From NCBI RefSeq assembly GCF_900129585.1, contig NZ_FQWF01000009.1, forward strand, positions 124,001 to 188,000: a DNA stretch of 64,000 nucleotides. Reading direction: 5' to 3'. The notes under the pieces are model-generated. The model was not told the DNA's origin and did not search any database. It saw only the letters and a program-made list of their open reading frames with translations. The translations under genes and the position numbers were made by a program. Shown piece by piece: positions 1 through 64,000 of the stretch. Source of the DNA: Flavobacterium micromati. Its GTDB lineage: Bacteria; Bacteroidota; Bacteroidia; Flavobacteriales; Flavobacteriaceae. The number at the start of each line of letters is the position of its first letter. The first letter of the stretch is position 1.

Positions 1-1
1 G

Positions 2-1840
2 AGGCGCGATCGCTTTAAATACACCTGGAATTTTATCGATACAAAACTAGGCACATTCACCCAACAAACGGGAACATTGGAAGGAATTGAAAATATAAAA
101 CCTCCTACTCGACTCTTTTTATTGCCCTATTCCTCCTTTTACTTAGATGCCAACGCCCGCCAAAAAACAATTGGAACTTTAAAAGGCGGCTTAGATTTGA
201 AATACGGTATTAATGATGCGTTTACGCTCGATATGATTTTGATTCCTGATTTTGGACAAACAAAATACGACGATCAAATTTTGAATTTAACACCATTTGA
301 ACAGCAATTTAATGAAAATAGACCTTTTTTTACCGAGGGAACAGATTTATTTAGCAAAGGAAATTTAGTCTACTCGCGCCGCATTGGTGGCAACCCAATC
401 AATTATCCCACTACTTCAATTAATGAGCAAATCATAGATAATCCTGCTAGTGTAAATCTAATTAATGCTTTAAAAATATCAGGACGAACTAAAAATGGAT
501 TAGGAGTTGGAATATTAAATGCAGTAACTGAAAAAACAGTTGCTACAATTCAAAATAAAAACACGCAAGAAATTAGAAAAGAGACCGTAGAGCCACTAGC
601 AAATTATAATGTTTTCGTTTTAGACCAGCGCTTTCGCAAAAATTCCTCAATAGCTTTTGTAAATACTAATGTGACCCGAAATGGAGATTTTAAAGATGCA
701 AATGTGTCGGCTTTAGTTTGGGATTTAAATACACAAAAAAACACTTATAATATTTCTGGGGATTTTAAATACAGCCATATTAACAGTACCGAAGACAAAA
801 AAGGGATCAATTCACAATTGAATTTCTCTGAAACAAGTGGAAAATTTAGATATGGCGTTGGAGCTGATATTACTACGAAGGATTATGACAATAATGATCT
901 AGGAATAAATTTTGAAACTAATTATTACAGCATTTATGGCAATACGAGTTACAGAATCTTAAATCCAACTAAGTATTTTAACTCTTTTGGTGCACGTTTA
1001 AACACTTATTCCCAGTTTCAAAAAGAGACTGGTAAAATACAGTCGGCCAATGTAAATTTACAAATCAATTCAAACGATAAAAAAAATCATTATTATGGCT
1101 TTACCGTTGATGCTGCACCAATAGAAACGTATGATTATTATGAACCAAGAGCAACTGATCGATACGTAATAAGGCCCACTAGAATAAGAGGATCTGCTTT
1201 TATCTCAACAAATTATAATTATCGTTTTGCGGTTGATTTTAATCCGTCGTATACCGCATTTGATGAAATAGGTCGTAACACTTATAATATTTCGATAGGT
1301 CCTAGATACCGATTTAGCGATAAATTAGCATTGAATTATAATTTTAATTTTAATAGGCAAAACAACAACAAAGGATTTATAGATAGTTTAGCCGATAATT
1401 TGAATGCTTCAGTACCTAATACAATACTTTTTGCCAATAGAAATGTTTTGACGTATTCCAATACCTTGTCTGGTAAGTATGCGTTAAATAGCCAAATGAC
1501 TTTTAACATTGCTTTGCGACAGTACTGGTCGTATGCTGAAAATAAAAATATACTTTCATTAGAACAAAATGGAAGACTTGCTGATTTTGCGGGATACACC
1601 AGCAATAAAAATTCTAGCTTCTATTCCTGGAATGCTGACTTATCATACACTTGGTGGTTTGCACCTGGCAGCCAAGTCTCCGTTTTGTATAGAAATAATG
1701 CCAATGACTTTGAGAGAATTATCAATAAAGATTTTGTCAGCAACGTAACTAATATTTTAAATAATGAGGCGCTTATCCATACTTTCTCAATAAGTGTGCG
1801 TTATTTTATCGATTATAATCAAATCAAGAATATAATGTAA
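2..1840 (+). CDS. DUF5916 outer-membrane protein, C-terminal part
   Basis: The reading frame is already open at base 2 and runs about 25 codons before the first internal Met, so the true start lies outside the window. The text around FNENRPFFTEGTDLF and YSRRIGG is typical of DUF5916 proteins. In that family an N-terminal family-9 carbohydrate-binding-like domain, here missing, precedes a long C-terminal region. The visible part is rich in alternating aromatic and polar beta strands (SYRILNP, NYNFNFNRQNN, FSISVRYFIDYN), which suggests an outer-membrane beta barrel. The substrate is unknown. I am confident of the family and much less so of the barrel. Confidence 0.85.
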   Translation, partial: RRDRFKYTWNFIDTKLGTFTQQTGTLEGIENIKPPTRLFLLPYSSFYLDANARQKTIGTLKGGLDLKYGINDAFTLDMILIPDFGQTKYDDQILNLTPFEQQFNENRPFFTEGTDLFSKGNLVYSRRIGGNPINYPTTSINEQIIDNPASVNLINALKISGRTKNGLGVGILNAVTEKTVATIQNKNTQEIRKETVEPLANYNVFVLDQRFRKNSSIAFVNTNVTRNGDFKDANVSALVWDLNTQKNTYNISGDFKYSHINSTEDKKGINSQLNFSETSGKFRYGVGADITTKDYDNNDLGINFETNYYSIYGNTSYRILNPTKYFNSFGARLNTYSQFQKETGKIQSANVNLQINSNDKKNHYYGFTVDAAPIETYDYYEPRATDRYVIRPTRIRGSAFISTNYNYRFAVDFNPSYTAFDEIGRNTYNISIGPRYRFSDKLALNYNFNFNRQNNNKGFIDSLADNLNASVPNTILFANRNVLTYSNTLSGKYALNSQMTFNIALRQYWSYAENKNILSLEQNGRLADFAGYTSNKNSSFYSWNADLSYTWWFAPGSQVSVLYRNNANDFERIINKDFVSNVTNILNNEALIHTFSISVRYFIDYNQIKNIM

Positions 1841-1956
1841 ATGCAATAATTCTAATAAACCGAGGTGTCTACTAAAATAAAACCAATTTTTAGGATCGTT
1901 CATCATTGAATTTACAATAGTTACCGCCACTGATGTCAACATTTTTAGAAATGTTT

Positions 1957-1964
1957 TATCTTTG
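1957..1964 (+). promoter_or_regulatory. TATCTTTG -7 element for gpmI
   Basis: Exact match to the Bacteroidetes -7 consensus TAnnTTTG, 17 bases before the gpmI ATG. I see no clear TTG at the -33 position. Confidence 0.6.
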
Positions 1965-1981
1965 TTCAAAATAACTTTATA

Positions 1982-3508
1982 ATGAACAAAAAAGTAATAC
2001 TTATGATTTTGGACGGCTGGGGAAAATCGCCCGATCCAAAAATTTCAGCTATTGATAATGCGCATGTACCATTTATAGATAGTTTATATAGAAAATATCC
2101 TAGTGCCCAACTTAGAACCGATGGCCTAAATGTAGGATTGCCAGATGGACAAATGGGAAATAGTGAAGTGGGACACATGAATCTAGGTGCTGGTCGAATT
2201 GTTTATCAGGATTTAGCAAAAATTAATTTGGCTGTTGCCCATGATACCTTAGCAAAAGAGCAAGTTTTAGTAGATGCCTTCACCTATGCAAGGATAAATA
2301 ATAAAAAAGTACATTTTTTAGGACTCGTTTCTGATGGTGGTGTGCATTCTCATACGTCACATTTACGAGGATTAATTGACGCAACTCAACAATATGGATT
2401 ACAAAAAGTTTATATTCACGCCTTTACTGACGGTCGTGACGTAGATCCAAAATCAGGCAAACATTACATCCAAGATTTACAAGATTATATTACAACTACA
2501 ACTGTAAAATTAGCTTCAGTTATTGGCCGTTATTATGCTATGGATCGCGATAGACGCTGGGAACGCGTTAAACTTGCTTATGATTTATTAGTTAATGGTA
2601 TTGGAACTCATTCCACTGACGCGGTTACTTCTATTGAAGAAAGTTATGAAGTAAATGTAACTGATGAGTTTATCCATCCGCTACTTATGGTTGACGGATA
2701 TGACAATCCAGTTGCACTGATTGAAGAGGACGATGTGGTAATCTTTTTTAACTTTAGAACTGACAGAGGACGTGAGTTAACTGAAGTACTAACTCAAATA
2801 GATTACCACGAGCACAACATGCACAAACTAAAATTATATTTTGTTACGCTTACAAATTACGATGAAACGTATCAAAATATAAAAGTTGTTTACAATAAAG
2901 ATAATCTTACCGAAACTTTAGGCGAGGTTTTAGAAAAAGCGCATAAAAAGCAGATTCGTATTGCTGAAACAGAAAAATATCCACATGTTACATTTTTCTT
3001 TTCTGGTGGTAGAGAATTACCATTCATTGGCGAAAGCCGTATTCTAAAAAACTCTCCAAAAGTTGCGACTTATGATTTGCAACCTCAAATGAGCGCCTTG
3101 GAGCTCACCGATGCCTTAATTCCGGAACTTGATAAAGGAGAAGTGGACTTTGTGTGTCTAAATTTTGCTAATGGCGATATGGTAGGACATACTGGCATAA
3201 TGAGTGCTGCGATCCAAGCTTGCGAAGCGGTTGATCAATGTGTAGAAAAAGTAATTACCGCAGCTTTAGCTAATAACTATACCACAATTGTTATTGCAGA
3301 TCACGGAAATTGCGAAACAATGATAAATCCTGATGGCAGCCCAAATACGGCACATACAACAAATCCAGTTCCTCTTATTTTAGTCGATAAAGAATTAAGA
3401 CAAATTCATGATGGCGTTCTAGGCGATATTGCACCAACAATTTTAGAATTGATGGGAATTGAAAAACCGGCGGTCATGACCTGCCATTCCTTACTCACTT
3501 GTAATTAG
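1982..3508 (+). CDS. gpmI: 2,3-bisphosphoglycerate-independent phosphoglycerate mutase
   Basis: Interconverts 3- and 2-phosphoglycerate in glycolysis and gluconeogenesis; cytosolic, manganese-dependent, alkaline-phosphatase superfamily. At 508 residues it has the usual family length. The N-terminal metal motif MILDGWG carries Asp11, and GNSEVGHMN carries Ser61, the residue that is phosphorylated during catalysis. Further family motifs are FTDGRDVDP, GRYYAMDRD, NFRTDRGRE and, near the end, ADHGNCE with NTAHTTNPVP. The ATG follows a good promoter element, and a strong hairpin follows the stop, so it is probably transcribed alone. Confidence 0.97.
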   Translation: MNKKVILMILDGWGKSPDPKISAIDNAHVPFIDSLYRKYPSAQLRTDGLNVGLPDGQMGNSEVGHMNLGAGRIVYQDLAKINLAVAHDTLAKEQVLVDAFTYARINNKKVHFLGLVSDGGVHSHTSHLRGLIDATQQYGLQKVYIHAFTDGRDVDPKSGKHYIQDLQDYITTTTVKLASVIGRYYAMDRDRRWERVKLAYDLLVNGIGTHSTDAVTSIEESYEVNVTDEFIHPLLMVDGYDNPVALIEEDDVVIFFNFRTDRGRELTEVLTQIDYHEHNMHKLKLYFVTLTNYDETYQNIKVVYNKDNLTETLGEVLEKAHKKQIRIAETEKYPHVTFFFSGGRELPFIGESRILKNSPKVATYDLQPQMSALELTDALIPELDKGEVDFVCLNFANGDMVGHTGIMSAAIQACEAVDQCVEKVITAALANNYTTIVIADHGNCETMINPDGSPNTAHTTNPVPLILVDKELRQIHDGVLGDIAPTILELMGIEKPAVMTCHSLLTCN

Positions 3509-3512
3509 TACA

Positions 3513-3550
3513 ATAAACAAAGTCACTCGCTAACAAGTGGCTTTGTTTAT
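3513..3550 (+). terminator. Terminator of gpmI
   Basis: Inverted repeat with 15-bp arms (ATAAACAAAGTCACT and AGTGGCTTTGTTTAT, one G-T pair) around an 8-base loop, five bases after the gpmI stop. No long T run follows. Confidence 0.7.
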
Positions 3551-3601
3551 AAATAAAAGTTAAAATCTGATTATTAATAGTAATACGATTAGTTTTGCAA
3601 C

Positions 3602-3609
3602 TAATTTTG
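3602..3609 (+). promoter_or_regulatory. TAATTTTG -7 element for the LRR gene
   Basis: Matches TAnnTTTG 23 bases before the ATG at 3633. A second match, TAGTTTTG, lies at 3590-3597, so either could be used. Confidence 0.5.
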
Positions 3610-3632
3610 TCAAAATATAAAAGACAACTAAA

Positions 3633-4265
3633 ATGAAAACAACTATCATTGTCGCACTGTTATTTCTTGCTACTAATTTCCTTGTTGCGCAAAATACGAA
3701 CAACAGAAACAAAGAATTCAATAATATTGAAGAGGCAATGAAAAAACCAGAATTGGTTTATAAATTAGATTTAAGCAATCAAAATATAGATTTAGAAGGC
3801 GTTGATTGGTCTAAATTTATCAACATCGAATATTTAAACCTTAAAAATGATCACTTAAAAAAGATTCCAAAGGGTATTACCAAACTTACGTCATTAAAAG
3901 TAATTGATCTGAGTGGAAATGATTTCGACATGTTACCTAGTGACTTTATAAAGTTGACAAAACTTGAGGAAGTCTATTTGAACGATGAAAAAAACATGAA
4001 CTTACCCAAAACACTTAATATTTTAGCTAAACTACCAAATCTTAAATCTCTACATTTAGAAAATGACAAATTAAGAGCGCTTCCAAGTGAGATTTTAAAT
4101 TTTAAAAATCTAGAAAACTTATATTTAGCTAATAATGAACTTGAGGCAATTCCTCAGATAAAACCACTTAATCACTTAAAATATCTTGATTTAAAATCTA
4201 ATAATATTAGACCAGAGCTTCAAGATATGAAACAATTGAATTTTGGTTTTAAAATAAATTTTTAG
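3633..4265 (+). CDS. Secreted leucine-rich-repeat protein
   Basis: 210 residues. The N-terminus (Lys, then a hydrophobic stretch ending LVAQ) is a Sec signal peptide of about 19 residues, so the protein is exported. The remainder is about five to six leucine-rich repeats with the LxxLxLxxN pattern (IEYLNLKND, LKVIDLSGND, LKSLHLEND, LENLYLANNE, LKYLDLKSNN). There is no membrane anchor, lipobox or T9SS sorting domain. Such repeats bind other proteins; no partner can be read from the sequence. It lies between gpmI and the tetR operon with its own promoter. Confidence 0.8.
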   Translation: MKTTIIVALLFLATNFLVAQNTNNRNKEFNNIEEAMKKPELVYKLDLSNQNIDLEGVDWSKFINIEYLNLKNDHLKKIPKGITKLTSLKVIDLSGNDFDMLPSDFIKLTKLEEVYLNDEKNMNLPKTLNILAKLPNLKSLHLENDKLRALPSEILNFKNLENLYLANNELEAIPQIKPLNHLKYLDLKSNNIRPELQDMKQLNFGFKINF

Positions 4266-4376
4266 TCAAATACACTTTTACAATTTGCAGTAATTCACAT
4301 TTGAAAGTAATTATTGTGAATATTTTAAAAGGGAATTCGATAATTTTTACGGTGTTGCATTAAAAATTAAAATGAC

Positions 4377-4394
4377 AATGACAATTTTGTTATT
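4377..4394. promoter_or_regulatory. Candidate TetR operator palindrome
   Basis: AATGACAATTTTGTTATT is an 18-bp palindrome with a single mismatched pair, about 85 bases before the tetR-like start. TetR proteins usually bind palindromes of this size near their own gene. A second dyad, ATTCACA (4293-4299) with TGTGAAT (4315-4321), lies further upstream and could instead belong to the end of the LRR transcript. Confidence 0.4.
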
Positions 4395-4478
4395 GATCAT
4401 ATTAAAGTTGCCAAAATATTATTTGTAATATATTTAAGGAGGAATTTATTTCCAAAAATTCTAAATAATTATACTAAA

Positions 4479-5159
4479 ATGAATACTATCTTATCTAGTT
4501 TGAAAATAAAGGTAAATGCAAAAATTTACGTTAAAGATCCTGAAACCTCTGCTTTAGGCAAAAGAATTTTAAAAAATAGTATACTTTTGATTGATGAAAT
4601 TGGTTTTGAGAATTTTACTTTTAAAAAATTAGGAGAGCGAATTGGTTCAAACGAAAGCTCTATCTATCGCTATTTTGAAAATAAACATAAATTGCTAGTT
4701 TACTTGTCATCATGGTATTGGAGTTGGATGGAATATAAATTAGTATTAGCAACAGCAAATATTATAGACCCTAAAGAAAAATTAAATAACGCCATTCGTA
4801 TAGTTACTGAAAAAATAGTTGACGACCAGAATACAGATCATATTAATGAATCAATTATGAATAAAATCATAATTGCTGAATTTACTAAAACATTACATAC
4901 AAAAGAAATTGACGAAGAAAATAAAGAAGGCTATTTCCTAATTTACAAAAGTGTTATCAACAGAATTGTAAGTATTGTAAACGAAGTAGATCCGAAATAC
5001 CTTTTTGCTAAATCATTAACATCAACTATTGTTGAAGGTAGTTTACATCAACATTTTTTAACTGAACATTTAAAAACAATTACAGATTGCAACGAAGTTG
5101 TAACAGCAACGCAATTTTACCTTAATCTTGCCGAAAATGTTTTATCTCAAAACCAATAA
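4479..5159 (+). CDS. TetR/AcrR-family transcriptional regulator
   Basis: 226 residues. Residues about 25-75 form the N-terminal helix-turn-helix: ILLIDEIGFENFTFKKLGERIG, then ESSIYRYFENKHKLL, the typical recognition helix and following helix of TetR proteins. The C-terminal part is helical and should bind a ligand; it has no recognisable subfamily signature. The gene heads an operon, with 12 bases to the ABC gene, so it probably controls the downstream exporter. An AGGAGG sequence at about 4438-4443 is too far from this ATG to act as its ribosome binding site. Confidence 0.9.
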   Translation: MNTILSSLKIKVNAKIYVKDPETSALGKRILKNSILLIDEIGFENFTFKKLGERIGSNESSIYRYFENKHKLLVYLSSWYWSWMEYKLVLATANIIDPKEKLNNAIRIVTEKIVDDQNTDHINESIMNKIIIAEFTKTLHTKEIDEENKEGYFLIYKSVINRIVSIVNEVDPKYLFAKSLTSTIVEGSLHQHFLTEHLKTITDCNEVVTATQFYLNLAENVLSQNQ

Positions 5160-5171
5160 TAATTATTCTTT

Positions 5172-6833
5172 ATGACCCCTTTAAAACGCTTTTACAAATT
5201 ACTCGAATTAGATAAAAAAGATGTATCACAAATTATTTTTTACGCCGCATTTGCCGGATTAGTTAGCTTGTCATTACCCTTAGGAATTCAAGCAATTACA
5301 AATCTTATTCAATCTGGTAGAGTTAGTGCGTCATGGATCGTATTAATTGTTTTAGTCGTTTCTGGAGTCGCGTTGGTAGGGCTACTATCACTTATGCAAC
5401 TTAGAATAACAGAAAATTTACAGCAAAAAATATTTATAAGATCTTCTTTTGACTTCGCAGCTCGGTTGCCAAAAATAAAAACCGAGATGCTTTACCGCTT
5501 TTACCCACCAGAACTTGCCAATCGTTTTTTTGATACGATGTCAATACAAAAAGGAACTTCAAAATTAATAATTGACTTTTCAGCGGCAATATTGCAAATT
5601 TTCTTCGGACTAATCTTATTGTCTTTATATCATCCTTTTTTTATAATTTTTGGAGTTTTACTTTTTTTTCTTCTTTATTTCATCTTTGTATTTTCTTATG
5701 CCTCAGGTCTTGAAACGAGCTTGAAAGAATCAAAATTTAAATATAAAGTGGCTGGGTGGCTTCAAGAAATTGCACGTAACAGCCACAGTTTTAAAAACGA
5801 TTTAAACTACAATTATGGCTTACAAAAAAACGATAATTTAGTGGCCAGCTACTTAGGTTATCGTGAAAAACATTTTGTTATTATTAAAAGACAGTTTACG
5901 CAACTTATCATTTTTAAAATGATTGTAACTGGCGGATTGCTTTCAATGGGAGGTTATTTATTGCTATCGCAACAAATGAATATTGGGCAGTTTGTGGCAG
6001 CCGAAATAATCATCCTTTTAGTAATTAATTCAGTAGAAAAAATAATAATTGGTTTGGAAACGCTTTATGACGTACTAACATCGATTGAAAAGATAGGTCA
6101 AGTAACTGACTTAGAATTAGAACAAGAAGACGCAATTACAGGCGACACTTGCTTTGTAAATACTTCGTTAGAGATAGAGAATTTAACGTTTAAATTTCCC
6201 GATTCTAACAACGATATATTGAGTGGTATTTCATTAAAAATAGATCAAGGTGAAAGAATAGTAATTGATGGCGCAAATGGTTCGGGAAAAACGACGCTTA
6301 TTCGAATATTATCTGGTTTATTACAGCCCGTTTCCGGTTATTTTTATATTAATGATGATACATTTAGAAAGATAAATTTACAACAATATCGCTCACAAAT
6401 AGGGAGCATTATTGCTGGCGAAACTCCATTTGAAGGCACTTTGCTTCAAAATATTACTTTTAATAATGAGTCGATAAGCTCTCAAGACTTGAAATGGGCA
6501 ATAGATGGCGTTCAGCTCACCTCTTTTATAAAGTCTTTGCCAAAAGGACTTGACACTCATATTTTCCCAGAAGGCAAGCAATTATCATCGTCTAACTCCC
6601 AAAAATTATTACTAGCAAGGAGTATTATCTGCAAGCCTTTAATACTTTTTTATGAAGATCCAACAGATGTGATGGACGAGCTAATTGCAAATGAGATTAT
6701 TGACTTTATCACTTTAGATAAACATAAATGGACGATTATTGTTTCTTCAAAAAATCCATATTGGAAAACTAAAGCTACGCGCACAATAATAATGAAAAAT
6801 GGTGCTATTCAACTAGACATGAAAAATAATTAG
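5172..6833 (+). CDS. ABC transporter-like protein with degenerate ATPase domain
   Basis: 553 residues: a six-helix type ABC exporter membrane domain (about 1-310) followed by a nucleotide-binding domain (about 335-550). Walker A is intact (GANGSGKTT, residues 367-375). The other catalytic elements are not: the Q-loop glutamine is absent (IIAGETPF), the LSGGQ signature is LSSSN (471-475), the Walker B Asp-Glu pair reads Glu-Asp (495-496), and the switch histidine is replaced by serine (about 525). It probably binds ATP but may hydrolyse it poorly. The gene sits between tetR and hlyD, with 2 bases to hlyD, so it is the inner-membrane part of a tripartite type I-like exporter. Confidence 0.85.
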   Translation: MTPLKRFYKLLELDKKDVSQIIFYAAFAGLVSLSLPLGIQAITNLIQSGRVSASWIVLIVLVVSGVALVGLLSLMQLRITENLQQKIFIRSSFDFAARLPKIKTEMLYRFYPPELANRFFDTMSIQKGTSKLIIDFSAAILQIFFGLILLSLYHPFFIIFGVLLFFLLYFIFVFSYASGLETSLKESKFKYKVAGWLQEIARNSHSFKNDLNYNYGLQKNDNLVASYLGYREKHFVIIKRQFTQLIIFKMIVTGGLLSMGGYLLLSQQMNIGQFVAAEIIILLVINSVEKIIIGLETLYDVLTSIEKIGQVTDLELEQEDAITGDTCFVNTSLEIENLTFKFPDSNNDILSGISLKIDQGERIVIDGANGSGKTTLIRILSGLLQPVSGYFYINDDTFRKINLQQYRSQIGSIIAGETPFEGTLLQNITFNNESISSQDLKWAIDGVQLTSFIKSLPKGLDTHIFPEGKQLSSSNSQKLLLARSIICKPLILFYEDPTDVMDELIANEIIDFITLDKHKWTIIVSSKNPYWKTKATRTIIMKNGAIQLDMKNN

Positions 6834-6835
6834 TT

Positions 6836-8182
6836 ATGCTAAACATATCCGATAATAACACAAATTTACCGTCCCTTAATAAATATGCAACTGTTAAAGG
6901 TTTAGCAACTAGACCGCATTATAAAATTTTAAACAAGATAATTGCTGGTGTTTCAATTGCTGTTTTCTTTGCACTTTTCTTGCCATGGACACAAAATATT
7001 ACAGGAATTGGGTCAGTAACGACATTAAAACCCACTCAGCGTCCGCTATCAGTCCAAAGTGTAATATCAGGTCGCCTCGAAAAATGGTACGTTCAAGAAG
7101 GTGATTTTGTAAAAAAAGGGGACACTATACTTTTTATCTCAGAGATAAAAGAAGATTATATGGATCCTAACTTAGTACAAAATACTAGAAATCAAATGGA
7201 TGCAAAACAACAATCTTTAGAATCTTATGAATTTAAGGTTGTCACGTTAGCGATGCAAATTAAAGCGATTGAACAAGAAAAAAACTTAAAATTAGAGCAG
7301 GGCCAAAATAAAATCACACAGGCGTACTTAAAAATTAAAAGTGACAGCATGGATTTAGTAGCGGTTCGAACACAGCTAAGAATTGCAAATACGCAATACA
7401 ATCGTTCAGTTGAATTAAACAAAGAAGGACTGAAGCCGCTTACGGATATTGAGGAAAAAAGATTGAAATTACAGGAGGTTGAAGCTAAAATTATTACTCA
7501 AGAAAATAAGTTTTTGACTAGTAAAAATGAACTAATAAATGCTAAGGTAGAAATAAGTAGAATTACAGCTGAATATGCAGAAAAATCCTCGAAAGCTAAT
7601 AGCGATAAATTTACAGCATTAAGCAGTCAATTTGATACAGATGCACTAGTAAATAAATTAAAAAATCAACTTGCTAATTACAGCATCAGAAATGGGATGT
7701 ACTACATTAGAGCCTCGCAAGATGGTTATGTCAATAGAGCACTTCAGTCAGGGATAGGCGAAACAATTAAGGAAGGAACGCCCATTGTAACCATAATGCC
7801 AGCTAGATATGACATTGCGGTAGAAACTTTTGTTAATCCTATCGACCTTCCGCTACTTCACAAAGGTGAAAAAGTGAGAGTGTGGTTTGATGGATGGCCT
7901 ACAATAATTTTTTCCGGATGGCCTGATATATCATACGGTACTTTTGGTGGTGAAATTGTTGCAATTGAAAATTTTATTAGTGACAACGGAAAGTACCGAG
8001 TTTTAATAGCACCCGATCAAGATGAAGCCAAGTGGCCAAGCCAATTGAGTATAGGTGCTGGAGCGCAAACATTAGCTTTATTAGAAAATGTTCCGGTGTG
8101 GTTTGAAATGTGGCGAACGTTAAACGGTTTCCCACCTAATTATTACCAATCAACCACCGAAACCAAAAAAGATAAGAAATAA
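6836..8182 (+). CDS. HlyD-family membrane fusion (periplasmic adaptor) protein
   Basis: 448 residues. A single transmembrane helix (about 36-56, IIAGVSIAVFFALFLPW) follows a short cytoplasmic tail. Next comes a lipoyl/barrel-sandwich half (SGRLEKWYVQEGDFVKKGD), a long coiled-coil hairpin (about 105-270), the second lipoyl half (IRASQDGYVNRALQSGIGE) and a beta-barrel region. This is the usual adaptor architecture linking an inner-membrane transporter to an outer-membrane channel. The stop shares one base with the tolC start (TAATG), which implies translational coupling. Confidence 0.92.
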   Translation: MLNISDNNTNLPSLNKYATVKGLATRPHYKILNKIIAGVSIAVFFALFLPWTQNITGIGSVTTLKPTQRPLSVQSVISGRLEKWYVQEGDFVKKGDTILFISEIKEDYMDPNLVQNTRNQMDAKQQSLESYEFKVVTLAMQIKAIEQEKNLKLEQGQNKITQAYLKIKSDSMDLVAVRTQLRIANTQYNRSVELNKEGLKPLTDIEEKRLKLQEVEAKIITQENKFLTSKNELINAKVEISRITAEYAEKSSKANSDKFTALSSQFDTDALVNKLKNQLANYSIRNGMYYIRASQDGYVNRALQSGIGETIKEGTPIVTIMPARYDIAVETFVNPIDLPLLHKGEKVRVWFDGWPTIIFSGWPDISYGTFGGEIVAIENFISDNGKYRVLIAPDQDEAKWPSQLSIGAGAQTLALLENVPVWFEMWRTLNGFPPNYYQSTTETKKDKK

Positions 8183-9570
8183 TGAAATATGTTTTTATAG
8201 CGTTTTTATTCTTTGGGTTAACCGTATCAGCGCAAAACATTCCCTCAAAAGAGTTTACATACGATGAGTTTCTAGGTTATGTAAAAAAATACCACCCACT
8301 TGTTAAAACTGCTAACTTAGAAATTAGTAGAGCACAAGCTAATTTAATGATGGCGCGAGGAGGATTTGATCCAAAAATTGAAGTTGATTTCGATAAAAAA
8401 CAGTTTAAGAACCAGGAATATTTTTCGATTTTGAACAGTAGTTTCAAAATTCCCACTTGGTATGGAATTGAAATTAAGGCAGGCTTTGATAATAATGAAG
8501 GTATTTTCCTGAATCCAGAAAACACAATGCCCAATCAAGGATTAACATCCTTCGGAATAACCGTTCCGTTAGGTCAAGGATTATTTATTAATCAAAGAAT
8601 GGCTGATGTTCGACAGGCAAAAATACAAATAAAGTTGAGTCAGGCAGAACGAAAACTACAAGCTATTGAAGTATTATACGATGCATCAATCGCTTATTTC
8701 AATTGGAAAAAGAATTTTAGTGAAGTCCAGTTATATCAAGAGTATAATCGATATGCACAAATTAGATTTGAAGGAATAACAACATTGATAAAGGAAGGCG
8801 ACAAACCGGCAATTGATAGCGTTGAGGCAGGGATTATTGTCAAAAATAGGATTTTAAACTTAGAGGATTCTGGTCAAAAATTGGCAAAAGCCAAATTAGA
8901 ACTGTCTAATTTTCTTTGGTTAGAAAATAATATTCCCCTTGAATTAGCCGATGAAATGATTCCTGAACTACAACTAGAATTTACAATTCAAGAAAGTTTA
9001 AGGACAAATGATTTATTAAACACCGATTTCTCCATAATAAACCATCCAAAAATTAACGCGCTGCAAAGCAAAATTGATATTCTTAATGTAGAAAGGAAAT
9101 TGAAAGCCAACATGCTTTTACCAAAAGTTGATGTAGGTTATTCGTATCTATCTGAGCCAAGTTATATTGACAATTATCGATTTAAAGATTATAAAATTGG
9201 ACTAGATTTTTACTTTCCGTTATTTCTTAGAAAAGAAAGAGGAAGTTTGAAATTGACTAAGTTCAAGGTGCAAGAAACAGAATTTGCTCTAGATATTGAA
9301 ACTGTTCAACTGAAAAACAAAATCAATGCTCAAAAAATAGAAATCACTTCACTTGAAAAACAGAAGGAATTAATTAAAGCTTTAGTACAAGATAATTTAA
9401 CGATGTTAGGCGCTGAGGAACGATTATTTTCATTTGGAGAAAGTTCACTATTTTTAATCAACACTCGAGAGAATAATTTAGTACTTGCACAACTTTCTAA
9501 AATAGCGCTAGAAAACCGATTCTACATATCCAATTCTGAACTTTTTAAAATTATGGCCAATCCGGATTAA
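8182..9570 (+). CDS. TolC-family outer-membrane efflux protein
   Basis: 462 residues with a signal peptide ending VSAQ (about residue 18). Two outer-membrane efflux repeats are visible as long helical segments (FDEFLGY..HPLVKTANLEISRAQANLMMARG and the later HPKINALQSKIDILNVERKL), each followed by strands such as VDVGYSYLSE. It would form the trimeric exit duct for the ABC/HlyD pair directly upstream. It is the last gene of the four-gene operon; map follows with its own promoter, 42 bases later. Confidence 0.92.
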   Translation: MKYVFIAFLFFGLTVSAQNIPSKEFTYDEFLGYVKKYHPLVKTANLEISRAQANLMMARGGFDPKIEVDFDKKQFKNQEYFSILNSSFKIPTWYGIEIKAGFDNNEGIFLNPENTMPNQGLTSFGITVPLGQGLFINQRMADVRQAKIQIKLSQAERKLQAIEVLYDASIAYFNWKKNFSEVQLYQEYNRYAQIRFEGITTLIKEGDKPAIDSVEAGIIVKNRILNLEDSGQKLAKAKLELSNFLWLENNIPLELADEMIPELQLEFTIQESLRTNDLLNTDFSIINHPKINALQSKIDILNVERKLKANMLLPKVDVGYSYLSEPSYIDNYRFKDYKIGLDFYFPLFLRKERGSLKLTKFKVQETEFALDIETVQLKNKINAQKIEITSLEKQKELIKALVQDNLTMLGAEERLFSFGESSLFLINTRENNLVLAQLSKIALENRFYISNSELFKIMANPD

Positions 9571-9585
9571 ACAATTATAAAATTG

Positions 9586-9593
9586 TACTTTTG
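9586..9593 (+). promoter_or_regulatory. TACTTTTG -7 element for map
   Basis: Exact TAnnTTTG match between tolC and map, 19 bases before the map ATG. Confidence 0.6.
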
Positions 9594-9612
9594 CAAACTG
9601 AAAATTTAAATT

Positions 9613-10431
9613 ATGATTATTGTTAAATCACGTGAAGAAATAGAGTTAATGCGCGAAAGTGCACTGATCGTTTCAAAAACTTTAGGCATGATTGCCTCAG
9701 AAATAAAAGAGGGAGTTACCACATTATATTTAGATAAATTAGCAGAAGAATTTATTCATGATCACGGAGCAGTTCCAAGTTTCCTAGGATTATATGGCTT
9801 TCCAAATTCACTTTGTATGAGTCCAAACGCTCAAGTGGTGCATGGAATTCCAAATGATAAACCACTAGAAAGCGGCGATGTGATATCAGTAGATTGTGGC
9901 GCTTACAAAAATGGTTATCATGGAGATCACGCTTATTCCTTTGAAATTGGCGACGTAGCACCTGAAATAAAACGCTTGTTGCAGGTTACTAAAGAAAGCT
10001 TATACGTGGGAATCCGAGAGTTCAAAATTGGAAACCGCGTAGAAGATGTAGGCAATGCAATTCAAAAATATACAGAATCCCGCGGTTATGGTGTTGTTCG
10101 CGAATTAGTAGGTCACGGAGTAGGACAAAAAATGCACGAAGATCCTGAAATGCCCAATTACGGTAAAAAAGGAAGAGGAAAACTTTTTATAGAAGGGATG
10201 GTTGTAGCTATTGAGCCTATGATAAACCTAGGAACCCGAAATATAAAACAGCATAAAGACGGCTGGACAATTACAACTGCTGACGGCAAACCATCTGCTC
10301 ATTTTGAACATGATGTTGCCATAATTGATGGTAAACCTGAAATCCTATCTACTTTTGCGTATGTTTATCAAGCTTTAGGGATTGTGAGTAATGAGGAAGA
10401 TGAGTTTAGAAAAGTGCCTTTTGTAATTTAG
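9613..10431 (+). CDS. map: Methionine aminopeptidase, type I
   Basis: Removes the N-terminal Met from new proteins in the cytosol. The 272-residue pita-bread fold has all five metal ligands: Asp94 (VDCG), Asp105 (GDHAYS), His168 (GHGVG), Glu201 (IEPM) and Glu232 (FEHD), plus His77 in VVHGIPN. The length and the lack of a zinc-finger extension fit type Ia. The ATG sits directly behind a TACTTTTG promoter element. The 3' flank is a pseudogene region, so it is probably monocistronic. Confidence 0.97.
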   Translation: MIIVKSREEIELMRESALIVSKTLGMIASEIKEGVTTLYLDKLAEEFIHDHGAVPSFLGLYGFPNSLCMSPNAQVVHGIPNDKPLESGDVISVDCGAYKNGYHGDHAYSFEIGDVAPEIKRLLQVTKESLYVGIREFKIGNRVEDVGNAIQKYTESRGYGVVRELVGHGVGQKMHEDPEMPNYGKKGRGKLFIEGMVVAIEPMINLGTRNIKQHKDGWTITTADGKPSAHFEHDVAIIDGKPEILSTFAYVYQALGIVSNEEDEFRKVPFVI

Positions 10432-10605
10432 ATAAGAGATCAGAATAACATAGATTTCACAAATTGTCATAGATTTATTATAACTGACGATGTCTAAAAA
10501 ATAAACCCTTAAACATTATTACACTAAGTAAAGAGCGACATGCGATTTAAATAATTAAAGATTACTCAAAGTAGCAAATATTTCCCAACTTTTCACAGAT
10601 TTATT

Positions 10606-10978
10606 ATGGAGGAATTTTATTTAACAGATGAAACTTTCAAAATTTTAGGATTATGTGAGGAGGTAAATAAAATTTTCGCCAAGGGATAAAGTGAAAATGT
10701 TAATGGCGATGCACTTGAATACGAATCCAAACTGAATTCAATTCCTTTTGAGAGCGAAAAAATTTATTAAGTGAATACAAAGACATTATTGTACCAAGAA
10801 AATACCTTGCTGATTTTGTTGTTTAAAATGAAATAAAATTTAAAATAAAAGTAATTTGACCATTAACGAATAGTGACATCGAATAAATACTAAATCATCT
10901 TGCAGTATCAAAAAATAAAATTTTTTGTTAGTCAATTTCGTCTTAAATAGTCTAAAATACAAAAGAGTCATTATATAA
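10606..10978 (+). pseudogene. Decayed GxxExxY-family protein gene
   Basis: No intact frame exists, but pieces in two frames line up in order with the GxxExxY family (named after TIGR04256). Frame one gives ILGLCEEVNK, then after an in-frame stop GDALEYESKLNSIPFE. A shifted frame gives EYKDIIVPRKYLADFVV, then LTNSDIE, then ILNHLAVSKNK and finally KYKRV. At least five stops and one frameshift (near 10770) interrupt it. Intact members are small proteins of about 125 residues with uncertain function. The rest of the map-to-methyltransferase gap (10432-10605 and 10979-11044) holds no gene I can see. Confidence 0.75.
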
Positions 10979-11044
10979 TTCAATCCGTTAAATTAGTATT
11001 TAACCTTTTAGCCTAGAAAATCTGTGTTTAAAAATATTTAATTT

Positions 11045-11809
11045 ATGAAATCTGTGTTTAAACTTATCCTTAATACTATCCCTCGCCCACTACTTATTCG
11101 TTTAAGTTATGTCGCGCGTCCCATAATTGCATTGTCATTGAAAGGCAATAAATTTACTGATCCTATTGATGGAAAAAGTTTTAAATCGATGATGCCTTAC
11201 GGTTATGAAACGCAACGTAACAATGTGCTTTCGCCAAGTACACTCTCGTTAGAAAGACATCGATTGTTGTGGCTATACTTAAACGAGCAAACTGATTTTT
11301 TTACCGCGCATAAAAAGGTGTTGCATTTTGCACCAGAACAAGCATTTTACAAACTGTTTCGCAATCAAAAAAACCTAGATTACACAACTACTGATTTATT
11401 TTCACCGCTGGCAGATGTAAAAGCTGATATTTGTAATTTACCTTTTGATGATAATCAATATGATGTAATTCTTTGCAACCACGTTTTAGAACATATTCCT
11501 GATGATACTAAGGCAATGCAGGAACTATATCGCGTTTTAAAACCGGGCGGAATGGCAATTTTGCAAATTCCCCAGGATTTAAAAAGAGCTACAACTTTTG
11601 CAGATGATTCTATTACGGATCAGAAAGAACGCGCTAAAATTTTTGGACAATACGATCACGTACGTATTTATGGTCGTGATTATTTTGATAAGTTGCGAAG
11701 TATCGGTTTCACTGTAATAGAAGAAGACTATACCAATAAAATTGCACCTGAATTAGTAGAAAAATATTGTTTAGCCAAAGGAGAAATTATACCTGTTTGT
11801 TTTAAGTAA
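11045..11809 (+). CDS. Class I SAM-dependent methyltransferase
   Basis: 254 residues, cytosolic. Only the second half of the Rossmann fold is classical: motif I is weak (VLHFAPEQAFY), then YTTTDLF, ADICNLPFDDNQYDVILCNHVLEHI, and LYRVLKPGGMAILQIP, which is the methyltransferase-11 pattern. The C-terminal DHVRIYGRDYFDKLRSIGF is common in methyltransferases of polysaccharide or quinone pathways, but the substrate cannot be read. A copy of the sequence AAATCTGTGTTTAAA occurs 31 bases upstream of the same sequence at the start of this gene. Confidence 0.85.
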   Translation: MKSVFKLILNTIPRPLLIRLSYVARPIIALSLKGNKFTDPIDGKSFKSMMPYGYETQRNNVLSPSTLSLERHRLLWLYLNEQTDFFTAHKKVLHFAPEQAFYKLFRNQKNLDYTTTDLFSPLADVKADICNLPFDDNQYDVILCNHVLEHIPDDTKAMQELYRVLKPGGMAILQIPQDLKRATTFADDSITDQKERAKIFGQYDHVRIYGRDYFDKLRSIGFTVIEEDYTNKIAPELVEKYCLAKGEIIPVCFK

Positions 11810-11860
11810 ATATTTCATTATCAATTAGAAAAAGACACACAACTAAATATCTATTTTTAT

Positions 11861-14767
11861 TTGAAAACAGAAAATTTTTTTCAATTTTGCTTTGATATCA
11901 GTTTTGAAAAAAAACTGAATTGCTATATTCCAGCAGTTTATGTTATCAAAAAATCAGACAAAATAACCTATTTAGACAAAAAGGCAAGTCCTGAGGTCTT
12001 AAAAAGTTTTGGGATTATTTTTGAAAGCTTAGATGCAAATACCAAAAAAATACTAACTCTCTGTGAAGTTCTCAGACCTGAAAAGGTTTTTGAAAAATTT
12101 AGTAAAAAAAGTAAGTCAGCCAAAACTATTGATGATTTACTAAAAGATCCTAAGCTAGAATTTGGCATCCGCCAATTTAGCACAAACTACTTAAACCAGT
12201 TTTACACATTAATCAAACAAGAGCAATTCCCTCTATCAATAAATTTAGGAAAAGAAAAAGATTTCCGACTAAGTTGCGTCTCCACCGATAATTCTTGTTT
12301 AGAAACAGAACTCCATTTTGATAAACATGAAAACGGAATTACATACACTTTAGCTTTACGAGAAAACGATGTTGCTTTTTATCCAAGTAATTCTAATATC
12401 GAATTACTTTTGAACGAGCCAAGTTGGCTGATTATTGACCGAAAGCTTTTCCATTTACAACATTTCAATTCTAAAAAAATTACTCCTTTTTTGACGAAAA
12501 AGTCTATTGAAATTCCGTCCAAATTAGTACCTGATTTTTTCGAAAAATTCATCAAGGATATTGCTAAAAAATCTAATATGACGGCGACAGGATTTGAAAT
12601 TGAAGTTCGTGATTCAATTTTAGGTTGTTCGATCCAACCAATACACGATTTCTTTAAAAATAGTTATTTTTTAAACCTAAAATTCGATTATAACGGCTAC
12701 TCATTTGATTTCGTTCCAAACAAAAATAGGAGCTCGAATATTGATTTAAGCGATTTAGATAATATTAAATTGATTCAATACAATCGCTCTGAAACGGAAT
12801 CATTATTTACCGAAAAACTACTCAAACTGGGTTTGATAAAAACTGAAAATGGTTTCTTTGGGCTTCCGCCAAATGATGAAAAACAAGATCCTTACGCATG
12901 TATTCAGTGGATAATAAAAAATAAAGAAGTATTGGAATCTGAGGGGTTCTCATTTGAAGATTTGAAAATTGATAGCAAGAACATCGATACTCAAAAAGCA
13001 ACTGTTGAATTTTCCAAAGAAATAAAAAGCGACTGGTTTGATATCAAAATGATGGTGATTTGCCAATTATTCTCTTTTAATTTTAGTGAACTAATTCCAT
13101 ATATAAGAACACGAAACCGTCTTTTTATTTTACCAAATGGCAACTACTTTTTGATCCCATTTGAATGGATGACTTTGTACGCACCAATGGCGAAACTAGC
13201 GCAGATTAAAGACGGAAAAATTATGTTACTCAAAAGCAATTTTGCCGTCTTAACAGAAATTTCCGAGCTTAAAGATGCTAATTATTTACAAGGAAATATT
13301 GAATATAAACAGTCGCCATTTGTTAAAGCAACATTGAGACCGTATCAAATTGAAGGAGTCAAGTGGCTTCTGGGACATTACAACAACGGTTTAGGTGCTT
13401 GTTTGGCCGATGATATGGGATTGGGAAAAACATTGCAAACCTTGACGACACTTGTTGCTGTGCAAGAACATTTGGAATTTAAGAGAATCGAAGATGTACA
13501 ATTCGATTTATTTGGCAACGAAATTGCTGTCGCAAAAGAATATCTTAAAGCCTTGATTGTTATGCCTTCGTCATTGGTTTTTAATTGGTACAAAGAAGCG
13601 CGGAAATTCACGCCTCACTTTCGACGAATTCAATACATTGGCAACGACCGAAAACTACTGGCCAGAAAATTAGAAAAATACGATTTGGTTTTTACCACTT
13701 ACGCGGTGGTTTCCAGAGACATTTCTATTTTAGAAAAATACAATTTCAGATATTTGATTTTGGACGAAAGTCAATACATAAAAAACAAAAACTCTAAAAT
13801 TTTTAAGGCTATTAATCAAATAAAAGCCAGTCATAAAATAGCATTGAGCGGAACTCCAATAGAAAATTCTCTGGATGATTTATGGTCGCAAATGCAATTT
13901 ATTAACCCTAATGTCTTGGGGAGTTATGCTTTTTTTGCTGAAAATTATAAAATTCCAATAGAAAAAAAACAAGATAAAAGCAGTTTATTAGAACTAAAAA
14001 AACTTGTTAATTCATTTATTTTACGTCGTACGAAAGAGCAGGTTTTAAAAGATTTACCGGAACTCTCTGAGCAAATATTCTATTGCGAAATGGAGCCCGA
14101 ACAAGAAAAATTATATGAAGAAGAAAAATCAAAAGCTAGAAATTCTTTATTAAAAACGGATGGTTCAAGAGTAGATAAAATCAACATTATCAATACGCTA
14201 ATGCGTTTAAGACAATTGAGTAATCACCCTAAAATGATTGACTCAAAATCAGAAATAGATTCAGGAAAATATATTGCTGTGACCCGTTATTTAGAAACAT
14301 TAGTTCAATCCCACCAAAAAACTATTGTTTTCAGCTCGTTTGTTTCTAATTTGGAATTTTATAAAAAATGGTGTCTTGAGAATAAGATCGGTTTTTGTGA
14401 ACTAACTGGCACTACTCCGTTAAAAGATCGAGAATACCAAGTTCAAAAATTTCAAGAACAAGTAAATCCATTATTATTTTTTATATCATTAAAAGCAGGC
14501 GGTGTGGGGCTAAACATCACTAGAGCTTCCTATGTTTTGTTTCTAGACCCATGGTGGAATCCTTTTGCAGAAAAGCAAGGGATTGGTCGTGCGCATCGCA
14601 TTGGACAGCTCAACAAAGTAAATGTGATTCGATTTATTAGTAAAAATACTGTCGAGGAAAAGATAATCCACCTCCAAGAAACTAAGAAATTATTATCAAA
14701 TTCACTTTTAGAGGAAGATTATATTAGTGCCGACATTGAGGATAATTTGGATTTTATATTATCATAA
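11861..14767 (+). CDS. SNF2-family DEAD/DEAH helicase
   Basis: 968 residues beginning with TTG; no in-frame ATG lies upstream and the first internal Met is far inside. An N-terminal region of about 470 residues has no motif I can name. The SNF2 motor follows: ATP-binding DDMGLGKT (517-524), DESQ box (635-638), LSGTPIEN, and then the helicase C-terminal half with VFSSFVSNLEF, SLKAGGVGLNITRA, and motif VI GRAHRIGQ (from 909). It probably remodels DNA-protein or RNA polymerase complexes, like other bacterial SNF2 proteins. It lies 51 bases after the methyltransferase gene. Confidence 0.93.
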   Translation: MKTENFFQFCFDISFEKKLNCYIPAVYVIKKSDKITYLDKKASPEVLKSFGIIFESLDANTKKILTLCEVLRPEKVFEKFSKKSKSAKTIDDLLKDPKLEFGIRQFSTNYLNQFYTLIKQEQFPLSINLGKEKDFRLSCVSTDNSCLETELHFDKHENGITYTLALRENDVAFYPSNSNIELLLNEPSWLIIDRKLFHLQHFNSKKITPFLTKKSIEIPSKLVPDFFEKFIKDIAKKSNMTATGFEIEVRDSILGCSIQPIHDFFKNSYFLNLKFDYNGYSFDFVPNKNRSSNIDLSDLDNIKLIQYNRSETESLFTEKLLKLGLIKTENGFFGLPPNDEKQDPYACIQWIIKNKEVLESEGFSFEDLKIDSKNIDTQKATVEFSKEIKSDWFDIKMMVICQLFSFNFSELIPYIRTRNRLFILPNGNYFLIPFEWMTLYAPMAKLAQIKDGKIMLLKSNFAVLTEISELKDANYLQGNIEYKQSPFVKATLRPYQIEGVKWLLGHYNNGLGACLADDMGLGKTLQTLTTLVAVQEHLEFKRIEDVQFDLFGNEIAVAKEYLKALIVMPSSLVFNWYKEARKFTPHFRRIQYIGNDRKLLARKLEKYDLVFTTYAVVSRDISILEKYNFRYLILDESQYIKNKNSKIFKAINQIKASHKIALSGTPIENSLDDLWSQMQFINPNVLGSYAFFAENYKIPIEKKQDKSSLLELKKLVNSFILRRTKEQVLKDLPELSEQIFYCEMEPEQEKLYEEEKSKARNSLLKTDGSRVDKINIINTLMRLRQLSNHPKMIDSKSEIDSGKYIAVTRYLETLVQSHQKTIVFSSFVSNLEFYKKWCLENKIGFCELTGTTPLKDREYQVQKFQEQVNPLLFFISLKAGGVGLNITRASYVLFLDPWWNPFAEKQGIGRAHRIGQLNKVNVIRFISKNTVEEKIIHLQETKKLLSNSLLEEDYISADIEDNLDFILS

Positions 14768-14980
14768 AAAAGATACGTTGCAATCATGATTTATTTCTAT
14801 ATTTATGAGCTCAAACTTTTATTCATAGCACTTTGTACAGCTAATAACAGGCAAGAAAAGATTAAAGTAAAAACGTATATTTATTTCAATTTCTTCTACG
14901 GTTTAAAACAAGAAAATTATTTTGTTGTCCATAATTATCTGTGCAAAAGATCAAACCATTTTTTTGCTTACCAAAATATT

Positions 14981-17791
14981 TTACTTTTTTTCTGGCATTA
15001 AAATCCCAATGACTTTATCTTTCGACAAATATTTTTTTGCAATACGCTGGATATCCTTCGCAGTTATTTCATTTACTAAAGACTCAAAATTTAAAATGTC
15101 TTCTGGATTTTTCCCGTAGAGATACGATCTAGTAAAATTTGACATCCAGAAGCTATTTCCCTTACTATATGTTCTAAAATCAGACAATTCACCTTCTTTG
15201 AATTTCATCAAATCCTTTTCATCAGGTCCATTATCAATCAAGTTTTGAAGTTCTTTTAAAGCGGAAGCAATTAACTTTTCAGCGTTCTCAGGTGCACACG
15301 GAAAACCAATTGAAAAACTAAACGATTCATTCGGAACTTTATTCAAATTACCGCTAGCTTCGATTCCATAAATTTGACTTTCCTTTTCACGTAAGTTCTC
15401 CAGAAGCTTTATCGTTAGTATTTCGCCCACGGCTTGAATCGAAATTGCATCTTTTTCTAAATAACTAGCATCGCCGTAAAACATGATTGTAACAGTACTT
15501 TTTGGATCTATTCCTTTATAAACCACTTTTTTTAAATCCCCTTTTATCATTCGATATCCTAAATCAACCACTTTTTCTCTTTTATCAGATGAAGGTAAAG
15601 AAGCTAAATATTTTACAGCATATTCCTCTATTATTTTATCATCGATATTTCCAACAAAATAAAACTCGAAATCAGCTGCATTCGCAAAACGCTCTTTGTA
15701 TTTGTAATATGCTAAATTATAATCGGTTTCTGCCCACGATTTAGCAGAAGGAATTACACCATTAAATCTTGGATTTTCTAAATTTAGGTAGCTGTAAAAC
15801 TCTTGTAAGAAATAATAAGTAGGCTGCGAAGCTAAATTATCAAAATAAGCCGCTTGCTTTTGTTTAAATCCTTCAAAAGCGCTTTCATCTTTATTGAGAT
15901 CTGTAAAATAAGCATGAGTCATTTGGAATAAATATTCAAAATCTTTTGGCGTGGAACTTCCCCTTAATCCCTCAGTATTTATGCCAATAAACGGCTTTAC
16001 GTTTACCATTTTTTCTGTCATAAATTTATTAATTTCATTTACTTTTAATCCTGAAAATCCCGCTTCAGTTAATGCGCCGTTTGCGTACTGAACTTTTTTC
16101 ATCTCATCATCAGAATACCTATTGCTTCCGCCAAAACTGATCGCTTCAAATAGAATTTCGTCATTTTTAAAATCAGTTTTTTTGTAAGTTACTCGAACAC
16201 CATTTGACATAATTAAGGTTTTGGTTCCTAATTTTTGATTGTTCTCCCTTGTCACAATAGAGCCCGGCTTAACTTCATTTCTAAGCAAACTAGCAACAGC
16301 TATTTCATCTTGATATGGTGCAAGTGCACTAAAGTCACTTTTGAAAACGTCCAGAACTTGACGCTCGGTTACTTTATCTAAACCTTCCTTATCAGGACCT
16401 GTCAATATTACAACGCGATTATCTTGCTTTATATATTCTTTCATTAGACTATTAACATCAACCAAATTAATTAAAGGCATTAGAAGTTGAATCGTTTCGT
16501 ACGTCCATTCAATTCCTGGTATTGGCTCGTTTTCTAGAAAATTAGCTTGATATTCATTAACAAAATTTTCAGAATCCATTTTGTCTTTATCCGTGTACGC
16601 TGTTTCGATAGAAGCTAAAAATTGTTTTTTAGCTCGATCTAATTCTGTTTGTGTAAACCCAAATTGTTTTACTCTTTCATTCTCAGTAATTAATATCTTC
16701 AGAGCGCTCAACTGCTTATCTTCTCTGGTCATCGCAACTGATTGAAATCCCTTTTTATTTCGTGCAAAAGTGCCACCGTAAAATGATGATCCATAGGTAA
16801 AAGGCGGCTCGGCAGAATTTGTTAATTCAGTCAGTCTTGCATTTAAAATGGTCGAAAATAATCCCTCGACAATGTAATTTTTAAAATCAGCATAGCTTAG
16901 AAGCGTTTTTTTATTCTCATAGTCTTTATAAAGCAAGAAAACCTGTGAACTTGATGCTTCTTTATCATTTTCAATTGCTACCAAAGTGCTTTTATGATTG
17001 GGAACTTCAAATACCTTTCTCGGCTTTTCATTTACAGGATTTTTGTATGAAGAAAAATGAGCAATTATTTTTTGCTCTATTTCAGCCACATTAATATCAC
17101 CCACAACAATGACACTCATCAAATTAGGTCGGTACCAATCTTTGTAAAAACTGATAAGTGATTTATGTTTAAAGGTTTCTAATACCTCTTTTTGTCCTAC
17201 TGGCAAGCGATCCGCATATTGGGAATTATGCATCATTTTAGAAATGTAACGGGACTCCATTCTTTTTTCAGCCCCTAAACCTAGTCGATATTCTTCAAGA
17301 ATTACGCCTCTTTCGTTATCGATTTCTTTAGGATTAAAAGATACATTAAAAGCCCAATCTTCAATAATTTGGAAACCCTTTTCTAACTTTAGAGGATCAT
17401 TAGACGGGATTGGCAAAAAATAAACGGTTTCATCAAAACTAGTGTAAGCGTTCAAGTGTTGTCCAAACTTTACACCTATACTTTGTAGATAATCTACCAA
17501 TTCATTTTTAGGAAAACGCTTTGTACCATTAAAGCACATGTGTTCTATGAAATGAGCTAAACCTTGCTGATCATCCGTTTCAAGTATAGATCCTGCGTTT
17601 ACCACTAATCGTAAATCAACTTTATTTTCAGGCTTGCCGTTCTTTTTGATGTAATATGTTAAGCCATTTTCAAGCCTGCCTTTTATCACCGTTGGATCAA
17701 GCGGAATAGGTTTTGAATAATCCATTTGCTGTGCTATTAGAACAAATGGCAAAAGAAGAATCGCAAGCAGGTTTTTTTTTAGGTTTTTCAT
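14981..17791 (-). CDS. M16-family zinc metallopeptidase, secreted
   Basis: 936 residues. A signal peptide (KKNLLAILLLPFVLIAQ) precedes the inverted zinc motif HFIEH: His80, Glu83 and His84. The third ligand is expected in ERGVILEEYRLG. The length fits the pitrilysin-like fused form with two M16 halves; the second half, starting around residue 520, lacks the zinc motif, as is normal. It probably degrades peptides in the periplasm. It converges on the SNF2 gene and diverges from the T9SS plug gene across 170 bases. The 213-base gap at 14768-14980 holds no gene. Confidence 0.93.
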   Translation of the reverse strand: MKNLKKNLLAILLLPFVLIAQQMDYSKPIPLDPTVIKGRLENGLTYYIKKNGKPENKVDLRLVVNAGSILETDDQQGLAHFIEHMCFNGTKRFPKNELVDYLQSIGVKFGQHLNAYTSFDETVYFLPIPSNDPLKLEKGFQIIEDWAFNVSFNPKEIDNERGVILEEYRLGLGAEKRMESRYISKMMHNSQYADRLPVGQKEVLETFKHKSLISFYKDWYRPNLMSVIVVGDINVAEIEQKIIAHFSSYKNPVNEKPRKVFEVPNHKSTLVAIENDKEASSSQVFLLYKDYENKKTLLSYADFKNYIVEGLFSTILNARLTELTNSAEPPFTYGSSFYGGTFARNKKGFQSVAMTREDKQLSALKILITENERVKQFGFTQTELDRAKKQFLASIETAYTDKDKMDSENFVNEYQANFLENEPIPGIEWTYETIQLLMPLINLVDVNSLMKEYIKQDNRVVILTGPDKEGLDKVTERQVLDVFKSDFSALAPYQDEIAVASLLRNEVKPGSIVTRENNQKLGTKTLIMSNGVRVTYKKTDFKNDEILFEAISFGGSNRYSDDEMKKVQYANGALTEAGFSGLKVNEINKFMTEKMVNVKPFIGINTEGLRGSSTPKDFEYLFQMTHAYFTDLNKDESAFEGFKQKQAAYFDNLASQPTYYFLQEFYSYLNLENPRFNGVIPSAKSWAETDYNLAYYKYKERFANAADFEFYFVGNIDDKIIEEYAVKYLASLPSSDKREKVVDLGYRMIKGDLKKVVYKGIDPKSTVTIMFYGDASYLEKDAISIQAVGEILTIKLLENLREKESQIYGIEASGNLNKVPNESFSFSIGFPCAPENAEKLIASALKELQNLIDNGPDEKDLMKFKEGELSDFRTYSKGNSFWMSNFTRSYLYGKNPEDILNFESLVNEITAKDIQRIAKKYLSKDKVIGILMPEKK

Positions 17792-17961
17792 AAACTGAAC
17801 AATATCGAGAAAAATAGGTTTGAAATTTCTTAATTGATAACAATAATACGTTATAATTCAGCAGCAATAAATACTTGATACTAGTTTTTTAGATTCAATT
17901 TTATAATTTCAAAAAAAAAGGCTCTTAATCGTTATATTTACATAATCTTATATGATATAAA

Positions 17962-19221
17962 ATGAGCAAATTACTTTTTAAAATAAATCTACTCTTTATA
18001 ATGTGCAGCAGCGTAGCTTTTGCGCAGGTAGAAATAGAAATACCTCCGCCTTACAACATCAAAACAATTTCATTCGTTCAAAATGATCAAAATGTTGTGC
18101 CTATATTTATGCTAGGGGAGGGTTTTCAACTTCAGTTTGATGATCTTTTTGGTAATGAAGCTAATTATTATTACGAAATTATCCATTGTGATTATAACTG
18201 GAATCCATCGCCTATACCAAAAATTGAATACCTTGAAGGTTTTGATAATCAAAGAATTATAGACTATGTGAATTCCTTTAATGCATTACAAATTTATTCC
18301 CATTACAAATTAGCGATACCCAATCAGTTCACTATTTCGTTGAAGCTCAGCGGCAATTATAAGATTAAAATCTTAGATGAAAATAGAGAAGTTGTCTTTA
18401 CAAGAAAATTTATTATGTATGAAAATATAGTAAAAGTTCCAATTCAGGTCAAGCGATCTCGAACATTAAGTAATATCGATATGAAACATAATGTAGATTT
18501 TACCATTATATCTAACAGCATTATTTTTCAAAATCCGTTAAAAAATGTGAGAGTACTTTTACTTCAAAACGACCAATTTAACAGTGCCATCAAAAATATA
18601 CAGCCTCAATACACAATTGGAAATGAACTAATTTATAGGTACGATGGGCAAACCCAATTCTGGGCTGGTAATGAGTTTTTATATTTTGAAAATAAAGATA
18701 TTAGAGCAGCTGCGAATAATGTTTCGAGATTAGATTCAAACACTCCCGTTTATGGAAGTCATTTATTTACAAACGAAGCGCGAAGAAATTTCCCCTATTC
18801 CTTTACACAAGATCTAAATGGAAATTTCTCAGTACAAAATATAAATGCCGCTAACAGCGAGATCGAAGCTGATTATGCTTGGGTTTATTTCACGCTTTCT
18901 GCGCCGTCATTTAGGCTCAATAAAGATATTTATGTAACCGGAATGTTCAATAATTTTAGTCTTACGCCAAATTATAAAATGGATTATGACCCAAAGACAG
19001 CACTTTATGAAAAAGCTATCCTTATCAAACAAGGATTTACAAGCTATCAATATACAATTGCTGATGAAAAAGGAGTTATTGATTATGAAAATGCAATTGA
19101 TGGTAATTTTTTTCAAACAGAAAATTATTATACTGTAATAGTGTACTATCGAGAGGGAGTTGATCGTTACGACCGAGTTGTTGGAAGAGGAAAAGCAAAT
19201 TCAGTAAATACTATTAATTAA
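17962..19221 (+). CDS. Type IX secretion system Plug protein (DUF5103)
   Basis: 419 residues with a signal peptide ending VAFAQ (about 22). The DUF5103 features are clear: PPYNIKTISFVQND, GNEANYYYEIIHCDYNWNPS, LEGFDNQRIIDYVNSFNALQIYSHY, and the later VYFTLSAP and YVTGMFNNFSLTPNYKMDYD blocks. DUF5103 is the T9SS Plug, which closes the periplasmic end of the SprA translocon when PorV is not bound; that role is family knowledge. No other T9SS core gene lies in the window. apaG follows after 82 bases. Confidence 0.88.
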   Translation: MSKLLFKINLLFIMCSSVAFAQVEIEIPPPYNIKTISFVQNDQNVVPIFMLGEGFQLQFDDLFGNEANYYYEIIHCDYNWNPSPIPKIEYLEGFDNQRIIDYVNSFNALQIYSHYKLAIPNQFTISLKLSGNYKIKILDENREVVFTRKFIMYENIVKVPIQVKRSRTLSNIDMKHNVDFTIISNSIIFQNPLKNVRVLLLQNDQFNSAIKNIQPQYTIGNELIYRYDGQTQFWAGNEFLYFENKDIRAAANNVSRLDSNTPVYGSHLFTNEARRNFPYSFTQDLNGNFSVQNINAANSEIEADYAWVYFTLSAPSFRLNKDIYVTGMFNNFSLTPNYKMDYDPKTALYEKAILIKQGFTSYQYTIADEKGVIDYENAIDGNFFQTENYYTVIVYYREGVDRYDRVVGRGKANSVNTIN

Positions 19222-19264
19222 TAAATTCTTTTGCAAAACTTGGTTAAACAAAATCAATTTTTTG

Positions 19265-19272
19265 TAATTTTG
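19265..19272 (+). promoter_or_regulatory. Promoter of apaG
   Basis: TAATTTTG matches TAnnTTTG and has a TTG at 19240-19242, spaced 22 bases, within the usual 17-23. The apaG ATG is 31 bases downstream. Confidence 0.6.
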
Positions 19273-19303
19273 ACATTAGCAATGAATAATTCAATCATTT
19301 ATC

Positions 19304-19690
19304 ATGGTTTCTCAAATAACAAGAGGCATAAAAATATCAGTTCTTACTAGTTTTGAAGGCACTTACTTCAAAAACTACAAAATTCACTTTGCCTTTAGTT
19401 ATGAAATTACAATTGAAAATCATAGTAAAGACTCTGTTCAACTCATATCACGCCACTGGGAAATTTTTGACTCACTCAAAGAGATCGAAATTGTTGACGG
19501 AGAAGGTGTAATTGGAAAAAAACCGGTTTTAAAACCAGGTGAATTGCATACTTACAGTTCCGGTTGCCTTTTATCATCTCCGTACGGCGCAATGAAAGGT
19601 CATTTCAATATGATCAATTTTACCTCAACAAGAAATTTCAAAGTAATTGTTCCGTCATTTAGATTATGCGCACCATTTGCTTTAAATTAG
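19304..19690 (+). CDS. apaG: ApaG domain protein
   Basis: 128 residues, the usual length of ApaG, a single fibronectin-III-like beta sandwich. Recognisable blocks are FAFSYEITIENHS, VQLISRHWEIFDS, EVVGVEG-like VDGEGVIGKKPVLKPGE and YSSGCLLSSPYGAMKGHF. Its role is poorly known; in enterobacteria apaG mutants are affected in Co/Mg resistance. It has its own promoter, and a weak hairpin lies between it and pruA. Confidence 0.93.
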   Translation: MVSQITRGIKISVLTSFEGTYFKNYKIHFAFSYEITIENHSKDSVQLISRHWEIFDSLKEIEIVDGEGVIGKKPVLKPGELHTYSSGCLLSSPYGAMKGHFNMINFTSTRNFKVIVPSFRLCAPFALN

Positions 19691-19755
19691 ATTTTTTAAG
19701 AGCTATTCCTGCTATCCATTTCAAGTTTTTGCACTCTCCTTTATTTTTTTCTAAG

Positions 19756-19790
19756 TAAAATAAGGAGCTTCTAAGGTCGCTCTTATTTTA
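19756..19790 (+). terminator. Possible terminator after apaG
   Basis: TAAAATAAGGAGC pairs with GCTCTTATTTTA except for one bulged G. There is no T run after it, so it is a weak candidate. Confidence 0.4.
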
Positions 19791-19910
19791 CAAGAAAATA
19801 TAAGGAGATCACAAAAAGCTTTTCATTTCTATCAGGGCTACAACAGGAGTATCTGTAAGATTGAGGAGTAGTTAAGATCAAGAAATGTATTTTCTTTAAA
19901 TAAACCTTCG

Positions 19911-19918
19911 TACTTTTG
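19911..19918 (+). promoter_or_regulatory. TACTTTTG -7 element for pruA
   Basis: Exact TAnnTTTG match 53 bases before the pruA ATG, leaving an untranslated leader of roughly 45 bases. Confidence 0.55.
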
Positions 19919-19971
19919 TTTTTTATTTAAAAACACACAACTCATTTTTTCTAATTTATAATTAAACAAAT

Positions 19972-21600
19972 ATGTTAAAAGGATTTTTTCATGTACCAAA
20001 CGCGGTAAACGAGCCTGTAAAAAGCTACGCACCTAATTCGCCAGAAAGAGCAGCTGTGCTTGCAGCTTACTCAGAAATGTGGAATTCTAAAATTGACGTT
20101 CCTCTTTACATTGGCAACGAAGAAGTTAGAACTGGAAATACTAAAACAATATCAGCGCCTCACGATCACTTACACATTGTTGGCACCTACCACTTAGCTG
20201 AAAAATCTCATATTGAAAATGCGATTACAACGGCACTAACAGCAAGAACAAATTGGGCTAAAATGGCTTGGGAACAACGCGCGGCTATTTTTCTAAAAGC
20301 AGCAGAATTAATTGCAGGACCATATAGAGCTAGAATCAATGCTGCAACAATGGTTGGGCAGTCAAAGACGGTTTATCAAGCTGAAATTGATGCATCTTGT
20401 GAATTGATTGACTTTTTGCGTTTCAATGTTCAATACATGACACAAATATATAACGAGCAACCTAAGTCAAATTCAGATATGTGGAATCGCGTTGAATATA
20501 GACCACTTGAAGGTTTTGTTTATGCAATTACTCCATTTAATTTTACTGCAATTGCTGGAAACTTGCCTACAAGTGCAGCGTTGATGGGTAATGTGGTAGT
20601 TTGGAAACCAGCTGCAACACAAGTCTACTCCGCTAATTTATTAATGCAAATTTTTAAAGAAGCAGGATTGCCAAATGGCGTGATCAACATGGTCATGGGC
20701 GATTCAGCAATGGTAACTGAAACATTATTAAACAGCCGCGATTTTGCTGGCGTTCATTTTACTGGTTCAACAGGAGTTTTTAATGATATTTGGGCAAAAA
20801 TTGGAACAAATATCAGCAAGTATAAAACATACCCAAGAATTGTAGGAGAAACAGGCGGGAAAGATTTTATTATTGCGCATCCATCGGCAAACGCAAAACA
20901 AGTAACAACAGGAATTGCTCGTGGTGCATTTGAATATCAAGGTCAAAAATGTAGTGCTGCTTCACGTGTTTACATTCCGCAAAGTTTGTGGCCAGCGGTA
21001 AAAGAACAATTGGAAGCCGATTTAAAATCAATGAAAATGGGTTCACCAGAAGATATGCGCAACTTCATTACGGCAGTGATTTCCGAAGGTTCGTTTGATA
21101 AATTAGCAGGATTTATTGATCAAGCTAAAAAAGATACTGATGCCGAAGTTATTATGGGTGGCAATTATGATAAATCAAAAGGTTACTTCATTGAACCAAC
21201 AGTTATTTTGACAACAAACCCGAGATACACGACCATGGAAACCGAATTATTTGGACCCGTAGTTACTATTTATGTGTATGAAGATGCAAAATGGTCAGAG
21301 ACTTTAGAGCTAGTAGACACTACTTCTGAGTACGCTTTAACAGGAGCGGTTTTCAGTCAAGATCGTTACGCTACTGAAGAAGCTACAATTGCTTTACAAA
21401 ATGCTGCAGGAAACTTTTATATCAACGATAAACCAACTGGAGCAGTCGTAGGAATGCAGCCATTTGGCGGAGCGCGAGGGTCAGGAACCAATGATAAAGC
21501 GGGCTCTATGCAAAATTTATTGCGTTGGACTTCAGCAAGAACTATAAAAGAAACTTTTGTAACTCCAACAGATTACAGATACCCGTTTTTAGGAGAATAA
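19972..21600 (+). CDS. pruA: L-glutamate gamma-semialdehyde (1-pyrroline-5-carboxylate) dehydrogenase
   Basis: Oxidises glutamate semialdehyde to glutamate with NAD, the second step of proline breakdown. The 542-residue length matches stand-alone bacterial and mitochondrial-type enzymes rather than the PutA fusion. Aldehyde dehydrogenase landmarks are present: cofactor binding FTGSTGVF, general base Glu in VGETGGKD, nucleophile Cys in GQKCSAASRVY, and PFGGARGSGTNDKAG near the end. A good terminator follows, so it is probably a single-gene unit. No proline dehydrogenase gene is in the window. Confidence 0.96.
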   Translation: MLKGFFHVPNAVNEPVKSYAPNSPERAAVLAAYSEMWNSKIDVPLYIGNEEVRTGNTKTISAPHDHLHIVGTYHLAEKSHIENAITTALTARTNWAKMAWEQRAAIFLKAAELIAGPYRARINAATMVGQSKTVYQAEIDASCELIDFLRFNVQYMTQIYNEQPKSNSDMWNRVEYRPLEGFVYAITPFNFTAIAGNLPTSAALMGNVVVWKPAATQVYSANLLMQIFKEAGLPNGVINMVMGDSAMVTETLLNSRDFAGVHFTGSTGVFNDIWAKIGTNISKYKTYPRIVGETGGKDFIIAHPSANAKQVTTGIARGAFEYQGQKCSAASRVYIPQSLWPAVKEQLEADLKSMKMGSPEDMRNFITAVISEGSFDKLAGFIDQAKKDTDAEVIMGGNYDKSKGYFIEPTVILTTNPRYTTMETELFGPVVTIYVYEDAKWSETLELVDTTSEYALTGAVFSQDRYATEEATIALQNAAGNFYINDKPTGAVVGMQPFGGARGSGTNDKAGSMQNLLRWTSARTIKETFVTPTDYRYPFLGE

Positions 21601-21641
21601 AGATTTATGATTATAAATTAACGATTTGTGATTTATGATTT

Positions 21642-21687
21642 AAACCCCACAAGATTCAAATTATTTTGAAATCTTGTGGGGTTTTTT
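21642..21687 (+). terminator. Terminator of pruA
   Basis: AAACCCCACAAGATT pairs with AATCTTGTGGGGTTT (one bulge near the loop), followed by a T run. Confidence 0.85.
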
Positions 21688-21770
21688 ATTTTGTTCATAG
21701 TTGTCATTCCCACGAAGAACAAATTCCAACACTCGAAAGTAATTTTTTTTGAGACGTTTACAGCGTTAAT

Positions 21771-21970
21771 AAATAATAGAAAATAAAAAGGGATTCTCAA
21801 ACTTAATAGATTACTCAAAATAAAAAAGAATATTTTTATCGAGACATTTTCGCATAATTTTTTTAGAACTAACACAACCAACTCCAATTGTCACGCTGGA
21901 AGCGTCTTAGCACTTGAGAGCAAATTAATTACGTCGCTGCCAGCGACACAAAATAATAGAAAATAAAAAG
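21771..21970. repeat. Degenerate 180-base direct repeat in intergenic DNA
   Basis: The 20-mer AAATAATAGAAAATAAAAAG is exact at 21771-21790 and 21951-21970. Weaker similarity extends upstream of both: TTGTCA, then GAAG, CACT and CAGCG in the same order. Similar degenerate intergenic repeats are common in Flavobacterium. Apart from the pruA terminator, the stretch 21601-22008 holds no gene. Confidence 0.55.
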
Positions 21971-22008
21971 TAAGCTTACAACTTAGGCAATTATTGCTCA
22001 CGAAACTT

Positions 22009-22638
22009 CTAAACCACAAACTTCAACGGCACATGCACTACTTTCTTAGTTTCAAAAAACTCATCTTCAAAAAAATCAGCTAAATCATATTGAGTTGCTT
22101 TTGGGAAATCCTTCAATTCTTCCGTCAAGTCTCCGCCTTTTAAATACAGAATTCCGTTTTTCAACTCATGCTTATTATTCTTTTTAATCTTGGTTTTTAC
22201 CCAAGAAACAAAATCGGGCATGTTAGTTACCGCGCGACTTACTATAAAATCAAAATCCCCTTTTACATTTTCAGCTCGAAGTTGTTCTGCTTTTACATTT
22301 TTTAAATCCAATCCTTCGGCAACAGCCTGAACCACTTTTATTTTTTTGGCAATAATGTCAATCAAATGAAAACGAGTTTCTGGAAAAAGAATCGCTAATG
22401 GAATTCCAGGAAATCCGCCACCAGTTCCTACATCCAAAACGTAAGTTCCAGGTTCAAACTTTATAATTTTAGCAATTCCCAACGAATGTAAAATATGTTT
22501 GGTGTATAAAGCATCAATATCTTTTCTTGAAATAACATTAATTTTTTCGTTCCAATCATGGTATAAAAAATCAAGTTTTTCGAACTGTTCTTTCTGAAAA
22601 TCAGTTAGATTAGGAAAATACCTAAGAATCTCGTTCAT
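22009..22638 (-). CDS. rsmG: 16S rRNA (guanine-527-N7)-methyltransferase
   Basis: Methylates G527 of 16S rRNA using SAM. 209 residues, the normal length. Motif I is VLDVGTGGGFPGIPLA, followed by FHLIDIIAKKIKVVQAVAEGL and DFIVSRAVT, all characteristic of RsmG (GidB). The start is supported by a TACTTTTG element on the minus strand at 22654-22661. The desaturase gene diverges from it across about 105 bases. Confidence 0.95.
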   Translation of the reverse strand: MNEILRYFPNLTDFQKEQFEKLDFLYHDWNEKINVISRKDIDALYTKHILHSLGIAKIIKFEPGTYVLDVGTGGGFPGIPLAILFPETRFHLIDIIAKKIKVVQAVAEGLDLKNVKAEQLRAENVKGDFDFIVSRAVTNMPDFVSWVKTKIKKNNKHELKNGILYLKGGDLTEELKDFPKATQYDLADFFEDEFFETKKVVHVPLKFVV

Positions 22639-22653
22639 CTTTTATTTTTTTAA

Positions 22654-22661
22654 CAAAAGTA
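22654..22661 (-). promoter_or_regulatory. TACTTTTG -7 element for rsmG
   Basis: Minus-strand match to TAnnTTTG, 16 bases before the rsmG start. Confidence 0.55.
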
Positions 22662-22718
22662 ATACTTTACAGTTAAAATATTTATCTCAATTTTGTATAT
22701 CCAAAAATATATAATATT

Positions 22719-22726
22719 TACCTTTG
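22719..22726 (+). promoter_or_regulatory. Promoter of the desaturase gene
   Basis: TACCTTTG matches TAnnTTTG, with a TTG at 22693-22695, spaced 23 bases. It lies 18 bases before the ATG at 22744, which shows that the longer TTG-initiated frame starting at 22693 is not the real start. Confidence 0.6.
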
Positions 22727-22743
22727 AAACTTATTACAACCAT

Positions 22744-23835
22744 ATGAATAATAACGCTCCAACATTTGCAAAGCAAGACAACTTGAAATTTTTTAGAACA
22801 CTTAACTCACGTGTTAACAATTACTTCAAAGAAAATAACATTCAAAAAACGGGTAACTGGAAATTGTATTTAAAAACAATTATTTTGTTTTCGGTTTTTT
22901 TAGCACCTTATTTTATAATTTTAACGCTCGGTATGCCTTTTTGGGCGCATTTATTATTGACAATCGTCATGGGAATAGGAATGGCAGGCGTTGGAATGAA
23001 CGTTATGCACGATGGAAATCACGGTTCATACTCTAATAAAAGCTGGGTAAATAAATTCATGGGAGGAACAATTTACGTGCTCGCTGGAAATGTACATAAC
23101 TGGCAAGTGCAGCACAATGTTTTACACCATACTTATACTAATATTCCCGGACACGATGAAGATTTAGATGCTGGACGCGTAATTAGATTTACAAAAGATG
23201 CAAAGTGGTATAATTTTCACCGTTTTCAACAATATTATTCTGTTTTTCTTTATGGTTTATTGACTTTCAATTGGGCAATAACAACTGATTTTAAACAAAT
23301 GCGTAATTATCTAAAGAGAAAATTATCTTATGGAGAAGCAAAAAGTCCGAAAGTACTTTGGACAACATTAATTATTACAAAAATAATTTATGTTTCTATT
23401 TGGATTGTTTTGCCTATTGTTATTGGAATTATATGGTGGAAAGTTTTAATTGGATTTTTCGTGATGCATTACACAGCGGGTTTAATTTTAAGTGTTGTGT
23501 TCCAATTAGCACACGTTGTTGAAGAAACTACAAATCCATCACCAAATGAATTAGGCGAGATGGACAACACTTGGGCAATTCATCAACTATTTACAACAAC
23601 TAACTTTGCTCCTAAAAATGCAATTGTTAACTGGTACACAGGTGGACTAAATCACCAAATTGAACACCACATTTTCCCACATATTAGCCATATTCATTAT
23701 GGGAAAATTGCAAAAATTGTAAAGGAAACAGCCGAAGAATGTAATTTGCCATATTACGAATATAAAACGATGCGAGGTGCTGTAATTGCTCACTTTAAGC
23801 ATCTAAAAGAATTGGGTATGAAACCTGCATTATAA
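22744..23835 (+). CDS. Membrane fatty-acid desaturase
   Basis: 363 residues from the ATG at 22744. An in-frame TTG at 22693 would add 17 residues but lies in the promoter. Three histidine boxes coordinate the di-iron centre: HDGNH, HNVLHH and NHQIEHH. Hydrophobic segments between them (about residues 45-90 and 200-245) give the usual four-helix topology in the inner membrane. It introduces a double bond into acyl chains of lipids or acyl-CoA; regiospecificity cannot be decided. The enzyme helps adjust membrane fluidity. Confidence 0.93.
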   Translation: MNNNAPTFAKQDNLKFFRTLNSRVNNYFKENNIQKTGNWKLYLKTIILFSVFLAPYFIILTLGMPFWAHLLLTIVMGIGMAGVGMNVMHDGNHGSYSNKSWVNKFMGGTIYVLAGNVHNWQVQHNVLHHTYTNIPGHDEDLDAGRVIRFTKDAKWYNFHRFQQYYSVFLYGLLTFNWAITTDFKQMRNYLKRKLSYGEAKSPKVLWTTLIITKIIYVSIWIVLPIVIGIIWWKVLIGFFVMHYTAGLILSVVFQLAHVVEETTNPSPNELGEMDNTWAIHQLFTTTNFAPKNAIVNWYTGGLNHQIEHHIFPHISHIHYGKIAKIVKETAEECNLPYYEYKTMRGAVIAHFKHLKELGMKPAL

Positions 23836-23896
23836 TTCATACAAACTATTACTAACCTCCCTAAAAGTAAAAAATTAAGGGCAATTCACTTTTTTA

Positions 23897-25084
23897 ATGA
23901 GCAACCCACTTTCAGACAGGATCAACAACCTGGCAACTTCACAAACATTAGCAATGGCAGCTTTAGCCAGAGAACTAAAAGCACAAGGAAAAGACATCAT
24001 CAGTTTAAGTTTAGGGGAACCTGATTTTAATACACCTGACTTTATCAAAGATGCTGCAAAACGTGCTATTGATGAAAATTACAGCACATATTCTCCAGTT
24101 GAAGGATATATGGAATTGAAGGAAGCGATTTGTAGAAAATTTAAAAGAGATAATAATTTAGAGTACAAACCGTCTCAAATTGTAGTTTCAACAGGAGCAA
24201 AACAATCTTTATACAATATTGCACAAGTAATGCTTAACGATGGTGACGAAGTGATATTACCAGCACCATACTGGGTTTCTTATTTTGAAATTGTTAAATT
24301 ATCAGGTGGTGTTCCTATTGTAGTGCCAACAGCTGTCGAAACCGATTTCAAGATCACACCGCAACAGCTAGAAGCTGCTATTACGCCAAAAACAAAAATG
24401 ATGTGGTTTAGTTCTCCTTGTAATCCAAGTGGAACTGTGTATAGTAGAGAAGAATTAACGGCGCTTGCTGCGGTACTGGAAAAATATCCCCATGTTTATG
24501 TCGTCGCAGATGAAATCTACGAACACATTAATTTTTCAGGGACGTTTTGCAGTATTGCTTCTATTCCAGGAATGTTAGAACGAACAATCACGGTAAACGG
24601 AGTTGCTAAAGCATTCGCAATGACAGGTTGGAGAATTGGTTATATTGGTGCGCCTGAATTTATTGCAAAAGCGTGTACAAAAATCCAAGGACAAGTAACT
24701 AGCGGAGCCAATAGTATTGCACAACGTGCCACTATTACTGCCGTTGAAGCTGATCCAAGCGTTTTGAAACACATGGTTGATGCGTTTCACAGTCGTAGAG
24801 ATTTAGTTGTAGGATTATTAAAGGAGATTCCAGGAATAAAAATTAATGTTCCAGAAGGCGCATTTTACGTATTCCCAGACGTTTCTTCTTTCTTTGGAAA
24901 AACAATAAAAGGAACTTTCATTAAAGATGCAAATGATTTCTCGATGTATCTTTTGGGCGAAGCCAATGTAGCAACCGTAACTGGAGATGCTTTTGGAAAT
25001 CCAGACTGTATTCGTTTTTCTTACGCCACAAGCGAAGACATATTAATAGAAGCTTTACGCCGAATAAAAGAAGCGGTATCTTAA
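23897..25084 (+). CDS. Aspartate aminotransferase-type PLP enzyme
   Basis: 395 residues, class I/II aminotransferase fold. The PLP lysine is in NGVAKAFAMTGWRIGY; other family landmarks are LSLGEPDF, YSPVEGYMELKEAI, STGAKQSLYN, FSSPCNPSGTVY and VADEIYEH. The sequence resembles the prokaryotic aspartate/prephenate aminotransferase group, which links aspartate, glutamate and 2-oxo acids. It sits 61 bases after the desaturase without an obvious promoter element. A clear terminator follows. Confidence 0.92.
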   Translation: MSNPLSDRINNLATSQTLAMAALARELKAQGKDIISLSLGEPDFNTPDFIKDAAKRAIDENYSTYSPVEGYMELKEAICRKFKRDNNLEYKPSQIVVSTGAKQSLYNIAQVMLNDGDEVILPAPYWVSYFEIVKLSGGVPIVVPTAVETDFKITPQQLEAAITPKTKMMWFSSPCNPSGTVYSREELTALAAVLEKYPHVYVVADEIYEHINFSGTFCSIASIPGMLERTITVNGVAKAFAMTGWRIGYIGAPEFIAKACTKIQGQVTSGANSIAQRATITAVEADPSVLKHMVDAFHSRRDLVVGLLKEIPGIKINVPEGAFYVFPDVSSFFGKTIKGTFIKDANDFSMYLLGEANVATVTGDAFGNPDCIRFSYATSEDILIEALRRIKEAVS

Positions 25085-25106
25085 AATAAGTTTTAAAAAG
25101 TATTCT

Positions 25107-25136
25107 AAAGCCTCAAGATTTTCTTGAGGCTTTTTT
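25107..25136 (+). terminator. Terminator of the aminotransferase gene
   Basis: CCTCAAGA (25111-25118) pairs with TCTTGAGG (25122-25129), extended by AAG/CTT, and is followed by seven T. The rest of 25137-25336 is AT-rich without a gene. Confidence 0.85.
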
Positions 25137-25336
25137 ATAAACTGAAGATATATTTGTCAATTTTTTTTAACAATAAAATTTAAATTTCAAATTTTACAAC
25201 AGTAACATAAATACCATTAAAATTTAAAAAAAGAATTAACACCATAATATTATAAACAATCAAAATAATTCTATAACACTTACTAGTGGTTTAAGTATCA
25301 ACTTTGTAACACATATAAATTATTAAATTAGATATT

Positions 25337-25795
25337 ATGATACAAACAGATGAAACCACAAAAGAAACAGTAAGCACATTAGAAGGATTGATTTCGATTC
25401 TAGAAGATGGAAAATTAGGATATATAGATGCCGCTGACAAAGTCGAAAATGCTGCTATCAAAGCTAATTTTTTCGATTACGCTAGAGAACGTTCTCTTTT
25501 TATAGTAGAAATACAAGACGAGATTAACAAACTAGGTAAATCTACCGATGAATCTGGTGGAGGAGCTTTAGGAGCTTTGCACCGGACTTGGATTGACATT
25601 AAATCTACTTTCACTGGTGGCGACGCTGAAGCAATCATCAATGCTTGTATTACAGGTGAAGAAGCGGCAATCGAAAAATATAAAATGGCAATAGAAAAGA
25701 ATGATTTACACTCCAATCAAATTTCCATTTTATCAAGGCAATTAAGTAGTATAGAAAGTACTTTACTGAAAATTAAAGCACAAAAAATGTCTTAG
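25337..25795 (+). CDS. PA2169-family four-helix-bundle protein (DUF2383)
   Basis: 152 residues, fully helical with no signal peptide. Family landmarks are TLEGLISILEDGKLGYIDAA, FFDYARERSLFIVEIQDEI and ALHRTWIDIKSTFTGGD, then NACITGEEAAIEKYKMAI. DUF2383 proteins are ferritin-like bundles, often linked to stress or stationary phase; the biochemical role is not established. The gene is alone, followed by a strong terminator. Confidence 0.9.
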   Translation: MIQTDETTKETVSTLEGLISILEDGKLGYIDAADKVENAAIKANFFDYARERSLFIVEIQDEINKLGKSTDESGGGALGALHRTWIDIKSTFTGGDAEAIINACITGEEAAIEKYKMAIEKNDLHSNQISILSRQLSSIESTLLKIKAQKMS

Positions 25796-25819
25796 TACCA
25801 CATTGTTTTTTTGTTTAGG

Positions 25820-25853
25820 AAACCATTTAATTCTTTGAATTAAATGGTTTTTT
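25820..25853 (+). terminator. Terminator of the DUF2383 gene
   Basis: AAACCATTTAATTC pairs perfectly with GAATTAAATGGTTT around a 3-base loop, followed by T3. Confidence 0.85.
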
Positions 25854-26085
25854 AAGTTTAAGATAATGTATAAATTAGGATTTTAAAATTGACTGCGAGC
25901 CGAAAAACCTTTTTTTTAAATATCGTGTATTCCCGAACGTGGCAGTTTTTGAAAATTAAAAAACAAAGAAGTAATAAAAAAATGGATTTAAAACTCACTC
26001 TGAATTTTTGTCAAAATGATTACAATTTATGTTGTCACAAAAATTCATTTTCTTATTTTTACAATCCACACAAGATCCCAAAATC

Positions 26086-27246
26086 ATGAAAATACTTCTT
26101 CTAGGCTCTGGCGAATTAGGTAAAGAATTTACGATTGCTGCACAACGAATTGGACAAATTGTAATTGCAGTTGACAGCTACAAAAATGCACCTGCTATGC
26201 AAGTTGCTCACGGTTTTGAAGTAATTAACATGCTGGATGGAGAAGCGTTAGATTTTATTGTCGCTAAACACAATCCTGACTTTATCGTTCCAGAAATAGA
26301 AGCCATTCGGACCGAACGTTTTTACGAGTATGAAAAACAAGGCATCACCGTAGTCCCTTCTGCGAAAGCGGCAAATTATACTATGAACAGAAAAGCGATT
26401 CGGGATTTAGCCTCGAAAAAATTAGGACTAAAAACGGCGAATTATCGTTACGCAACCACCGCCGAGCAATTACGAAAAGGAGTGGAAGCTGTTGGAATGC
26501 CCTGCGTTGTCAAACCGTTAATGTCCTCCTCTGGAAAGGGGCAATCTACCATAAAAACTATTACAGATATTGAAAAAGCTTGGAAATATGCTGTAGCTGG
26601 TTCTCGTGGAGATGTGGTGGAAGTAATTGTTGAAGCATTTGTCAAATTTAATTCGGAAATTACTCTTTTGACCGTTGTACAGAAGAACAATCCTACCTTG
26701 TTTTGCGCGCCCATTGGCCACCGACAAGAACGTGGCGATTATATGGAAAGCTGGCAACCTGCCAGAATTTCAGATGCAGATTTGTTTGAAGCACAAGACA
26801 TAGCCAAAAAAGTAACGGAGGCTTTAGGAGGTGCAGGACTTTTTGGAGTTGAGTTTTTTTTAGCTGATGATGGCGTTTATTTCTCTGAATTGTCGCCAAG
26901 ACCGCACGATACAGGAATGGTTACATTAGCAGGAACGCAAAACTTTAATGAATTTGAATTGCATTTACGCGCTATTTTAAGTTTGCCAATACCAGAAATC
27001 ACATTGGAAAAGGCTGGAGCTAGTGCTGTAATTTTAGCTTCGGAAAACTCAGTAAATCCCACCTATTCTGGTTTAGAAAAAATCGCTGCTTTGTCAAAAA
27101 CCGACTTTAGAATTTTTGGTAAACCCACATCGCGACCTTTTAGAAGAATGGGTGTAGCTTTGACCTACGATTCACTTGAAACTCCTATTGAAACTGTGGT
27201 TGCACGAGCAGTTGAGGCTGCAAAATTAATAAGTGTAAAACATTAA
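26086..27246 (+). CDS. purT: Formate-dependent phosphoribosylglycinamide formyltransferase
   Basis: Uses formate and ATP to formylate GAR in purine synthesis. 386 residues from the ATG at 26086; a longer TTG frame (from 26029) adds a non-conserved leader. The N-terminal pre-ATP-grasp domain starts [14 protein letters not shown]; the ATP-grasp part has [27 protein letters not shown]-like [19 protein letters not shown] and [22 protein letters not shown] near-consensus promoter (TTG at 26032, TATTTTTA at 26054-26061) precedes it. The DUF6370 gene follows after 3 bases. Confidence 0.95.
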
Positions 27247-27249
27247 AAT

Positions 27250-27567
27250 ATGAAATACATTGTACTACTTGGACTTTTCCTAACCATAAATCTAGGATTT
27301 GCACAAGACAAAAAACAAACATTAAAAACTCAACTCGTTGAAGTTTCGTGCGGCCAATGCCAATTTGGAATGGAGGGGCACGGTTGTGAATTAGCGGTTC
27401 GTATTGATGGTAAACCTTATTTTGTCGATGGGACGTCAATTGATTCTCACGGTGATGCACATGCAGATGATGGTTTTTGCGCTAAAATAAGAAAAGCCGA
27501 AGTCGTAGGAACTATTGTTAAAGATCGATTTAACGTTACTTCTTTTAAACTATTACCAAATAAATAA
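27250..27567 (+). CDS. Secreted DUF6370 cysteine-containing protein
   Basis: 105 residues with a signal peptide ending GFAQ (about 19). The mature part has VSCGQCQFGMEGHGC, then AVRIDGKPYFVDG and IDSHGDAHADDGFC. The CxxC and nearby Cys, His and Asp residues suggest metal binding or a redox role in the periplasm; this is inference. I recognise it as the DUF6370 family without a known function. Three bases separate it from purT, so the two are probably cotranscribed, although the functional link is not obvious. Confidence 0.85.
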   Translation: MKYIVLLGLFLTINLGFAQDKKQTLKTQLVEVSCGQCQFGMEGHGCELAVRIDGKPYFVDGTSIDSHGDAHADDGFCAKIRKAEVVGTIVKDRFNVTSFKLLPNK

Positions 27568-27602
27568 AATTGGCTTGCAAAAAAATATTACAAGCCAATT
27601 TA
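27566..27602. terminator. Bidirectional terminator between DUF6370 and the membrane-protein gene
   Basis: AAATTGGCTTG pairs with CAAGCCAATTT around a 13-base loop between two convergent genes. Confidence 0.65.
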
Positions 27603-27606
27603 ATAA

Positions 27607-29250
27607 TTACTTACTTTTCAAACTCCCTTTCAGATTGAGATTTGCAAAACTCGAAATATCAATTACTTCTTCCAAATCTTGATCGAAGGAAACTGAGATA
27701 CTATCTCCAATCATGGTTACCGGTAATTGATTTGATATTTGGGAGGAACCCACAAAAATATTCGGATAATCTTTGACTTTAAAATAATAAAAACTATTCC
27801 CGTTTTTTACATCATTTTGGATTCGGGTTATGACTGATTTCACTGTTTTCTTATCAGAAACCGCATTTGGATTGATCTTATTATCGGCCATGTTGTAAAC
27901 ATTTTTGAAGGAAGTCAATGTCTCACGCATTGTATTCCCCACGCCTACGATTGTATAATCTGAAATATCAACCATAGCAAACATCTTTACAAGTCCGCCG
28001 TCATCTTTCAGCGTCATTACATAAGCTGGAATATTATTGATGTTATACGGAATAGGCAGCGAAGCTCGATATCCTTTTTCCTGAACTTTCCCTTGCGCTG
28101 AACTTTGCGCAGCATATTCGGTTGCACCGCTTTGCTTATAAAAAGTTGATTCTTTAGTTCTAGTATCGACAAGAACAAAGCCTACGGCTGATTCATCTTT
28201 CCCTACCGAAGTTAGTCCCGTGTACCAATACGATTTATTGTCTTTTCCGTAAACCAATGTCAAGCCCTCAGTGATTTGAAGTTTATCTGCATTTGACCAA
28301 TTCCAGTATCCGCGAACATATTCTCCCCAATCATTTAGCTGATCTTCTATAAAATCCAAAGGCTGAATCCGATCTACCCACAGTGGGGTTTTTGCAATTG
28401 TGTACTCCGACATAACACCAGATTGTGCATCAACTAAAATAATTCCTGTGGCTTCCTTTCCAGCAAAACCAATTTTTTTAGTGTATGTAGTGATAACCCA
28501 AAACGGATTTCCAGAATCGTCAATCTCAAAACTAAAATCGGTTAAACCTACCGTTGCGTTTCCATTAAAGTATACATGTCTATGAATTTCACTTCCAAAA
28601 TAAGCGTTAGGCTGGTATTTTATCTTAATGTCTTTTCCGCCCACTTGCTGCACTAATTTTACATCACGCTCGTTAGTTGCAGAAACCATCACATATCCGG
28701 CAGTTCCGTCTTTGTTATTAAACCATTTTAAAAATCCAGAATGCAATAATGGAGCAACCCAATACAGTTCATCATTTACTTTCTGAATACAAAATTCTCC
28801 CAGCTCAACTTGACTTCCAAGAGCGGGTTGTGAACCTAATATCTTTTCACCCAGCAAATATGCAAGTTCCTCATCAACTACTCGGATTTTATCTATTGAA
28901 ATTGGCGCAATGTGATTAGTTATTTTTTGGCCGTTTTTTACTTCCCCAATTAATTTTTGATACGAATCAGTTCTCAACATTTTCATGCTGGTAAAAAACG
29001 GAATTACGAAGCAGTAGAATAAAAGTATTGCTATGGAAATATATAAAAATTTGCTTGGCATCCTGGCTAGCTTAACCTGATTCGTTTGTTGTGAAACAGA
29101 AATTCCAGTTGACAAAACTACAGCAATGACCAAAACCACTATTATTAAAAAGGCAAATCCTGTAAAACCGTAGTTTATAACAGGTAAATTAATGTAAAAG
29201 AGCAGTAAAGTAATTGCTATCAGTGCTATAATTGATAAGATTTTTTTCAT
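27607..29250 (-). CDS. Unrecognised membrane-anchored protein
   Basis: 547 residues. Three hydrophobic segments stand at the N-terminus (about 4-25, 32-50 and 69-90); the remaining 450 residues are soluble and probably face the periplasm. Two stretches look alike, GIILVDAQSGVMSEYTI and GFVLVDTRTKESTFYK, each a beta hairpin with a conserved Asp, somewhat like PepSY-type repeats. I cannot assign a family or function. The start is followed by a normal Lys-rich membrane signal. The gene converges with DUF6370 and diverges from fabD across 242 bases. Confidence 0.7.
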   Translation of the reverse strand: MKKILSIIALIAITLLLFYINLPVINYGFTGFAFLIIVVLVIAVVLSTGISVSQQTNQVKLARMPSKFLYISIAILLFYCFVIPFFTSMKMLRTDSYQKLIGEVKNGQKITNHIAPISIDKIRVVDEELAYLLGEKILGSQPALGSQVELGEFCIQKVNDELYWVAPLLHSGFLKWFNNKDGTAGYVMVSATNERDVKLVQQVGGKDIKIKYQPNAYFGSEIHRHVYFNGNATVGLTDFSFEIDDSGNPFWVITTYTKKIGFAGKEATGIILVDAQSGVMSEYTIAKTPLWVDRIQPLDFIEDQLNDWGEYVRGYWNWSNADKLQITEGLTLVYGKDNKSYWYTGLTSVGKDESAVGFVLVDTRTKESTFYKQSGATEYAAQSSAQGKVQEKGYRASLPIPYNINNIPAYVMTLKDDGGLVKMFAMVDISDYTIVGVGNTMRETLTSFKNVYNMADNKINPNAVSDKKTVKSVITRIQNDVKNGNSFYYFKVKDYPNIFVGSSQISNQLPVTMIGDSISVSFDQDLEEVIDISSFANLNLKGSLKSK

Positions 29251-29402
29251 TTTCTATTTTTTACTAAATTAGTATAAAAATATCCATTATGTTACACAAG
29301 AAAAGCACTCAATTGTGATAACGTCGATGTAGTTTATGTTATTTATCCTAACAGTTGTAGAACCCAAATCAAAGCGATAGTTTCAAATACCATAAAAAAT
29401 AG

Positions 29403-29410
29403 TATTTTTG
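29403..29410 (+). promoter_or_regulatory. TATTTTTG -7 element for fabD
   Basis: Exact TAnnTTTG match 82 bases before the fabD ATG, implying a leader of about 75 bases. Confidence 0.5.
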
Positions 29411-29492
29411 CAGCTGATTTTTTTTAAAACCAGATACTTTTAAAACAATAACTGTTCAGCATTGATAAAATGCTATAATAAACTCAGCATAA

Positions 29493-30365
29493 ATGAAAGC
29501 ATACGTATTTCCAGGTCAGGGCGCACAGTTCACAGGAATGGGCAAAGACTTATATGAAAATTCCACATTAGCAAAAGAATTGTTTGAAAAAGCAAATCAA
29601 ATATTAGGTTTTCGCATTACAGATATAATGTTTAGCGGAACTGCAGAGGAACTGAAACAGACTAAAGTAACCCAGCCAGCAGTATTTTTACATTCGGTTA
29701 TTTTGGCAAAAACATTAATAGATTTTAAACCAGAAATGGTAGCGGGCCATTCTTTAGGCGAATTTTCAGCATTAGTTGCAAATGGTACATTGTCATTTGA
29801 AGATGGTCTAAAATTAGTATCACAAAGAGCGTTAGCAATGCAAAAAGCTTGTGATATAAAGCCTTCAACTATGGCAGCTGTATTAGGATTGGCCGACACT
29901 ATTGTTGAAGAAGTTTGTGCTTCAATTGATGGCGTTGTTGTAGCGGCGAACTATAATTGTCCCGGGCAATTAGTAATTTCTGGAGAAACATCAGCGGTAG
30001 AAAAAGCATGTGAAGCAATGAAAGCAGCTGGAGCAAAAAGAGCGTTATTATTACCTGTAGGCGGAGCATTTCATTCGCCAATGATGGAACCAGCTAGAGC
30101 GGAACTAGAAGCTGCTATTGAAGCAACCACATTCTCTACTCCTATTTGTCCGGTATATCAAAACGTCACTGCTAACGCAGTTTCATCGCCAGAAGAGATC
30201 AAGAAAAATTTAATTATACAACTGACTGCTCCTGTAAAATGGACACAATCGGTACAGCAAATGATTGCCGACGGAGCTACTTTATTCACTGAAATTGGTC
30301 CTGGAAAAGTTTTAGCTGGATTGATTGGTAAAATTGATAAGGAAGCGGCGACTGCGAACGCATAA
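29493..30365 (+). CDS. fabD: Malonyl-CoA:ACP transacylase
   Basis: Loads malonyl groups onto acyl carrier protein for fatty-acid synthesis. 290 residues. The oxyanion-hole motif is FPGQGAQ (Gln9), the nucleophile is Ser87 in GHSLGE, the catalytic His is in GAFHSPMM and the malonate-binding Arg is in SQRALAMQKA. No other fatty-acid synthesis gene adjoins it here, which is common for fabD in Flavobacteria. Confidence 0.96.
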   Translation: MKAYVFPGQGAQFTGMGKDLYENSTLAKELFEKANQILGFRITDIMFSGTAEELKQTKVTQPAVFLHSVILAKTLIDFKPEMVAGHSLGEFSALVANGTLSFEDGLKLVSQRALAMQKACDIKPSTMAAVLGLADTIVEEVCASIDGVVVAANYNCPGQLVISGETSAVEKACEAMKAAGAKRALLLPVGGAFHSPMMEPARAELEAAIEATTFSTPICPVYQNVTANAVSSPEEIKKNLIIQLTAPVKWTQSVQQMIADGATLFTEIGPGKVLAGLIGKIDKEAATANA

Positions 30366-30479
30366 AAATAGTGATGAGTGATCAGTTTTAGTGATCAGAG
30401 CTCTTGTACAAATACAATCCTTGTGAACGAAAGTTGATGGGGATTTTTTTATTATAAACTAGTCGCTTCCTTGCACTGA

Positions 30480-30769
30480 TTATTTAAAATTCCTGTAATC
30501 AAATAATCGGTACCTGACTTTTTCGAAAAAAACATATACTATTGTTCGTTTATTATAATTGTAAAAAATATAATGGAAACCAAGACAATGAAATTCCGCG
30601 GAAGTTTTCCTGCTTGGAAAATCTTTAATATTTTGAGAAATGAACTGAAGTAATTTTTCCAAATACTTTTCTGAATTCTCTTGATAAGAAAAATATTCTT
30701 TTTGAATAATAAATAGACTAATTCGTCAAAATAATCTAAAATACTATTTTTATAAATTATTTTTTCCAA
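30480..30769 (-). pseudogene. Decayed RelE/ParE-like toxin gene
   Basis: Reading from a TTG at 30769: KIIYKNSILDYFDELVYLLFKK in one frame, then EYFSYQENSEKYLEKLLQFI, IKDFPSRKT, YIFYNYNKRT and YVFFEK in another. Joined, this resembles a small Bacteroidetes RelE/ParE-type toxin family of about 100 residues. The break lies in an A run near 30700, and the C-terminus has a second shift. It overlaps the end of a broken antitoxin-like gene by 13 bases, the usual arrangement for toxin-antitoxin pairs. Confidence 0.65.
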
Positions 30770-30941
30770 GGATACTTACTTATTCGTTTTTTCATTTCAG
30801 ATAAAAACTCTTTAAATGTATAAACGTTTTTAAACTCGATATTAATATCAAAATTCTTTCCAAAACCTTTTTATTTTGAAGTTGTTTTATAAGCAATTAC
30901 TGGTTCTTCAGCTTTCTCAGTAATTATTTTTTATAATTCAT
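30757..30941 (-). pseudogene. Decayed antitoxin-like gene
   Basis: From an ATG at 30941 the frame breaks after five codons. Pieces in the other frames read ITEKAEEPVIAYKTTSK, then GFGKNFDINIEFKNVYTFKE and EFLSEMKKRISKYPWKK. Together they make one short protein ending just inside the toxin start, as expected for the upstream partner. Apart from this pair and the galE terminator, the 665-base stretch 30366-31030 holds no gene. Confidence 0.55.
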
Positions 30942-30970
30942 AAAGACAGTTTTAGAAAATCAGAGTCATA

Positions 30971-31012
30971 AAAAAATCCCAAACTATCATTTTTGATAAT
31001 TTGAGATTTTTT
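30971..31012 (-). terminator. Terminator of the DegT-galE operon
   Basis: Arms at 30972-30989 and 30994-31011 form an 18-bp stem on the minus-strand RNA with two G-U pairs, then a U run, about 20 bases past the galE stop. Confidence 0.8.
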
Positions 31013-31030
31013 AGTTGTACTATTCAAAGT

Positions 31031-32044
31031 TTAACTTCTTATTTTCTGTTCCCACTTCCAGGCGCTCGCCATCGCTTCATCAAGAGTAGATTGCGCTTTC
31101 CAACCTAAAACATTATTTGCCTCATCAGTATTGGCGTAAGCCGAAGTAACATCTCCTTCTCTACGACCTACAATTTTAAATGGCAATTTTTTTCCACTCA
31201 CTTTTTCAAATGAATGGATCACTTCCAATACAGAACTTCCTGTTCCAGTACCTAAATTGAAAGTCTCTACTTTTGATTTGTTTTTTTTATTCAGTAATCG
31301 TTGTAACGCAATTACATGGGCTTTCGCCAAATCAACTACGTGAATATAATCACGAACTGCTGTTCCATCTGGAGTAGGATAATCATCACCGTAAACGGCC
31401 AATTCTTTTCGCAAACCAAAACCTGTTTGCGTAATAAAAGGAACAAGATTTTGAGGAATTCCTAGCGGTAATTCACCTATTTCAGCGGTTGGATGAGATC
31501 CAATAGGATTAAAATAACGCAGCAAGATTGCATTAATATTCGTTACTTTGGCAGTATCGGTTATAATCTCCTCCCCTATTGCTTTGGTATTTCCATAAGG
31601 CGACAAAGCTTGTTGCAATGCAGCATCTTCTGTTATTGGCATTTTTTCGGCTTGACCGTACACAGTACAAGAGGAACTAAATATAAAATTAGCCTCTGGT
31701 TTTTGTTGTAATTGTTGCAATATATAAACCAATGCGCTGACGTTATTTTCATAATATAACAATGGATTTTCAACACTCTCTCCTACCGCTTTTGAAGCTG
31801 CAAAATGAATTACTCCGGAAATATCCTGATGTCTTTTAAAAAAATCTTGCACTCTCTCTTTTTCACGCAAGTCTATATTTTCATATTGAGGAACTTTACC
31901 AGTGATGTTTTGAATTCCGTCTAAAACACTTAGCGAAGTATTTGATAAATTATCAATAACGATTACCTCAAATCCTTCATTTTGTAATTCCACTACTGTA
32001 TGAGATCCTATAAAGCCCAAACCACCTGTTACTAATACTTTCAT
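31031..32044 (-). CDS. galE: UDP-glucose 4-epimerase
   Basis: Interconverts UDP-glucose and UDP-galactose (possibly also the N-acetyl forms) with bound NAD. 337 residues, extended short-chain dehydrogenase fold. NAD motif GGLGFIGSH at residues 7-15; catalytic Ser in FSSSCTVYG and the YxxxK pair in SPYGNTKAIGEE. It follows the aminotransferase gene by 29 bases, and both lie opposite waaA, so it probably supplies sugars for lipopolysaccharide or exopolysaccharide. Confidence 0.95.
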   Translation of the reverse strand: MKVLVTGGLGFIGSHTVVELQNEGFEVIVIDNLSNTSLSVLDGIQNITGKVPQYENIDLREKERVQDFFKRHQDISGVIHFAASKAVGESVENPLLYYENNVSALVYILQQLQQKPEANFIFSSSCTVYGQAEKMPITEDAALQQALSPYGNTKAIGEEIITDTAKVTNINAILLRYFNPIGSHPTAEIGELPLGIPQNLVPFITQTGFGLRKELAVYGDDYPTPDGTAVRDYIHVVDLAKAHVIALQRLLNKKNKSKVETFNLGTGTGSSVLEVIHSFEKVSGKKLPFKIVGRREGDVTSAYANTDEANNVLGWKAQSTLDEAMASAWKWEQKIRS

Positions 32045-32073
32045 CTTTTTTACTGATTTTAATACAAACGCTG

Positions 32074-33204
32074 TTATTTTAAAAATTCTAAAATACTATC
32101 CGTAATATATTTAATTTGTTCATCGTCAAGCTCTGTATGCATAGGTAATGAAAGCACTTCGGTCACCAATTGATTCGTTACCGGAAAATCTTCTTCTTTG
32201 TATCTCGCATCTTTATACGCTTTTTGCGAATGCAAAGGAATTGGATAATAAATTGCACAAGGAATACCTTTATCCAGTAAATGTTGCATCAATCCATTCC
32301 TGTCTGATGCAACAATACGTAATGTGTATTGATGAAAAACGTGACAGTCACAAATGTCACATATAAATGGTGCGATGATATTTTTATGTCCTTCTAACGC
32401 AGCTGAATATTTTCTAGCAGCATCTTGCCTTGCTTTCCCGTACTGATCCAGCAACGGTAATTTCGCATTTAAAACTGCTGCTTGAATACTATCTAAACGT
32501 GAATTAACACCTACAACATCGTGATGGTAACGCTCGTACATTCCGTGATTTACTATTCCACGTAGTTTGTGAGCCAAGGCATCATCATTTGTAAAAATTG
32601 CTCCTCCATCTCCATAACATCCTAGATTTTTAGATGGAAAAAATGAAGTCGCACCTACGTGTCCAATAGTTCCAGCTTTTTTCTTAGTTCCATCAGAAAA
32701 TTTACAATTCGCTCCAATTGCCTGTGCATTATCTTCAATAACGTATAGATTATGTTCTTTGGCAATAGCCATAATCGCTTCCATATTAGCAGCACGGCCA
32801 AATAAATGAACCGGCACAATTGCTTTAGTTTTTGGTGTGATTGCTTTTTTAATTCCTTCTATCGAAATATTCATGTTATAAAGATCAACATCAACTAAAA
32901 CTGGTGTTAATTGCAGTAACGCAATCACTTCAACAGTTGCTGCAAAGGTAAAATCAGCGGTAATTACCTCATCGCCAGGTTTTAAATCAAGTCCCATCAT
33001 TGCAATTTGCAACGCATCGGTTCCATTAGCGCAAGGAATTACATGTTTTACATCTAGATATTCTTCTAAAGATTTTTGAAATTGATGAACTTGAGGTCCA
33101 TTGATATAAGTGTTAGTATTTAAAACCTCCTGAATCGAGGCATTCACGGTAACTGCAATTTTATCATATTGACTTTTCAAGTCAACCATTTGGATTTTTT
33201 TCAT
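32074..33204 (-). CDS. DegT/DnrJ/EryC1/StrS sugar aminotransferase
   Basis: 376 residues. PLP-dependent transfer of an amino group, usually from glutamate, to a keto-sugar nucleotide. The PLP lysine is in FFPSKNLGCYGDGG; other landmarks are ANGTDALQIAMM, ADFTFAATVEVI, VIEDNAQAIGA and GVNSRLDSIQAAVL. It resembles WbpE-type enzymes that make 3-amino sugars, but the exact substrate is not certain. It is the first gene of an operon with galE; the divergent waaA suggests an envelope role. Confidence 0.93.
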   Translation of the reverse strand: MKKIQMVDLKSQYDKIAVTVNASIQEVLNTNTYINGPQVHQFQKSLEEYLDVKHVIPCANGTDALQIAMMGLDLKPGDEVITADFTFAATVEVIALLQLTPVLVDVDLYNMNISIEGIKKAITPKTKAIVPVHLFGRAANMEAIMAIAKEHNLYVIEDNAQAIGANCKFSDGTKKKAGTIGHVGATSFFPSKNLGCYGDGGAIFTNDDALAHKLRGIVNHGMYERYHHDVVGVNSRLDSIQAAVLNAKLPLLDQYGKARQDAARKYSAALEGHKNIIAPFICDICDCHVFHQYTLRIVASDRNGLMQHLLDKGIPCAIYYPIPLHSQKAYKDARYKEEDFPVTNQLVTEVLSLPMHTELDDEQIKYITDSILEFLK

Positions 33205-33274
33205 TGTAATTTTTGTTTATTGTTCGAAAGTGTACCGTTTCTAAATACGGTCATTACTTTCTTAAAACGAAGCA

Positions 33275-33282
33275 CAAAAATA
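33275..33282 (-). promoter_or_regulatory. TATTTTTG -7 element for the DegT-galE operon
   Basis: Minus-strand TAnnTTTG match, 71 bases before the aminotransferase start, in the divergent region shared with waaA. Confidence 0.5.
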
Positions 33283-33430
33283 GTTATTTATGAGTTGAAA
33301 CCAATGCGACCCTCATTAAAAAAAGATAGTATTCCTTTGAAATAAAAAGTGGGTTCATGACAAGCAAAATTTATCTATTTATGCTGCAGCAATAAACCTA
33401 AAGAAAACGTATTTTAGCCCCAAAATTATA

Positions 33431-34675
33431 ATGATGCTTTTTCTCTATAATCTAGTTGTACAATTTGCTGGTTTTTTCTTAAAAATAGTGGCTCTTTTCA
33501 ATCCAAAAATGAAACTTTTTGTGAATGGCCGGAAAGTAGTTTTCCTTGTTTTGGAACAAAAAATAAAACCCAGAGACAAAACAATCTGGTTTCATGCCGC
33601 TTCACTTGGCGAATACGAGCAAGGCTTACCCGTGATCGAAAAAATAAAAAAACAATTCCCTTTACATAAAATCGTGGTTACCTTTTTCTCACCTTCGGGT
33701 TATGAGGTTAGAAAAAATAATACTGTTGCTGACGTTACGGTTTATTTGCCTTTGGACACCAAAAAAAATGCAAAAATTTTTTTGAAAATCGTTCATCCAG
33801 AAATGGTATTCTTTATCAAATATGAATATTGGCCTAATTATTTAGCGGAGCTCAAAAAACGGAATACTAAAACTTATTTAATCTCTGGAATTCTTAGAAA
33901 GAATCAACTATTTTTCAAATGGTACGGTGGTTTTTACAGAGAAGCATTAGAAACATTTACTTATTTTTTTGTACAAAATGAAACTTCAAAAAAATTGCTT
34001 CAAGAATTAGGCAAAACAAATGTTGCTGTTTCTGGCGACACTCGATTTGACCGAGTGATAAACATTTTAGAAAAAGACAATTCGCTTGATTTTATTTCTC
34101 AGTTTAAAAATAATACGCTAACTATTGTTGTAGGAAGCTCATGGCCAACAGATGAAAAACTTTTAGTGAATTTTATTAATTCATACCAATTAAATATAAA
34201 ATTTATCATTGCACCGCACAATATAAAAAAGGAACAGATTATAGAATTAAAAAACAGCATAAATAAAAAAACAGTTTTATTTTCTGAAAAAGACGAAAAG
34301 AATTTAGCTGACTTTGATGTTTTTATTATTGACACTATTGGCATTTTGACCAAAATCTACAGTTATGCGGATATCGCGTACGTGGGTGGCGGATTTGGAA
34401 ATCCTGGTGTCCATAATCTATTAGAACCAGCAACTTTTGGCGTTCCAATTATTATTGGACCCAACTATTCGCATTTTGCAGAAGCAATCGCGCTGGTAAA
34501 TATAGAAGCCTGTGTTTCGGTTACCAATCAAAAAGAATTAAATGAAGCGCTTGAAAACCTGATACGCAATGACGACATCCGAAGGGAGAAAGGTCATACA
34601 TCTAGCACCTTTGTACAAATGAATAAAGGAGCTACGGCAGTGATTTTAAAACACATTTTAAATGATACAATTTAA
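33431..34675 (+). CDS. waaA: 3-deoxy-D-manno-octulosonic acid (Kdo) transferase
   Basis: Adds Kdo to lipid A precursors at the inner membrane. 414 residues, glycosyltransferase family 30. A hydrophobic N-terminal helix (about 2-25) anchors it. The acceptor domain has FHAASLGEYEQ with the catalytic Glu, and FFIKYEYWPNY; the CMP-Kdo-binding half has VVGSSWPTDE, AYVGGGFGNPGVHNLLEPA and GPNYSHFAEA. The gene overlaps the acetyltransferase by 14 bases. Confidence 0.95.
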   Translation: MMLFLYNLVVQFAGFFLKIVALFNPKMKLFVNGRKVVFLVLEQKIKPRDKTIWFHAASLGEYEQGLPVIEKIKKQFPLHKIVVTFFSPSGYEVRKNNTVADVTVYLPLDTKKNAKIFLKIVHPEMVFFIKYEYWPNYLAELKKRNTKTYLISGILRKNQLFFKWYGGFYREALETFTYFFVQNETSKKLLQELGKTNVAVSGDTRFDRVINILEKDNSLDFISQFKNNTLTIVVGSSWPTDEKLLVNFINSYQLNIKFIIAPHNIKKEQIIELKNSINKKTVLFSEKDEKNLADFDVFIIDTIGILTKIYSYADIAYVGGGFGNPGVHNLLEPATFGVPIIIGPNYSHFAEAIALVNIEACVSVTNQKELNEALENLIRNDDIRREKGHTSSTFVQMNKGATAVILKHILNDTI

Positions 34676-35108
34676 GCCTCTGGTAATTTCTGATATTGAA
34701 TCAGTAGTGATAATGATGCAAGAATTTTACGCAGTTGATAATTATCCTATTGATGTTGACGTTTCTAAAACTTTATTGACAGATTTTATTTCCAATGAAA
34801 ATTTAGGGAAAGCCTGGCTCATTATTTTTAATAATGAAATTGTGGGCTACGTGATTATCACTTTCATTTTTAGTTTTGAATACCAAGGTAAAATAGCTTT
34901 TCTGGATGAATTATATGTAAGAGAAAAATTCCGAGGTAACGGAATTGGAAGTCAAACGTTAGCATTTATTATAGAGGAAAGTAAACAATTATCGTTGAAA
35001 TTGATCTATTTAGAGATAGAAAATCACAATCAAAACGCACAAAAATTGTATATTGCCAGCGGTTTTGAATTGCATAATCGGAAATTAATGGCTTACAAAA
35101 TCAACTAA
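34662..35108 (+). CDS. GNAT-family N-acetyltransferase
   Basis: 148 residues. The acetyl-CoA loop is visible as LDELYVREKFRGNGIGSQTL, with the R/QxxGxG/A pattern, and the C-terminal LEIENHNQNAQKLYIASGFE is a typical GNAT end. The acetylated substrate is not known. It starts inside the 3' end of waaA (14-base overlap), so it is probably translated from the same message. Confidence 0.9.
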   Translation: MIQFKPLVISDIESVVIMMQEFYAVDNYPIDVDVSKTLLTDFISNENLGKAWLIIFNNEIVGYVIITFIFSFEYQGKIAFLDELYVREKFRGNGIGSQTLAFIIEESKQLSLKLIYLEIENHNQNAQKLYIASGFELHNRKLMAYKIN

Positions 35109-35131
35109 AAATGCAAATTAAATAAATAAAC

Positions 35132-37306
35132 ATGAAATTTTTAAAACTATTCCTATTATTATTTGTTCTTCAGACACAAGCCCAGCAAGGTGGAATGTGG
35201 ATTCCTTCTTTATTGAAAGGGATGAACGAGACAGAGATGAAAAATCTAGGCATGAAAATGTCAGTAAAAGATATTTACGATGTAAATACTTCAAGTATTA
35301 AGGATGCTGTTCCCCATTTTAATGGTGGTTGCACCTCTGAGGTGATTTCTCCAAAAGGATTAATTTTAACCAATCATCATTGTGGCTACTCGCAAATTCA
35401 ATCACACTCAACAGTTGAAAATGATTACCTTACTAATGGTTTTTGGGCCTACAAAACGGAAGACGAATTACCAAACGAAGGTTTGACAGTTACTTTTATC
35501 GTGAAAATTGAAGATGTAACGACAGCGGTTTTAAATGGAACAGCGACATTGACAAACGAAGCGGAGAAGCAGAAAAAAATTCAAGAAAATATTTCTACTT
35601 TAAGTGCGACTTTATCCAAAGAAAATTGGCAAGAAAATAAAATCCGTACTTTTTACGAAGGAAACCAATACATGCTTTTTGTAACGGAAACATTTAATGA
35701 CGTTCGATTAGTTGGAGCTCCACCTACATCGATTGGGAAATTTGGATCCGATACTGACAACTGGGTTTGGCCGCGTCATACTGGAGATTTTTCTTTATTT
35801 AGAATTTATGCTGACAAAAACAATCGTCCAGCAAAATATTCAAAAGACAATATTCCTTACACGCCAAAACATTTTTTACCAATATCACTTGACGGTATAG
35901 CCGAAGATGATTTCTCTCTAGTTTTTGGTTACCCGGGAAAAACAAATGAATATTTACCAGCTGTTGCCATCGAACAGATTGTAAACGAACTAAATCCAGC
36001 AAAAATAGAAATTAGAGATAGAGCCTTGAAAGTTACGGATGGTTTTATGCGAAAAGACAATGCGATTAAAATTCAATATGCGTCAAAATACGCAAGTATT
36101 GCTAACTATTGGAAAAAATGGATTGGCGAAACACAAGGATTAAAAAAATCAAATGCCGTAGCTGTAAAAAGAGACGCAGAAAAACTTTTTCAACAAAAAA
36201 TTATAAAAGCAGGAAAAGAAAAAGAATACGGAACACTCTTAGCTGATTTCGAAAAAAATTATACTGCAATCGCTCCGTATGCAGTGGCGAGAGATTATTT
36301 TATGGAAATTGTACTTCGTAACACTGAAATGCTGAGCACAGGATACAAACTGTATCAATTAGAGCAATTATATAATGTTAGAGGCGAACAAGCGTTTAAT
36401 GACAGAAGAAATAATTTAGTTACTGGTTTGGCTGACTTCTACAAAAATTTTAATGCTGTGGTTGACGAAAAAGTTTTTGAACAATTGATAGAGTTGTGCG
36501 CAACCAAATCGTCTAAGCAATTTTTACCACAAAGTTTGAATAATGTAAATGCTAAAAACTTGGCTTCGGATGTTTACAGTAAATCTAAACTTCGCAGTTA
36601 TGATACTTTGAAACAATTGCTTTCTGGTGATGCAAAAACCGTAATCACAAACTTAAATGCCGATCCAGGATTTACTTTAGTCAAAGAACTAGGAGAAATA
36701 TATGCAAAGGAAATTGCTCCAAAATATGACGAAATCAATCTAAACATCACTGCACTTCAACGCACTTACATGAAAGCCCAATTAGAACTAAATACTGACA
36801 GCCGTATATTTCCAGATGCTAATAGCACGTTGAGGGTGACTTATGGAAAAGTAAAAGGTTATGAGCCCAAAGACGCCACTATTTACAGCCCAGTAACGTA
36901 TTTAGACGGCGTTATGGAGAAATATGTTCCAGGAGATTACGAATTTGATGTGCCAGCAAAATTAATTGATTTATACAACGCTAAAGATTATGGCCCTTAC
37001 GGTGAAAATGGCAAAATGCCCGTTTGTTTCATTGGAACAAATCATACTACAGGAGGAAACTCTGGAAGTCCTGCAATTGATGCTTATGGAAACTTAGTTG
37101 GATTAAATTTTGACCGAGTATGGGAAGGAACTATGAGTGACATTTATTATGACCCTAGTATATGCCGAAACATTATGGTCGATATACGCTATGTTTTATT
37201 TATTATGGACAAATATGCAGGAGCTCAAAACCTAATTAACGAATTAAAACTAGTTCACTCAAAGAAAAAGAAAACTGTAAAAAACAATAACGTCAAGCAA
37301 CTATAG
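35132..37306 (+). CDS. S46-family Asp/Glu-specific dipeptidyl-peptidase (DPP11 type)
   Basis: 724 residues with a signal peptide ending QAQ (about 18); periplasmic. Serine protease of clan PA: the catalytic His is in TNHHCGY, and the nucleophile Ser is in TGGNSGSP. The downstream GLNFDR has Arg where DPP7 has Gly; in Porphyromonas DPP11 this Arg (673) gives the preference for Asp or Glu at P1. So DPP11 is the better call. It takes dipeptides off oligopeptides, which suits an amino-acid-fermenting or protein-degrading lifestyle. It follows the GNAT gene by 23 bases. Confidence 0.9.
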   Translation: MKFLKLFLLLFVLQTQAQQGGMWIPSLLKGMNETEMKNLGMKMSVKDIYDVNTSSIKDAVPHFNGGCTSEVISPKGLILTNHHCGYSQIQSHSTVENDYLTNGFWAYKTEDELPNEGLTVTFIVKIEDVTTAVLNGTATLTNEAEKQKKIQENISTLSATLSKENWQENKIRTFYEGNQYMLFVTETFNDVRLVGAPPTSIGKFGSDTDNWVWPRHTGDFSLFRIYADKNNRPAKYSKDNIPYTPKHFLPISLDGIAEDDFSLVFGYPGKTNEYLPAVAIEQIVNELNPAKIEIRDRALKVTDGFMRKDNAIKIQYASKYASIANYWKKWIGETQGLKKSNAVAVKRDAEKLFQQKIIKAGKEKEYGTLLADFEKNYTAIAPYAVARDYFMEIVLRNTEMLSTGYKLYQLEQLYNVRGEQAFNDRRNNLVTGLADFYKNFNAVVDEKVFEQLIELCATKSSKQFLPQSLNNVNAKNLASDVYSKSKLRSYDTLKQLLSGDAKTVITNLNADPGFTLVKELGEIYAKEIAPKYDEINLNITALQRTYMKAQLELNTDSRIFPDANSTLRVTYGKVKGYEPKDATIYSPVTYLDGVMEKYVPGDYEFDVPAKLIDLYNAKDYGPYGENGKMPVCFIGTNHTTGGNSGSPAIDAYGNLVGLNFDRVWEGTMSDIYYDPSICRNIMVDIRYVLFIMDKYAGAQNLINELKLVHSKKKKTVKNNNVKQL

Positions 37307-37454
37307 TCCCAGTTTAGGGACAAGTTAACACAATTGACCATATATTGTATTTCGCTAAGTTTTGTTAAAATGATTAATATGTATATTACAGTTAAATAAG
37401 AATAAAAAAATTAAAAAATAAAATAAAAAAATATTTTACATATTAAAAAATTTA

Positions 37455-37462
37455 TATCTTTG
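37455..37462 (+). promoter_or_regulatory. TATCTTTG -7 element for the small lipoprotein
   Basis: Exact TAnnTTTG match 36 bases before the ATG, in a very AT-rich region typical of strong promoters. Confidence 0.6.
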
Positions 37463-37498
37463 CGGGGAATTAATAATTAACCTTTATATTAAATTAAG

Positions 37499-37684
37499 AT
37501 GAAAAAAGTATTTTTAAGTTTAGCTTTCGTTGCTGTTTTAACTGTTGTATCATGTAAAAAAGCTGACGCTGCAGCTGAAGAAACTACTGTAGACACTACT
37601 GCTGTAATCACTGACACTACTGCTGTAATTGTTGACACGACAGTAACTACTGTTGATACAGTTGCTGTAACTCCAGCTCAGTAA
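37499..37684 (+). CDS. Small Thr/Val/Asp-repeat lipoprotein
   Basis: 61 residues. The signal peptide ends in the lipobox VVSC, so Cys19 would be lipidated and the mature protein is only about 43 residues. The mature part has no predicted fold: it is Ala/Glu at first, then repeats VDTTAV, TDTTAV, VDTTV and VDTVAV. It has no aromatic residues or Cys. It looks like an extended surface or periplasmic spacer. Good promoter and terminator imply strong independent expression. Function unknown. Confidence 0.8.
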   Translation: MKKVFLSLAFVAVLTVVSCKKADAAAEETTVDTTAVITDTTAVIVDTTVTTVDTVAVTPAQ

Positions 37685-37705
37685 TTTTTAATTACAGAAA
37701 AAATC

Positions 37706-37737
37706 AAGCCATCCGCTTAGCGTGATGGCTTTTTTTA
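37706..37737 (+). terminator. Terminator of the small lipoprotein gene
   Basis: AAGCCATC pairs with GATGGCTT, extended by CGC/GCG with a bulge, followed by seven T. Confidence 0.85.
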
Positions 37738-37770
37738 TGCTTATTATTTTCGTAATTATATGAATGGATG

Positions 37771-37815
37771 AAAAAAAGGGAGCGTTTTGAAATTTCAAAA
37801 CGTTCCCTTTTTTTT
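37771..37815. terminator. Bidirectional terminator upstream of the DUF1508 gene end
   Basis: AAAAAGGGAGCGTTTTG pairs with CAAAACGTTCCCTTTTT, flanked by A and T runs on both sides. It most likely ends the minus-strand DUF1508 transcript. Confidence 0.8.
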
Positions 37816-37824
37816 GTTAAATCG

Positions 37825-38172
37825 CTAGTCTAAAAAAATACAGTCATTACCAGTAAAGTCTAAAATCTCTGAACTAGACCCATATTTAACAATCTCATCA
37901 ATCCCTTTTTGTAAACGCAAGGAAGTAGTGTATTTTCTACTTGTTGCAAAGTGATGACCTCCTAATATCAATTTAAAAAAGAATTTCCCACCAGAAGACT
38001 TAAACTTTAAAAAATCAGCAGAATCAATTTCGCGTTTAAACTTTTCAATATTTTCCTCACACTCAAACTTGAGTTCATAACTCAAACTTGTAAATACTAT
38101 TTTGCCTTTTCTCGAAGTAAATACAAATTTGTATTCGTCATTAAATCTTTTACTAATTACAAAAGCTCCCAT
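37825..38172 (-). CDS. DUF1508 (YegP-like) protein
   Basis: 115 residues, no signal peptide. It has two DUF1508-like beta repeats: MGAFVISKRFNDEYKFVFTS with a Ser-x-Gly-type turn, and GGKFFFKLILGGHHFATSRKY, each ending in a short helix with Gly-Ile. Compared with typical YegP proteins the motifs are weak (SSG and LRLQKGI), so the call is moderate. The function of the family is unknown. The gene is isolated with its own terminator; 38173-38355 has no gene. Confidence 0.75.
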   Translation of the reverse strand: MGAFVISKRFNDEYKFVFTSRKGKIVFTSLSYELKFECEENIEKFKREIDSADFLKFKSSGGKFFFKLILGGHHFATSRKYTTSLRLQKGIDEIVKYGSSSEILDFTGNDCIFLD

Positions 38173-38371
38173 GAATTTTAACTATTAAATTTTAGAAATT
38201 GCATTTTTGTTAATTATTTATTTAGCAACACAAAGTTTAAATTATTTAGTAAAAAACAATCTCAAGAAATTGTTTTAAAATAAAATTTTAATGTTCTTTT
38301 TTAAATTAATTAATCATGGTTCTTAAGATTTTAAAAACAAAAAAAACCTCTTCACTTGAAGCTTTTTCTTG

Positions 38372-38409
38372 TACTCAGAGCGGCTCCGAAGCTTCGGAGT
38401 TGAACCCGC
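38372..38409 (-). repeat. tRNA-Leu 3'-end remnant with palindrome, copy 1
   Basis: On the minus strand it reads GCGGGTTCAA, then the perfect palindrome CTCCGAAGCTTCGGAG, then CCGCTCTGAGTA. The real tRNA-Leu has GCGGGTTCAA, GTC, CCGCTCTGAGTA. So the T-arm and acceptor 3' side are preserved and three bases of the T arm are replaced by a 16-base palindrome. Confidence 0.85.
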
Positions 38410-38416
38410 TATTATA

Positions 38417-38698
38417 TCATAATTTACTAAGCACATCAAACAATATATTCGAATCAGCTACTACTTTCTCTAAAAAAATTCTAGATTTCATTCTTTTCAA
38501 AAAACGCTCTAAGAAATATGCTTTCTCACTGGTTTCACATTCAAAACTTAATCTTAAATCCCAAGGAATTCCCTTGGCAGTAAATGATCTGTCATATAAT
38601 CCAGAATTATGCTCACTCAGCCTTTTGACGACATCATCAGTAGTACCAACATAATACCTGTCTAATTTTTTAGAATAAAGTATATAAATGAAATACAT
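38417..38698 (-). CDS. GIY-YIG nuclease-family protein, copy 1
   Basis: 93 residues, a single UvrC/Slx1-like GIY-YIG domain. The two core strands are FIYILYS and YYVGTT (GIY and YIG positions), followed by Arg in DDVVKRLSEHN and a catalytic-type Glu in LERFLKRMKSR. There is no DNA-binding domain. The stop lies 8 bases before the tRNA-Leu remnant. The protein is identical to copy 2. Related small GIY-YIG genes are widespread next to RNA genes in Bacteroidetes; their substrate is unknown. Confidence 0.9.
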   Translation of the reverse strand: MYFIYILYSKKLDRYYVGTTDDVVKRLSEHNSGLYDRSFTAKGIPWDLRLSFECETSEKAYFLERFLKRMKSRIFLEKVVADSNILFDVLSKL

Positions 38699-38715
38699 TT
38701 AAAAATTATCTAATA

Positions 38716-38746
38716 AAAAAGCTTCAAACATAGTTTGAAGCTTTTT
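38716..38746 (-). terminator. Terminator hairpin, copy 1
   Basis: AAAAAGCTTCAAAC and GTTTGAAGCTTTTT, 14-bp perfect stem with a 3-base loop; duplicate of the hairpin behind tRNA-Leu. It would end the transcript of GIY-YIG copy 2. Confidence 0.8.
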
Positions 38747-38750
38747 CTTG

Positions 38751-38788
38751 TACTCAGAGCGGCTCCGAAGCTTCGGAGTTGAACCCGC
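38751..38788 (-). repeat. tRNA-Leu 3'-end remnant with palindrome, copy 2
   Basis: Identical to the remnant at 38372-38409, 379 bases away, including the CTCCGAAGCTTCGGAG palindrome in the T arm. Confidence 0.85.
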
Positions 38789-38795
38789 TATTATA

Positions 38796-39077
38796 TCATA
38801 ATTTACTAAGCACATCAAACAATATATTCGAATCAGCTACTACTTTCTCTAAAAAAATTCTAGATTTCATTCTTTTCAAAAAACGCTCTAAGAAATATGC
38901 TTTCTCACTGGTTTCACATTCAAAACTTAATCTTAAATCCCAAGGAATTCCCTTGGCAGTAAATGATCTGTCATATAATCCAGAATTATGCTCACTCAGC
39001 CTTTTGACGACATCATCAGTAGTACCAACATAATACCTGTCTAATTTTTTAGAATAAAGTATATAAATGAAATACAT
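38796..39077 (-). CDS. GIY-YIG nuclease-family protein, copy 2
   Basis: 93 residues and identical in protein sequence to the copy at 38417-38698; the flanking DNA is duplicated with it. It starts 53 bases after the 3' end of tRNA-Leu(UAA), with the tRNA terminator hairpin in between. Identity of both copies implies a very recent duplication, or gene conversion, or an assembly duplication. Either copy could be functional, since all visible GIY-YIG residues are kept. Confidence 0.9.
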   Translation of the reverse strand: MYFIYILYSKKLDRYYVGTTDDVVKRLSEHNSGLYDRSFTAKGIPWDLRLSFECETSEKAYFLERFLKRMKSRIFLEKVVADSNILFDVLSKL

Positions 39078-39094
39078 TTAAAAATTATCTAATA

Positions 39095-39125
39095 AAAAAG
39101 CTTCAAACATAGTTTGAAGCTTTTT
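39095..39125 (-). terminator. Terminator of the tRNA-Gly/tRNA-Leu transcript
   Basis: Perfect 14-bp hairpin AAAAAGCTTCAAAC/GTTTGAAGCTTTTT with loop of three, 5 bases after the tRNA-Leu 3' end on the minus strand. Confidence 0.85.
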
Positions 39126-39129
39126 CTTG

Positions 39130-39215
39130 TACTCAGAGCGGGACTTGAACCCGCACGAACATTGCTGTTCACTGGATTTTAAGTCCAGCGTGTCTACCAA
39201 TTTCACCATCCGAGC
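39130..39215 (-). tRNA. tRNA-Leu(UAA)
   Basis: 86 bases with a long variable arm, class II. The acceptor pairs GCTCGGA with TCTGAGT (two G-U pairs). The anticodon stem-loop is CTGGA-CTTAAAA-TCCAG, giving anticodon UAA for codon UUA. T arm GCGGG-TTCAAGT-CCCGC. CCA is not encoded. It follows tRNA-Gly by 14 bases, in one transcript. Confidence 0.95.
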
Positions 39216-39229
39216 ATTATGTGATGTGG

Positions 39230-39302
39230 AGCGAAAAACGGGGCTCGAACCCGCGACCTCGACCTTGGCAAGGTCGCGCTCTACCAACTGAGCTATTTTC
39301 GC
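39230..39302 (-). tRNA. tRNA-Gly(GCC)
   Basis: 73 bases. Acceptor stem GCGAAAA with TTTTCGC, discriminator U. Anticodon stem-loop CGACC-TTGCCAA-GGTCG gives anticodon GCC. D arm contains AGCTCAGTTGGTAGAGC and T loop GGGTTCGAGCCC. CCA is not encoded. Confidence 0.95.
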
Positions 39303-39450
39303 ATTTTCAATTTTTAGAAAGAACCGCGATACTTGTTCTGTATTGCGGAGGCAAATTTAGGACATTTATTGAATTACACAAGCCTTTTTTACAAATATTT
39401 TTGATATAAAAGTTAACCTTCTGATAACCTCAACTTTAAAATCAAAAAAA

Positions 39451-42078
39451 TTATTTTCTAGTAAGCATTCTTTTAATTTCATTGAGTTTCATCAATGCTT
39501 CCATAGGTGTTATGGTATTTATGTCAAGATTTAATATCTCGTCTTTGATTTCTTCGAGCAAAGGATCATCCAAATTAAAAAAACTCATTTGCATTTGATC
39601 TGCTTGTTCGCCTTTTAGAACACTAGCAATTTTAATTCCATTTAGCGCATCACTAGAATGATTTTTTTCTAATTTTTTCAAAAGTTTTTGGGCTTTCAAA
39701 ATTACAATTTGCGGCATTCCAGCCATTTTTGCGACATGTATTCCAAAACTATGCGCGCTTCCCCCTTTTACCAACTTCCGAATAAAAAGCACCGTATCTT
39801 TGAGTTCTTTTACAGCAACGTTGTAATTTTGAATTCTTGGAAGCGATTCGCTCATTTCATTCAATTCGTGATAGTGCGTGGCAAATAAGGTTTTGGGTTG
39901 CGAAGGGTGCTCATGTAAAAACTCTGCAATCGCCCATGCTATCGATATTCCATCATAAGTGCTGGTTCCTCGTCCGATTTCGTCTAATAAAACTAAACTA
40001 CGATCCGAAATATTATTCAAGATAGAAGCGGTTTCGTTCATTTCGACCATAAAAGTCGATTCGCCCATCGAAATATTATCACTCGCTCCTACTCTAGTAA
40101 AAATCTTATCGACAATTCCCATTCTTACGCTTTCTGCCGGAACAAAGCAACCCATTTGCGCTAGTAGTACAATTAGCGCAGTTTGTCTTAAAATAGCCGA
40201 TTTTCCAGACATGTTTGGTCCCGTGATCATAATCAGCTGTTGTGTTTCTCGATCCAAGAAAACATCATTTGCAATATATGGCATTCCAACGGGCAATTGC
40301 TTCTCGATCACCGGATGCCGCCCGTTTTTAATTTCGAGTTCAAATGTTTCATCTAATTCAGGACAAACATATTTATTTTCAATTGCTAATTGGGTAAACG
40401 AACACAAACAATCTAATTGTGCAATTAAATTCGCATTCATTTGCACTGGTTTGATATACGTAGCAATCCAACTGACTAATTGCTCAAATAGCTCAACTTC
40501 TATTTTGTAAATTTTTTCTTCAGCGCCTAGAATTTTAGTTTCGTATTCTTTTAATTCTTCGGTGATATAGCGTTCTGCATTTACTAAAGTTTGTTTCCTA
40601 ATCCATTCTGTTGGAACTTTGTCTTTGTGCATGTTTCGCACTTCGATGTAGTAACCAAAAACATTGTTAAATGAAATCTTTAAAGATGAAATCCCCGTTG
40701 CTTGGGATTCGCGTTTTTCAATTCCTTCTAAGAATTCCTTACCAGAAGTTGACACCGCTCTGAGATCGTCTAATTCAGCGTGAACACCTTTAGCAATTGC
40801 ATTTCCTTTGGCAACAGCCACAGGAGCATTCTGATTAAGCACTGTTTTTATTTTTTCGCGCAGTAATTCGCAGCTATGTAAGCTATCACCAATAACCTTC
40901 ACGGCTTCTTGCGGACTGGCTAACGCCAGCGTCTTGATAGGAATAATCGCGTCTAATGACTCCTTCAAATTAACTACTTCGCGTGGTGATACTTTTCCCG
41001 TTGCAATTTTAGAAATTAAACGTTCTAAATCAGAAATTTGCTTGATTTGATTTTGAATATTCTTTAAAACGTCCTGATTCTCTTTTAAATAAGAAACCAC
41101 TTCGTGTCGACTTTTAATTTTATTAGCGTCTTTCAAAGGCAAAGCAAGCCACCTTTTAAGCAAACGACCACCCATTGGCGAAAGCGTTTTATCAATAACA
41201 TCGATCAGCGTTACGGCATTTGGATTATAACTATGATACAATTCAAGATTGCGAATTGTAAATCGATCCATCCAGACGTAAGCATCCTCAGCGATGCGTT
41301 GAATACTCGTAATATGTTGCACGCGATTATGCTGTGTCTCTGACAGATAATATAAAATAGCACCGGAAGCGATAATTCCTTCTTTGAGTTCCTCAATGCC
41401 AAATCCTTTGAGAGAAACGGTTTGAAAATGTTTAGTTAAAGTTTCAAAAGCGTAATCTTCATTATAAATCCAATCTTCGAGGTAGAAACTATGATAATCA
41501 TCCCCGAAAATTTCTCGAAACTCGCTCTTGTTATTTTTAGGAATTAAAACTTCACTCGGACTAAAATTCTGTAATAGCTTATCGATATATTCAGCATTTC
41601 CTTGAGCAGTTAAAAATTCACCCGTGGAAACATCTAAAAATGAAATTCCGATCGATTTACTTACAAAATAAACTGATGCTAAAAAATTATTCGTTTTAGA
41701 TTGCAAAACCTCATCATTCATAGAAACGCCTGGAGTTACTAGTTCAGTAACACCACGTTTTACAATGGTTTTTGTCATTTTAGGATCTTCTAGCTGATCA
41801 CAGATCGCAACTCGAAGACCCGCCTTGACTAGTTTAGGCAAATAAGTATTGATGGAATGATGCGGAAAGCCAGCAAGCGCGGTTTCTGTCTCAGATCCAG
41901 CACCTCTTTTTGTTAATGTGATGCCTAAAATCTTTGAAGCTCTCACAGCATCATCGCCAAAAGTTTCATAAAAATCTCCTACGCGAAACAATAAACAAGC
42001 ATCAGGATATTTCCTCTTGATGTCGTTGTATTGTTTCATTAAAGGCGTTTCTTTAACCAATTTATCTTTTGATGCCAA
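39451..42078 (-). CDS. mutS: DNA mismatch repair protein MutS
   Basis: Recognises mismatches and starts repair. 875 residues. Mismatch-binding Phe-x-Glu is in RVGDFYETFGDDA; then connector, lever and clamp domains; the ATPase has GPNMSGKSAILRQTAL (about residue 619; Ala replaces the usual Thr after GKS), the Walker B LVLLDEIGRGTSTYDG and the switch TLFATHYHEL. The Ala substitution is usual in this phylum as far as I recall. Transcribed away from the DUF1573 gene. Confidence 0.96.
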   Translation of the reverse strand: MASKDKLVKETPLMKQYNDIKRKYPDACLLFRVGDFYETFGDDAVRASKILGITLTKRGAGSETETALAGFPHHSINTYLPKLVKAGLRVAICDQLEDPKMTKTIVKRGVTELVTPGVSMNDEVLQSKTNNFLASVYFVSKSIGISFLDVSTGEFLTAQGNAEYIDKLLQNFSPSEVLIPKNNKSEFREIFGDDYHSFYLEDWIYNEDYAFETLTKHFQTVSLKGFGIEELKEGIIASGAILYYLSETQHNRVQHITSIQRIAEDAYVWMDRFTIRNLELYHSYNPNAVTLIDVIDKTLSPMGGRLLKRWLALPLKDANKIKSRHEVVSYLKENQDVLKNIQNQIKQISDLERLISKIATGKVSPREVVNLKESLDAIIPIKTLALASPQEAVKVIGDSLHSCELLREKIKTVLNQNAPVAVAKGNAIAKGVHAELDDLRAVSTSGKEFLEGIEKRESQATGISSLKISFNNVFGYYIEVRNMHKDKVPTEWIRKQTLVNAERYITEELKEYETKILGAEEKIYKIEVELFEQLVSWIATYIKPVQMNANLIAQLDCLCSFTQLAIENKYVCPELDETFELEIKNGRHPVIEKQLPVGMPYIANDVFLDRETQQLIMITGPNMSGKSAILRQTALIVLLAQMGCFVPAESVRMGIVDKIFTRVGASDNISMGESTFMVEMNETASILNNISDRSLVLLDEIGRGTSTYDGISIAWAIAEFLHEHPSQPKTLFATHYHELNEMSESLPRIQNYNVAVKELKDTVLFIRKLVKGGSAHSFGIHVAKMAGMPQIVILKAQKLLKKLEKNHSSDALNGIKIASVLKGEQADQMQMSFFNLDDPLLEEIKDEILNLDINTITPMEALMKLNEIKRMLTRK

Positions 42079-42208
42079 CTTCCTTACTATTTAAAAAATG
42101 AATGAATAATCGAACAGCGAATTTAATTATTTATTGGCACTTTTACTGATTCCATAAAATAATTAATATTTTTAAGTCTATTTTAAGCCAATGGCATGAT
42201 TTTTTCTT

Positions 42209-42216
42209 TAAATTTG
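42209..42216 (+). promoter_or_regulatory. TAAATTTG -7 element for the DUF1573 gene
   Basis: TAnnTTTG match 26 bases before the DUF1573 ATG, in the region divergent from mutS. Confidence 0.55.
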
Positions 42217-42242
42217 GCGAACCAATAAAAAAACTTAAGAAA

Positions 42243-42701
42243 ATGAAAAAAATAGTAACGCTAGCATTATTACTAGTTTTAGGAGTAACAGCTTCTAATG
42301 CTCAACAAACATCAAAAAAAGTTAACAAAATTAAAGCTAAAACTACATCAGTTGCAACTTCAAAAGTGGAAGGTGCAGGAATGGTTTTCGCTAATGAGAC
42401 CATAGATTACGGTACTGTTGCTTATAATTCTGATGGAAAACGTGAGTTTGTATTTACCAACAACGGTAACAAACCATTAATTATCACTAATGCACAAGGA
42501 TCATGTGGATGTACTGTTCCATCTTATCCAAAAGAGCCGATTGCTCCTGGAGCAAAAGGAGTAATAGGAGTAAAATATGATACTTCAAGAGGTGGTCAAA
42601 CTTTTACAAAGACAATTACTTTAACAACCAATGCTACCGTTCCAAATAAAACGCTTACAATAAAAGGAAATGTATTGGCTGCTGAGACTGTAAAAAGTTA
42701 A
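42243..42701 (+). CDS. Secreted DUF1573 protein
   Basis: 152 residues with a signal peptide ending SNAQ (about 21). The mature part is one Ig-like ASPM/SPD-2/Hydin-type beta sandwich: FANETIDYGTVAYNSDGKRE, FTNNGNKPLIITNAQGSCGC, then IAPGAKGVIGVKYDTS and a final strand. The two Cys in SCGC are typical of the family. Exported; role unknown. It has its own promoter and terminator. Confidence 0.9.
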   Translation: MKKIVTLALLLVLGVTASNAQQTSKKVNKIKAKTTSVATSKVEGAGMVFANETIDYGTVAYNSDGKREFVFTNNGNKPLIITNAQGSCGCTVPSYPKEPIAPGAKGVIGVKYDTSRGGQTFTKTITLTTNATVPNKTLTIKGNVLAAETVKS

Positions 42702-42720
42702 TTTAAAAAAATATATAATG

Positions 42721-42752
42721 AAAGCTTCCATTAATTTCGGAGGCTTTTTTTT
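42721..42752 (+). terminator. Terminator of the DUF1573 gene
   Basis: AAAGCTTCC pairs with GGAGGCTTT (one T-G pair), followed by a run of T. Confidence 0.8.
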
Positions 42753-42768
42753 TGAATAATATCCAGAA

Positions 42769-43311
42769 ATGAGAAAACTTGAAAATAGCGAACTAGACAG
42801 AAAATCAGTCGAAGATTTTAAACAATCTGAAAAAACACCTTTAATTCTGGTTTTGGATGACATTCGTAGTTTGCACAATATTGGTTCCGTTTTTAGAACC
42901 GCCGATGCATTTTTAATTGAAAAAATATATTTATGCGGAATTACGGCAACGCCTCCAAACAAGGAAATTCACAAAACGGCACTTGGCGCAACTGAAACAG
43001 TTTGCTGGGAACACCATGAAAATGTATTAGAAGTAATTCATTCATTGAAAAAGGATAATGTACTTACACTTGCCATTGAACAAGTGGAAAGTGCTATTTT
43101 TCTTCAAAATTTTAAAGTTGAAAAAGATAAAAAGTATGCATTGATTTTTGGAAATGAAGTATATGGAGTTTCGCAGGAAGCAGTTGCACTATGCGATGGA
43201 TCGATTGAAATTCCGCAATTAGGAACTAAACATTCACTAAACATCTCAGTGAGTGCTGGAATTGTAGTTTGGGATTTATTCCAAAAAATGAATTGGCCTG
43301 TTAAAATTTAG
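42769..43311 (+). CDS. TrmH-family (SpoU) RNA methyltransferase
   Basis: 180 residues, deep trefoil-knot SPOUT fold. The three motifs are visible: motif 1 DDIRSLHNIGSVFRTADAF, motif 2 IFGNEVYGVS and motif 3 HSLNISVSAGIVVWDL, which holds the SAM. It probably methylates ribose 2'-OH of a tRNA or rRNA base, like TrmH or RlmB; the length (no N-terminal substrate domain) fits the small TrmH/TrmL type, but I cannot fix the target. It follows DUF1573 with a terminator in between. Confidence 0.88.
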   Translation: MRKLENSELDRKSVEDFKQSEKTPLILVLDDIRSLHNIGSVFRTADAFLIEKIYLCGITATPPNKEIHKTALGATETVCWEHHENVLEVIHSLKKDNVLTLAIEQVESAIFLQNFKVEKDKKYALIFGNEVYGVSQEAVALCDGSIEIPQLGTKHSLNISVSAGIVVWDLFQKMNWPVKI

Positions 43312-43341
43312 CATTTAAAAAGAATAATGTAATTTTATAAA

Positions 43342-45459
43342 ATGAGAATTAACAAATTATCATTTTTAACATTATTACTCATTCTTGGCTCAATTGCTAG
43401 AGCACAAACCACCCCGCCTAAAATTTTAGCAACAGGAAATCAGATCTTTTGTGCTGGAACAAGTATTAAGATAGTTACTAATGTTACAATAACTCATGAC
43501 CCAACCGATCCTAGTTCTGACGCAATTTTTATTCAAATTTCATCTGGTTATGTTTTTAATGAAGATTTATTAACATTAACCAATCCTGTTTTACATCCAA
43601 ATATCATTACAACTTGGAGTCCTGCCGAAGGTAAATTGAAATTATCCAGTCCAACTGGAAATCCTGTCCTTTTTTCAGACTTTGAAAATGCTATCAAAGA
43701 CGTGGAGTATAGCAGTTCGTCATTATCTCCAACTGGAAGTCGCGATTTTTCGATTAATATAGGTTTTGGAACGGCAAATTACTTGCCTAGAAACGGTCAC
43801 TTTTATGAATTTATTCCAAGTTTAGATATTACATGGACCGAAGCAAAAGCTTTGGCTACTACAAAATTTTATTATGGCCTGCAAGGATACTTAGCTACTT
43901 TAACCGCTGCTGATGAGGCACAATTAGCTGGAGCACAAGCGCCAGAAGCTGGATGGATAGGTGGTAGTGATGCAGATACTGAGGGAGTTTGGAGATGGTT
44001 AACTGGTCCTGAAGGACTTGCTAATGGTGGCGCAGGAACTATTTTTTGGAACGGAAATGCTAGTGGTAGCAGTCCTAATTTTGCTTTTTGGAATACAAAT
44101 AATAATTTTCAGGAACCTAATAATCTAAATGGAAATGAACATTATGCACATATTACAAATCCAAACCTCGTTGGGTCAGTTACAGGCGGATGGAACGACC
44201 TTGCTAACACTGGCGGACCTGGATTCTACCGTCCCCAAGGATTTATCGTTGAATACGGTGGAATGCCAGGAGATCCTGTCCTTGAAGTATCAGCAAGTAC
44301 AAAAATTACAATTCCTCAAATAATAGGCACAACTCCTGACTCTCGATGTGAATCAGGAAGCGTAACGCTTCGAGCTTCGGCGTCAAATGGAGCGGTAAAT
44401 TGGTTCGATAGTGCAATAGCAGGAACACTATTATTTACAGGTACTACTTACACAACGCCGCCACTCACTAGCTCAACGACTTATTTTGTATCGGCAGAAT
44501 GTTCACCGCGGACGCCAATTATTGCAACAATAAATAGTATACCTACCGTGAGTATAATTACAGCATTCAACTCAAGATGTGGCTCTGGAACAGTAATCTT
44601 AGATGCAACAAGTAATATAGGAATTATAAACTGGTATTTATCACCTACTGGCGGAACAATTCAAGGAACTGGAACAAGTTTCACAACACCAAATCTCACA
44701 GCAAACACTAATTATTACGCGGAAGCAGAAAACAATGGTTGCGTTTCTCTTGACAGAAAATTAATAGAAGTAAAAATTTATAGTCCTCCATTAGTGCAAG
44801 ATCAAGAATTGACAAAGTGCCAGTCTAGCACCATAACATTAGACGCTTTACTCCCTAATATGTCTTATTTATGGTCTACTGGCGAGACGACGCAACAAAT
44901 AATGGTTTCTCAGATAGGAAATTACACTGTAGATGTTACCAGTTTTTCACCTGAAAATTGTACAAGTCGCAAAAAAATTAAAGTAATTGAAAATAAAATT
45001 CCCGAAATTAATACTGTTGAGGTAGACCAAACGACGGTAACCGTTAATTTAAAAGATCCTCAAAATTATTTTGAATACTCAATTGATGGTATCAATTATC
45101 AAAGTTCGAATGAGTTTAATAATGTTTCCAGTGGATTGCAAACTGCTTATGTAAGAGACAAAAATCTATGCAGCAGTGATAGTGCGGAGTTTATTGTGTT
45201 AAGAATTCCCAAGTTCTTCACGCCAAACAACGACAATTATAATGACGTTTGGGAAGTTCAAGGCCTTGCAAATTATCCTAAAGCTCAAGTGTCAATTTTC
45301 GATAGGTATGGAAAATTAATTACACGACTTGATAGTTCCAAATTAAGCTGGGATGGAACTTTTAATAAAATTCCGTTGCCTGCATCCGACTATTGGTATA
45401 TTCTAAATATTGATTTATCAAGTATTACGATGAAAGGACATTTCTCTTTAAAACGATAA
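43342..45459 (+). CDS. T9SS-secreted protein with C-type lectin-like and CHU_C domains
   Basis: 705 residues with a signal peptide ending ARAQ (about 22). Residues about 150-310 look like a C-type lectin domain: FYEFIPSLDITWTEAKALA, GWIGGSDADTEGVWRW, WNTNNNFQEPNNLNGNEHYA and GFIVEYGG. Two Ig-like (Ig_7-type) repeats follow (about 330-490). The last 85 residues (IPKFFTPNNDNYNDVWEV to SLKR) match the CHU_C/gliding-motility C-terminal domain, the type B T9SS sorting signal. It is a predicted cell-surface or released adhesin; the ligand is unknown. Confidence 0.9.
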   Translation: MRINKLSFLTLLLILGSIARAQTTPPKILATGNQIFCAGTSIKIVTNVTITHDPTDPSSDAIFIQISSGYVFNEDLLTLTNPVLHPNIITTWSPAEGKLKLSSPTGNPVLFSDFENAIKDVEYSSSSLSPTGSRDFSINIGFGTANYLPRNGHFYEFIPSLDITWTEAKALATTKFYYGLQGYLATLTAADEAQLAGAQAPEAGWIGGSDADTEGVWRWLTGPEGLANGGAGTIFWNGNASGSSPNFAFWNTNNNFQEPNNLNGNEHYAHITNPNLVGSVTGGWNDLANTGGPGFYRPQGFIVEYGGMPGDPVLEVSASTKITIPQIIGTTPDSRCESGSVTLRASASNGAVNWFDSAIAGTLLFTGTTYTTPPLTSSTTYFVSAECSPRTPIIATINSIPTVSIITAFNSRCGSGTVILDATSNIGIINWYLSPTGGTIQGTGTSFTTPNLTANTNYYAEAENNGCVSLDRKLIEVKIYSPPLVQDQELTKCQSSTITLDALLPNMSYLWSTGETTQQIMVSQIGNYTVDVTSFSPENCTSRKKIKVIENKIPEINTVEVDQTTVTVNLKDPQNYFEYSIDGINYQSSNEFNNVSSGLQTAYVRDKNLCSSDSAEFIVLRIPKFFTPNNDNYNDVWEVQGLANYPKAQVSIFDRYGKLITRLDSSKLSWDGTFNKIPLPASDYWYILNIDLSSITMKGHFSLKR

Positions 45460-45487
45460 ATACAATTCGTAGACTGTTCCTAAATAA

Positions 45488-46633
45488 TTAATTTTGTTTG
45501 TGAGTGATTTTCTTTTGAATTTCGTTTAAAATAAAAATATAGTCTTCTTGATTTTTTACAAAATCACGATCTGAAACATCGATAATTAAAACATTCAAAT
45601 CTGTTTGTGATTTAATGTAGTCTAAATATCCGTTATTGATTTTGTCTAAATAATCAGCAGCAATTTTTTGCTCGTAGCTTCTACCTCTTTTCTTTATATT
45701 TTGTAATAGTCGCTCTGAATTTTGATATAAATAAACATACAAATCAGGCTTTGGCATTTCTTTATAAATGATATCAAATAGATTGCGGTACAAGCGATAC
45801 TCATCGTCAGCAAGTGTGATTTTTGCAAAAATAAGAGATTTAAAAATATGATAATCAGCAACAATAAAATCTTTAAATAAGTCAAATTGCGCCAAATCAT
45901 CTGATAATTGTTGGTATCTGTCAGCAAGGAAAGACATTTCTAATGGAAACGCATACCGATTTTGATCTTTATAGAACTTTGGCAAAAAAGGATTGTCAGC
46001 AAAACGTTCTAACACTGTTTTTGCGTTAAAATCCTCAGCTATTTTAGTTGCCAATGTCGTTTTTCCAGCTCCAATATTTCCCTCGAAAGCAACGTAATTA
46101 AATTGTTCTAACGCAATACTCTGTAAAGGAAATTTTAAATATTGTACTACATTACATATACTTTCATCTGGCGACTCTTTTAATAACTCTACAATTGTTT
46201 TCTTAAAAATGGGATGTTTCCAATCTAATTTTAAGTCTTGACAAGGTAACAAGACAAAATTTCTATTTTGCATCAAACGATGCGGAACTTGCAGCTTGTC
46301 TGAATTAATAATTTCCTCATCAAAAGCTATAATATCAATATCAATTATTCGAGATTCATAACCTACGACACCACTGCGAACTCTACCTAACTTTTTTTCA
46401 ATTTTTAGAACTTGGTTTAAAACTTTTTGTGCTGAGTTGGAACTATGAATAAGTAGCGCGCAGTTAAAAAAGGAATCACTATCAAAGCCCCATGACGGAG
46501 TTTCATACAATCTAGAAACTTTGATTACCGTTCCCACTGCTTTATGAAGTAATACAATACAATTTTCTATGTTTTCTAAACGATTGCCTTGATTACTTCC
46601 AACTGATAAAATGACCTGATGTTGTGATTTCAT
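45488..46633 (-). CDS. folK: Bifunctional HPPK (FolK) and deoxynucleoside kinase fusion
   Basis: 381 residues with two domains. Residues 1-165 are HPPK: ILSVGSNQGNRLENI, RLYETPSWGF, LKIEKKLGRVR and ESRIIDIDIIAFD, VPHRLMQNRNFVLLP; it transfers pyrophosphate to hydroxymethyl-dihydropterin in folate synthesis. Residues about 175-381 are a deoxynucleoside kinase with P-loop FEGNIGAGKTTLA and ERFADNPFLPKF, KRGRSYEQ. The fusion is common in Bacteroidetes and combines folate and nucleotide-salvage activities. The gene converges with the lectin gene. Confidence 0.93.
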   Translation of the reverse strand: MKSQHQVILSVGSNQGNRLENIENCIVLLHKAVGTVIKVSRLYETPSWGFDSDSFFNCALLIHSSNSAQKVLNQVLKIEKKLGRVRSGVVGYESRIIDIDIIAFDEEIINSDKLQVPHRLMQNRNFVLLPCQDLKLDWKHPIFKKTIVELLKESPDESICNVVQYLKFPLQSIALEQFNYVAFEGNIGAGKTTLATKIAEDFNAKTVLERFADNPFLPKFYKDQNRYAFPLEMSFLADRYQQLSDDLAQFDLFKDFIVADYHIFKSLIFAKITLADDEYRLYRNLFDIIYKEMPKPDLYVYLYQNSERLLQNIKKRGRSYEQKIAADYLDKINNGYLDYIKSQTDLNVLIIDVSDRDFVKNQEDYIFILNEIQKKITHKQN

Positions 46634-46672
46634 ATTAACCGCAAATTAACTAAAAGAATTTTAGAATAGAAG

Positions 46673-46680
46673 TATCTTTG
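46673..46680 (+). promoter_or_regulatory. TATCTTTG -7 element for sppA
   Basis: TAnnTTTG match 90 bases before the sppA ATG, implying a leader of about 83 bases, longer than most genes here. Confidence 0.5.
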
Positions 46681-46770
46681 CTCAGAGTGTTAATAAATAA
46701 TTTTAGATTTTTTTTCTATAAAAACTGTAACATATTGACCTCAATTGAGACTTATTAAAAAAATATAGAT

Positions 46771-48531
46771 ATGAGATTTTTAGGAAATGTGTTGGCAACC
46801 ATAATAGGAATTTTTGTTTTCTTTATGTTGTTCTTCTTTGGAATTGTGATTGTAGGTGCAGTTTTTGGTGGCGATTCAGACGCGGTAACAGTGAAAAGTG
46901 ATACCGTAATCGAATTAAATTTAGATAAAGTTCAAAATGATTACGCAGGGAAATATACCGATCCATTTGTAACCATGTTTTCAGAAAATAAAGCAGCTGG
47001 GTTAATAGACATTATCAATGCTATTGAAAAAGCAAAAACAGATAATGATATCAAAGGAATTTCTATTTTAAATAACAGTTCCTCGCTAGGAATGGCGCAA
47101 AGTAAAGCGTTACGCGATGCTCTTGAAGATTTTAAAAAGTCTGGGAAATTTATAATGGCTTATGCCAATTCCTACTCTCAAAAAGAATATTATTTGAACT
47201 CTGTAGCCAATACAATCTATATAAATCCTGTTGGAGACATGGATTTTAAAGGACTTTCGGCGGAGATTATGTTTTTTAAAGATTTCCAAGAAAAATCAGG
47301 ATTGAAATTAGAAGTCATTCGTCATGGAAAATATAAAAGTGCCGTTGAACCATTTCTTGAAAATAACATGAGTGATGCCAATAGAGAGCAAACTACAGCG
47401 TTGTTATCGTCGGTTTGGAATTCAGTAGTTGCTGACATAGCGAAAAGTAGAAATATTTCAGTGGCTAAATTGAACGAAATTGCAAATGGCCTTTTGGCTA
47501 GAACCCCTGAAATGGCAAAAGCAGAAAAGCTTGTTGACATTGTAGCATATGAAGATGTTTATCATGTTGCTATTAAAAAAGCGTTGAAAGTAGCAAATGA
47601 TGAAGACTATAATAAAGTGTCGATCACTGACTATGCTCAAAAAATTGCTACTACTTCAGAATCATCCGATAGTACTGACGAAATAGCTATCATTTATGCG
47701 CAAGGCGAAATCATGGGTGGCGAAGGTGATGTTACCGTTATAGGCGAAGGGTCAATGCGTCGTTCACTTCAGGAGGCTAGAAAAAATAAAAATGTAAAAG
47801 CAATTGTACTTCGTGTTGATAGTCCAGGAGGAAGTGCTTTAACTTCTGATTTAATTTGGAGAGAAATTGAGTTAACTAAAAAAGTAAAACCAATAGTAGT
47901 TTCTATGGGAAATTACGCAGCCTCTGGAGGATATTACATTGCTTGTAATGCCAATTCTATTTTTGCAGAAGCAAACACCATTACAGGATCTATTGGAGTT
48001 TTTGGAGTCTTGCCTAATTTTACTGCATTAGCAACTAAAATAGGAATTAATACTGAGCAAGTAAAAACACATCAAAATGCGGCAAACTATAGCCCGTTTG
48101 TGCCTATTGACGACACATTCAAAGCAGTAACTCTAGAAGGTGTTGAACATATTTACAAAACATTCGTTACGCGTGTAGCGGAGGGTAGAAAAATGACTTT
48201 TGCACAAGTAGATGCTATAGCTCAAGGTAGAGTTTGGACTGGATCCGAAGCTTTGAAAATTGGATTAGTTGACAAAATAGGCGGCCTAGATGATGCGATT
48301 GTCAAGGCAGCCTCTTTAGCAAAAATAAAAAGTTACAATACTCAAAACTATCCTGAATACGAGAAAGATTTCAATGATTTATTTGCAAATTTCCCTTTCG
48401 CTAAATCCAAATCTTCGTTTATTATAGAAGAGATTGGCGAGGAAAATTATCGCATAATGCAAAAAATAAAAAAATTACAAACACGCACTGGAATTCAAGC
48501 GATAATGCCGTTTGAAATAAATATAAATTAG
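46771..48531 (+). CDS. sppA: Signal peptide peptidase SppA, long form
   Basis: Degrades cleaved signal peptides in the inner membrane. 586 residues, the double-domain 67K type. An N-terminal membrane helix (about 8-30) is followed by two S49 halves. The general base Lys is in RHGKYKSAVEPF, and the nucleophile Ser is in MGNYAASGGYYIA of the C-terminal half, as in E. coli SppA. A good terminator follows. Confidence 0.95.
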   Translation: MRFLGNVLATIIGIFVFFMLFFFGIVIVGAVFGGDSDAVTVKSDTVIELNLDKVQNDYAGKYTDPFVTMFSENKAAGLIDIINAIEKAKTDNDIKGISILNNSSSLGMAQSKALRDALEDFKKSGKFIMAYANSYSQKEYYLNSVANTIYINPVGDMDFKGLSAEIMFFKDFQEKSGLKLEVIRHGKYKSAVEPFLENNMSDANREQTTALLSSVWNSVVADIAKSRNISVAKLNEIANGLLARTPEMAKAEKLVDIVAYEDVYHVAIKKALKVANDEDYNKVSITDYAQKIATTSESSDSTDEIAIIYAQGEIMGGEGDVTVIGEGSMRRSLQEARKNKNVKAIVLRVDSPGGSALTSDLIWREIELTKKVKPIVVSMGNYAASGGYYIACNANSIFAEANTITGSIGVFGVLPNFTALATKIGINTEQVKTHQNAANYSPFVPIDDTFKAVTLEGVEHIYKTFVTRVAEGRKMTFAQVDAIAQGRVWTGSEALKIGLVDKIGGLDDAIVKAASLAKIKSYNTQNYPEYEKDFNDLFANFPFAKSKSSFIIEEIGEENYRIMQKIKKLQTRTGIQAIMPFEININ

Positions 48532-48552
48532 CTTGTAGTAAAGCCGAAAGAG

Positions 48553-48587
48553 ATCCGTTTAAATTAATTTTTGAACGGATTTTTTTA
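48553..48587 (+). terminator. Terminator of sppA
   Basis: ATCCGTT pairs with AACGGAT (extended by four weaker pairs), followed by seven T. Confidence 0.8.
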
Positions 48588-48681
48588 TTTTTACGTAGCA
48601 ATATGCACAAATAAAGTTTATTAACTATTTTTACACCGATCATCCCCTTACTTATTAAATAAATCTAAAGAAATTAATATT

Positions 48682-51309
48682 ATGCTAAAAACAATTTTAA
48701 AAATAGTGGGAGCATTATTTGTTCTAATTCTAGTCGCTCTTTTTGCTATCCCTTACTTTTTTGAAGATCAAATAAAAGCTAAAATTGCAAATGCAATCAA
48801 TGAGAAAGTAGATGCTAAGATCACTTTTAAAGATGCCGATTTGAGCTTGCTAAAAAGTTTTCCAAGCGCTACAATTACTTTAGACTCTTTAATCGTAATA
48901 AACAAAGCTCCTTTTGATGGCGACACTTTGGTTTCTTTTGGTGAGATTAATTTAAGAATGTCTATCAAAGAATTATTTAAAGATAAAAATGAAGCTATAA
49001 ATATTGATGGAATCACTTCTAAAAACGGATTGATAAATATCATTTTTAACAAAAATGGAATTGGAAATTACGACATCGCTCTAAAGAATAATGAAACAAA
49101 AGCGACTAACAAAAGTGAACCACTTTCATTAAAAATTAAAAATTACAAAATTGAAAATTTCCAGTTTCGCTATTTTGACGAAAGTTCGAAAATTAAATTG
49201 AAAGTCGATAGTCTAAATCATGAAGGTGTAGGAGATTTTGCAGCACAAAAACTAGATTTAGTTACTAAATCAACGGCAAAAATTTCATTAGACATGGACA
49301 AAGTGAACTACATGAAAAATGTTGCTTTGACACTAGATGCGATTTTAGGAATAGATTTAGAGAAAAGTAAATATACTTTCAAAGAAAACAAAGCACTTAT
49401 TAACCAATTACCTTTAGAATTTGACGGTTTTATTCAACTCGTAGATGCAGGACAGCAATACGATTTAAAATTTAAAACACCAACATCGTCTTTTAAAAAT
49501 TTCTTGGGAGTGGTTCCTGCTGCTTACGCGGCTAATTTAGACAATGTCAAAACCACAGGCGATTTTACTGTTGTGGGTTTTGCCAAAGGATTATATTCAG
49601 ATACAACTGTTCCGAAATTTAACGTAGATATTGATTCGAAAAATGCTTCTTTCAAGTATCCTAATTTACCCAAAACAGTTAAAAACATAATCATCGATAC
49701 TAAAATTATCAATGAAACCGGAATTTTAAATGACACTTATGTCAACATAGACCAACTCTCTTTCCAAATAGATCAAGATGTTTTTAATGCTAAAGCAAAA
49801 ATTAGCAATATTACTGAAAACGCTATCGTAGATGCAGCTTTAAAAGGAACTATCAATTTAGCAAATCTTACTAAAGCTTATCCTGTCAAATTGGATAAAC
49901 CGTTATCCGGAATTTTAAGGGCAGATGTCACTACAAAGTTTGATATGCTTTCGGTTGAAAAAAGTGAATATGAAAAAATAAACAACGCCGGAACAATGAG
50001 TTTATCTGGATTTAACTACGTGGATGAAAACGGTAAGAAGATGAATATAAGTACAGCACTTGTACAATTTAATCCAAGTCAAGTAAATTTAAAACAATTG
50101 AACGCCACCACAGGCAAAAGTGATATTAGTGTAACTGGAATTTTAGAGAATTTTTATGGTTTCATCTTTAGAAATCAAGAATTAAAAGGAAATTTCAATA
50201 TGATTTCTAAACAGTTAGCTGTAGATGATTTTATGACCACTGGCGAAAGCAAACCATCTGAAACAAAAAAGGCTGAAGCGATGAAAATTCCAGCTTTCCT
50301 AAATTGTACGCTTACCGCAAAAGCGACTACGGTGCTATATGACAATTTAACTTTAAAAGATGTTTCTGGAAAATTGATTGTGAAAGATGAAAAAGTGACA
50401 TTAGAAAACGTAAAAACTTCTATTTTTGGCGGTACAATTGGTGTAAATGGAGCCGTTTCTACTAAAGGAAAAATACCAGTTTTCAATATGAATTTAAATT
50501 TAAATCAGGTAGATATTGCACAATCGTTTACACAGTTGGAAATGTTGAAGAAGATTGCACCAATTGCCGGAATTATAAATGGAAAACTAAATTCCACGAT
50601 CAAACTTAACGGAAATCTTGATGCAACTGAATTTACTCCTGATCTAAAAAGCTTGACTGGTGATTTGTTAGGTCAATTGCTCTCGACGACTGTTAATCCA
50701 AGCAATTCCACGTTGCTGACTGCTTTAAGCTCTAATATAAAGTTTATCGATTTAGGCAACATAAATTTGAACGATTTAAAAGCTGCCATTACTTTCAAAG
50801 ATGGAAAAGTAAATGTTAGACCATTTGACATTAAATATAAGGATATCAAAGCCACTGTTGGCGGAACACATGGTTTTGACCAAAGTATGAATTACAATTT
50901 GAAGTTTGATGTTCCTGCAAAATATCTAGGTTCAGAAGCGAATGCATTAATCGCAAGATTATCGCCTGCTGAAGCTGCTAAATTAGAAAGTTTTCCGGTA
51001 AACGTAGTGCTTCTTGGTAATTTTACAAATCCAAAAATAACTACTGATATTAAAGGTGCAGTTACTAAACTAACCACACAATTAGTAAATCAGCAAAAAG
51101 ATAGATTAGTAAAACAAGGAACCTCTGCATTAACTGATTTAATAAATAAAAATAAAAAACCAGGCGATACTGCTAAAACAGTTATTCCATCAACGAAAGA
51201 AGAAGTGAAAGCAAAAGTGAATGATGAGGTAAAAAAGAAAGCTACTGATGTGCTTAAAGACTTTATGAATAAAAAGAAAAAACCGGTTGATACTACAAAA
51301 GTGAATTAG
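48682..51309 (+). CDS. AsmA-family protein
   Basis: 875 residues. One N-terminal membrane helix (about 5-25) and then a long beta-rich body. N-terminal AsmA motif FFEDQIKAKIANAINEKVDAK; C-terminal AsmA motifs include TGKSDISVTGILENFYGF, MNLNLNQVDIAQSFTQL, IAGIINGKLNSTIKLNG and GKVNVRPFDIKYKDI. Proteins of this kind are bridge-like lipid transporters or assembly factors linking inner and outer membranes; the precise role here is not known. The tail (from about 790) is Lys-rich with repeats KKKPVDT and KKPGDT. Confidence 0.9.
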   Translation: MLKTILKIVGALFVLILVALFAIPYFFEDQIKAKIANAINEKVDAKITFKDADLSLLKSFPSATITLDSLIVINKAPFDGDTLVSFGEINLRMSIKELFKDKNEAINIDGITSKNGLINIIFNKNGIGNYDIALKNNETKATNKSEPLSLKIKNYKIENFQFRYFDESSKIKLKVDSLNHEGVGDFAAQKLDLVTKSTAKISLDMDKVNYMKNVALTLDAILGIDLEKSKYTFKENKALINQLPLEFDGFIQLVDAGQQYDLKFKTPTSSFKNFLGVVPAAYAANLDNVKTTGDFTVVGFAKGLYSDTTVPKFNVDIDSKNASFKYPNLPKTVKNIIIDTKIINETGILNDTYVNIDQLSFQIDQDVFNAKAKISNITENAIVDAALKGTINLANLTKAYPVKLDKPLSGILRADVTTKFDMLSVEKSEYEKINNAGTMSLSGFNYVDENGKKMNISTALVQFNPSQVNLKQLNATTGKSDISVTGILENFYGFIFRNQELKGNFNMISKQLAVDDFMTTGESKPSETKKAEAMKIPAFLNCTLTAKATTVLYDNLTLKDVSGKLIVKDEKVTLENVKTSIFGGTIGVNGAVSTKGKIPVFNMNLNLNQVDIAQSFTQLEMLKKIAPIAGIINGKLNSTIKLNGNLDATEFTPDLKSLTGDLLGQLLSTTVNPSNSTLLTALSSNIKFIDLGNINLNDLKAAITFKDGKVNVRPFDIKYKDIKATVGGTHGFDQSMNYNLKFDVPAKYLGSEANALIARLSPAEAAKLESFPVNVVLLGNFTNPKITTDIKGAVTKLTTQLVNQQKDRLVKQGTSALTDLINKNKKPGDTAKTVIPSTKEEVKAKVNDEVKKKATDVLKDFMNKKKKPVDTTKVN

Positions 51310-51344
51310 AAATAGAACACTTTAAAAATTGTTTCATAAAAACT

Positions 51345-51384
51345 AAAAAGCCCATAAAGTACAAATTACTTTATGGGCTTTTTT
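51345..51384. terminator. Bidirectional terminator between AsmA and DUF2797 genes
   Basis: AAAAAGCCCATAAAGT pairs perfectly with ACTTTATGGGCTTTTT around a 7-base loop, between convergent genes. Confidence 0.88.
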
Positions 51385-51385
51385 A

Positions 51386-52180
51386 TTAAACGTTTACACT
51401 AACAGCATATCCTTCTGAACCGCGGATGTTAAAAACAGTTCCTTCGTCAAAAATTAAATATTGCCCTTTTATTCCAGTTAGTTTTCCTTGAAAATATGGC
51501 GTTTTATCTAAACTTAAACTATTTACTTTATTTGGATATTCTAGAACTGGATAGTGCATTTGATATAAATCATTCTGCTGAGAATAAAAATATTCTTGCA
51601 CTTCTGGTGGAATTAAATTTTCCAATTTTAATCTTTCAATTATCAAATCTACATGTTCGATGTTGTTGGTCAACATTTTTCGCCAATTGGTCTTATCGGC
51701 ATAATGATTTTTTAGCGCTACCTCAGTAATTCCCGCTAAGTACCGATTAGGAACTTCTACAATTGAAATCGCCTCATTTGCACCTTGATCAATCCAGCGC
51801 GTAGGTACTTGAGTTTTTCTCGTTACTCCCACTTTTACTTCACTTGACAAAGCTAAATAAACAATGTGAGGCTGCAACTGCACTTTTTCTTCATACAATA
51901 AATCTCTATCAGCGATACCAAGATGAGCCGTACTTAATTCTGGTTTCATAATCCAATCGCCTACAGCAGGACTTGAATAAAAACAATCATAACAAAAACC
52001 TTGACGAAAGATTTTCTTTTTCTTTTTACAATTCAAACATTGGAAACCAACAAAATTAATTTCAATGTTTTTACCAAGCAATTGATTTACATTTAAAAAA
52101 CTGTTTTCAAAAACAAGATAATATTGAATTGGATTTCCAAATTCAGTCTGCATTTTAGTTAGTACACCTTCGTAAGTCAT
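51386..52180 (-). CDS. DUF2797 protein with zinc-finger and GIY-YIG-like region
   Basis: 264 residues. The N-terminal CLNCKKKKK with GFCYDCF forms a CxxC...CxxC zinc site. The middle, VYLALSSEVKVGVTRKTQVPTRW with DQGA, resembles a GIY-YIG-type nuclease core, and YLAGITEVALKNHY may add the helix. The remainder is family-specific. DUF2797 is conserved in Bacteroidetes; function unknown, nucleic acid binding is likely. Its end sits right at the shared terminator. Confidence 0.85.
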   Translation of the reverse strand: MTYEGVLTKMQTEFGNPIQYYLVFENSFLNVNQLLGKNIEINFVGFQCLNCKKKKKIFRQGFCYDCFYSSPAVGDWIMKPELSTAHLGIADRDLLYEEKVQLQPHIVYLALSSEVKVGVTRKTQVPTRWIDQGANEAISIVEVPNRYLAGITEVALKNHYADKTNWRKMLTNNIEHVDLIIERLKLENLIPPEVQEYFYSQQNDLYQMHYPVLEYPNKVNSLSLDKTPYFQGKLTGIKGQYLIFDEGTVFNIRGSEGYAVSVNV

Positions 52181-52298
52181 TGCTGTTTTAGATTGTTAAT
52201 TAACGATTTCCGAGTATAGATTTAGTGTAACTCATTTTAAAACTTTAGTGAATTACAATCTTTACATTTTTAACGAATTGTTTTTTATAAAAAAACAC

Positions 52299-52306
52299 TA
52301 TTTTTG
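52299..52306 (+). promoter_or_regulatory. Promoter of the GH3 gene
   Basis: TATTTTTG matches TAnnTTTG with TTG at 52278-52280, spacing 18. Among the best promoter matches in the window. The ATG lies 80 bases downstream. Confidence 0.65.
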
Positions 52307-52386
52307 ATATTTTAGCAAAGCTAGCATTTGTCTTTCAATATTCAAATCTGAAATCAATAATCGTTAATCTAAAATCAGAAATACAC

Positions 52387-53913
52387 ATGCCTTTAACCAT
52401 AATCAATTCTTTTGCTTCTTGGGTTCTAAAACAACGGATCCATCAGATTGAACTTTTTTTGAAATATCCAAATGAAGTTCAAGAGGAGTTGCTTATGAAT
52501 TTAGTTCAGTCGTCAAGAAATACTATTTTAGGCAGGCAGTATGATTATAATTCAATTAACTCTTACGCAACATTTACAAAGCGAATTCCTATTTCAACTT
52601 ATGAAGATTTGCAGCCGTTGATCGAAAGAACGCGACAAGGAGAGCAAAACGTTTTTTGGGAAGAACCGATAAAATGGTTTGCAAAATCCAGCGGAACGAC
52701 CAATGCAAAAAGTAAATTTATACCAGTAAGCAATGAAGCACTGGAAGATTGTCATTATAAAGGAAGCAAAGATCTACTTTGTTTGTATTTAAATAATAAT
52801 GAAGATTCCGAACTTTTTCTTGGTAAAAGTTTACGTTTAGGCGGTAGTTCTCAAATTTATGAAGACAATGATACTTTCTTTGGCGATTTATCAGCAATAT
52901 TAATCGAAAACATGCCTATTTGGGCCGAATTTAGCAGTACGCCAAGCAGTAAAATATCGCTTATGAGCGAATGGGAAATAAAAATTGCCGCGATTATAAA
53001 CGAAACTAAAAACGAAAATGTGACCAGCTTTGCCGGCGTTCCGTCGTGGATGCTGGTGTTAATGAATAAGATGCTCGAAGAAACAGGAAAAGGAAATTTA
53101 CTGGAAATTTGGCCCAACTTAGAAGTGTATTTTCATGGTGGCGTAAATTTTGAACCTTACCGCGAACAATACCAGAAAATATTACCCAAAAAAGATTTTA
53201 AATACTACGAAATATACAATGCCTCCGAAGGTTTTTTTGCCATTCAGGACTTGAATAATTCTAGCGATCTACTTTTGATGCTTGACTATGGCATTTTTTA
53301 TGAATTTATTCCAATGGACACTTTTGGAACACTTAATCAAAAAGTAATTCGGCTAGCTGATGTAGAATTATTTAAAAATTATGCCTTAGTTATCACCACA
53401 AATTCTGGCTTATGGCGCTATTTGATAGGTGACACCGTTCGATTTACCTCTTTGAATCCGTACCGCATTCGGGTTACGGGAAGAACCAAGCATCATATTA
53501 ATGTTTTTGGCGAGGAATTAATGGTCGAAAATACCGATCAAGCTATTGCCAAAGCGTGCAGATTAACAAATACCCAAGTAGTTGATTACACTGTGGCGCC
53601 TATTTTTATGGAAGGCAAAGAGAAAGGTGCCCACGAATGGATGATTGAGTTTAAAGAGAATCCTGCTGATCTATCTCATTTTCAAAAAGCATTAGACGAA
53701 GCGATTCAATCCCTTAATTCTGATTACGAAGCCAAACGCTACAATAATATGACTTTGAATCCGCTGATAATCAATGTAGCTCGGAAGAATTTATTTTACG
53801 ATTGGCTAAAGGATCGTGATAAACTAGGCGGCCAACATAAAATCCCAAGATTATCGAACCAAAGGGATTATTTAGAGCAGTTGAAAAGTATGCAAGTTGG
53901 TATTGTGGTTTAA
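52387..53913 (+). CDS. GH3-superfamily (auxin-responsive-type) acyl-adenylating protein
   Basis: 508 residues, ANL adenylating fold. ATP motif WFAKSSGTTNAKSKFIPVS (about 98-115), VYFHGGVNFEPY, YNASEGFFAIQD and VTGRTKHHINVFGEELMVEN are GH3 family landmarks. Plant members conjugate amino acids to jasmonate or auxin; the bacterial members' substrates are unknown, so an acid-amide ligase role is only inference. The gene is alone, with a strong promoter. Confidence 0.9.
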   Translation: MPLTIINSFASWVLKQRIHQIELFLKYPNEVQEELLMNLVQSSRNTILGRQYDYNSINSYATFTKRIPISTYEDLQPLIERTRQGEQNVFWEEPIKWFAKSSGTTNAKSKFIPVSNEALEDCHYKGSKDLLCLYLNNNEDSELFLGKSLRLGGSSQIYEDNDTFFGDLSAILIENMPIWAEFSSTPSSKISLMSEWEIKIAAIINETKNENVTSFAGVPSWMLVLMNKMLEETGKGNLLEIWPNLEVYFHGGVNFEPYREQYQKILPKKDFKYYEIYNASEGFFAIQDLNNSSDLLLMLDYGIFYEFIPMDTFGTLNQKVIRLADVELFKNYALVITTNSGLWRYLIGDTVRFTSLNPYRIRVTGRTKHHINVFGEELMVENTDQAIAKACRLTNTQVVDYTVAPIFMEGKEKGAHEWMIEFKENPADLSHFQKALDEAIQSLNSDYEAKRYNNMTLNPLIINVARKNLFYDWLKDRDKLGGQHKIPRLSNQRDYLEQLKSMQVGIVV

Positions 53914-54029
53914 ATTTAAAATACCGCTTTAAATTGAAAAAATTTTTGATTTGTTACTACAGGAAAACTAGAAGAGTAAATTTGGAAACCTCAAACAGAT
54001 CTATATAAAGTCTCAAACTATATACTATT

Positions 54030-55268
54030 CTACTCCTCCATCATCATATCGATGTGCCTGTCGTGATACCCTAAAAGATACAAAACACCATCAAGTCCTA
54101 AACTGGAAATTGAACTTTCTGCTTTTTCTTTTACAGTAAGTTTAGCGTGAAAAGCGATTCCTAAACCTGCCAAGTTCAACATGGGTAAATCATTAGCTCC
54201 ATCACCTACCGCAATAGTTTGGTTAATATGAATTCCTTCTTTATCTGCAATCGCTTGTAAATATTCAGCTTTCTTTTTGCCATCAACGATTTCACCTAGA
54301 TAATTTCCTGTCAACTTACCGTCTGCAATCTCAAGTTCATTTGCATGCACGTAATCAATTCCTAATTCCCTTTGCAAATAATGACCAAAGAAGGTAAATC
54401 CTCCCGATAAAATTGCTGTTTTATAACCGTAATATTTCAAGGCTTTCATCAAGCGGTGCGCTCCTTTAGTTATTGGTAAATTTTCAGCAACGTTTTGTAA
54501 AACCTCTTCGCTCAACCCTTTTAGCATAACTATCCGTTGCTTAAAACTTTCACTAAAATCAATTTCTCCATTCATCGCTGCTTCAGTAATGGCTCGCACT
54601 TGTTCACCCACGCCCGCTAACTCTGCTAATTCGTCAATTACTTCGGCTTGAATTAAGGTTGAATCCATATCAAAACATACCAAACGTCTATTTCTTCGAT
54701 ACATATTGTCTTCTTGAAAAGAAATGTCGACATCCAAGGTTCTAGATATCTCCATAAAACTTGCAGTCATAAAAGTTTTATCTACAATTGTCCCAGTGAC
54801 TGATAACTGTATACAAGAACGTGGAAATTCCTCTTTTTCAATAATAGAAACTCGACCAGTAAGCCTTTTAATTGCATCAATATTCAAATTTTGATTGGCT
54901 AAAATCCGAGTGATCGCAGCCAATTGCGCTGCAGTTAATGTCTCACCTAAAACATTTATCGAATACCGCTGCTTTCTTTGTCCTTTTACCCAAATCTCAT
55001 AATCAGCAATAGAAATTGGAATAAACTTAACTTTCACGCCTAACTCATACGCTTTGAATAGCAAATCTTTTAAAACAGGCCCAGAGGAGGAACCCGCTTC
55101 AATTTCGAATAAAATACCTAAAGAAAGTGTGTCATGAATATCTGCCTGCCCAATATCTAAAATAATGGCATCATAATTTGCCAAGATAGATGTTAAACCA
55201 GCAGTAACACCCGGTTTATCTTGTCCAGAAACTTTTAATAAAATAACTTCTTTTTCTTCTGCTTGCAT
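54030..55268 (-). CDS. serB: Phosphoserine phosphatase with N-terminal ACT domains
   Basis: Final step of serine synthesis. 412 residues. The N-terminal half contains two ACT-like domains (LKVSGQDKPGVTAGLTSILA and NVLGETLTAAQLAAITRIL), likely regulatory. The HAD domain has the nucleophile in CFDMDSTLIQAEVIDELAEL, motif II AILSGGFTFFG and motif III AVGDGANDLPML. Starts at ATG 55268; the upstream minus-strand promoter element is not clear. No other serine-pathway gene is in the window. Confidence 0.94.
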   Translation of the reverse strand: MQAEEKEVILLKVSGQDKPGVTAGLTSILANYDAIILDIGQADIHDTLSLGILFEIEAGSSSGPVLKDLLFKAYELGVKVKFIPISIADYEIWVKGQRKQRYSINVLGETLTAAQLAAITRILANQNLNIDAIKRLTGRVSIIEKEEFPRSCIQLSVTGTIVDKTFMTASFMEISRTLDVDISFQEDNMYRRNRRLVCFDMDSTLIQAEVIDELAELAGVGEQVRAITEAAMNGEIDFSESFKQRIVMLKGLSEEVLQNVAENLPITKGAHRLMKALKYYGYKTAILSGGFTFFGHYLQRELGIDYVHANELEIADGKLTGNYLGEIVDGKKKAEYLQAIADKEGIHINQTIAVGDGANDLPMLNLAGLGIAFHAKLTVKEKAESSISSLGLDGVLYLLGYHDRHIDMMMEE

Positions 55269-55375
55269 GCTGTTTTATTTGATTTCGAATAAACAAAAAT
55301 CGGTATTCTATAATTGAAAATGAAATATAAATTTGTTATTTTCAAACAATAACAAATAGTGAAAAAATCACATAA

Positions 55376-55405
55376 AAAAACCCGTTCAATTGAATCAACA
55401 GGTTT
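55376..55405 (-). terminator. Terminator of the toxin-antitoxin operon
   Basis: On the minus strand AAACCTGTT pairs with AACGGGTTT (one U-G pair), followed by seven U. It lies about 90 bases after the frame-restored end of the toxin, not near the frame-zero stop. The rest of 55269-55493 shows no gene. Confidence 0.6.
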
Positions 55406-55493
55406 GTATTTTTGAGAAAAATGTAATTTTTAAGATGTAATCTTCAATCGTTACAGCAAAATCTAATTTAAGATTTGCAGCGAATATAAAAAA

Positions 55494-55834
55494 TTAACTT
55501 CCAAACACCGACCTAACCAATTTTACCAAAGCAGTCTTTGAAATTGTACTTTCTTCAGACTTGTCATAAATTTTCAACAAGTAAATAGTGAAAACCAATT
55601 CCTTTTCTTCAACTAAATAAGTGATTATCCTGTAACCAGCACTTTTCCCTTTCCCTTATCTTTGTTAGCAAGTCTAATTTTATATAATCCAGATCCTAAA
55701 TCTTCTCCTTGCTTTGGATTTGTTAATAATTCTCTTTCTAAGTCAAGAAAATCGTTTTTTAAACTTGGGAATTTTTTATTTTCCCTCTTAAAAGCCGTAA
55801 TAAAAGAATGAAGTGGTATAATTTGATTACTCAT
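55494..55834 (-). CDS. RelE/ParE-like toxin gene requiring a -1 frameshift
   Basis: Frame zero from 55834 gives 69 residues (IPLHSFITAFKRENKKFPSL, then DLGSGLYKIRLANKDKGKGK) and stops at 55625. A -1 shift at GGGAAAA (55649-55643) continues as SAGYRIITYLVEEKELVFTI, LLKIYDKSEES and VKLVRSVFGS, ending at 55494, to give a RelE-like toxin of about 113 residues. Either programmed frameshifting or a lost A explains this. It starts 8 bases inside the antitoxin. If programmed, low-level full-length toxin would be made. Confidence 0.6.
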
Positions 55835-56051
55835 TCCACAGATCAGATGTTGAAAGCGGTTTTGTTTTTCCTTCTCTTATGCTTTTCACTTCTTGCAGTC
55901 CTTTTTCAATATCAGACAATAACGTCTCTTTTTTATTTGAAGAGGTATCACTTGTGTTTAAAACTTCTACAAAAGGTAGCGTTTTTACGTATTCCAAAAA
56001 AAGCTTTGCTTGCTTTGAGTTTTGTTTTACTTTGATGGTTACCATAATCAT
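55827..56051 (-). CDS. Antitoxin partner of the RelE-like toxin
   Basis: 74 residues and first of the pair. The N-terminus (MIMVTIKVKQNSKQAKLFLEYV) has the beta strand followed by a helix found in small Bacteroidetes antitoxins, and the C-terminus KTKPLSTSDLWNE is extended, as for toxin-binding tails. No family name is certain. ATG 56051 is only 11 bases from the -7 element, so the second ATG (56045) may be the real start. Overlap of 8 bases with the toxin implies coupling. Confidence 0.7.
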   Translation of the reverse strand: MIMVTIKVKQNSKQAKLFLEYVKTLPFVEVLNTSDTSSNKKETLLSDIEKGLQEVKSIREGKTKPLSTSDLWNE

Positions 56052-56061
56052 TTGTTTTAAT

Positions 56062-56069
56062 CAAAGTTA
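56062..56069 (-). promoter_or_regulatory. TAACTTTG -7 element for the toxin-antitoxin operon
   Basis: Minus-strand TAnnTTTG match, 11 bases upstream of the antitoxin ATG. Its closeness argues for a very short leader. Confidence 0.55.
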
Positions 56070-56144
56070 CAAAAAAACAAATTCAATCTGATGTATTATC
56101 CAAAACGCAACAGACAAAAAATACTTCAAGTTATTAACTAGAAC

Positions 56145-56181
56145 AAAAAAAGCTCAAAAACAGTAGTTTTTGAGCTTTTTT
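56145..56181 (-). terminator. Terminator of clpX
   Basis: AAAAAAGCTCAAAAA pairs with TTTTTGAGCTTTTTT around a 6-base loop, about 20 bases past the clpX stop. Confidence 0.85.
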
Positions 56182-56203
56182 GAATTTCATTTAAGCTTAA
56201 AAT

Positions 56204-57436
56204 TTAAGAAGCTATTTCTAACCGCTTCAATAAATTTCTGTTTAAAGTTTCTTTCGCATATTCCTCGTTTATTTCTAATGTTTTATCATCAGAACTTGGC
56301 AATTCATACATAGCATCCGTCAAAATTGCTTCGCATAACGAACGCAATCCACGAGCTCCTAATTTATATTCCAATGCTTTATCAACAATAAAATCCAGTG
56401 CTTCTTCTGTGATTGTAAATTCTACTTCATCCATCAAGAACAATTTCTCGTATTGTTTGATTAACGCATTTTTAGGCTGAGTTAAAATTGCTCTCAACGT
56501 TTCTCTATCCAACGGATCCATGTGAGTTAATACTGGCAAACGACCAATAATCTCTGGAATTAATCCAAAATCCTTTATATCTTTAGGAATGATGTATTGT
56601 AATAAATTGTCTTTATCAATGTTATCAACATTTTTTGAAGTAGAATAACCTACGGCTTGACGATTTAATCGTTTCGATATAATTCTTTCGATTCCGTCAA
56701 AAGCGCCACCTGCAATAAACAAAATGTTTTGCGTATTCACTTCAACAAATTTCTGGTCTGGATGTTTCCTACCGCCTTTTGGTGGCACGTTTACAACGGT
56801 TCCTTCTAATAATTTCAACAATGCTTGTTGCACTCCTTCACCTGACACGTCACGGGTTATTGATGGATTATCGCTTTTACGAGCAATTTTATCAATCTCA
56901 TCAATAAATACAATTCCGCGTTCCGCCTTGGCAACATCATAATCTGCCGCTTGTAATAAACGAGTCAAAATACTTTCAACATCTTCTCCTACATAACCGG
57001 CCTCTGTTAACACAGTTGCATCAACAATTGCGAGAGGAACATCAAGCATTTTAGCGATAGTTTTCGCCACTAATGTTTTTCCGGTTCCTGTTTGTCCCAC
57101 CATGATGATATTACTTTTTTCAATCTCAACTTCATCGTCCAGTTGCTGTTGCATCAAACGCTTGTAGTGATTGTAAACTGCAACCGACATTACTTTTTTA
57201 GTTTGGTCTTGACCAATAACATATTGATCTAAGAACGCTCTTATTTCTTTTGGTTTTTTCAAAATTAAATCTCCTACGAGTTTTGAATTCCCGTTAGATT
57301 TTAATTCTTCTAAAACAATTCCGTGTGCTTGTTCGATACATTTATCACAAATATGTGCATTGATTCCAGCTATCAACAAATTGGTTTCTGGCTTCTTTCT
57401 TCCACAAAACGAACATTCTAATACTACTTTTGCCAT
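56204..57436 (-). CDS. clpX: ClpX, ATPase subunit of ClpXP protease
   Basis: Unfolds tagged proteins and feeds them to ClpP. 410 residues. The zinc-binding domain has [10 protein letters not shown] and ICDKCIEQA. Walker A is [15 protein letters not shown], Walker B is [13 protein letters not shown], and the pore loop is in [10 protein letters not shown]; the IGF-type ClpP-contact loop is absent from my reading but the family call is firm. 78 bases after clpP, in the same direction, as in most bacteria. Confidence 0.96.
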
Positions 57437-57514
57437 CTTTTAAAGGTAGAAACTAGAAATTAGAAATTAGAGTAAAAATTCATGACTCTAACTTCTAACC
57501 TCTAACTTATTTAT
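57437..57514 (-). other. clpP-clpX spacer with imperfect dyad
   Basis: Repetitive DNA: AGAAATTAGAGT and ACTCTAACTTCT form an imperfect inverted repeat around 11 bases. It could fold in the clpP-clpX message and act as a processing site or partial terminator; no function is proven. Confidence 0.4.
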
Positions 57515-58189
57515 TTATTTTCTTACTAAAACCTCATCAATCATTCCATAAGCTTTTGCTTCTTCAGCAATCATCCAATAATCGCGTTCGCTATCCTTGT
57601 GCACTCTATCAAATGTTTGTCCTGAATGTTGAGAAATGATTTCATATAACTCATTTTTCAATTTTAACATTTCACGTAAGTTGATTTCCATATCAGTAGC
57701 AACTCCTTGAGCTCCTCCTGATGGCTGATGAATCATAACTCTTGAATGTGGCAATGCCGAACGCTTTCCTGCAGCACCCGCACATAATAAAACCGCACCC
57801 ATTGATGCTGCCATTCCAGTGCAAATAGTTGCTACATCTGGTTTGATGTATTGCATGGTATCATATATCCCCAATCCTGCATAAACACTTCCTCCTGGAG
57901 AATTCAAATAAATTTGAATATCCTTTGAAGCATCTGCACTTTCAAGGAATAATAATTGCGCTTGAACAATGTTTGCAATTTGATCATCAATTCCTGTTCC
58001 TAGGAATATAATACGATCCATCATCAATCTTGAAAAAACGTCTAATTGTGAAATATTTAACTGACGCTCTTCAATAATATAAGGTGTCATGTTTTTTGGA
58101 GTCATTGCACCTACGATTTTATCGTAATACATTGCGTTTACTCCTTGGTGCTTTGTAGCAAATTTTTTAAATTCTTTACCGTAGTTCAT
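57515..58189 (-). CDS. clpP: ClpP proteolytic subunit
   Basis: Serine peptidase forming two stacked seven-subunit rings. 224 residues. Ser129 in GMAASMGAV and His154 in MIHQPSGGAQG form the active site with an Asp near residue 205. The first about 30 residues are the processed propeptide-like region. Precedes clpX in the same operon. The upstream gap 58190-58539 (350 bases) carries only the tig terminator and AT-rich DNA with no gene. Confidence 0.96.
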   Translation of the reverse strand: MNYGKEFKKFATKHQGVNAMYYDKIVGAMTPKNMTPYIIEERQLNISQLDVFSRLMMDRIIFLGTGIDDQIANIVQAQLLFLESADASKDIQIYLNSPGGSVYAGLGIYDTMQYIKPDVATICTGMAASMGAVLLCAGAAGKRSALPHSRVMIHQPSGGAQGVATDMEINLREMLKLKNELYEIISQHSGQTFDRVHKDSERDYWMIAEEAKAYGMIDEVLVRK

Positions 58190-58450
58190 CTGTAAGTGTT
58201 CTAAGTTTTAATTGATTTCTATTTCTTTTTTTTATATTGCAAAGGTCATTCCTCTTTACAAACAATGTCAATATGTCTTATTTTTTAGCCCAGATAAAAG
58301 TGAAAAGCTTTTTGAAATCGTGTTGCATTTTTTCTTGCAGGAAAAGAGCGACCAGCGGAAGCTCCTTTTCTTGCTTAGAAAAAAGCAAACCCGATGAGAA
58401 AACTTGCAACGATTAGCTGGATTAGCTCCTGAAATTAATTAAAAATAAAA

Positions 58451-58482
58451 GAGCGCCAAAGAAATAATTCTCTTGACGCTCA
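58451..58482 (-). terminator. Terminator of tig
   Basis: GAGCGCCAAA and TTGACGCTC form a 10-bp stem on the minus-strand RNA with G-U pairs, followed by a U-rich tract, about 60 bases after the tig stop. Confidence 0.7.
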
Positions 58483-58539
58483 AATATACTGATTTTATTT
58501 AGCTTTTTTCAATTCCCCCCTTCAAGGGTTAGGGGCTTT

Positions 58540-59865
58540 TTATTCTCCGTAAGAAGCAGCGATAAATTCGTCGTAAGTAACTTCTTTAGTAGTTGGATTT
58601 GCTTTCTCAATAAACAAGTCAAGCATTTTCTCTCCTACCACTTGGTCAGAAAGTCTTTTTACTTCGTCTTGGTTTGACAAAACTCTAGCCACAATTCCTT
58701 GAACTTCTTCGTCAGTTGGATTGGTTTGACCAAATTGTGCCATTTGTTGACGGATATTTTTTGTAGTGAATGCTTTTAAATCTTCAAAAGTAATTTTGAT
58801 TTCGTTAGTAGCCATTGCTCTACCTTCGATTAATTGAAAACGCAATCCTCTTTCTGATCTTACATATTCAACTTCAGCTTCTTCAGGAGACAATTTTTTC
58901 TCTCCTACAGTTTGCAACCATTTTTTCAAGAATTCAGCTGGCAAATCAAATTTGGTGCTTTCGATCAAAAAATCTTGGACATCAGCTAATAATTTTTGGT
59001 CTGCTTGCGTTGCAAATTGTGTTTCAGCATCTTCCTTAATTTTAGCTTTCAATTCGTCAACTGTAGCTACCGTTCCAGCGCCAAAAAGTTTGTCAAACAA
59101 CTCTTGGTTTAATTCTGCTAGTTCAGCTGTATTGATTGCTTCGATAGTAAAATCGACATCAACTTCAATTGTGTGAACGTCATCATGAGCAATTTTCATC
59201 ACGTCCATCAATTGATGTGCATCATCAAATAACCCTTTAGTGTTTACCGTCACAACGTCACCTACTTTTTTACCTACAAAAAGATCAAAAGTCGCTTTGT
59301 CTTTAAAAAGATCCGCAGCAATAGTCGTTGCATTGTTGATTCCTTTTTCTTGGTTTGCAAAAGTTCCAGTAATATCTGAATCTACAGTAACAATTTCTTG
59401 TGGACTTGCAGTTCCAAATTGTTTTTGGATTCTTTCTATTTGACCGTCGATCAATTTATCATCAGCAGTAACTACATATTTTACAACGTCATTCTTACCT
59501 TCTAAGTCTAAAGTAAAGTCAGGAACCAAGCCAATTTCATATTCAAAAACTAATTCTTCAGCATCCCAAGCAAAAGCTTCATTTACTTTAGGAAGTGGCG
59601 TTCCAAGAAGGTTTAATCTTTCTGATTGCACAAAACGCTCTAAAGCTAAATCAACCACTTTTTGAACTTCTTCTTGTTTTATTGCTTTACCGTATTGTTT
59701 TTCAACAAGATCTTTAGGCACAGCGCCTTTTCTAAATCCTTTTACGGTTGCCAAAGGCATTTTTTCATTTATTCTTTTTGCTACTTGACCTTTGTAATCC
59801 ATTTGAACTACTGTCATTACAATTGTCTCGTTTACAGCGTCTGTTGCTACTCTTTTAATATCCAT
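58540..59865 (-). CDS. tig: Trigger factor (ribosome-associated chaperone)
   Basis: 441 residues. The ribosome-binding domain includes the signature-like GFRKGAVPKDLVEKQYG (FRKG). The middle peptidyl-prolyl isomerase (FKBP-like) domain is atypical; the C-terminal chaperone arms contain ANPTTKEVTYDEF and SDQVVGEKML. It binds nascent chains at the exit tunnel. tig, clpP and clpX lie in the usual order, as in many bacteria, although a terminator separates tig from clpP. Confidence 0.93.
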   Translation of the reverse strand: MDIKRVATDAVNETIVMTVVQMDYKGQVAKRINEKMPLATVKGFRKGAVPKDLVEKQYGKAIKQEEVQKVVDLALERFVQSERLNLLGTPLPKVNEAFAWDAEELVFEYEIGLVPDFTLDLEGKNDVVKYVVTADDKLIDGQIERIQKQFGTASPQEIVTVDSDITGTFANQEKGINNATTIAADLFKDKATFDLFVGKKVGDVVTVNTKGLFDDAHQLMDVMKIAHDDVHTIEVDVDFTIEAINTAELAELNQELFDKLFGAGTVATVDELKAKIKEDAETQFATQADQKLLADVQDFLIESTKFDLPAEFLKKWLQTVGEKKLSPEEAEVEYVRSERGLRFQLIEGRAMATNEIKITFEDLKAFTTKNIRQQMAQFGQTNPTDEEVQGIVARVLSNQDEVKRLSDQVVGEKMLDLFIEKANPTTKEVTYDEFIAASYGE

Positions 59866-59899
59866 CTTCTTCTTTACTTTATATTATAATTTCGGACTG

Positions 59900-59907
59900 C
59901 AAAATTA
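59900..59907 (-). promoter_or_regulatory. Promoter of tig
   Basis: Minus-strand TAATTTTG matches TAnnTTTG, with TTG at 59928-59930 giving a spacing of 20. It lies 35 bases before the tig ATG. Confidence 0.6.
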
Positions 59908-60007
59908 TAAAATTTTTGCAAGCCAACCAAGTTTTTTAGCCTCGAACCTTTTGTATTGAATATCAAGCGATTCTAGGTCGTGAAAACAAAAATATTTTGT
60001 TTGTTTT

Positions 60008-60114
60008 GGGCGTGTCCCTCCGTAAAAACTACGGGTCAGGCTGTTCGTTCCCGCTTTTATGTCTTGCCCTGCGGGACAATCCATAAAGAGCTCCCCTTCC
60101 ATCCTTCACGCGAA
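60008..60114. other. GC-rich block with inverted repeats in intergenic DNA
   Basis: Within the 59866-60319 gap this block is visibly richer in G and C than anything around it. It contains the hairpin CCGTA-aaaac-TACGG (60020-60034) and an outer GTCCC/GGGAC pair (60014-60018 and 60073-60077). Open reading frames across it look spurious. It could be a structured RNA or an intergenic element; a family name cannot be given. Confidence 0.45.
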
Positions 60115-60275
60115 GTTAGTACTACAGACACGAATTAAAGTCGAAAAGTAAAAAGTTCTTTTGATGATTTGTAATAATTTTATTATTTCTATATTTGTGA
60201 ATCATTCGCTATCTAGTAGCGACAATGCATCAAAAATTGGGTGGATTCGCGATATGGAGTAGCGGGTATATGGAA

Positions 60276-60290
60276 GTTAGCTGTAATAGC
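60276..60290 (+). repeat. Recurring boundary motif GTTAGCTG, plus strand
   Basis: GTTAGCTGTAATAGC, next to the end of the HAD gene. See the minus-strand copy at 61250-61264 for comparison; it reads GTTAGCTG followed by three bases and TAGC in both. Confidence 0.4.
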
Positions 60291-60309
60291 TTGAAAATTA
60301 TACTCAAAA

Positions 60310-60337
60310 AAAAGCCTTTCTAAACTGAAAGACTTTT
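60310..60337 (-). terminator. Terminator at the end of the HAD gene
   Basis: AAAAGCCTTTC and GAAAGACTTTT pair on the minus-strand RNA (one G-U). The gene stop lies inside the hairpin. Confidence 0.65.
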
Positions 60338-60811
60338 GATAATCGTATTTTTCCACTTCTTAGGCTTAAGAACCTTAATAGCCTGTAAAGCATTTTCTGA
60401 TGTTAAACCAATTGAAGAATTGGTAAGTATTAATTTTTTCTTTAATTCTTCAGGCAAACCATTTAAAGATTTGTCGTCATCTATAATTACAAAATCCTTA
60501 ATATTTTTATGCCGTTTATGCCAAGTCAAAATTTCTTCTTTTCTGTTAGGATAGATCTTTCTAGTTTGTAATTTTTCAATAGAACTAACATCAATTCCAC
60601 GGTTATGAAATATCACTTTCCATTGCTTAGGAGTAAATCTATTTTTGTGCGATGTAGTTAATATAATAGAAGCCTTTGTCCCAGAAATAATTTCCTGCAA
60701 CCCTAATACTGCTCTTGGACTAAATTTATAAAAACCGTCAGATAAACTCTCAACTGATTTCCAAGATGATCCTTGAACCATTACTCCATCTATGTCTAGA
60801 AAAATTAACAT
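60320..60811 (-). CDS. HAD domain protein of the Swiss-Army-Knife RNA-repair type
   Basis: 163 residues. HAD motif I is IFLDIDGVMVQG (Asp nucleophile pair), motif II is ILTTSHKN and motif III/IV is FVIIDDDKSLNG. This compact form with Trp-His-rich EILTWHKRHKNIKDF matches the HAD_SAK type, found in predicted RNA repair systems and phage. It could act on 2',3'-cyclic or 3'-phosphate ends of RNA; the partner ligases are not in the window. The gene starts and ends inside variable DNA and was probably acquired. Confidence 0.8.
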   Translation of the reverse strand: MLIFLDIDGVMVQGSSWKSVESLSDGFYKFSPRAVLGLQEIISGTKASIILTTSHKNRFTPKQWKVIFHNRGIDVSSIEKLQTRKIYPNRKEEILTWHKRHKNIKDFVIIDDDKSLNGLPEELKKKLILTNSSIGLTSENALQAIKVLKPKKWKNTIIKSLSV

Positions 60812-60869
60812 GTTATAAATATATAGACTTTAATCCAATCTAATACAGAAACTTACATTGCTTTAACTT

Positions 60870-61209
60870 TTAATCATAGTCTTTTTGATATCTTCTTAAT
60901 TCCCAAGGCTTATCCCAATCAATGTCATCGACAATTATTGCGGCCCAAGTATACTCATTTTGTGAGACATATTAATTCCTCCTCTTGCGGTTTCGATCTC
61001 GATTTTAAGAATTTGAGAACAAATATATCTATGATGACCTTCAACAATTTTTTCCGTTTCCTACGGTGATTGCAGGGAAATCTCTGCCACTCGCCATACG
61101 CGCATAAATCCTTGCTAATTTTGGAAAACACAATTTATGCTGATTTGGATCAAAATCAAATTTATGTGATTGTAAAAATGCAATTAATATTTCTTTAGTA
61201 AATGCCACT
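60870..61209 (-). pseudogene. Decayed ParB-like domain gene
   Basis: Read on the minus strand: AFTKEILIAFLQSHKFDFDP, then KLARIYARMASGRDFPAIT in one frame; then IVEGHHRYICSQILKIEIET in the next; and TWAAIIVDDIDWDKPWELR in the third. EGHHRY is the family's signature. Two frameshifts (near 61065 and 60960) break it. It has no intact function. A GTG at 61209 would be the original start. Confidence 0.7.
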
Positions 61210-61249
61210 TGATAAATTTTAACAAGTTTAAGATAATTCTTCTATATTG

Positions 61250-61264
61250 CTACCGCAGCTAACA
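61250..61264 (-). repeat. Recurring boundary motif GTTAGCTG, minus strand
   Basis: GTTAGCTGCGGTAGC on the minus strand. Related motifs lie on the plus strand at 60276-60290 (GTTAGCTGTAATAGC) and, weaker, at 62021-62034 (TAGCTGCCATTGCA). The three copies flank the accessory genes. Confidence 0.4.
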
Positions 61265-61435
61265 CACATTTTACGCTATTGCGAATTTTGTGCAAGCCGG
61301 ACGATTTTCTTTTGCAAGAAATATTATATTTAACAGAAAATAATCGGTTCCGAAGCTCGCAACAGCGCAAAACGTGGGGACGTTTCCAAACATTCTACTA
61401 TGACGACAACGTATACAATTTACATCGGAACTTTG

Positions 61436-61903
61436 GATGATAAATAATATCCTGGCATTTTATATAAATATCGAGGTTGGAATAAAGATCACCATGATAG
61501 ATATATTAAAAAGCCTGAAATATATATGGCACTAGCAAGTACATTCGATGATAAAAATGATTGTAAAATCCTTGTAAGATAAGACTTATTAAATAAAAAG
61601 CAAACTATCGATTTTGCGGTTCGATCATCAAAATTAGAACATCCAGAGTTAACACGCTAACAACATAGAAAAGATGCTAGAGATTGGGCAAAGCAAAAAC
61701 TTCTTAAAAACAAAAAATTTATGCTAATTTTCAAGAACATTATTTTAAAGAAGTTGATCAAAGAAGAGGTATTCTTTGTGTAACCGAATTTCCATGTATT
61801 GAAAGAATGTGGAATGAATATGCTAATAACTCAACAGGATTTTTTGTCGGATATAATTCAAGAATAATGTTTGAATTTTTAGGAGGTGGCAGAAAAGTTA
61901 CTT
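61436..61903 (+). pseudogene. Decayed DUF2971 gene
   Basis: Pieces read in order: ILYKYRGWNKDHHDRYIKKP, IYMALASTFDDKNDCK, then after stops RKDARDWAKQKLLKN, then a frameshift and GILCVTEFPCIERMWNEYAN with STGFFVGYN. YKYRG...FDD.ND and ..MWNEYANNSTGFFVGY are the hallmarks of DUF2971. At least three breaks. The 3' end is cut off by a REP-like hairpin. DUF2971 is often in defence or mobile contexts, but its role is unknown. Confidence 0.7.
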
Positions 61904-61905
61904 AC

Positions 61906-61926
61906 GCGCGGATTTACAATCCGTGC
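61906..61926. repeat. REP-like hairpin, copy 1
   Basis: GCGCGGATT, loop TAC, AATCCGTGC: a 9-bp stem with one G-U pair. A 13-base core (ATTTACAATCCGT) recurs at 62036-62048. This looks like the extragenic palindromes of RAYT (REP-associated transposase) families found in Flavobacteria. Confidence 0.55.
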
Positions 61927-62035
61927 TTACAATAATAAGACACAAGAAAACAACTGTATGGCATACAGCAAAAGGGATGACGCCCGTTCCGATAGCCATC
62001 GAAACGAAGCAATGACTATATAGCTGCCATTGCAA

Positions 62036-62048
62036 ATTTACAATCCGT
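62036..62048. repeat. REP-like element, copy 2 (degenerate)
   Basis: ATTTACAATCCGT repeats the core of the hairpin at 61906-61926, 124 bases away. Its left arm is degraded, so it no longer folds well. No gene in 61904-62173. Confidence 0.5.
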
Positions 62049-62173
62049 CCAAAAGGTGCAATTTTAAAAATAGCAGTAATTCCAAAATAAATCTTACTTT
62101 AGCCGCAAATTCCGATCAATAATTAGGACTTTACAAAGCATCTTATTGAAATTTATCATTCAAATTAAATAGA

Positions 62174-62539
62174 TTGAAAACGTATTTAAAATATCTCATT
62201 TCGCTCTTTCTAGCTTTTGGCTTGATGGCTTGTGATTGTACTTTAGATTCTCAATCTAATAAAGCAGCTTACGATCAGGTTTCCTGCGCTCAGGCGAGAG
62301 CAGATTTTAGTAACTTTAAAACATATCGATACAATCAGATAACTTCGTCTGAGAAAACTTCATCGCCAATTCCTTTTACACAGCTAAAATTTAAAGACGT
62401 TTCTAGTCTTCAAATTATGGCGCTACTAAAATTACAAATTACACTTTATCAAAATATTAGGGCAATCAAAGCGCAACAGGCCTTTTTGAACAAAATAATT
62501 ACTTCAAGCAACTACACTTCCAATTTATACATAGCCTAG
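62174..62539 (+). CDS. Small hypothetical lipoprotein
   Basis: 121 residues starting with TTG. A signal peptide of about 19 residues ends in the lipobox GLMAC, so Cys20 should be lipidated. The rest has a Cys pair (CDC, then VSCAQARADF) and a helix QIMALLKLQITLYQNIRAIKAQQ. I recognise no family. No ATG lies close upstream. It stands next to the variable region without a clear partner. Confidence 0.6.
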   Translation: MKTYLKYLISLFLAFGLMACDCTLDSQSNKAAYDQVSCAQARADFSNFKTYRYNQITSSEKTSSPIPFTQLKFKDVSSLQIMALLKLQITLYQNIRAIKAQQAFLNKIITSSNYTSNLYIA

Positions 62540-62617
62540 AAATTCTCTTTCTAAGCATTTATGCAATTCCATGCATAATTATGATAAAACAATGTATAAT
62601 TATATATCATATTCAAA

Positions 62618-62797
62618 ATGTATAAACACAACAACAAAACTCGTTTGGAGAAATCTAAGCAAAAAAGTCATTGGTTTAAAAGAAAACTGATGGTTATTAT
62701 TACTGCATTCATGATTGGAATGGCAAACGGAATGAACACAGGGGATAATTTTGTTCTCAAAAATCAAAATCAAACTGAACAAAACAAGAAAGATTAA
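62618..62797 (+). CDS. Very small single-helix membrane protein
   Basis: 59 residues. A basic N-terminus (KHNNKTRLEKSKQKSHWFKRKL) precedes one transmembrane helix, about residues 24-41 (LMVIITAFMIGMANGM), and a short polar tail with three Asn-Gln pairs. The basic-then-hydrophobic pattern is coherent, and similar small proteins occur in Flavobacteria as I recall. No domain. The start codon follows AAATTCAAA-like AT-rich DNA; the ribosome binding site is not clear. Confidence 0.55.
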   Translation: MYKHNNKTRLEKSKQKSHWFKRKLMVIITAFMIGMANGMNTGDNFVLKNQNQTEQNKKD

Positions 62798-62874
62798 TCT
62801 GAGTACCTTCAAATACTTGTTACAAAATCTAAAATAAGTTAAAGAAAAACGAGTATTCAAATTGAAACACAAAA

Positions 62875-62909
62875 AAACTAAGGCTAAACATAAACTTTAG
62901 CCTTAGTTT
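62875..62909 (-). terminator. Terminator of the 45-residue membrane protein
   Basis: AAACTAAGGCTAAA pairs perfectly with TTTAGCCTTAGTTT around a 7-base loop, followed on the minus strand by seven U; 15 bases past the gene stop. Confidence 0.85.
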
Positions 62910-62924
62910 ATACTTCAAATTAAA

Positions 62925-63062
62925 CTATTTTCTTTTACGATATAAATGAGCAGCAGCTAATACTAACCCAGCAAAAATCAATATTGAAACCCACCAAAAT
63001 AGTGGTAAGCCAAAAAACGAATCCGCATATATTTGCAACTGTACTTTTACTTGACCAATCAT
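62925..63062 (-). CDS. 45-residue single-helix membrane protein
   Basis: 45 residues: MIGQVKVQLQIYADSFFGLP, then a Trp-rich helix LFWWVSILIFAGLVLAAAHL (about 21-40) and the tail YRKRK. It has a good ribosome binding site (AAAGGAT, ending one base before the ATG), and a perfect terminator lies 15 bases beyond the stop, which supports it being real. No family is recognised. It may sit in the inner membrane with the basic tail inside. The gap 63063-63390 (328 bases) before pafA holds only AT-rich DNA and the pafA promoter. Confidence 0.65.
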   Translation of the reverse strand: MIGQVKVQLQIYADSFFGLPLFWWVSILIFAGLVLAAAHLYRKRK

Positions 63063-63363
63063 ATCCTTTAAATTTCAGAACAATTTAAGCAATATTGATT
63101 GATTTTAAATACAATTTGTAGTTAAATAATAATTCATGTTTTCTAGACATTTTAATGTAATTTGATTTGATAGCTGGCTCTATTATTTAGAAATTATCAT
63201 TTATTTATCTATGAATTATTTTTATAAAGATCCATCTACTTAAACACTTTTTACAATCACAACACACTCTTTAATTCAAAACTAATCAAGTTTTAAATTC
63301 TAACGCTACTTCAAAAATTTTACAAGGATTTCAATCTGTATCGACCACATGTCTTTTAAGTTG

Positions 63364-63371
63364 TATTTTTG
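63364..63371 (+). promoter_or_regulatory. TATTTTTG -7 element for pafA
   Basis: Exact TAnnTTTG match 19 bases before the pafA ATG. Confidence 0.6.
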
Positions 63372-63390
63372 TGCCAATAAAAATTAGAAA

Positions 63391-64000
63391 ATGAAAAAAT
63401 TTATAGGGATTTTGGCCATCATCATATCGGTTTCTTTGCAAGCGCAACAGCGACCTAAATTAGTTGTAGGGATCGTGGTTGATCAAATGAAAATGGAATA
63501 TTTATACCGATTTTCAGATGATTATACAGCAAATGGATTTAAAAGATTGATGAATGATGGATATACCTTTCACAATATGCATTATAATTATATGCCAACT
63601 TACACTGCGCCCGGGCACGCAAGTATTTACACTGGCGCAACTCCATCTACTCATGGAATTGTAGGAAATGAATGGTTCAACAAAGCTACCGGCAAAGACG
63701 TTTATTGCACAGATGATATTGATGTTAAAGTAGTAGGTAATGGCTCAGAAAAAGAAGGTGCAATGTCACCAAAAAATTTACTAAGCTCGACAATTACTGA
63801 TGAATTGCGAATGGCAACTAATTTCAAAGGAAAAGTAATTGGCATGAGTATTAAAGACCGTGGCGCAATTTTGCCTGCTGGTCATTTTGCTAACTGGGCT
63901 TTCTGGTACAGCAAAACAGGCGCTTTTATCTCTAGTACTTTTTATGGTACCGAATTGCCAAAATGGGTAAACGATTTTAACCAAGAAAAAAAATATCTAA
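63391..64000 (+). CDS. PafA-type alkaline phosphatase, N-terminal part
   Basis: The frame is open to the window end (about 203 residues). A signal peptide ends LQAQ (about 19). Zinc site Asp31 is in GIVVDQMK, and the nucleophile Thr72 is in PTYTAPGHASIYTG. The Lys/Arg pair that binds phosphate in PafA is in SIKDRGAILPAGHFANWAFW. PafA is a broad calcium-activated phosphomonoesterase of Bacteroidetes; it releases phosphate in the periplasm. A good promoter element precedes it. Confidence 0.93.
   Translation, partial: MKKFIGILAIIISVSLQAQQRPKLVVGIVVDQMKMEYLYRFSDDYTANGFKRLMNDGYTFHNMHYNYMPTYTAPGHASIYTGATPSTHGIVGNEWFNKATGKDVYCTDDIDVKVVGNGSEKEGAMSPKNLLSSTITDELRMATNFKGKVIGMSIKDRGAILPAGHFANWAFWYSKTGAFISSTFYGTELPKWVNDFNQEKKYL

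Follow-up and report, generated by a model that had tools for sequence, protein, structure and literature searches.

The window (the whole stretch of 64,000 nucleotides that was analysed) contains, on its minus strand, a tRNA-Gly gene followed by an intact tRNA-Leu(UAA) gene, a terminator-like hairpin, a small GIY-YIG gene and a broken copy of tRNA-Leu that carries the palindrome CTCCGAAGCTTCGGAG; an identical second unit and a terminator-like stretch come next (Table 1). The two units (38356–38734 and 38735–39113) do not differ at any of their 379 bases, and the identity extends 28 bases further, into the intact tRNA-Leu. The sequence confirms the preliminary description of this DNA, in which two identical 379-base units, each with a GIY-YIG gene and a tRNA-Leu(UAA) remnant, had the intact tRNA-Leu at the end of the array. 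Its account of the remnants, in which GTC gives way to a perfect palindrome, is also correct: tRNA positions 62–71 and 75–87 are kept, and positions 72–74 are swapped for the 16-bp sequence named above. According to the ORF list, no integrase-sized ORF lies within the 379-bp unit. A small DUF1508 gene is found downstream of tRNA-Leu in the window and in several relatives. The window genome is a 3.69-Mb draft of 40 contigs, in which TCCGAAGCTTCGGA occurs at the two window sites only and its reversed control pattern at none. The exact window palindrome was tried as a marker and rejected: one longer form was confined to the window genome among the 61 searched in the genus, and the core was found in 9 of 296 genomes of the order. 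Because of this rarity (1/61 and 9/296), a general form of the palindrome was used for the surveys described below.

Table 1. Positions of the array components and neighbouring genes in the window
Feature	Position	Strand	Basis
tRNA-Gly(GCC), first of the tRNA pair	39227..39302	-	ARAGORN
Intact tRNA-Leu(UAA), anchor gene	39129..39215	-	ARAGORN
Terminator-like hairpin after intact tRNA, type ii (GCTTCAAACTATGTTTGAAGC)	39095..39125	-	Inverted repeat I8; sequence
GIY-YIG gene copy 1, 93 aa	38796..39077	-	ORF; PF01541 match
Broken tRNA-Leu copy 1, tRNA positions 62–71 and 75–87 around palindrome	38750..38788	-	
Palindrome CTCCGAAGCTTCGGAG copy 1	38763..38778	.	
Terminator-like hairpin, internal unit	38716..38746	-	Inverted repeat I7
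GIY-YIG gene copy 2, identical to copy 1	38417..38698	-	ORF; PF01541 match
Broken tRNA-Leu copy 2	38371..38409	-	Sequence
Palindrome CTCCGAAGCTTCGGAG copy 2	38384..38399	.	
Apparent hybrid terminator, element-type 5′ half and locus-type 3′ half	38340..38370	-	Hybrid reading inferred
DUF1508 gene, neighbour marking the same locus in relatives	37825..38172	-	ORF; domain match

The 93-residue ORFs match the GIY-YIG family PF01541 with an E-value of 1.9e-13, and the protein matches GIY-YIG families only. In an alignment of 18 proteins, residues Y5, Y16, G18, R26, H30 and E64 are invariant; we take Y5, Y16, R26, H30 and E64 to be the equivalents of I-TevI residues Y6, Y17, R27, H31 and E75. The domain, together with the catalytic tyrosines, arginine and glutamate, places the protein by its sequence in the GIY-YIG superfamily. 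Its AF2 model is confident (mean pLDDT of 92.6). By profile, the solved structures closest to it are those of UPF0213 proteins and SLX1, and the best matches in a fold search were UPF0213, Slx1 and the catalytic domain of I-TevI, with weak E-values. The window protein is thus related to UPF0213 and SLX1 nucleases in both sequence and fold, and we know of no description of either as part of tRNA-linked repeats. As the SLX1 structure is titled as that of a structure-specific endonuclease, a hairpin or cruciform would fit as the substrate of the window protein.

A search of genome contigs returned 26 relatives, 20 of them situated downstream of tRNA genes (for Leu, Asn, Ala, Met or Asp) and 2 just upstream of one; no tRNA was detected for the other 4, all of which were matches close to the end of the stretch. 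A profile of 18 proteins was matched at an E-value of 1e-8 or better in 183 of 296 genomes of the phylum (tRNA linkage was checked for some). Among 134 arrays, which represent the best-scoring relatives and not a random draw, so that weaker relatives may differ, a same-strand tRNA was present within 350 nt in 118, and an opposite-strand tRNA alone in none. The 16 arrays without a tRNA at this distance comprise 9 at contig edges and 7 in the interior, and two of the latter have a tRNA at 353 and 428 nt. The window array is one case of a pattern that extends across Bacteroidota, and its components are an intact tRNA, a small UPF0213/SLX1-like GIY-YIG gene on the same strand and, on the far side of this gene, a broken copy of the same tRNA. 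The seven other PF01541 loci of the window genome have no tRNA within 1.5 kb, and L001, another GIY-YIG protein of this genome that the profile matches, has no tRNA nearby. The preliminary description had anchored the elements on tRNA 3′ ends. This is true of the 92 of 109 tRNA-adjacent genes that have the tRNA upstream, but the remaining 17 lie on the 5′ side, with the tRNA downstream. It had also considered rRNA genes as neighbours, and none was seen in the 13 loci in which such a link was looked for. Other RNA genes were rejected as anchors, as an Rfam search of 9 loci without a tRNA within 350 nt gave a single match, to a tRNA in L104.

Tandem arrays are also present in genomes assembled as one contig, with five copies in G610, seven (one of them truncated) in G220 and further tandem units in G519 and G559. 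The G220 array was initially a candidate coding repeat, which was rejected when its units proved to be GIY-YIG. Several gene copies are frameshifted. Two other GIY-YIG arrays, L091 with seven copies and L162 with four, have no intact tRNA in the stretch; the L091 units contain a palindrome with the same core as that of the window, located beside a possible tRNA 3′ end. At several loci (L022, L024, L026, L027 and others), the GIY-YIG frame reads into the D-arm of the tRNA, which gives C-terminal tails such as AQLVRVPHLRD. Carriage by phages or plasmids was rejected: no relative of the window protein was confirmed in the plasmids or phages searched, and among viral contigs a single peptide pattern identified 133 stretches, none of them a confirmed relative.

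For the analysis of the broken copies, four apparent duplicates (L042, L043, L054 and L056) and one row without a full gene (L037) were dropped before counting, and 106 of the 109 tRNA-adjacent genes were left after duplicate removal. The broken copy sits on the side of the gene opposite the intact tRNA. When the tRNA is upstream, mostly its 3′ part is retained in the broken copy, and when it is downstream, mostly its 5′ part; the remnant may span the greater part of the tRNA, and 3′-side copies are mostly devoid of the 5′ acceptor strand. A broken copy with an interruption of 10–60 nt was identified for 84 of the 106 genes, and the other 22 gave none that could be scored. The interruption was palindromic (an inverted repeat, arm length ≥6) in 75 of the 84, with 2.3 expected after shuffling of the same letters, and 9 were below this cut-off. 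The disrupted spare copy should be useless as a tRNA, yet an intact one is found within 350 nt in 118 of 134 arrays. With these two counts, the association of GIY-YIG gene, tRNA remnant and palindrome that the preliminary description had proposed proves to be strong.

The palindromes of the broken copies mostly have the form TCCCG...CGGGA, and CTCCG, CCCCG and TCCG variants also occur. As many as 70 are distinct, and a single master palindrome was rejected on these grounds; pairs 1–6 are complementary largely through the arm cut-off, so only the diversity is informative. Among the 69 palindromic interruptions with the tRNA upstream, 37 affect mainly the anticodon arm and 29 the T arm (66 in all), and the remaining three comprise one in the D arm and two pure insertions. 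The anticodon arm is replaced exactly, over 17 nt, in 10 of the 69 (0.23 expected for random placement of removals of the same length), where the edges of the replaced segments come from exact-match chaining and may shift by a base or two. The commonest location of the palindrome accounts for 6/8 cases in tRNA-Asp (51–58 or equivalent), 3/4 in Leu (72–74), 2/2 in Lys (26–42), 3/7 in Ala (28–44), 4/12 in Gly (49–56), 2/6 in Val (29–45) and 6/17 in Asn (26–35). The locations that recur within a tRNA type span distant genomes, and the remainder are elsewhere. Judging from these alignments, a tRNA hairpin appears to be at times exchanged whole for another hairpin and otherwise cut into.

Broken copies also occur without the nuclease gene. 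In G303, tRNA-Leu is followed by four ∼96-bp broken-tRNA units with a palindrome (L048, 1380–2080), one of them imperfect, and tRNA-Val by one such unit (L041, 1354–1530), with no GIY-YIG gene in between at either locus. These units look like non-autonomous forms. At L130 (1157–2366), the broken copies resemble tRNA-Lys/tRNA-Val chimaeras and are flanked by two intact tRNA-Val genes.

A comparison with relatives indicates how the window array may have arisen. Some of them share the locus of tRNA-Gly, tRNA-Leu and DUF1508 and have no cassette (e.g. L215, compared with L042 and L043), so the cassette is present or absent at the same tRNA-Leu site. The terminators of the empty loci, among the relatives listed, are of two main kinds, CCTCTTC...GAAGAGG and GCTTCAAACTATGTTTGGAGC. 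The window has a terminator of the second kind behind its intact tRNA, and the one after the last broken copy appears to combine a 5′ half of the second kind with a 3′ half of the first. This apparent hybrid, in which the repeat identity of the units stops at 38355/38356, inside CTTCAA, is as expected for insertion from a donor and would represent the right-hand junction of an incoming cassette. When the 45 nt after the broken copy were compared with those after the intact tRNA, they differed in 18 of 67 loci (one of which, L120, scores low only through masking of a neighbouring tRNA), were alike in 46 (some of these pairs compare against the next unit of the same array) and were in between in 3. 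It is therefore likely that cassettes are both inserted from a donor and multiplied locally in tandem. In one relative (L235), the tRNA-Gly and tRNA-Leu genes are repeated, with no cassette in the part seen.

The nuclease lineages tend to follow the isotype of the adjoining tRNA. On a quick tree of 104 proteins, which has many open forks because the protein is short, the isotype changes 31 times, compared with a mean of 74.4 for shuffled labels, and a value as low was obtained in 0 of 200 shufflings. Asn, Ser, Met, Val, Pro and Leu rows cluster, and the Ser-, Asn- and Leu-linked groups cross different host groups. A branch with a support of 98 sets the 13 Gly rows apart, all of which belong to one host family. 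No clustering is seen for the Ala-linked rows (7 changes in as many rows), and it is weak or absent for Asp, Arg and Phe. The earlier proposal of a mobile element that uses tRNA as its target gains from this tendency.

Palindromes of the same class are dispersed through the genomes. The general form TCCCGN{4,8}CGGGA has 40 sites in the window genome (5 for the reversed control) and 219 in G366 (0 for the control), and the stricter TCCCGANNNNTCGGGA has 22 in the window genome and 63 in G183, with control counts of 1 and 0, respectively, and of at most 2 in every genome listed. For 15 of the 40 window-genome sites, stretches of ∼3 kb were fetched, and ARAGORN found no tRNA in them. The palindromes of the window genome mostly differ in the loop, so no master copy is apparent. 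Two of them lie in coding genes. In the first gene, which we take to be tex, an 18-bp palindrome stands in frame where relatives have ∼3 nt, and it is absent from 27/27 aligned relatives. In the second, a 16-bp palindrome stands where relatives have 4 nt and is absent from 16/16 aligned relatives (three relatives were left out for length, and six with partial matches were not used). The simpler reading is that both were inserted in the lineage of the window genome; at these orthologous sites the palindrome is optional, as is characteristic of ultra-short mobile palindromes. It follows that the palindrome, described previously as a footprint of the element, is not only that, as the same class is dispersed and occurs in ordinary genes as well.

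Across the 296 genomes, the number of palindromes in excess of the control rises with the number of GIY-YIG genes (rho of 0.59), a correlation confounded with phylogeny, terminators and the palindromes of the broken tRNA copies. When the comparison is limited to the 147 genomes whose control count does not exceed 5, genomes with the gene (n = 106) have a median of 27 and those without it (n = 41) a median of 8. The strict form occurs in 132 of the 183 genomes with the gene (it is missing in the other 51), compared with 39 of the 113 without a detected gene. Family by family, the trend reaches significance in f31 and f37 but not in f1 (p of 0.10), and in f30 there is none (p of 0.82); several genomes have many sites despite no detected gene (27 in G459 and 19 in G484). 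As in RAYT/REP systems, dispersed palindromes follow an enzyme gene here, with f1, f30 and the gene-less genomes as exceptions.

The explanation that we favour, and to which we assign about an even chance, is that the cassette is a tRNA-anchored selfish element spread by nuclease-provoked recombination. It builds on the architecture seen across the phylum, the tandem arrays, the recurrent positions within tRNA types, the diversity of the palindromes and their optional presence in genes; the cleavage and the order of steps are our inference. The nuclease would cut at or near the tRNA arm that is replaced, or at the hairpin formed by the palindrome, and the broken end would be repaired by recombination with tRNA sequence. 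Such repair could copy the cassette into a tRNA locus or multiply it in tandem, with one intact tRNA retained. A crossover between the palindrome and the tRNA end would produce precisely this arrangement, with the intact tRNA and the broken one on opposite sides. The palindrome may either take the nuclease site out of the spare copy or be itself the site of cutting and joining, and it might be taken up at breaks elsewhere. Were the tRNA arm the cut site, the adjacent intact tRNA should be cut too, and no protection is visible. The alike flanks at 46 of 67 loci also count against this explanation, as local tandem duplication would give the same result, and so do the tRNA-adjacent genes without a scorable or palindromic interruption, the isotypes that fail to cluster, the mismatches between gene and dispersed palindromes and the absence of confirmed relatives in viral contigs, plasmids and phages. 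A bolder version, which we consider possible but doubtful, is that a structure-specific GIY-YIG nuclease swaps a tRNA arm for a 16–18-bp palindromic hairpin and that the same reaction scatters palindromes through the genome, which would make these cassettes a phylum-wide selfish class. Here, the nuclease would remove the arm of a tRNA gene copy at the base of the arm, and the palindromic hairpin would take its place; as an intact tRNA is kept, the host would survive, similar to a natural cleave-and-rescue element.

The dispersed palindromes could also be accommodated by a RAYT/REP-like arrangement, in which the GIY-YIG protein moves the palindrome as a hairpin and the tRNA copies are a nursery and not the target. 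The dispersal of the class in the window genome and in G183, the replacement of ∼3–4 nt in two conserved genes and the relation between palindrome counts and gene number would agree with it, and the exact arm-for-arm exchanges would suit an enzyme that cuts at the base of a hairpin. However, to our knowledge hydrolysis is known for GIY-YIG enzymes and strand joining is not, the differing loops reveal no master copy, the correlation is non-significant in two of four families, and the counts are inflated by the palindromes within the broken tRNAs themselves. We regard this arrangement as somewhat improbable.

Tandem duplication of the tRNA region followed by decay, in which spare copies collect a palindrome common in the genome and the nuclease gene is a passenger, is unlikely in our view. 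It would agree with the alike flanks, the gene-less units of G303 and the frameshifted gene copies, but it does not readily account for the strand and tRNA specificity, the tRNA-type nuclease lineages that cross host families, the palindromes that return to the same tRNA positions and at times replace an arm exactly, or the terminator that looks hybrid, features that favour the selfish cassette. A device that serves the host, with cassettes that raise tRNA dosage or supply tRNA-like decoys against tRNA-cleaving toxins or defences, appears very unlikely. Much of the tRNA is retained in the broken copies, and a few loci (L020, L028, L125, L127 and L130) have two or more intact tRNAs of the same type; in the available part of the source, SegB of phage T6 is described as raising tRNA-Tyr dosage against Septu (PMC13096335). 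However, in the other arrays that were inspected the repeated part is mainly the broken copy, the 3′-side copies mostly have no 5′ acceptor strand, and listed relatives have the tRNA-Leu locus without a cassette. That the array is an artefact of assembly is hardly credible: the genome is a 40-contig draft and the units are identical, but tandem units are present in G220, G610, G519 and G559, each of which is a single contig.

Several known systems share individual features with the cassette. REPs, like the palindromes described here, are short palindromic sequences that are dispersed and associated with a gene for a small enzyme, but the RAYTs are tyrosine transposases, whereas the cassette encodes a GIY-YIG protein in which the Y1 HUH tyrosine transposase signature of RAYT/REP systems was not found. 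Integrative elements at tRNA 3′ ends keep the tRNA intact and displace a remnant, similar to the cassette. However, the cassette has no integrase-sized ORF in its unit, its remnant is interrupted by a palindrome, and both ends of tRNAs are used. REPs additionally carry GTAG and CGTC tags, according to the part of the source at hand (PMC3733652). The closest described case, as far as the accessible text of the source goes, is SegB, a free-standing GIY-YIG homing endonuclease of T-even phages that is encoded beside tRNA genes and in phage T6 brings about tandem repeats of tRNA-Tyr and segB; the nuclease gene has, at its 3′ end, microhomology to the tRNA (PMC13096335). The likeness lies in a GIY-YIG gene that adjoins tRNA genes, in tandem units of tRNA and nuclease and in lineages tied to their target site across hosts (31 vs 74.4 label changes, with Ala and Gly as exceptions). 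In contrast to the cassette, SegB belongs to a phage system, and the same text describes no broken tRNA arm, palindrome or lineages for many tRNAs. The closest palindromes are those of fungal mitochondria, where the portion of the review that was available lists PstI palindromes flanking Neurospora tRNA genes, GC clusters, MUSE1 and double-hairpin elements (PMC7218506). These are very short repeats, some of them GC-rich palindromes by tRNA genes, and are mostly considered mobile; they differ in being mitochondrial, and in that portion none is paired with a GIY-YIG gene and a broken tRNA copy.

The cassette looks like an undescribed kind of selfish DNA element; no description of it was found in the open-access library searched, a scope that leaves out most subscription journals and all bioRxiv preprints. 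If this reading is correct, it would be a new kind of mobile DNA in a bacterial phylum in which 183 of 296 genomes have matches to the gene family. The cassette connects a small nuclease family, remnants that resemble tRNAs and can mislead annotation, and palindromes of 16–18 bp that occur even in coding genes, and it offers a bacterial setting for genetic tests of how ultra-short palindromes move, a question familiar from fungal mitochondria. Were the hairpin swap also to be correct, the palindromes would be among the smallest mobile DNAs known, and ones that enter protein-coding genes too.

Palindromes are also found in two other tandem arrays of the window genome. At G000:C14:14123-14634 (L194–L196), tandem units of ∼247 bp contain TCCCGATAAAAATCGGGA, and ARAGORN found no tRNA there. 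At G000:C34:24286-24501, each unit of a four-unit, 66-bp tandem array contains TCCCGCTAAAAAGCGGGA.
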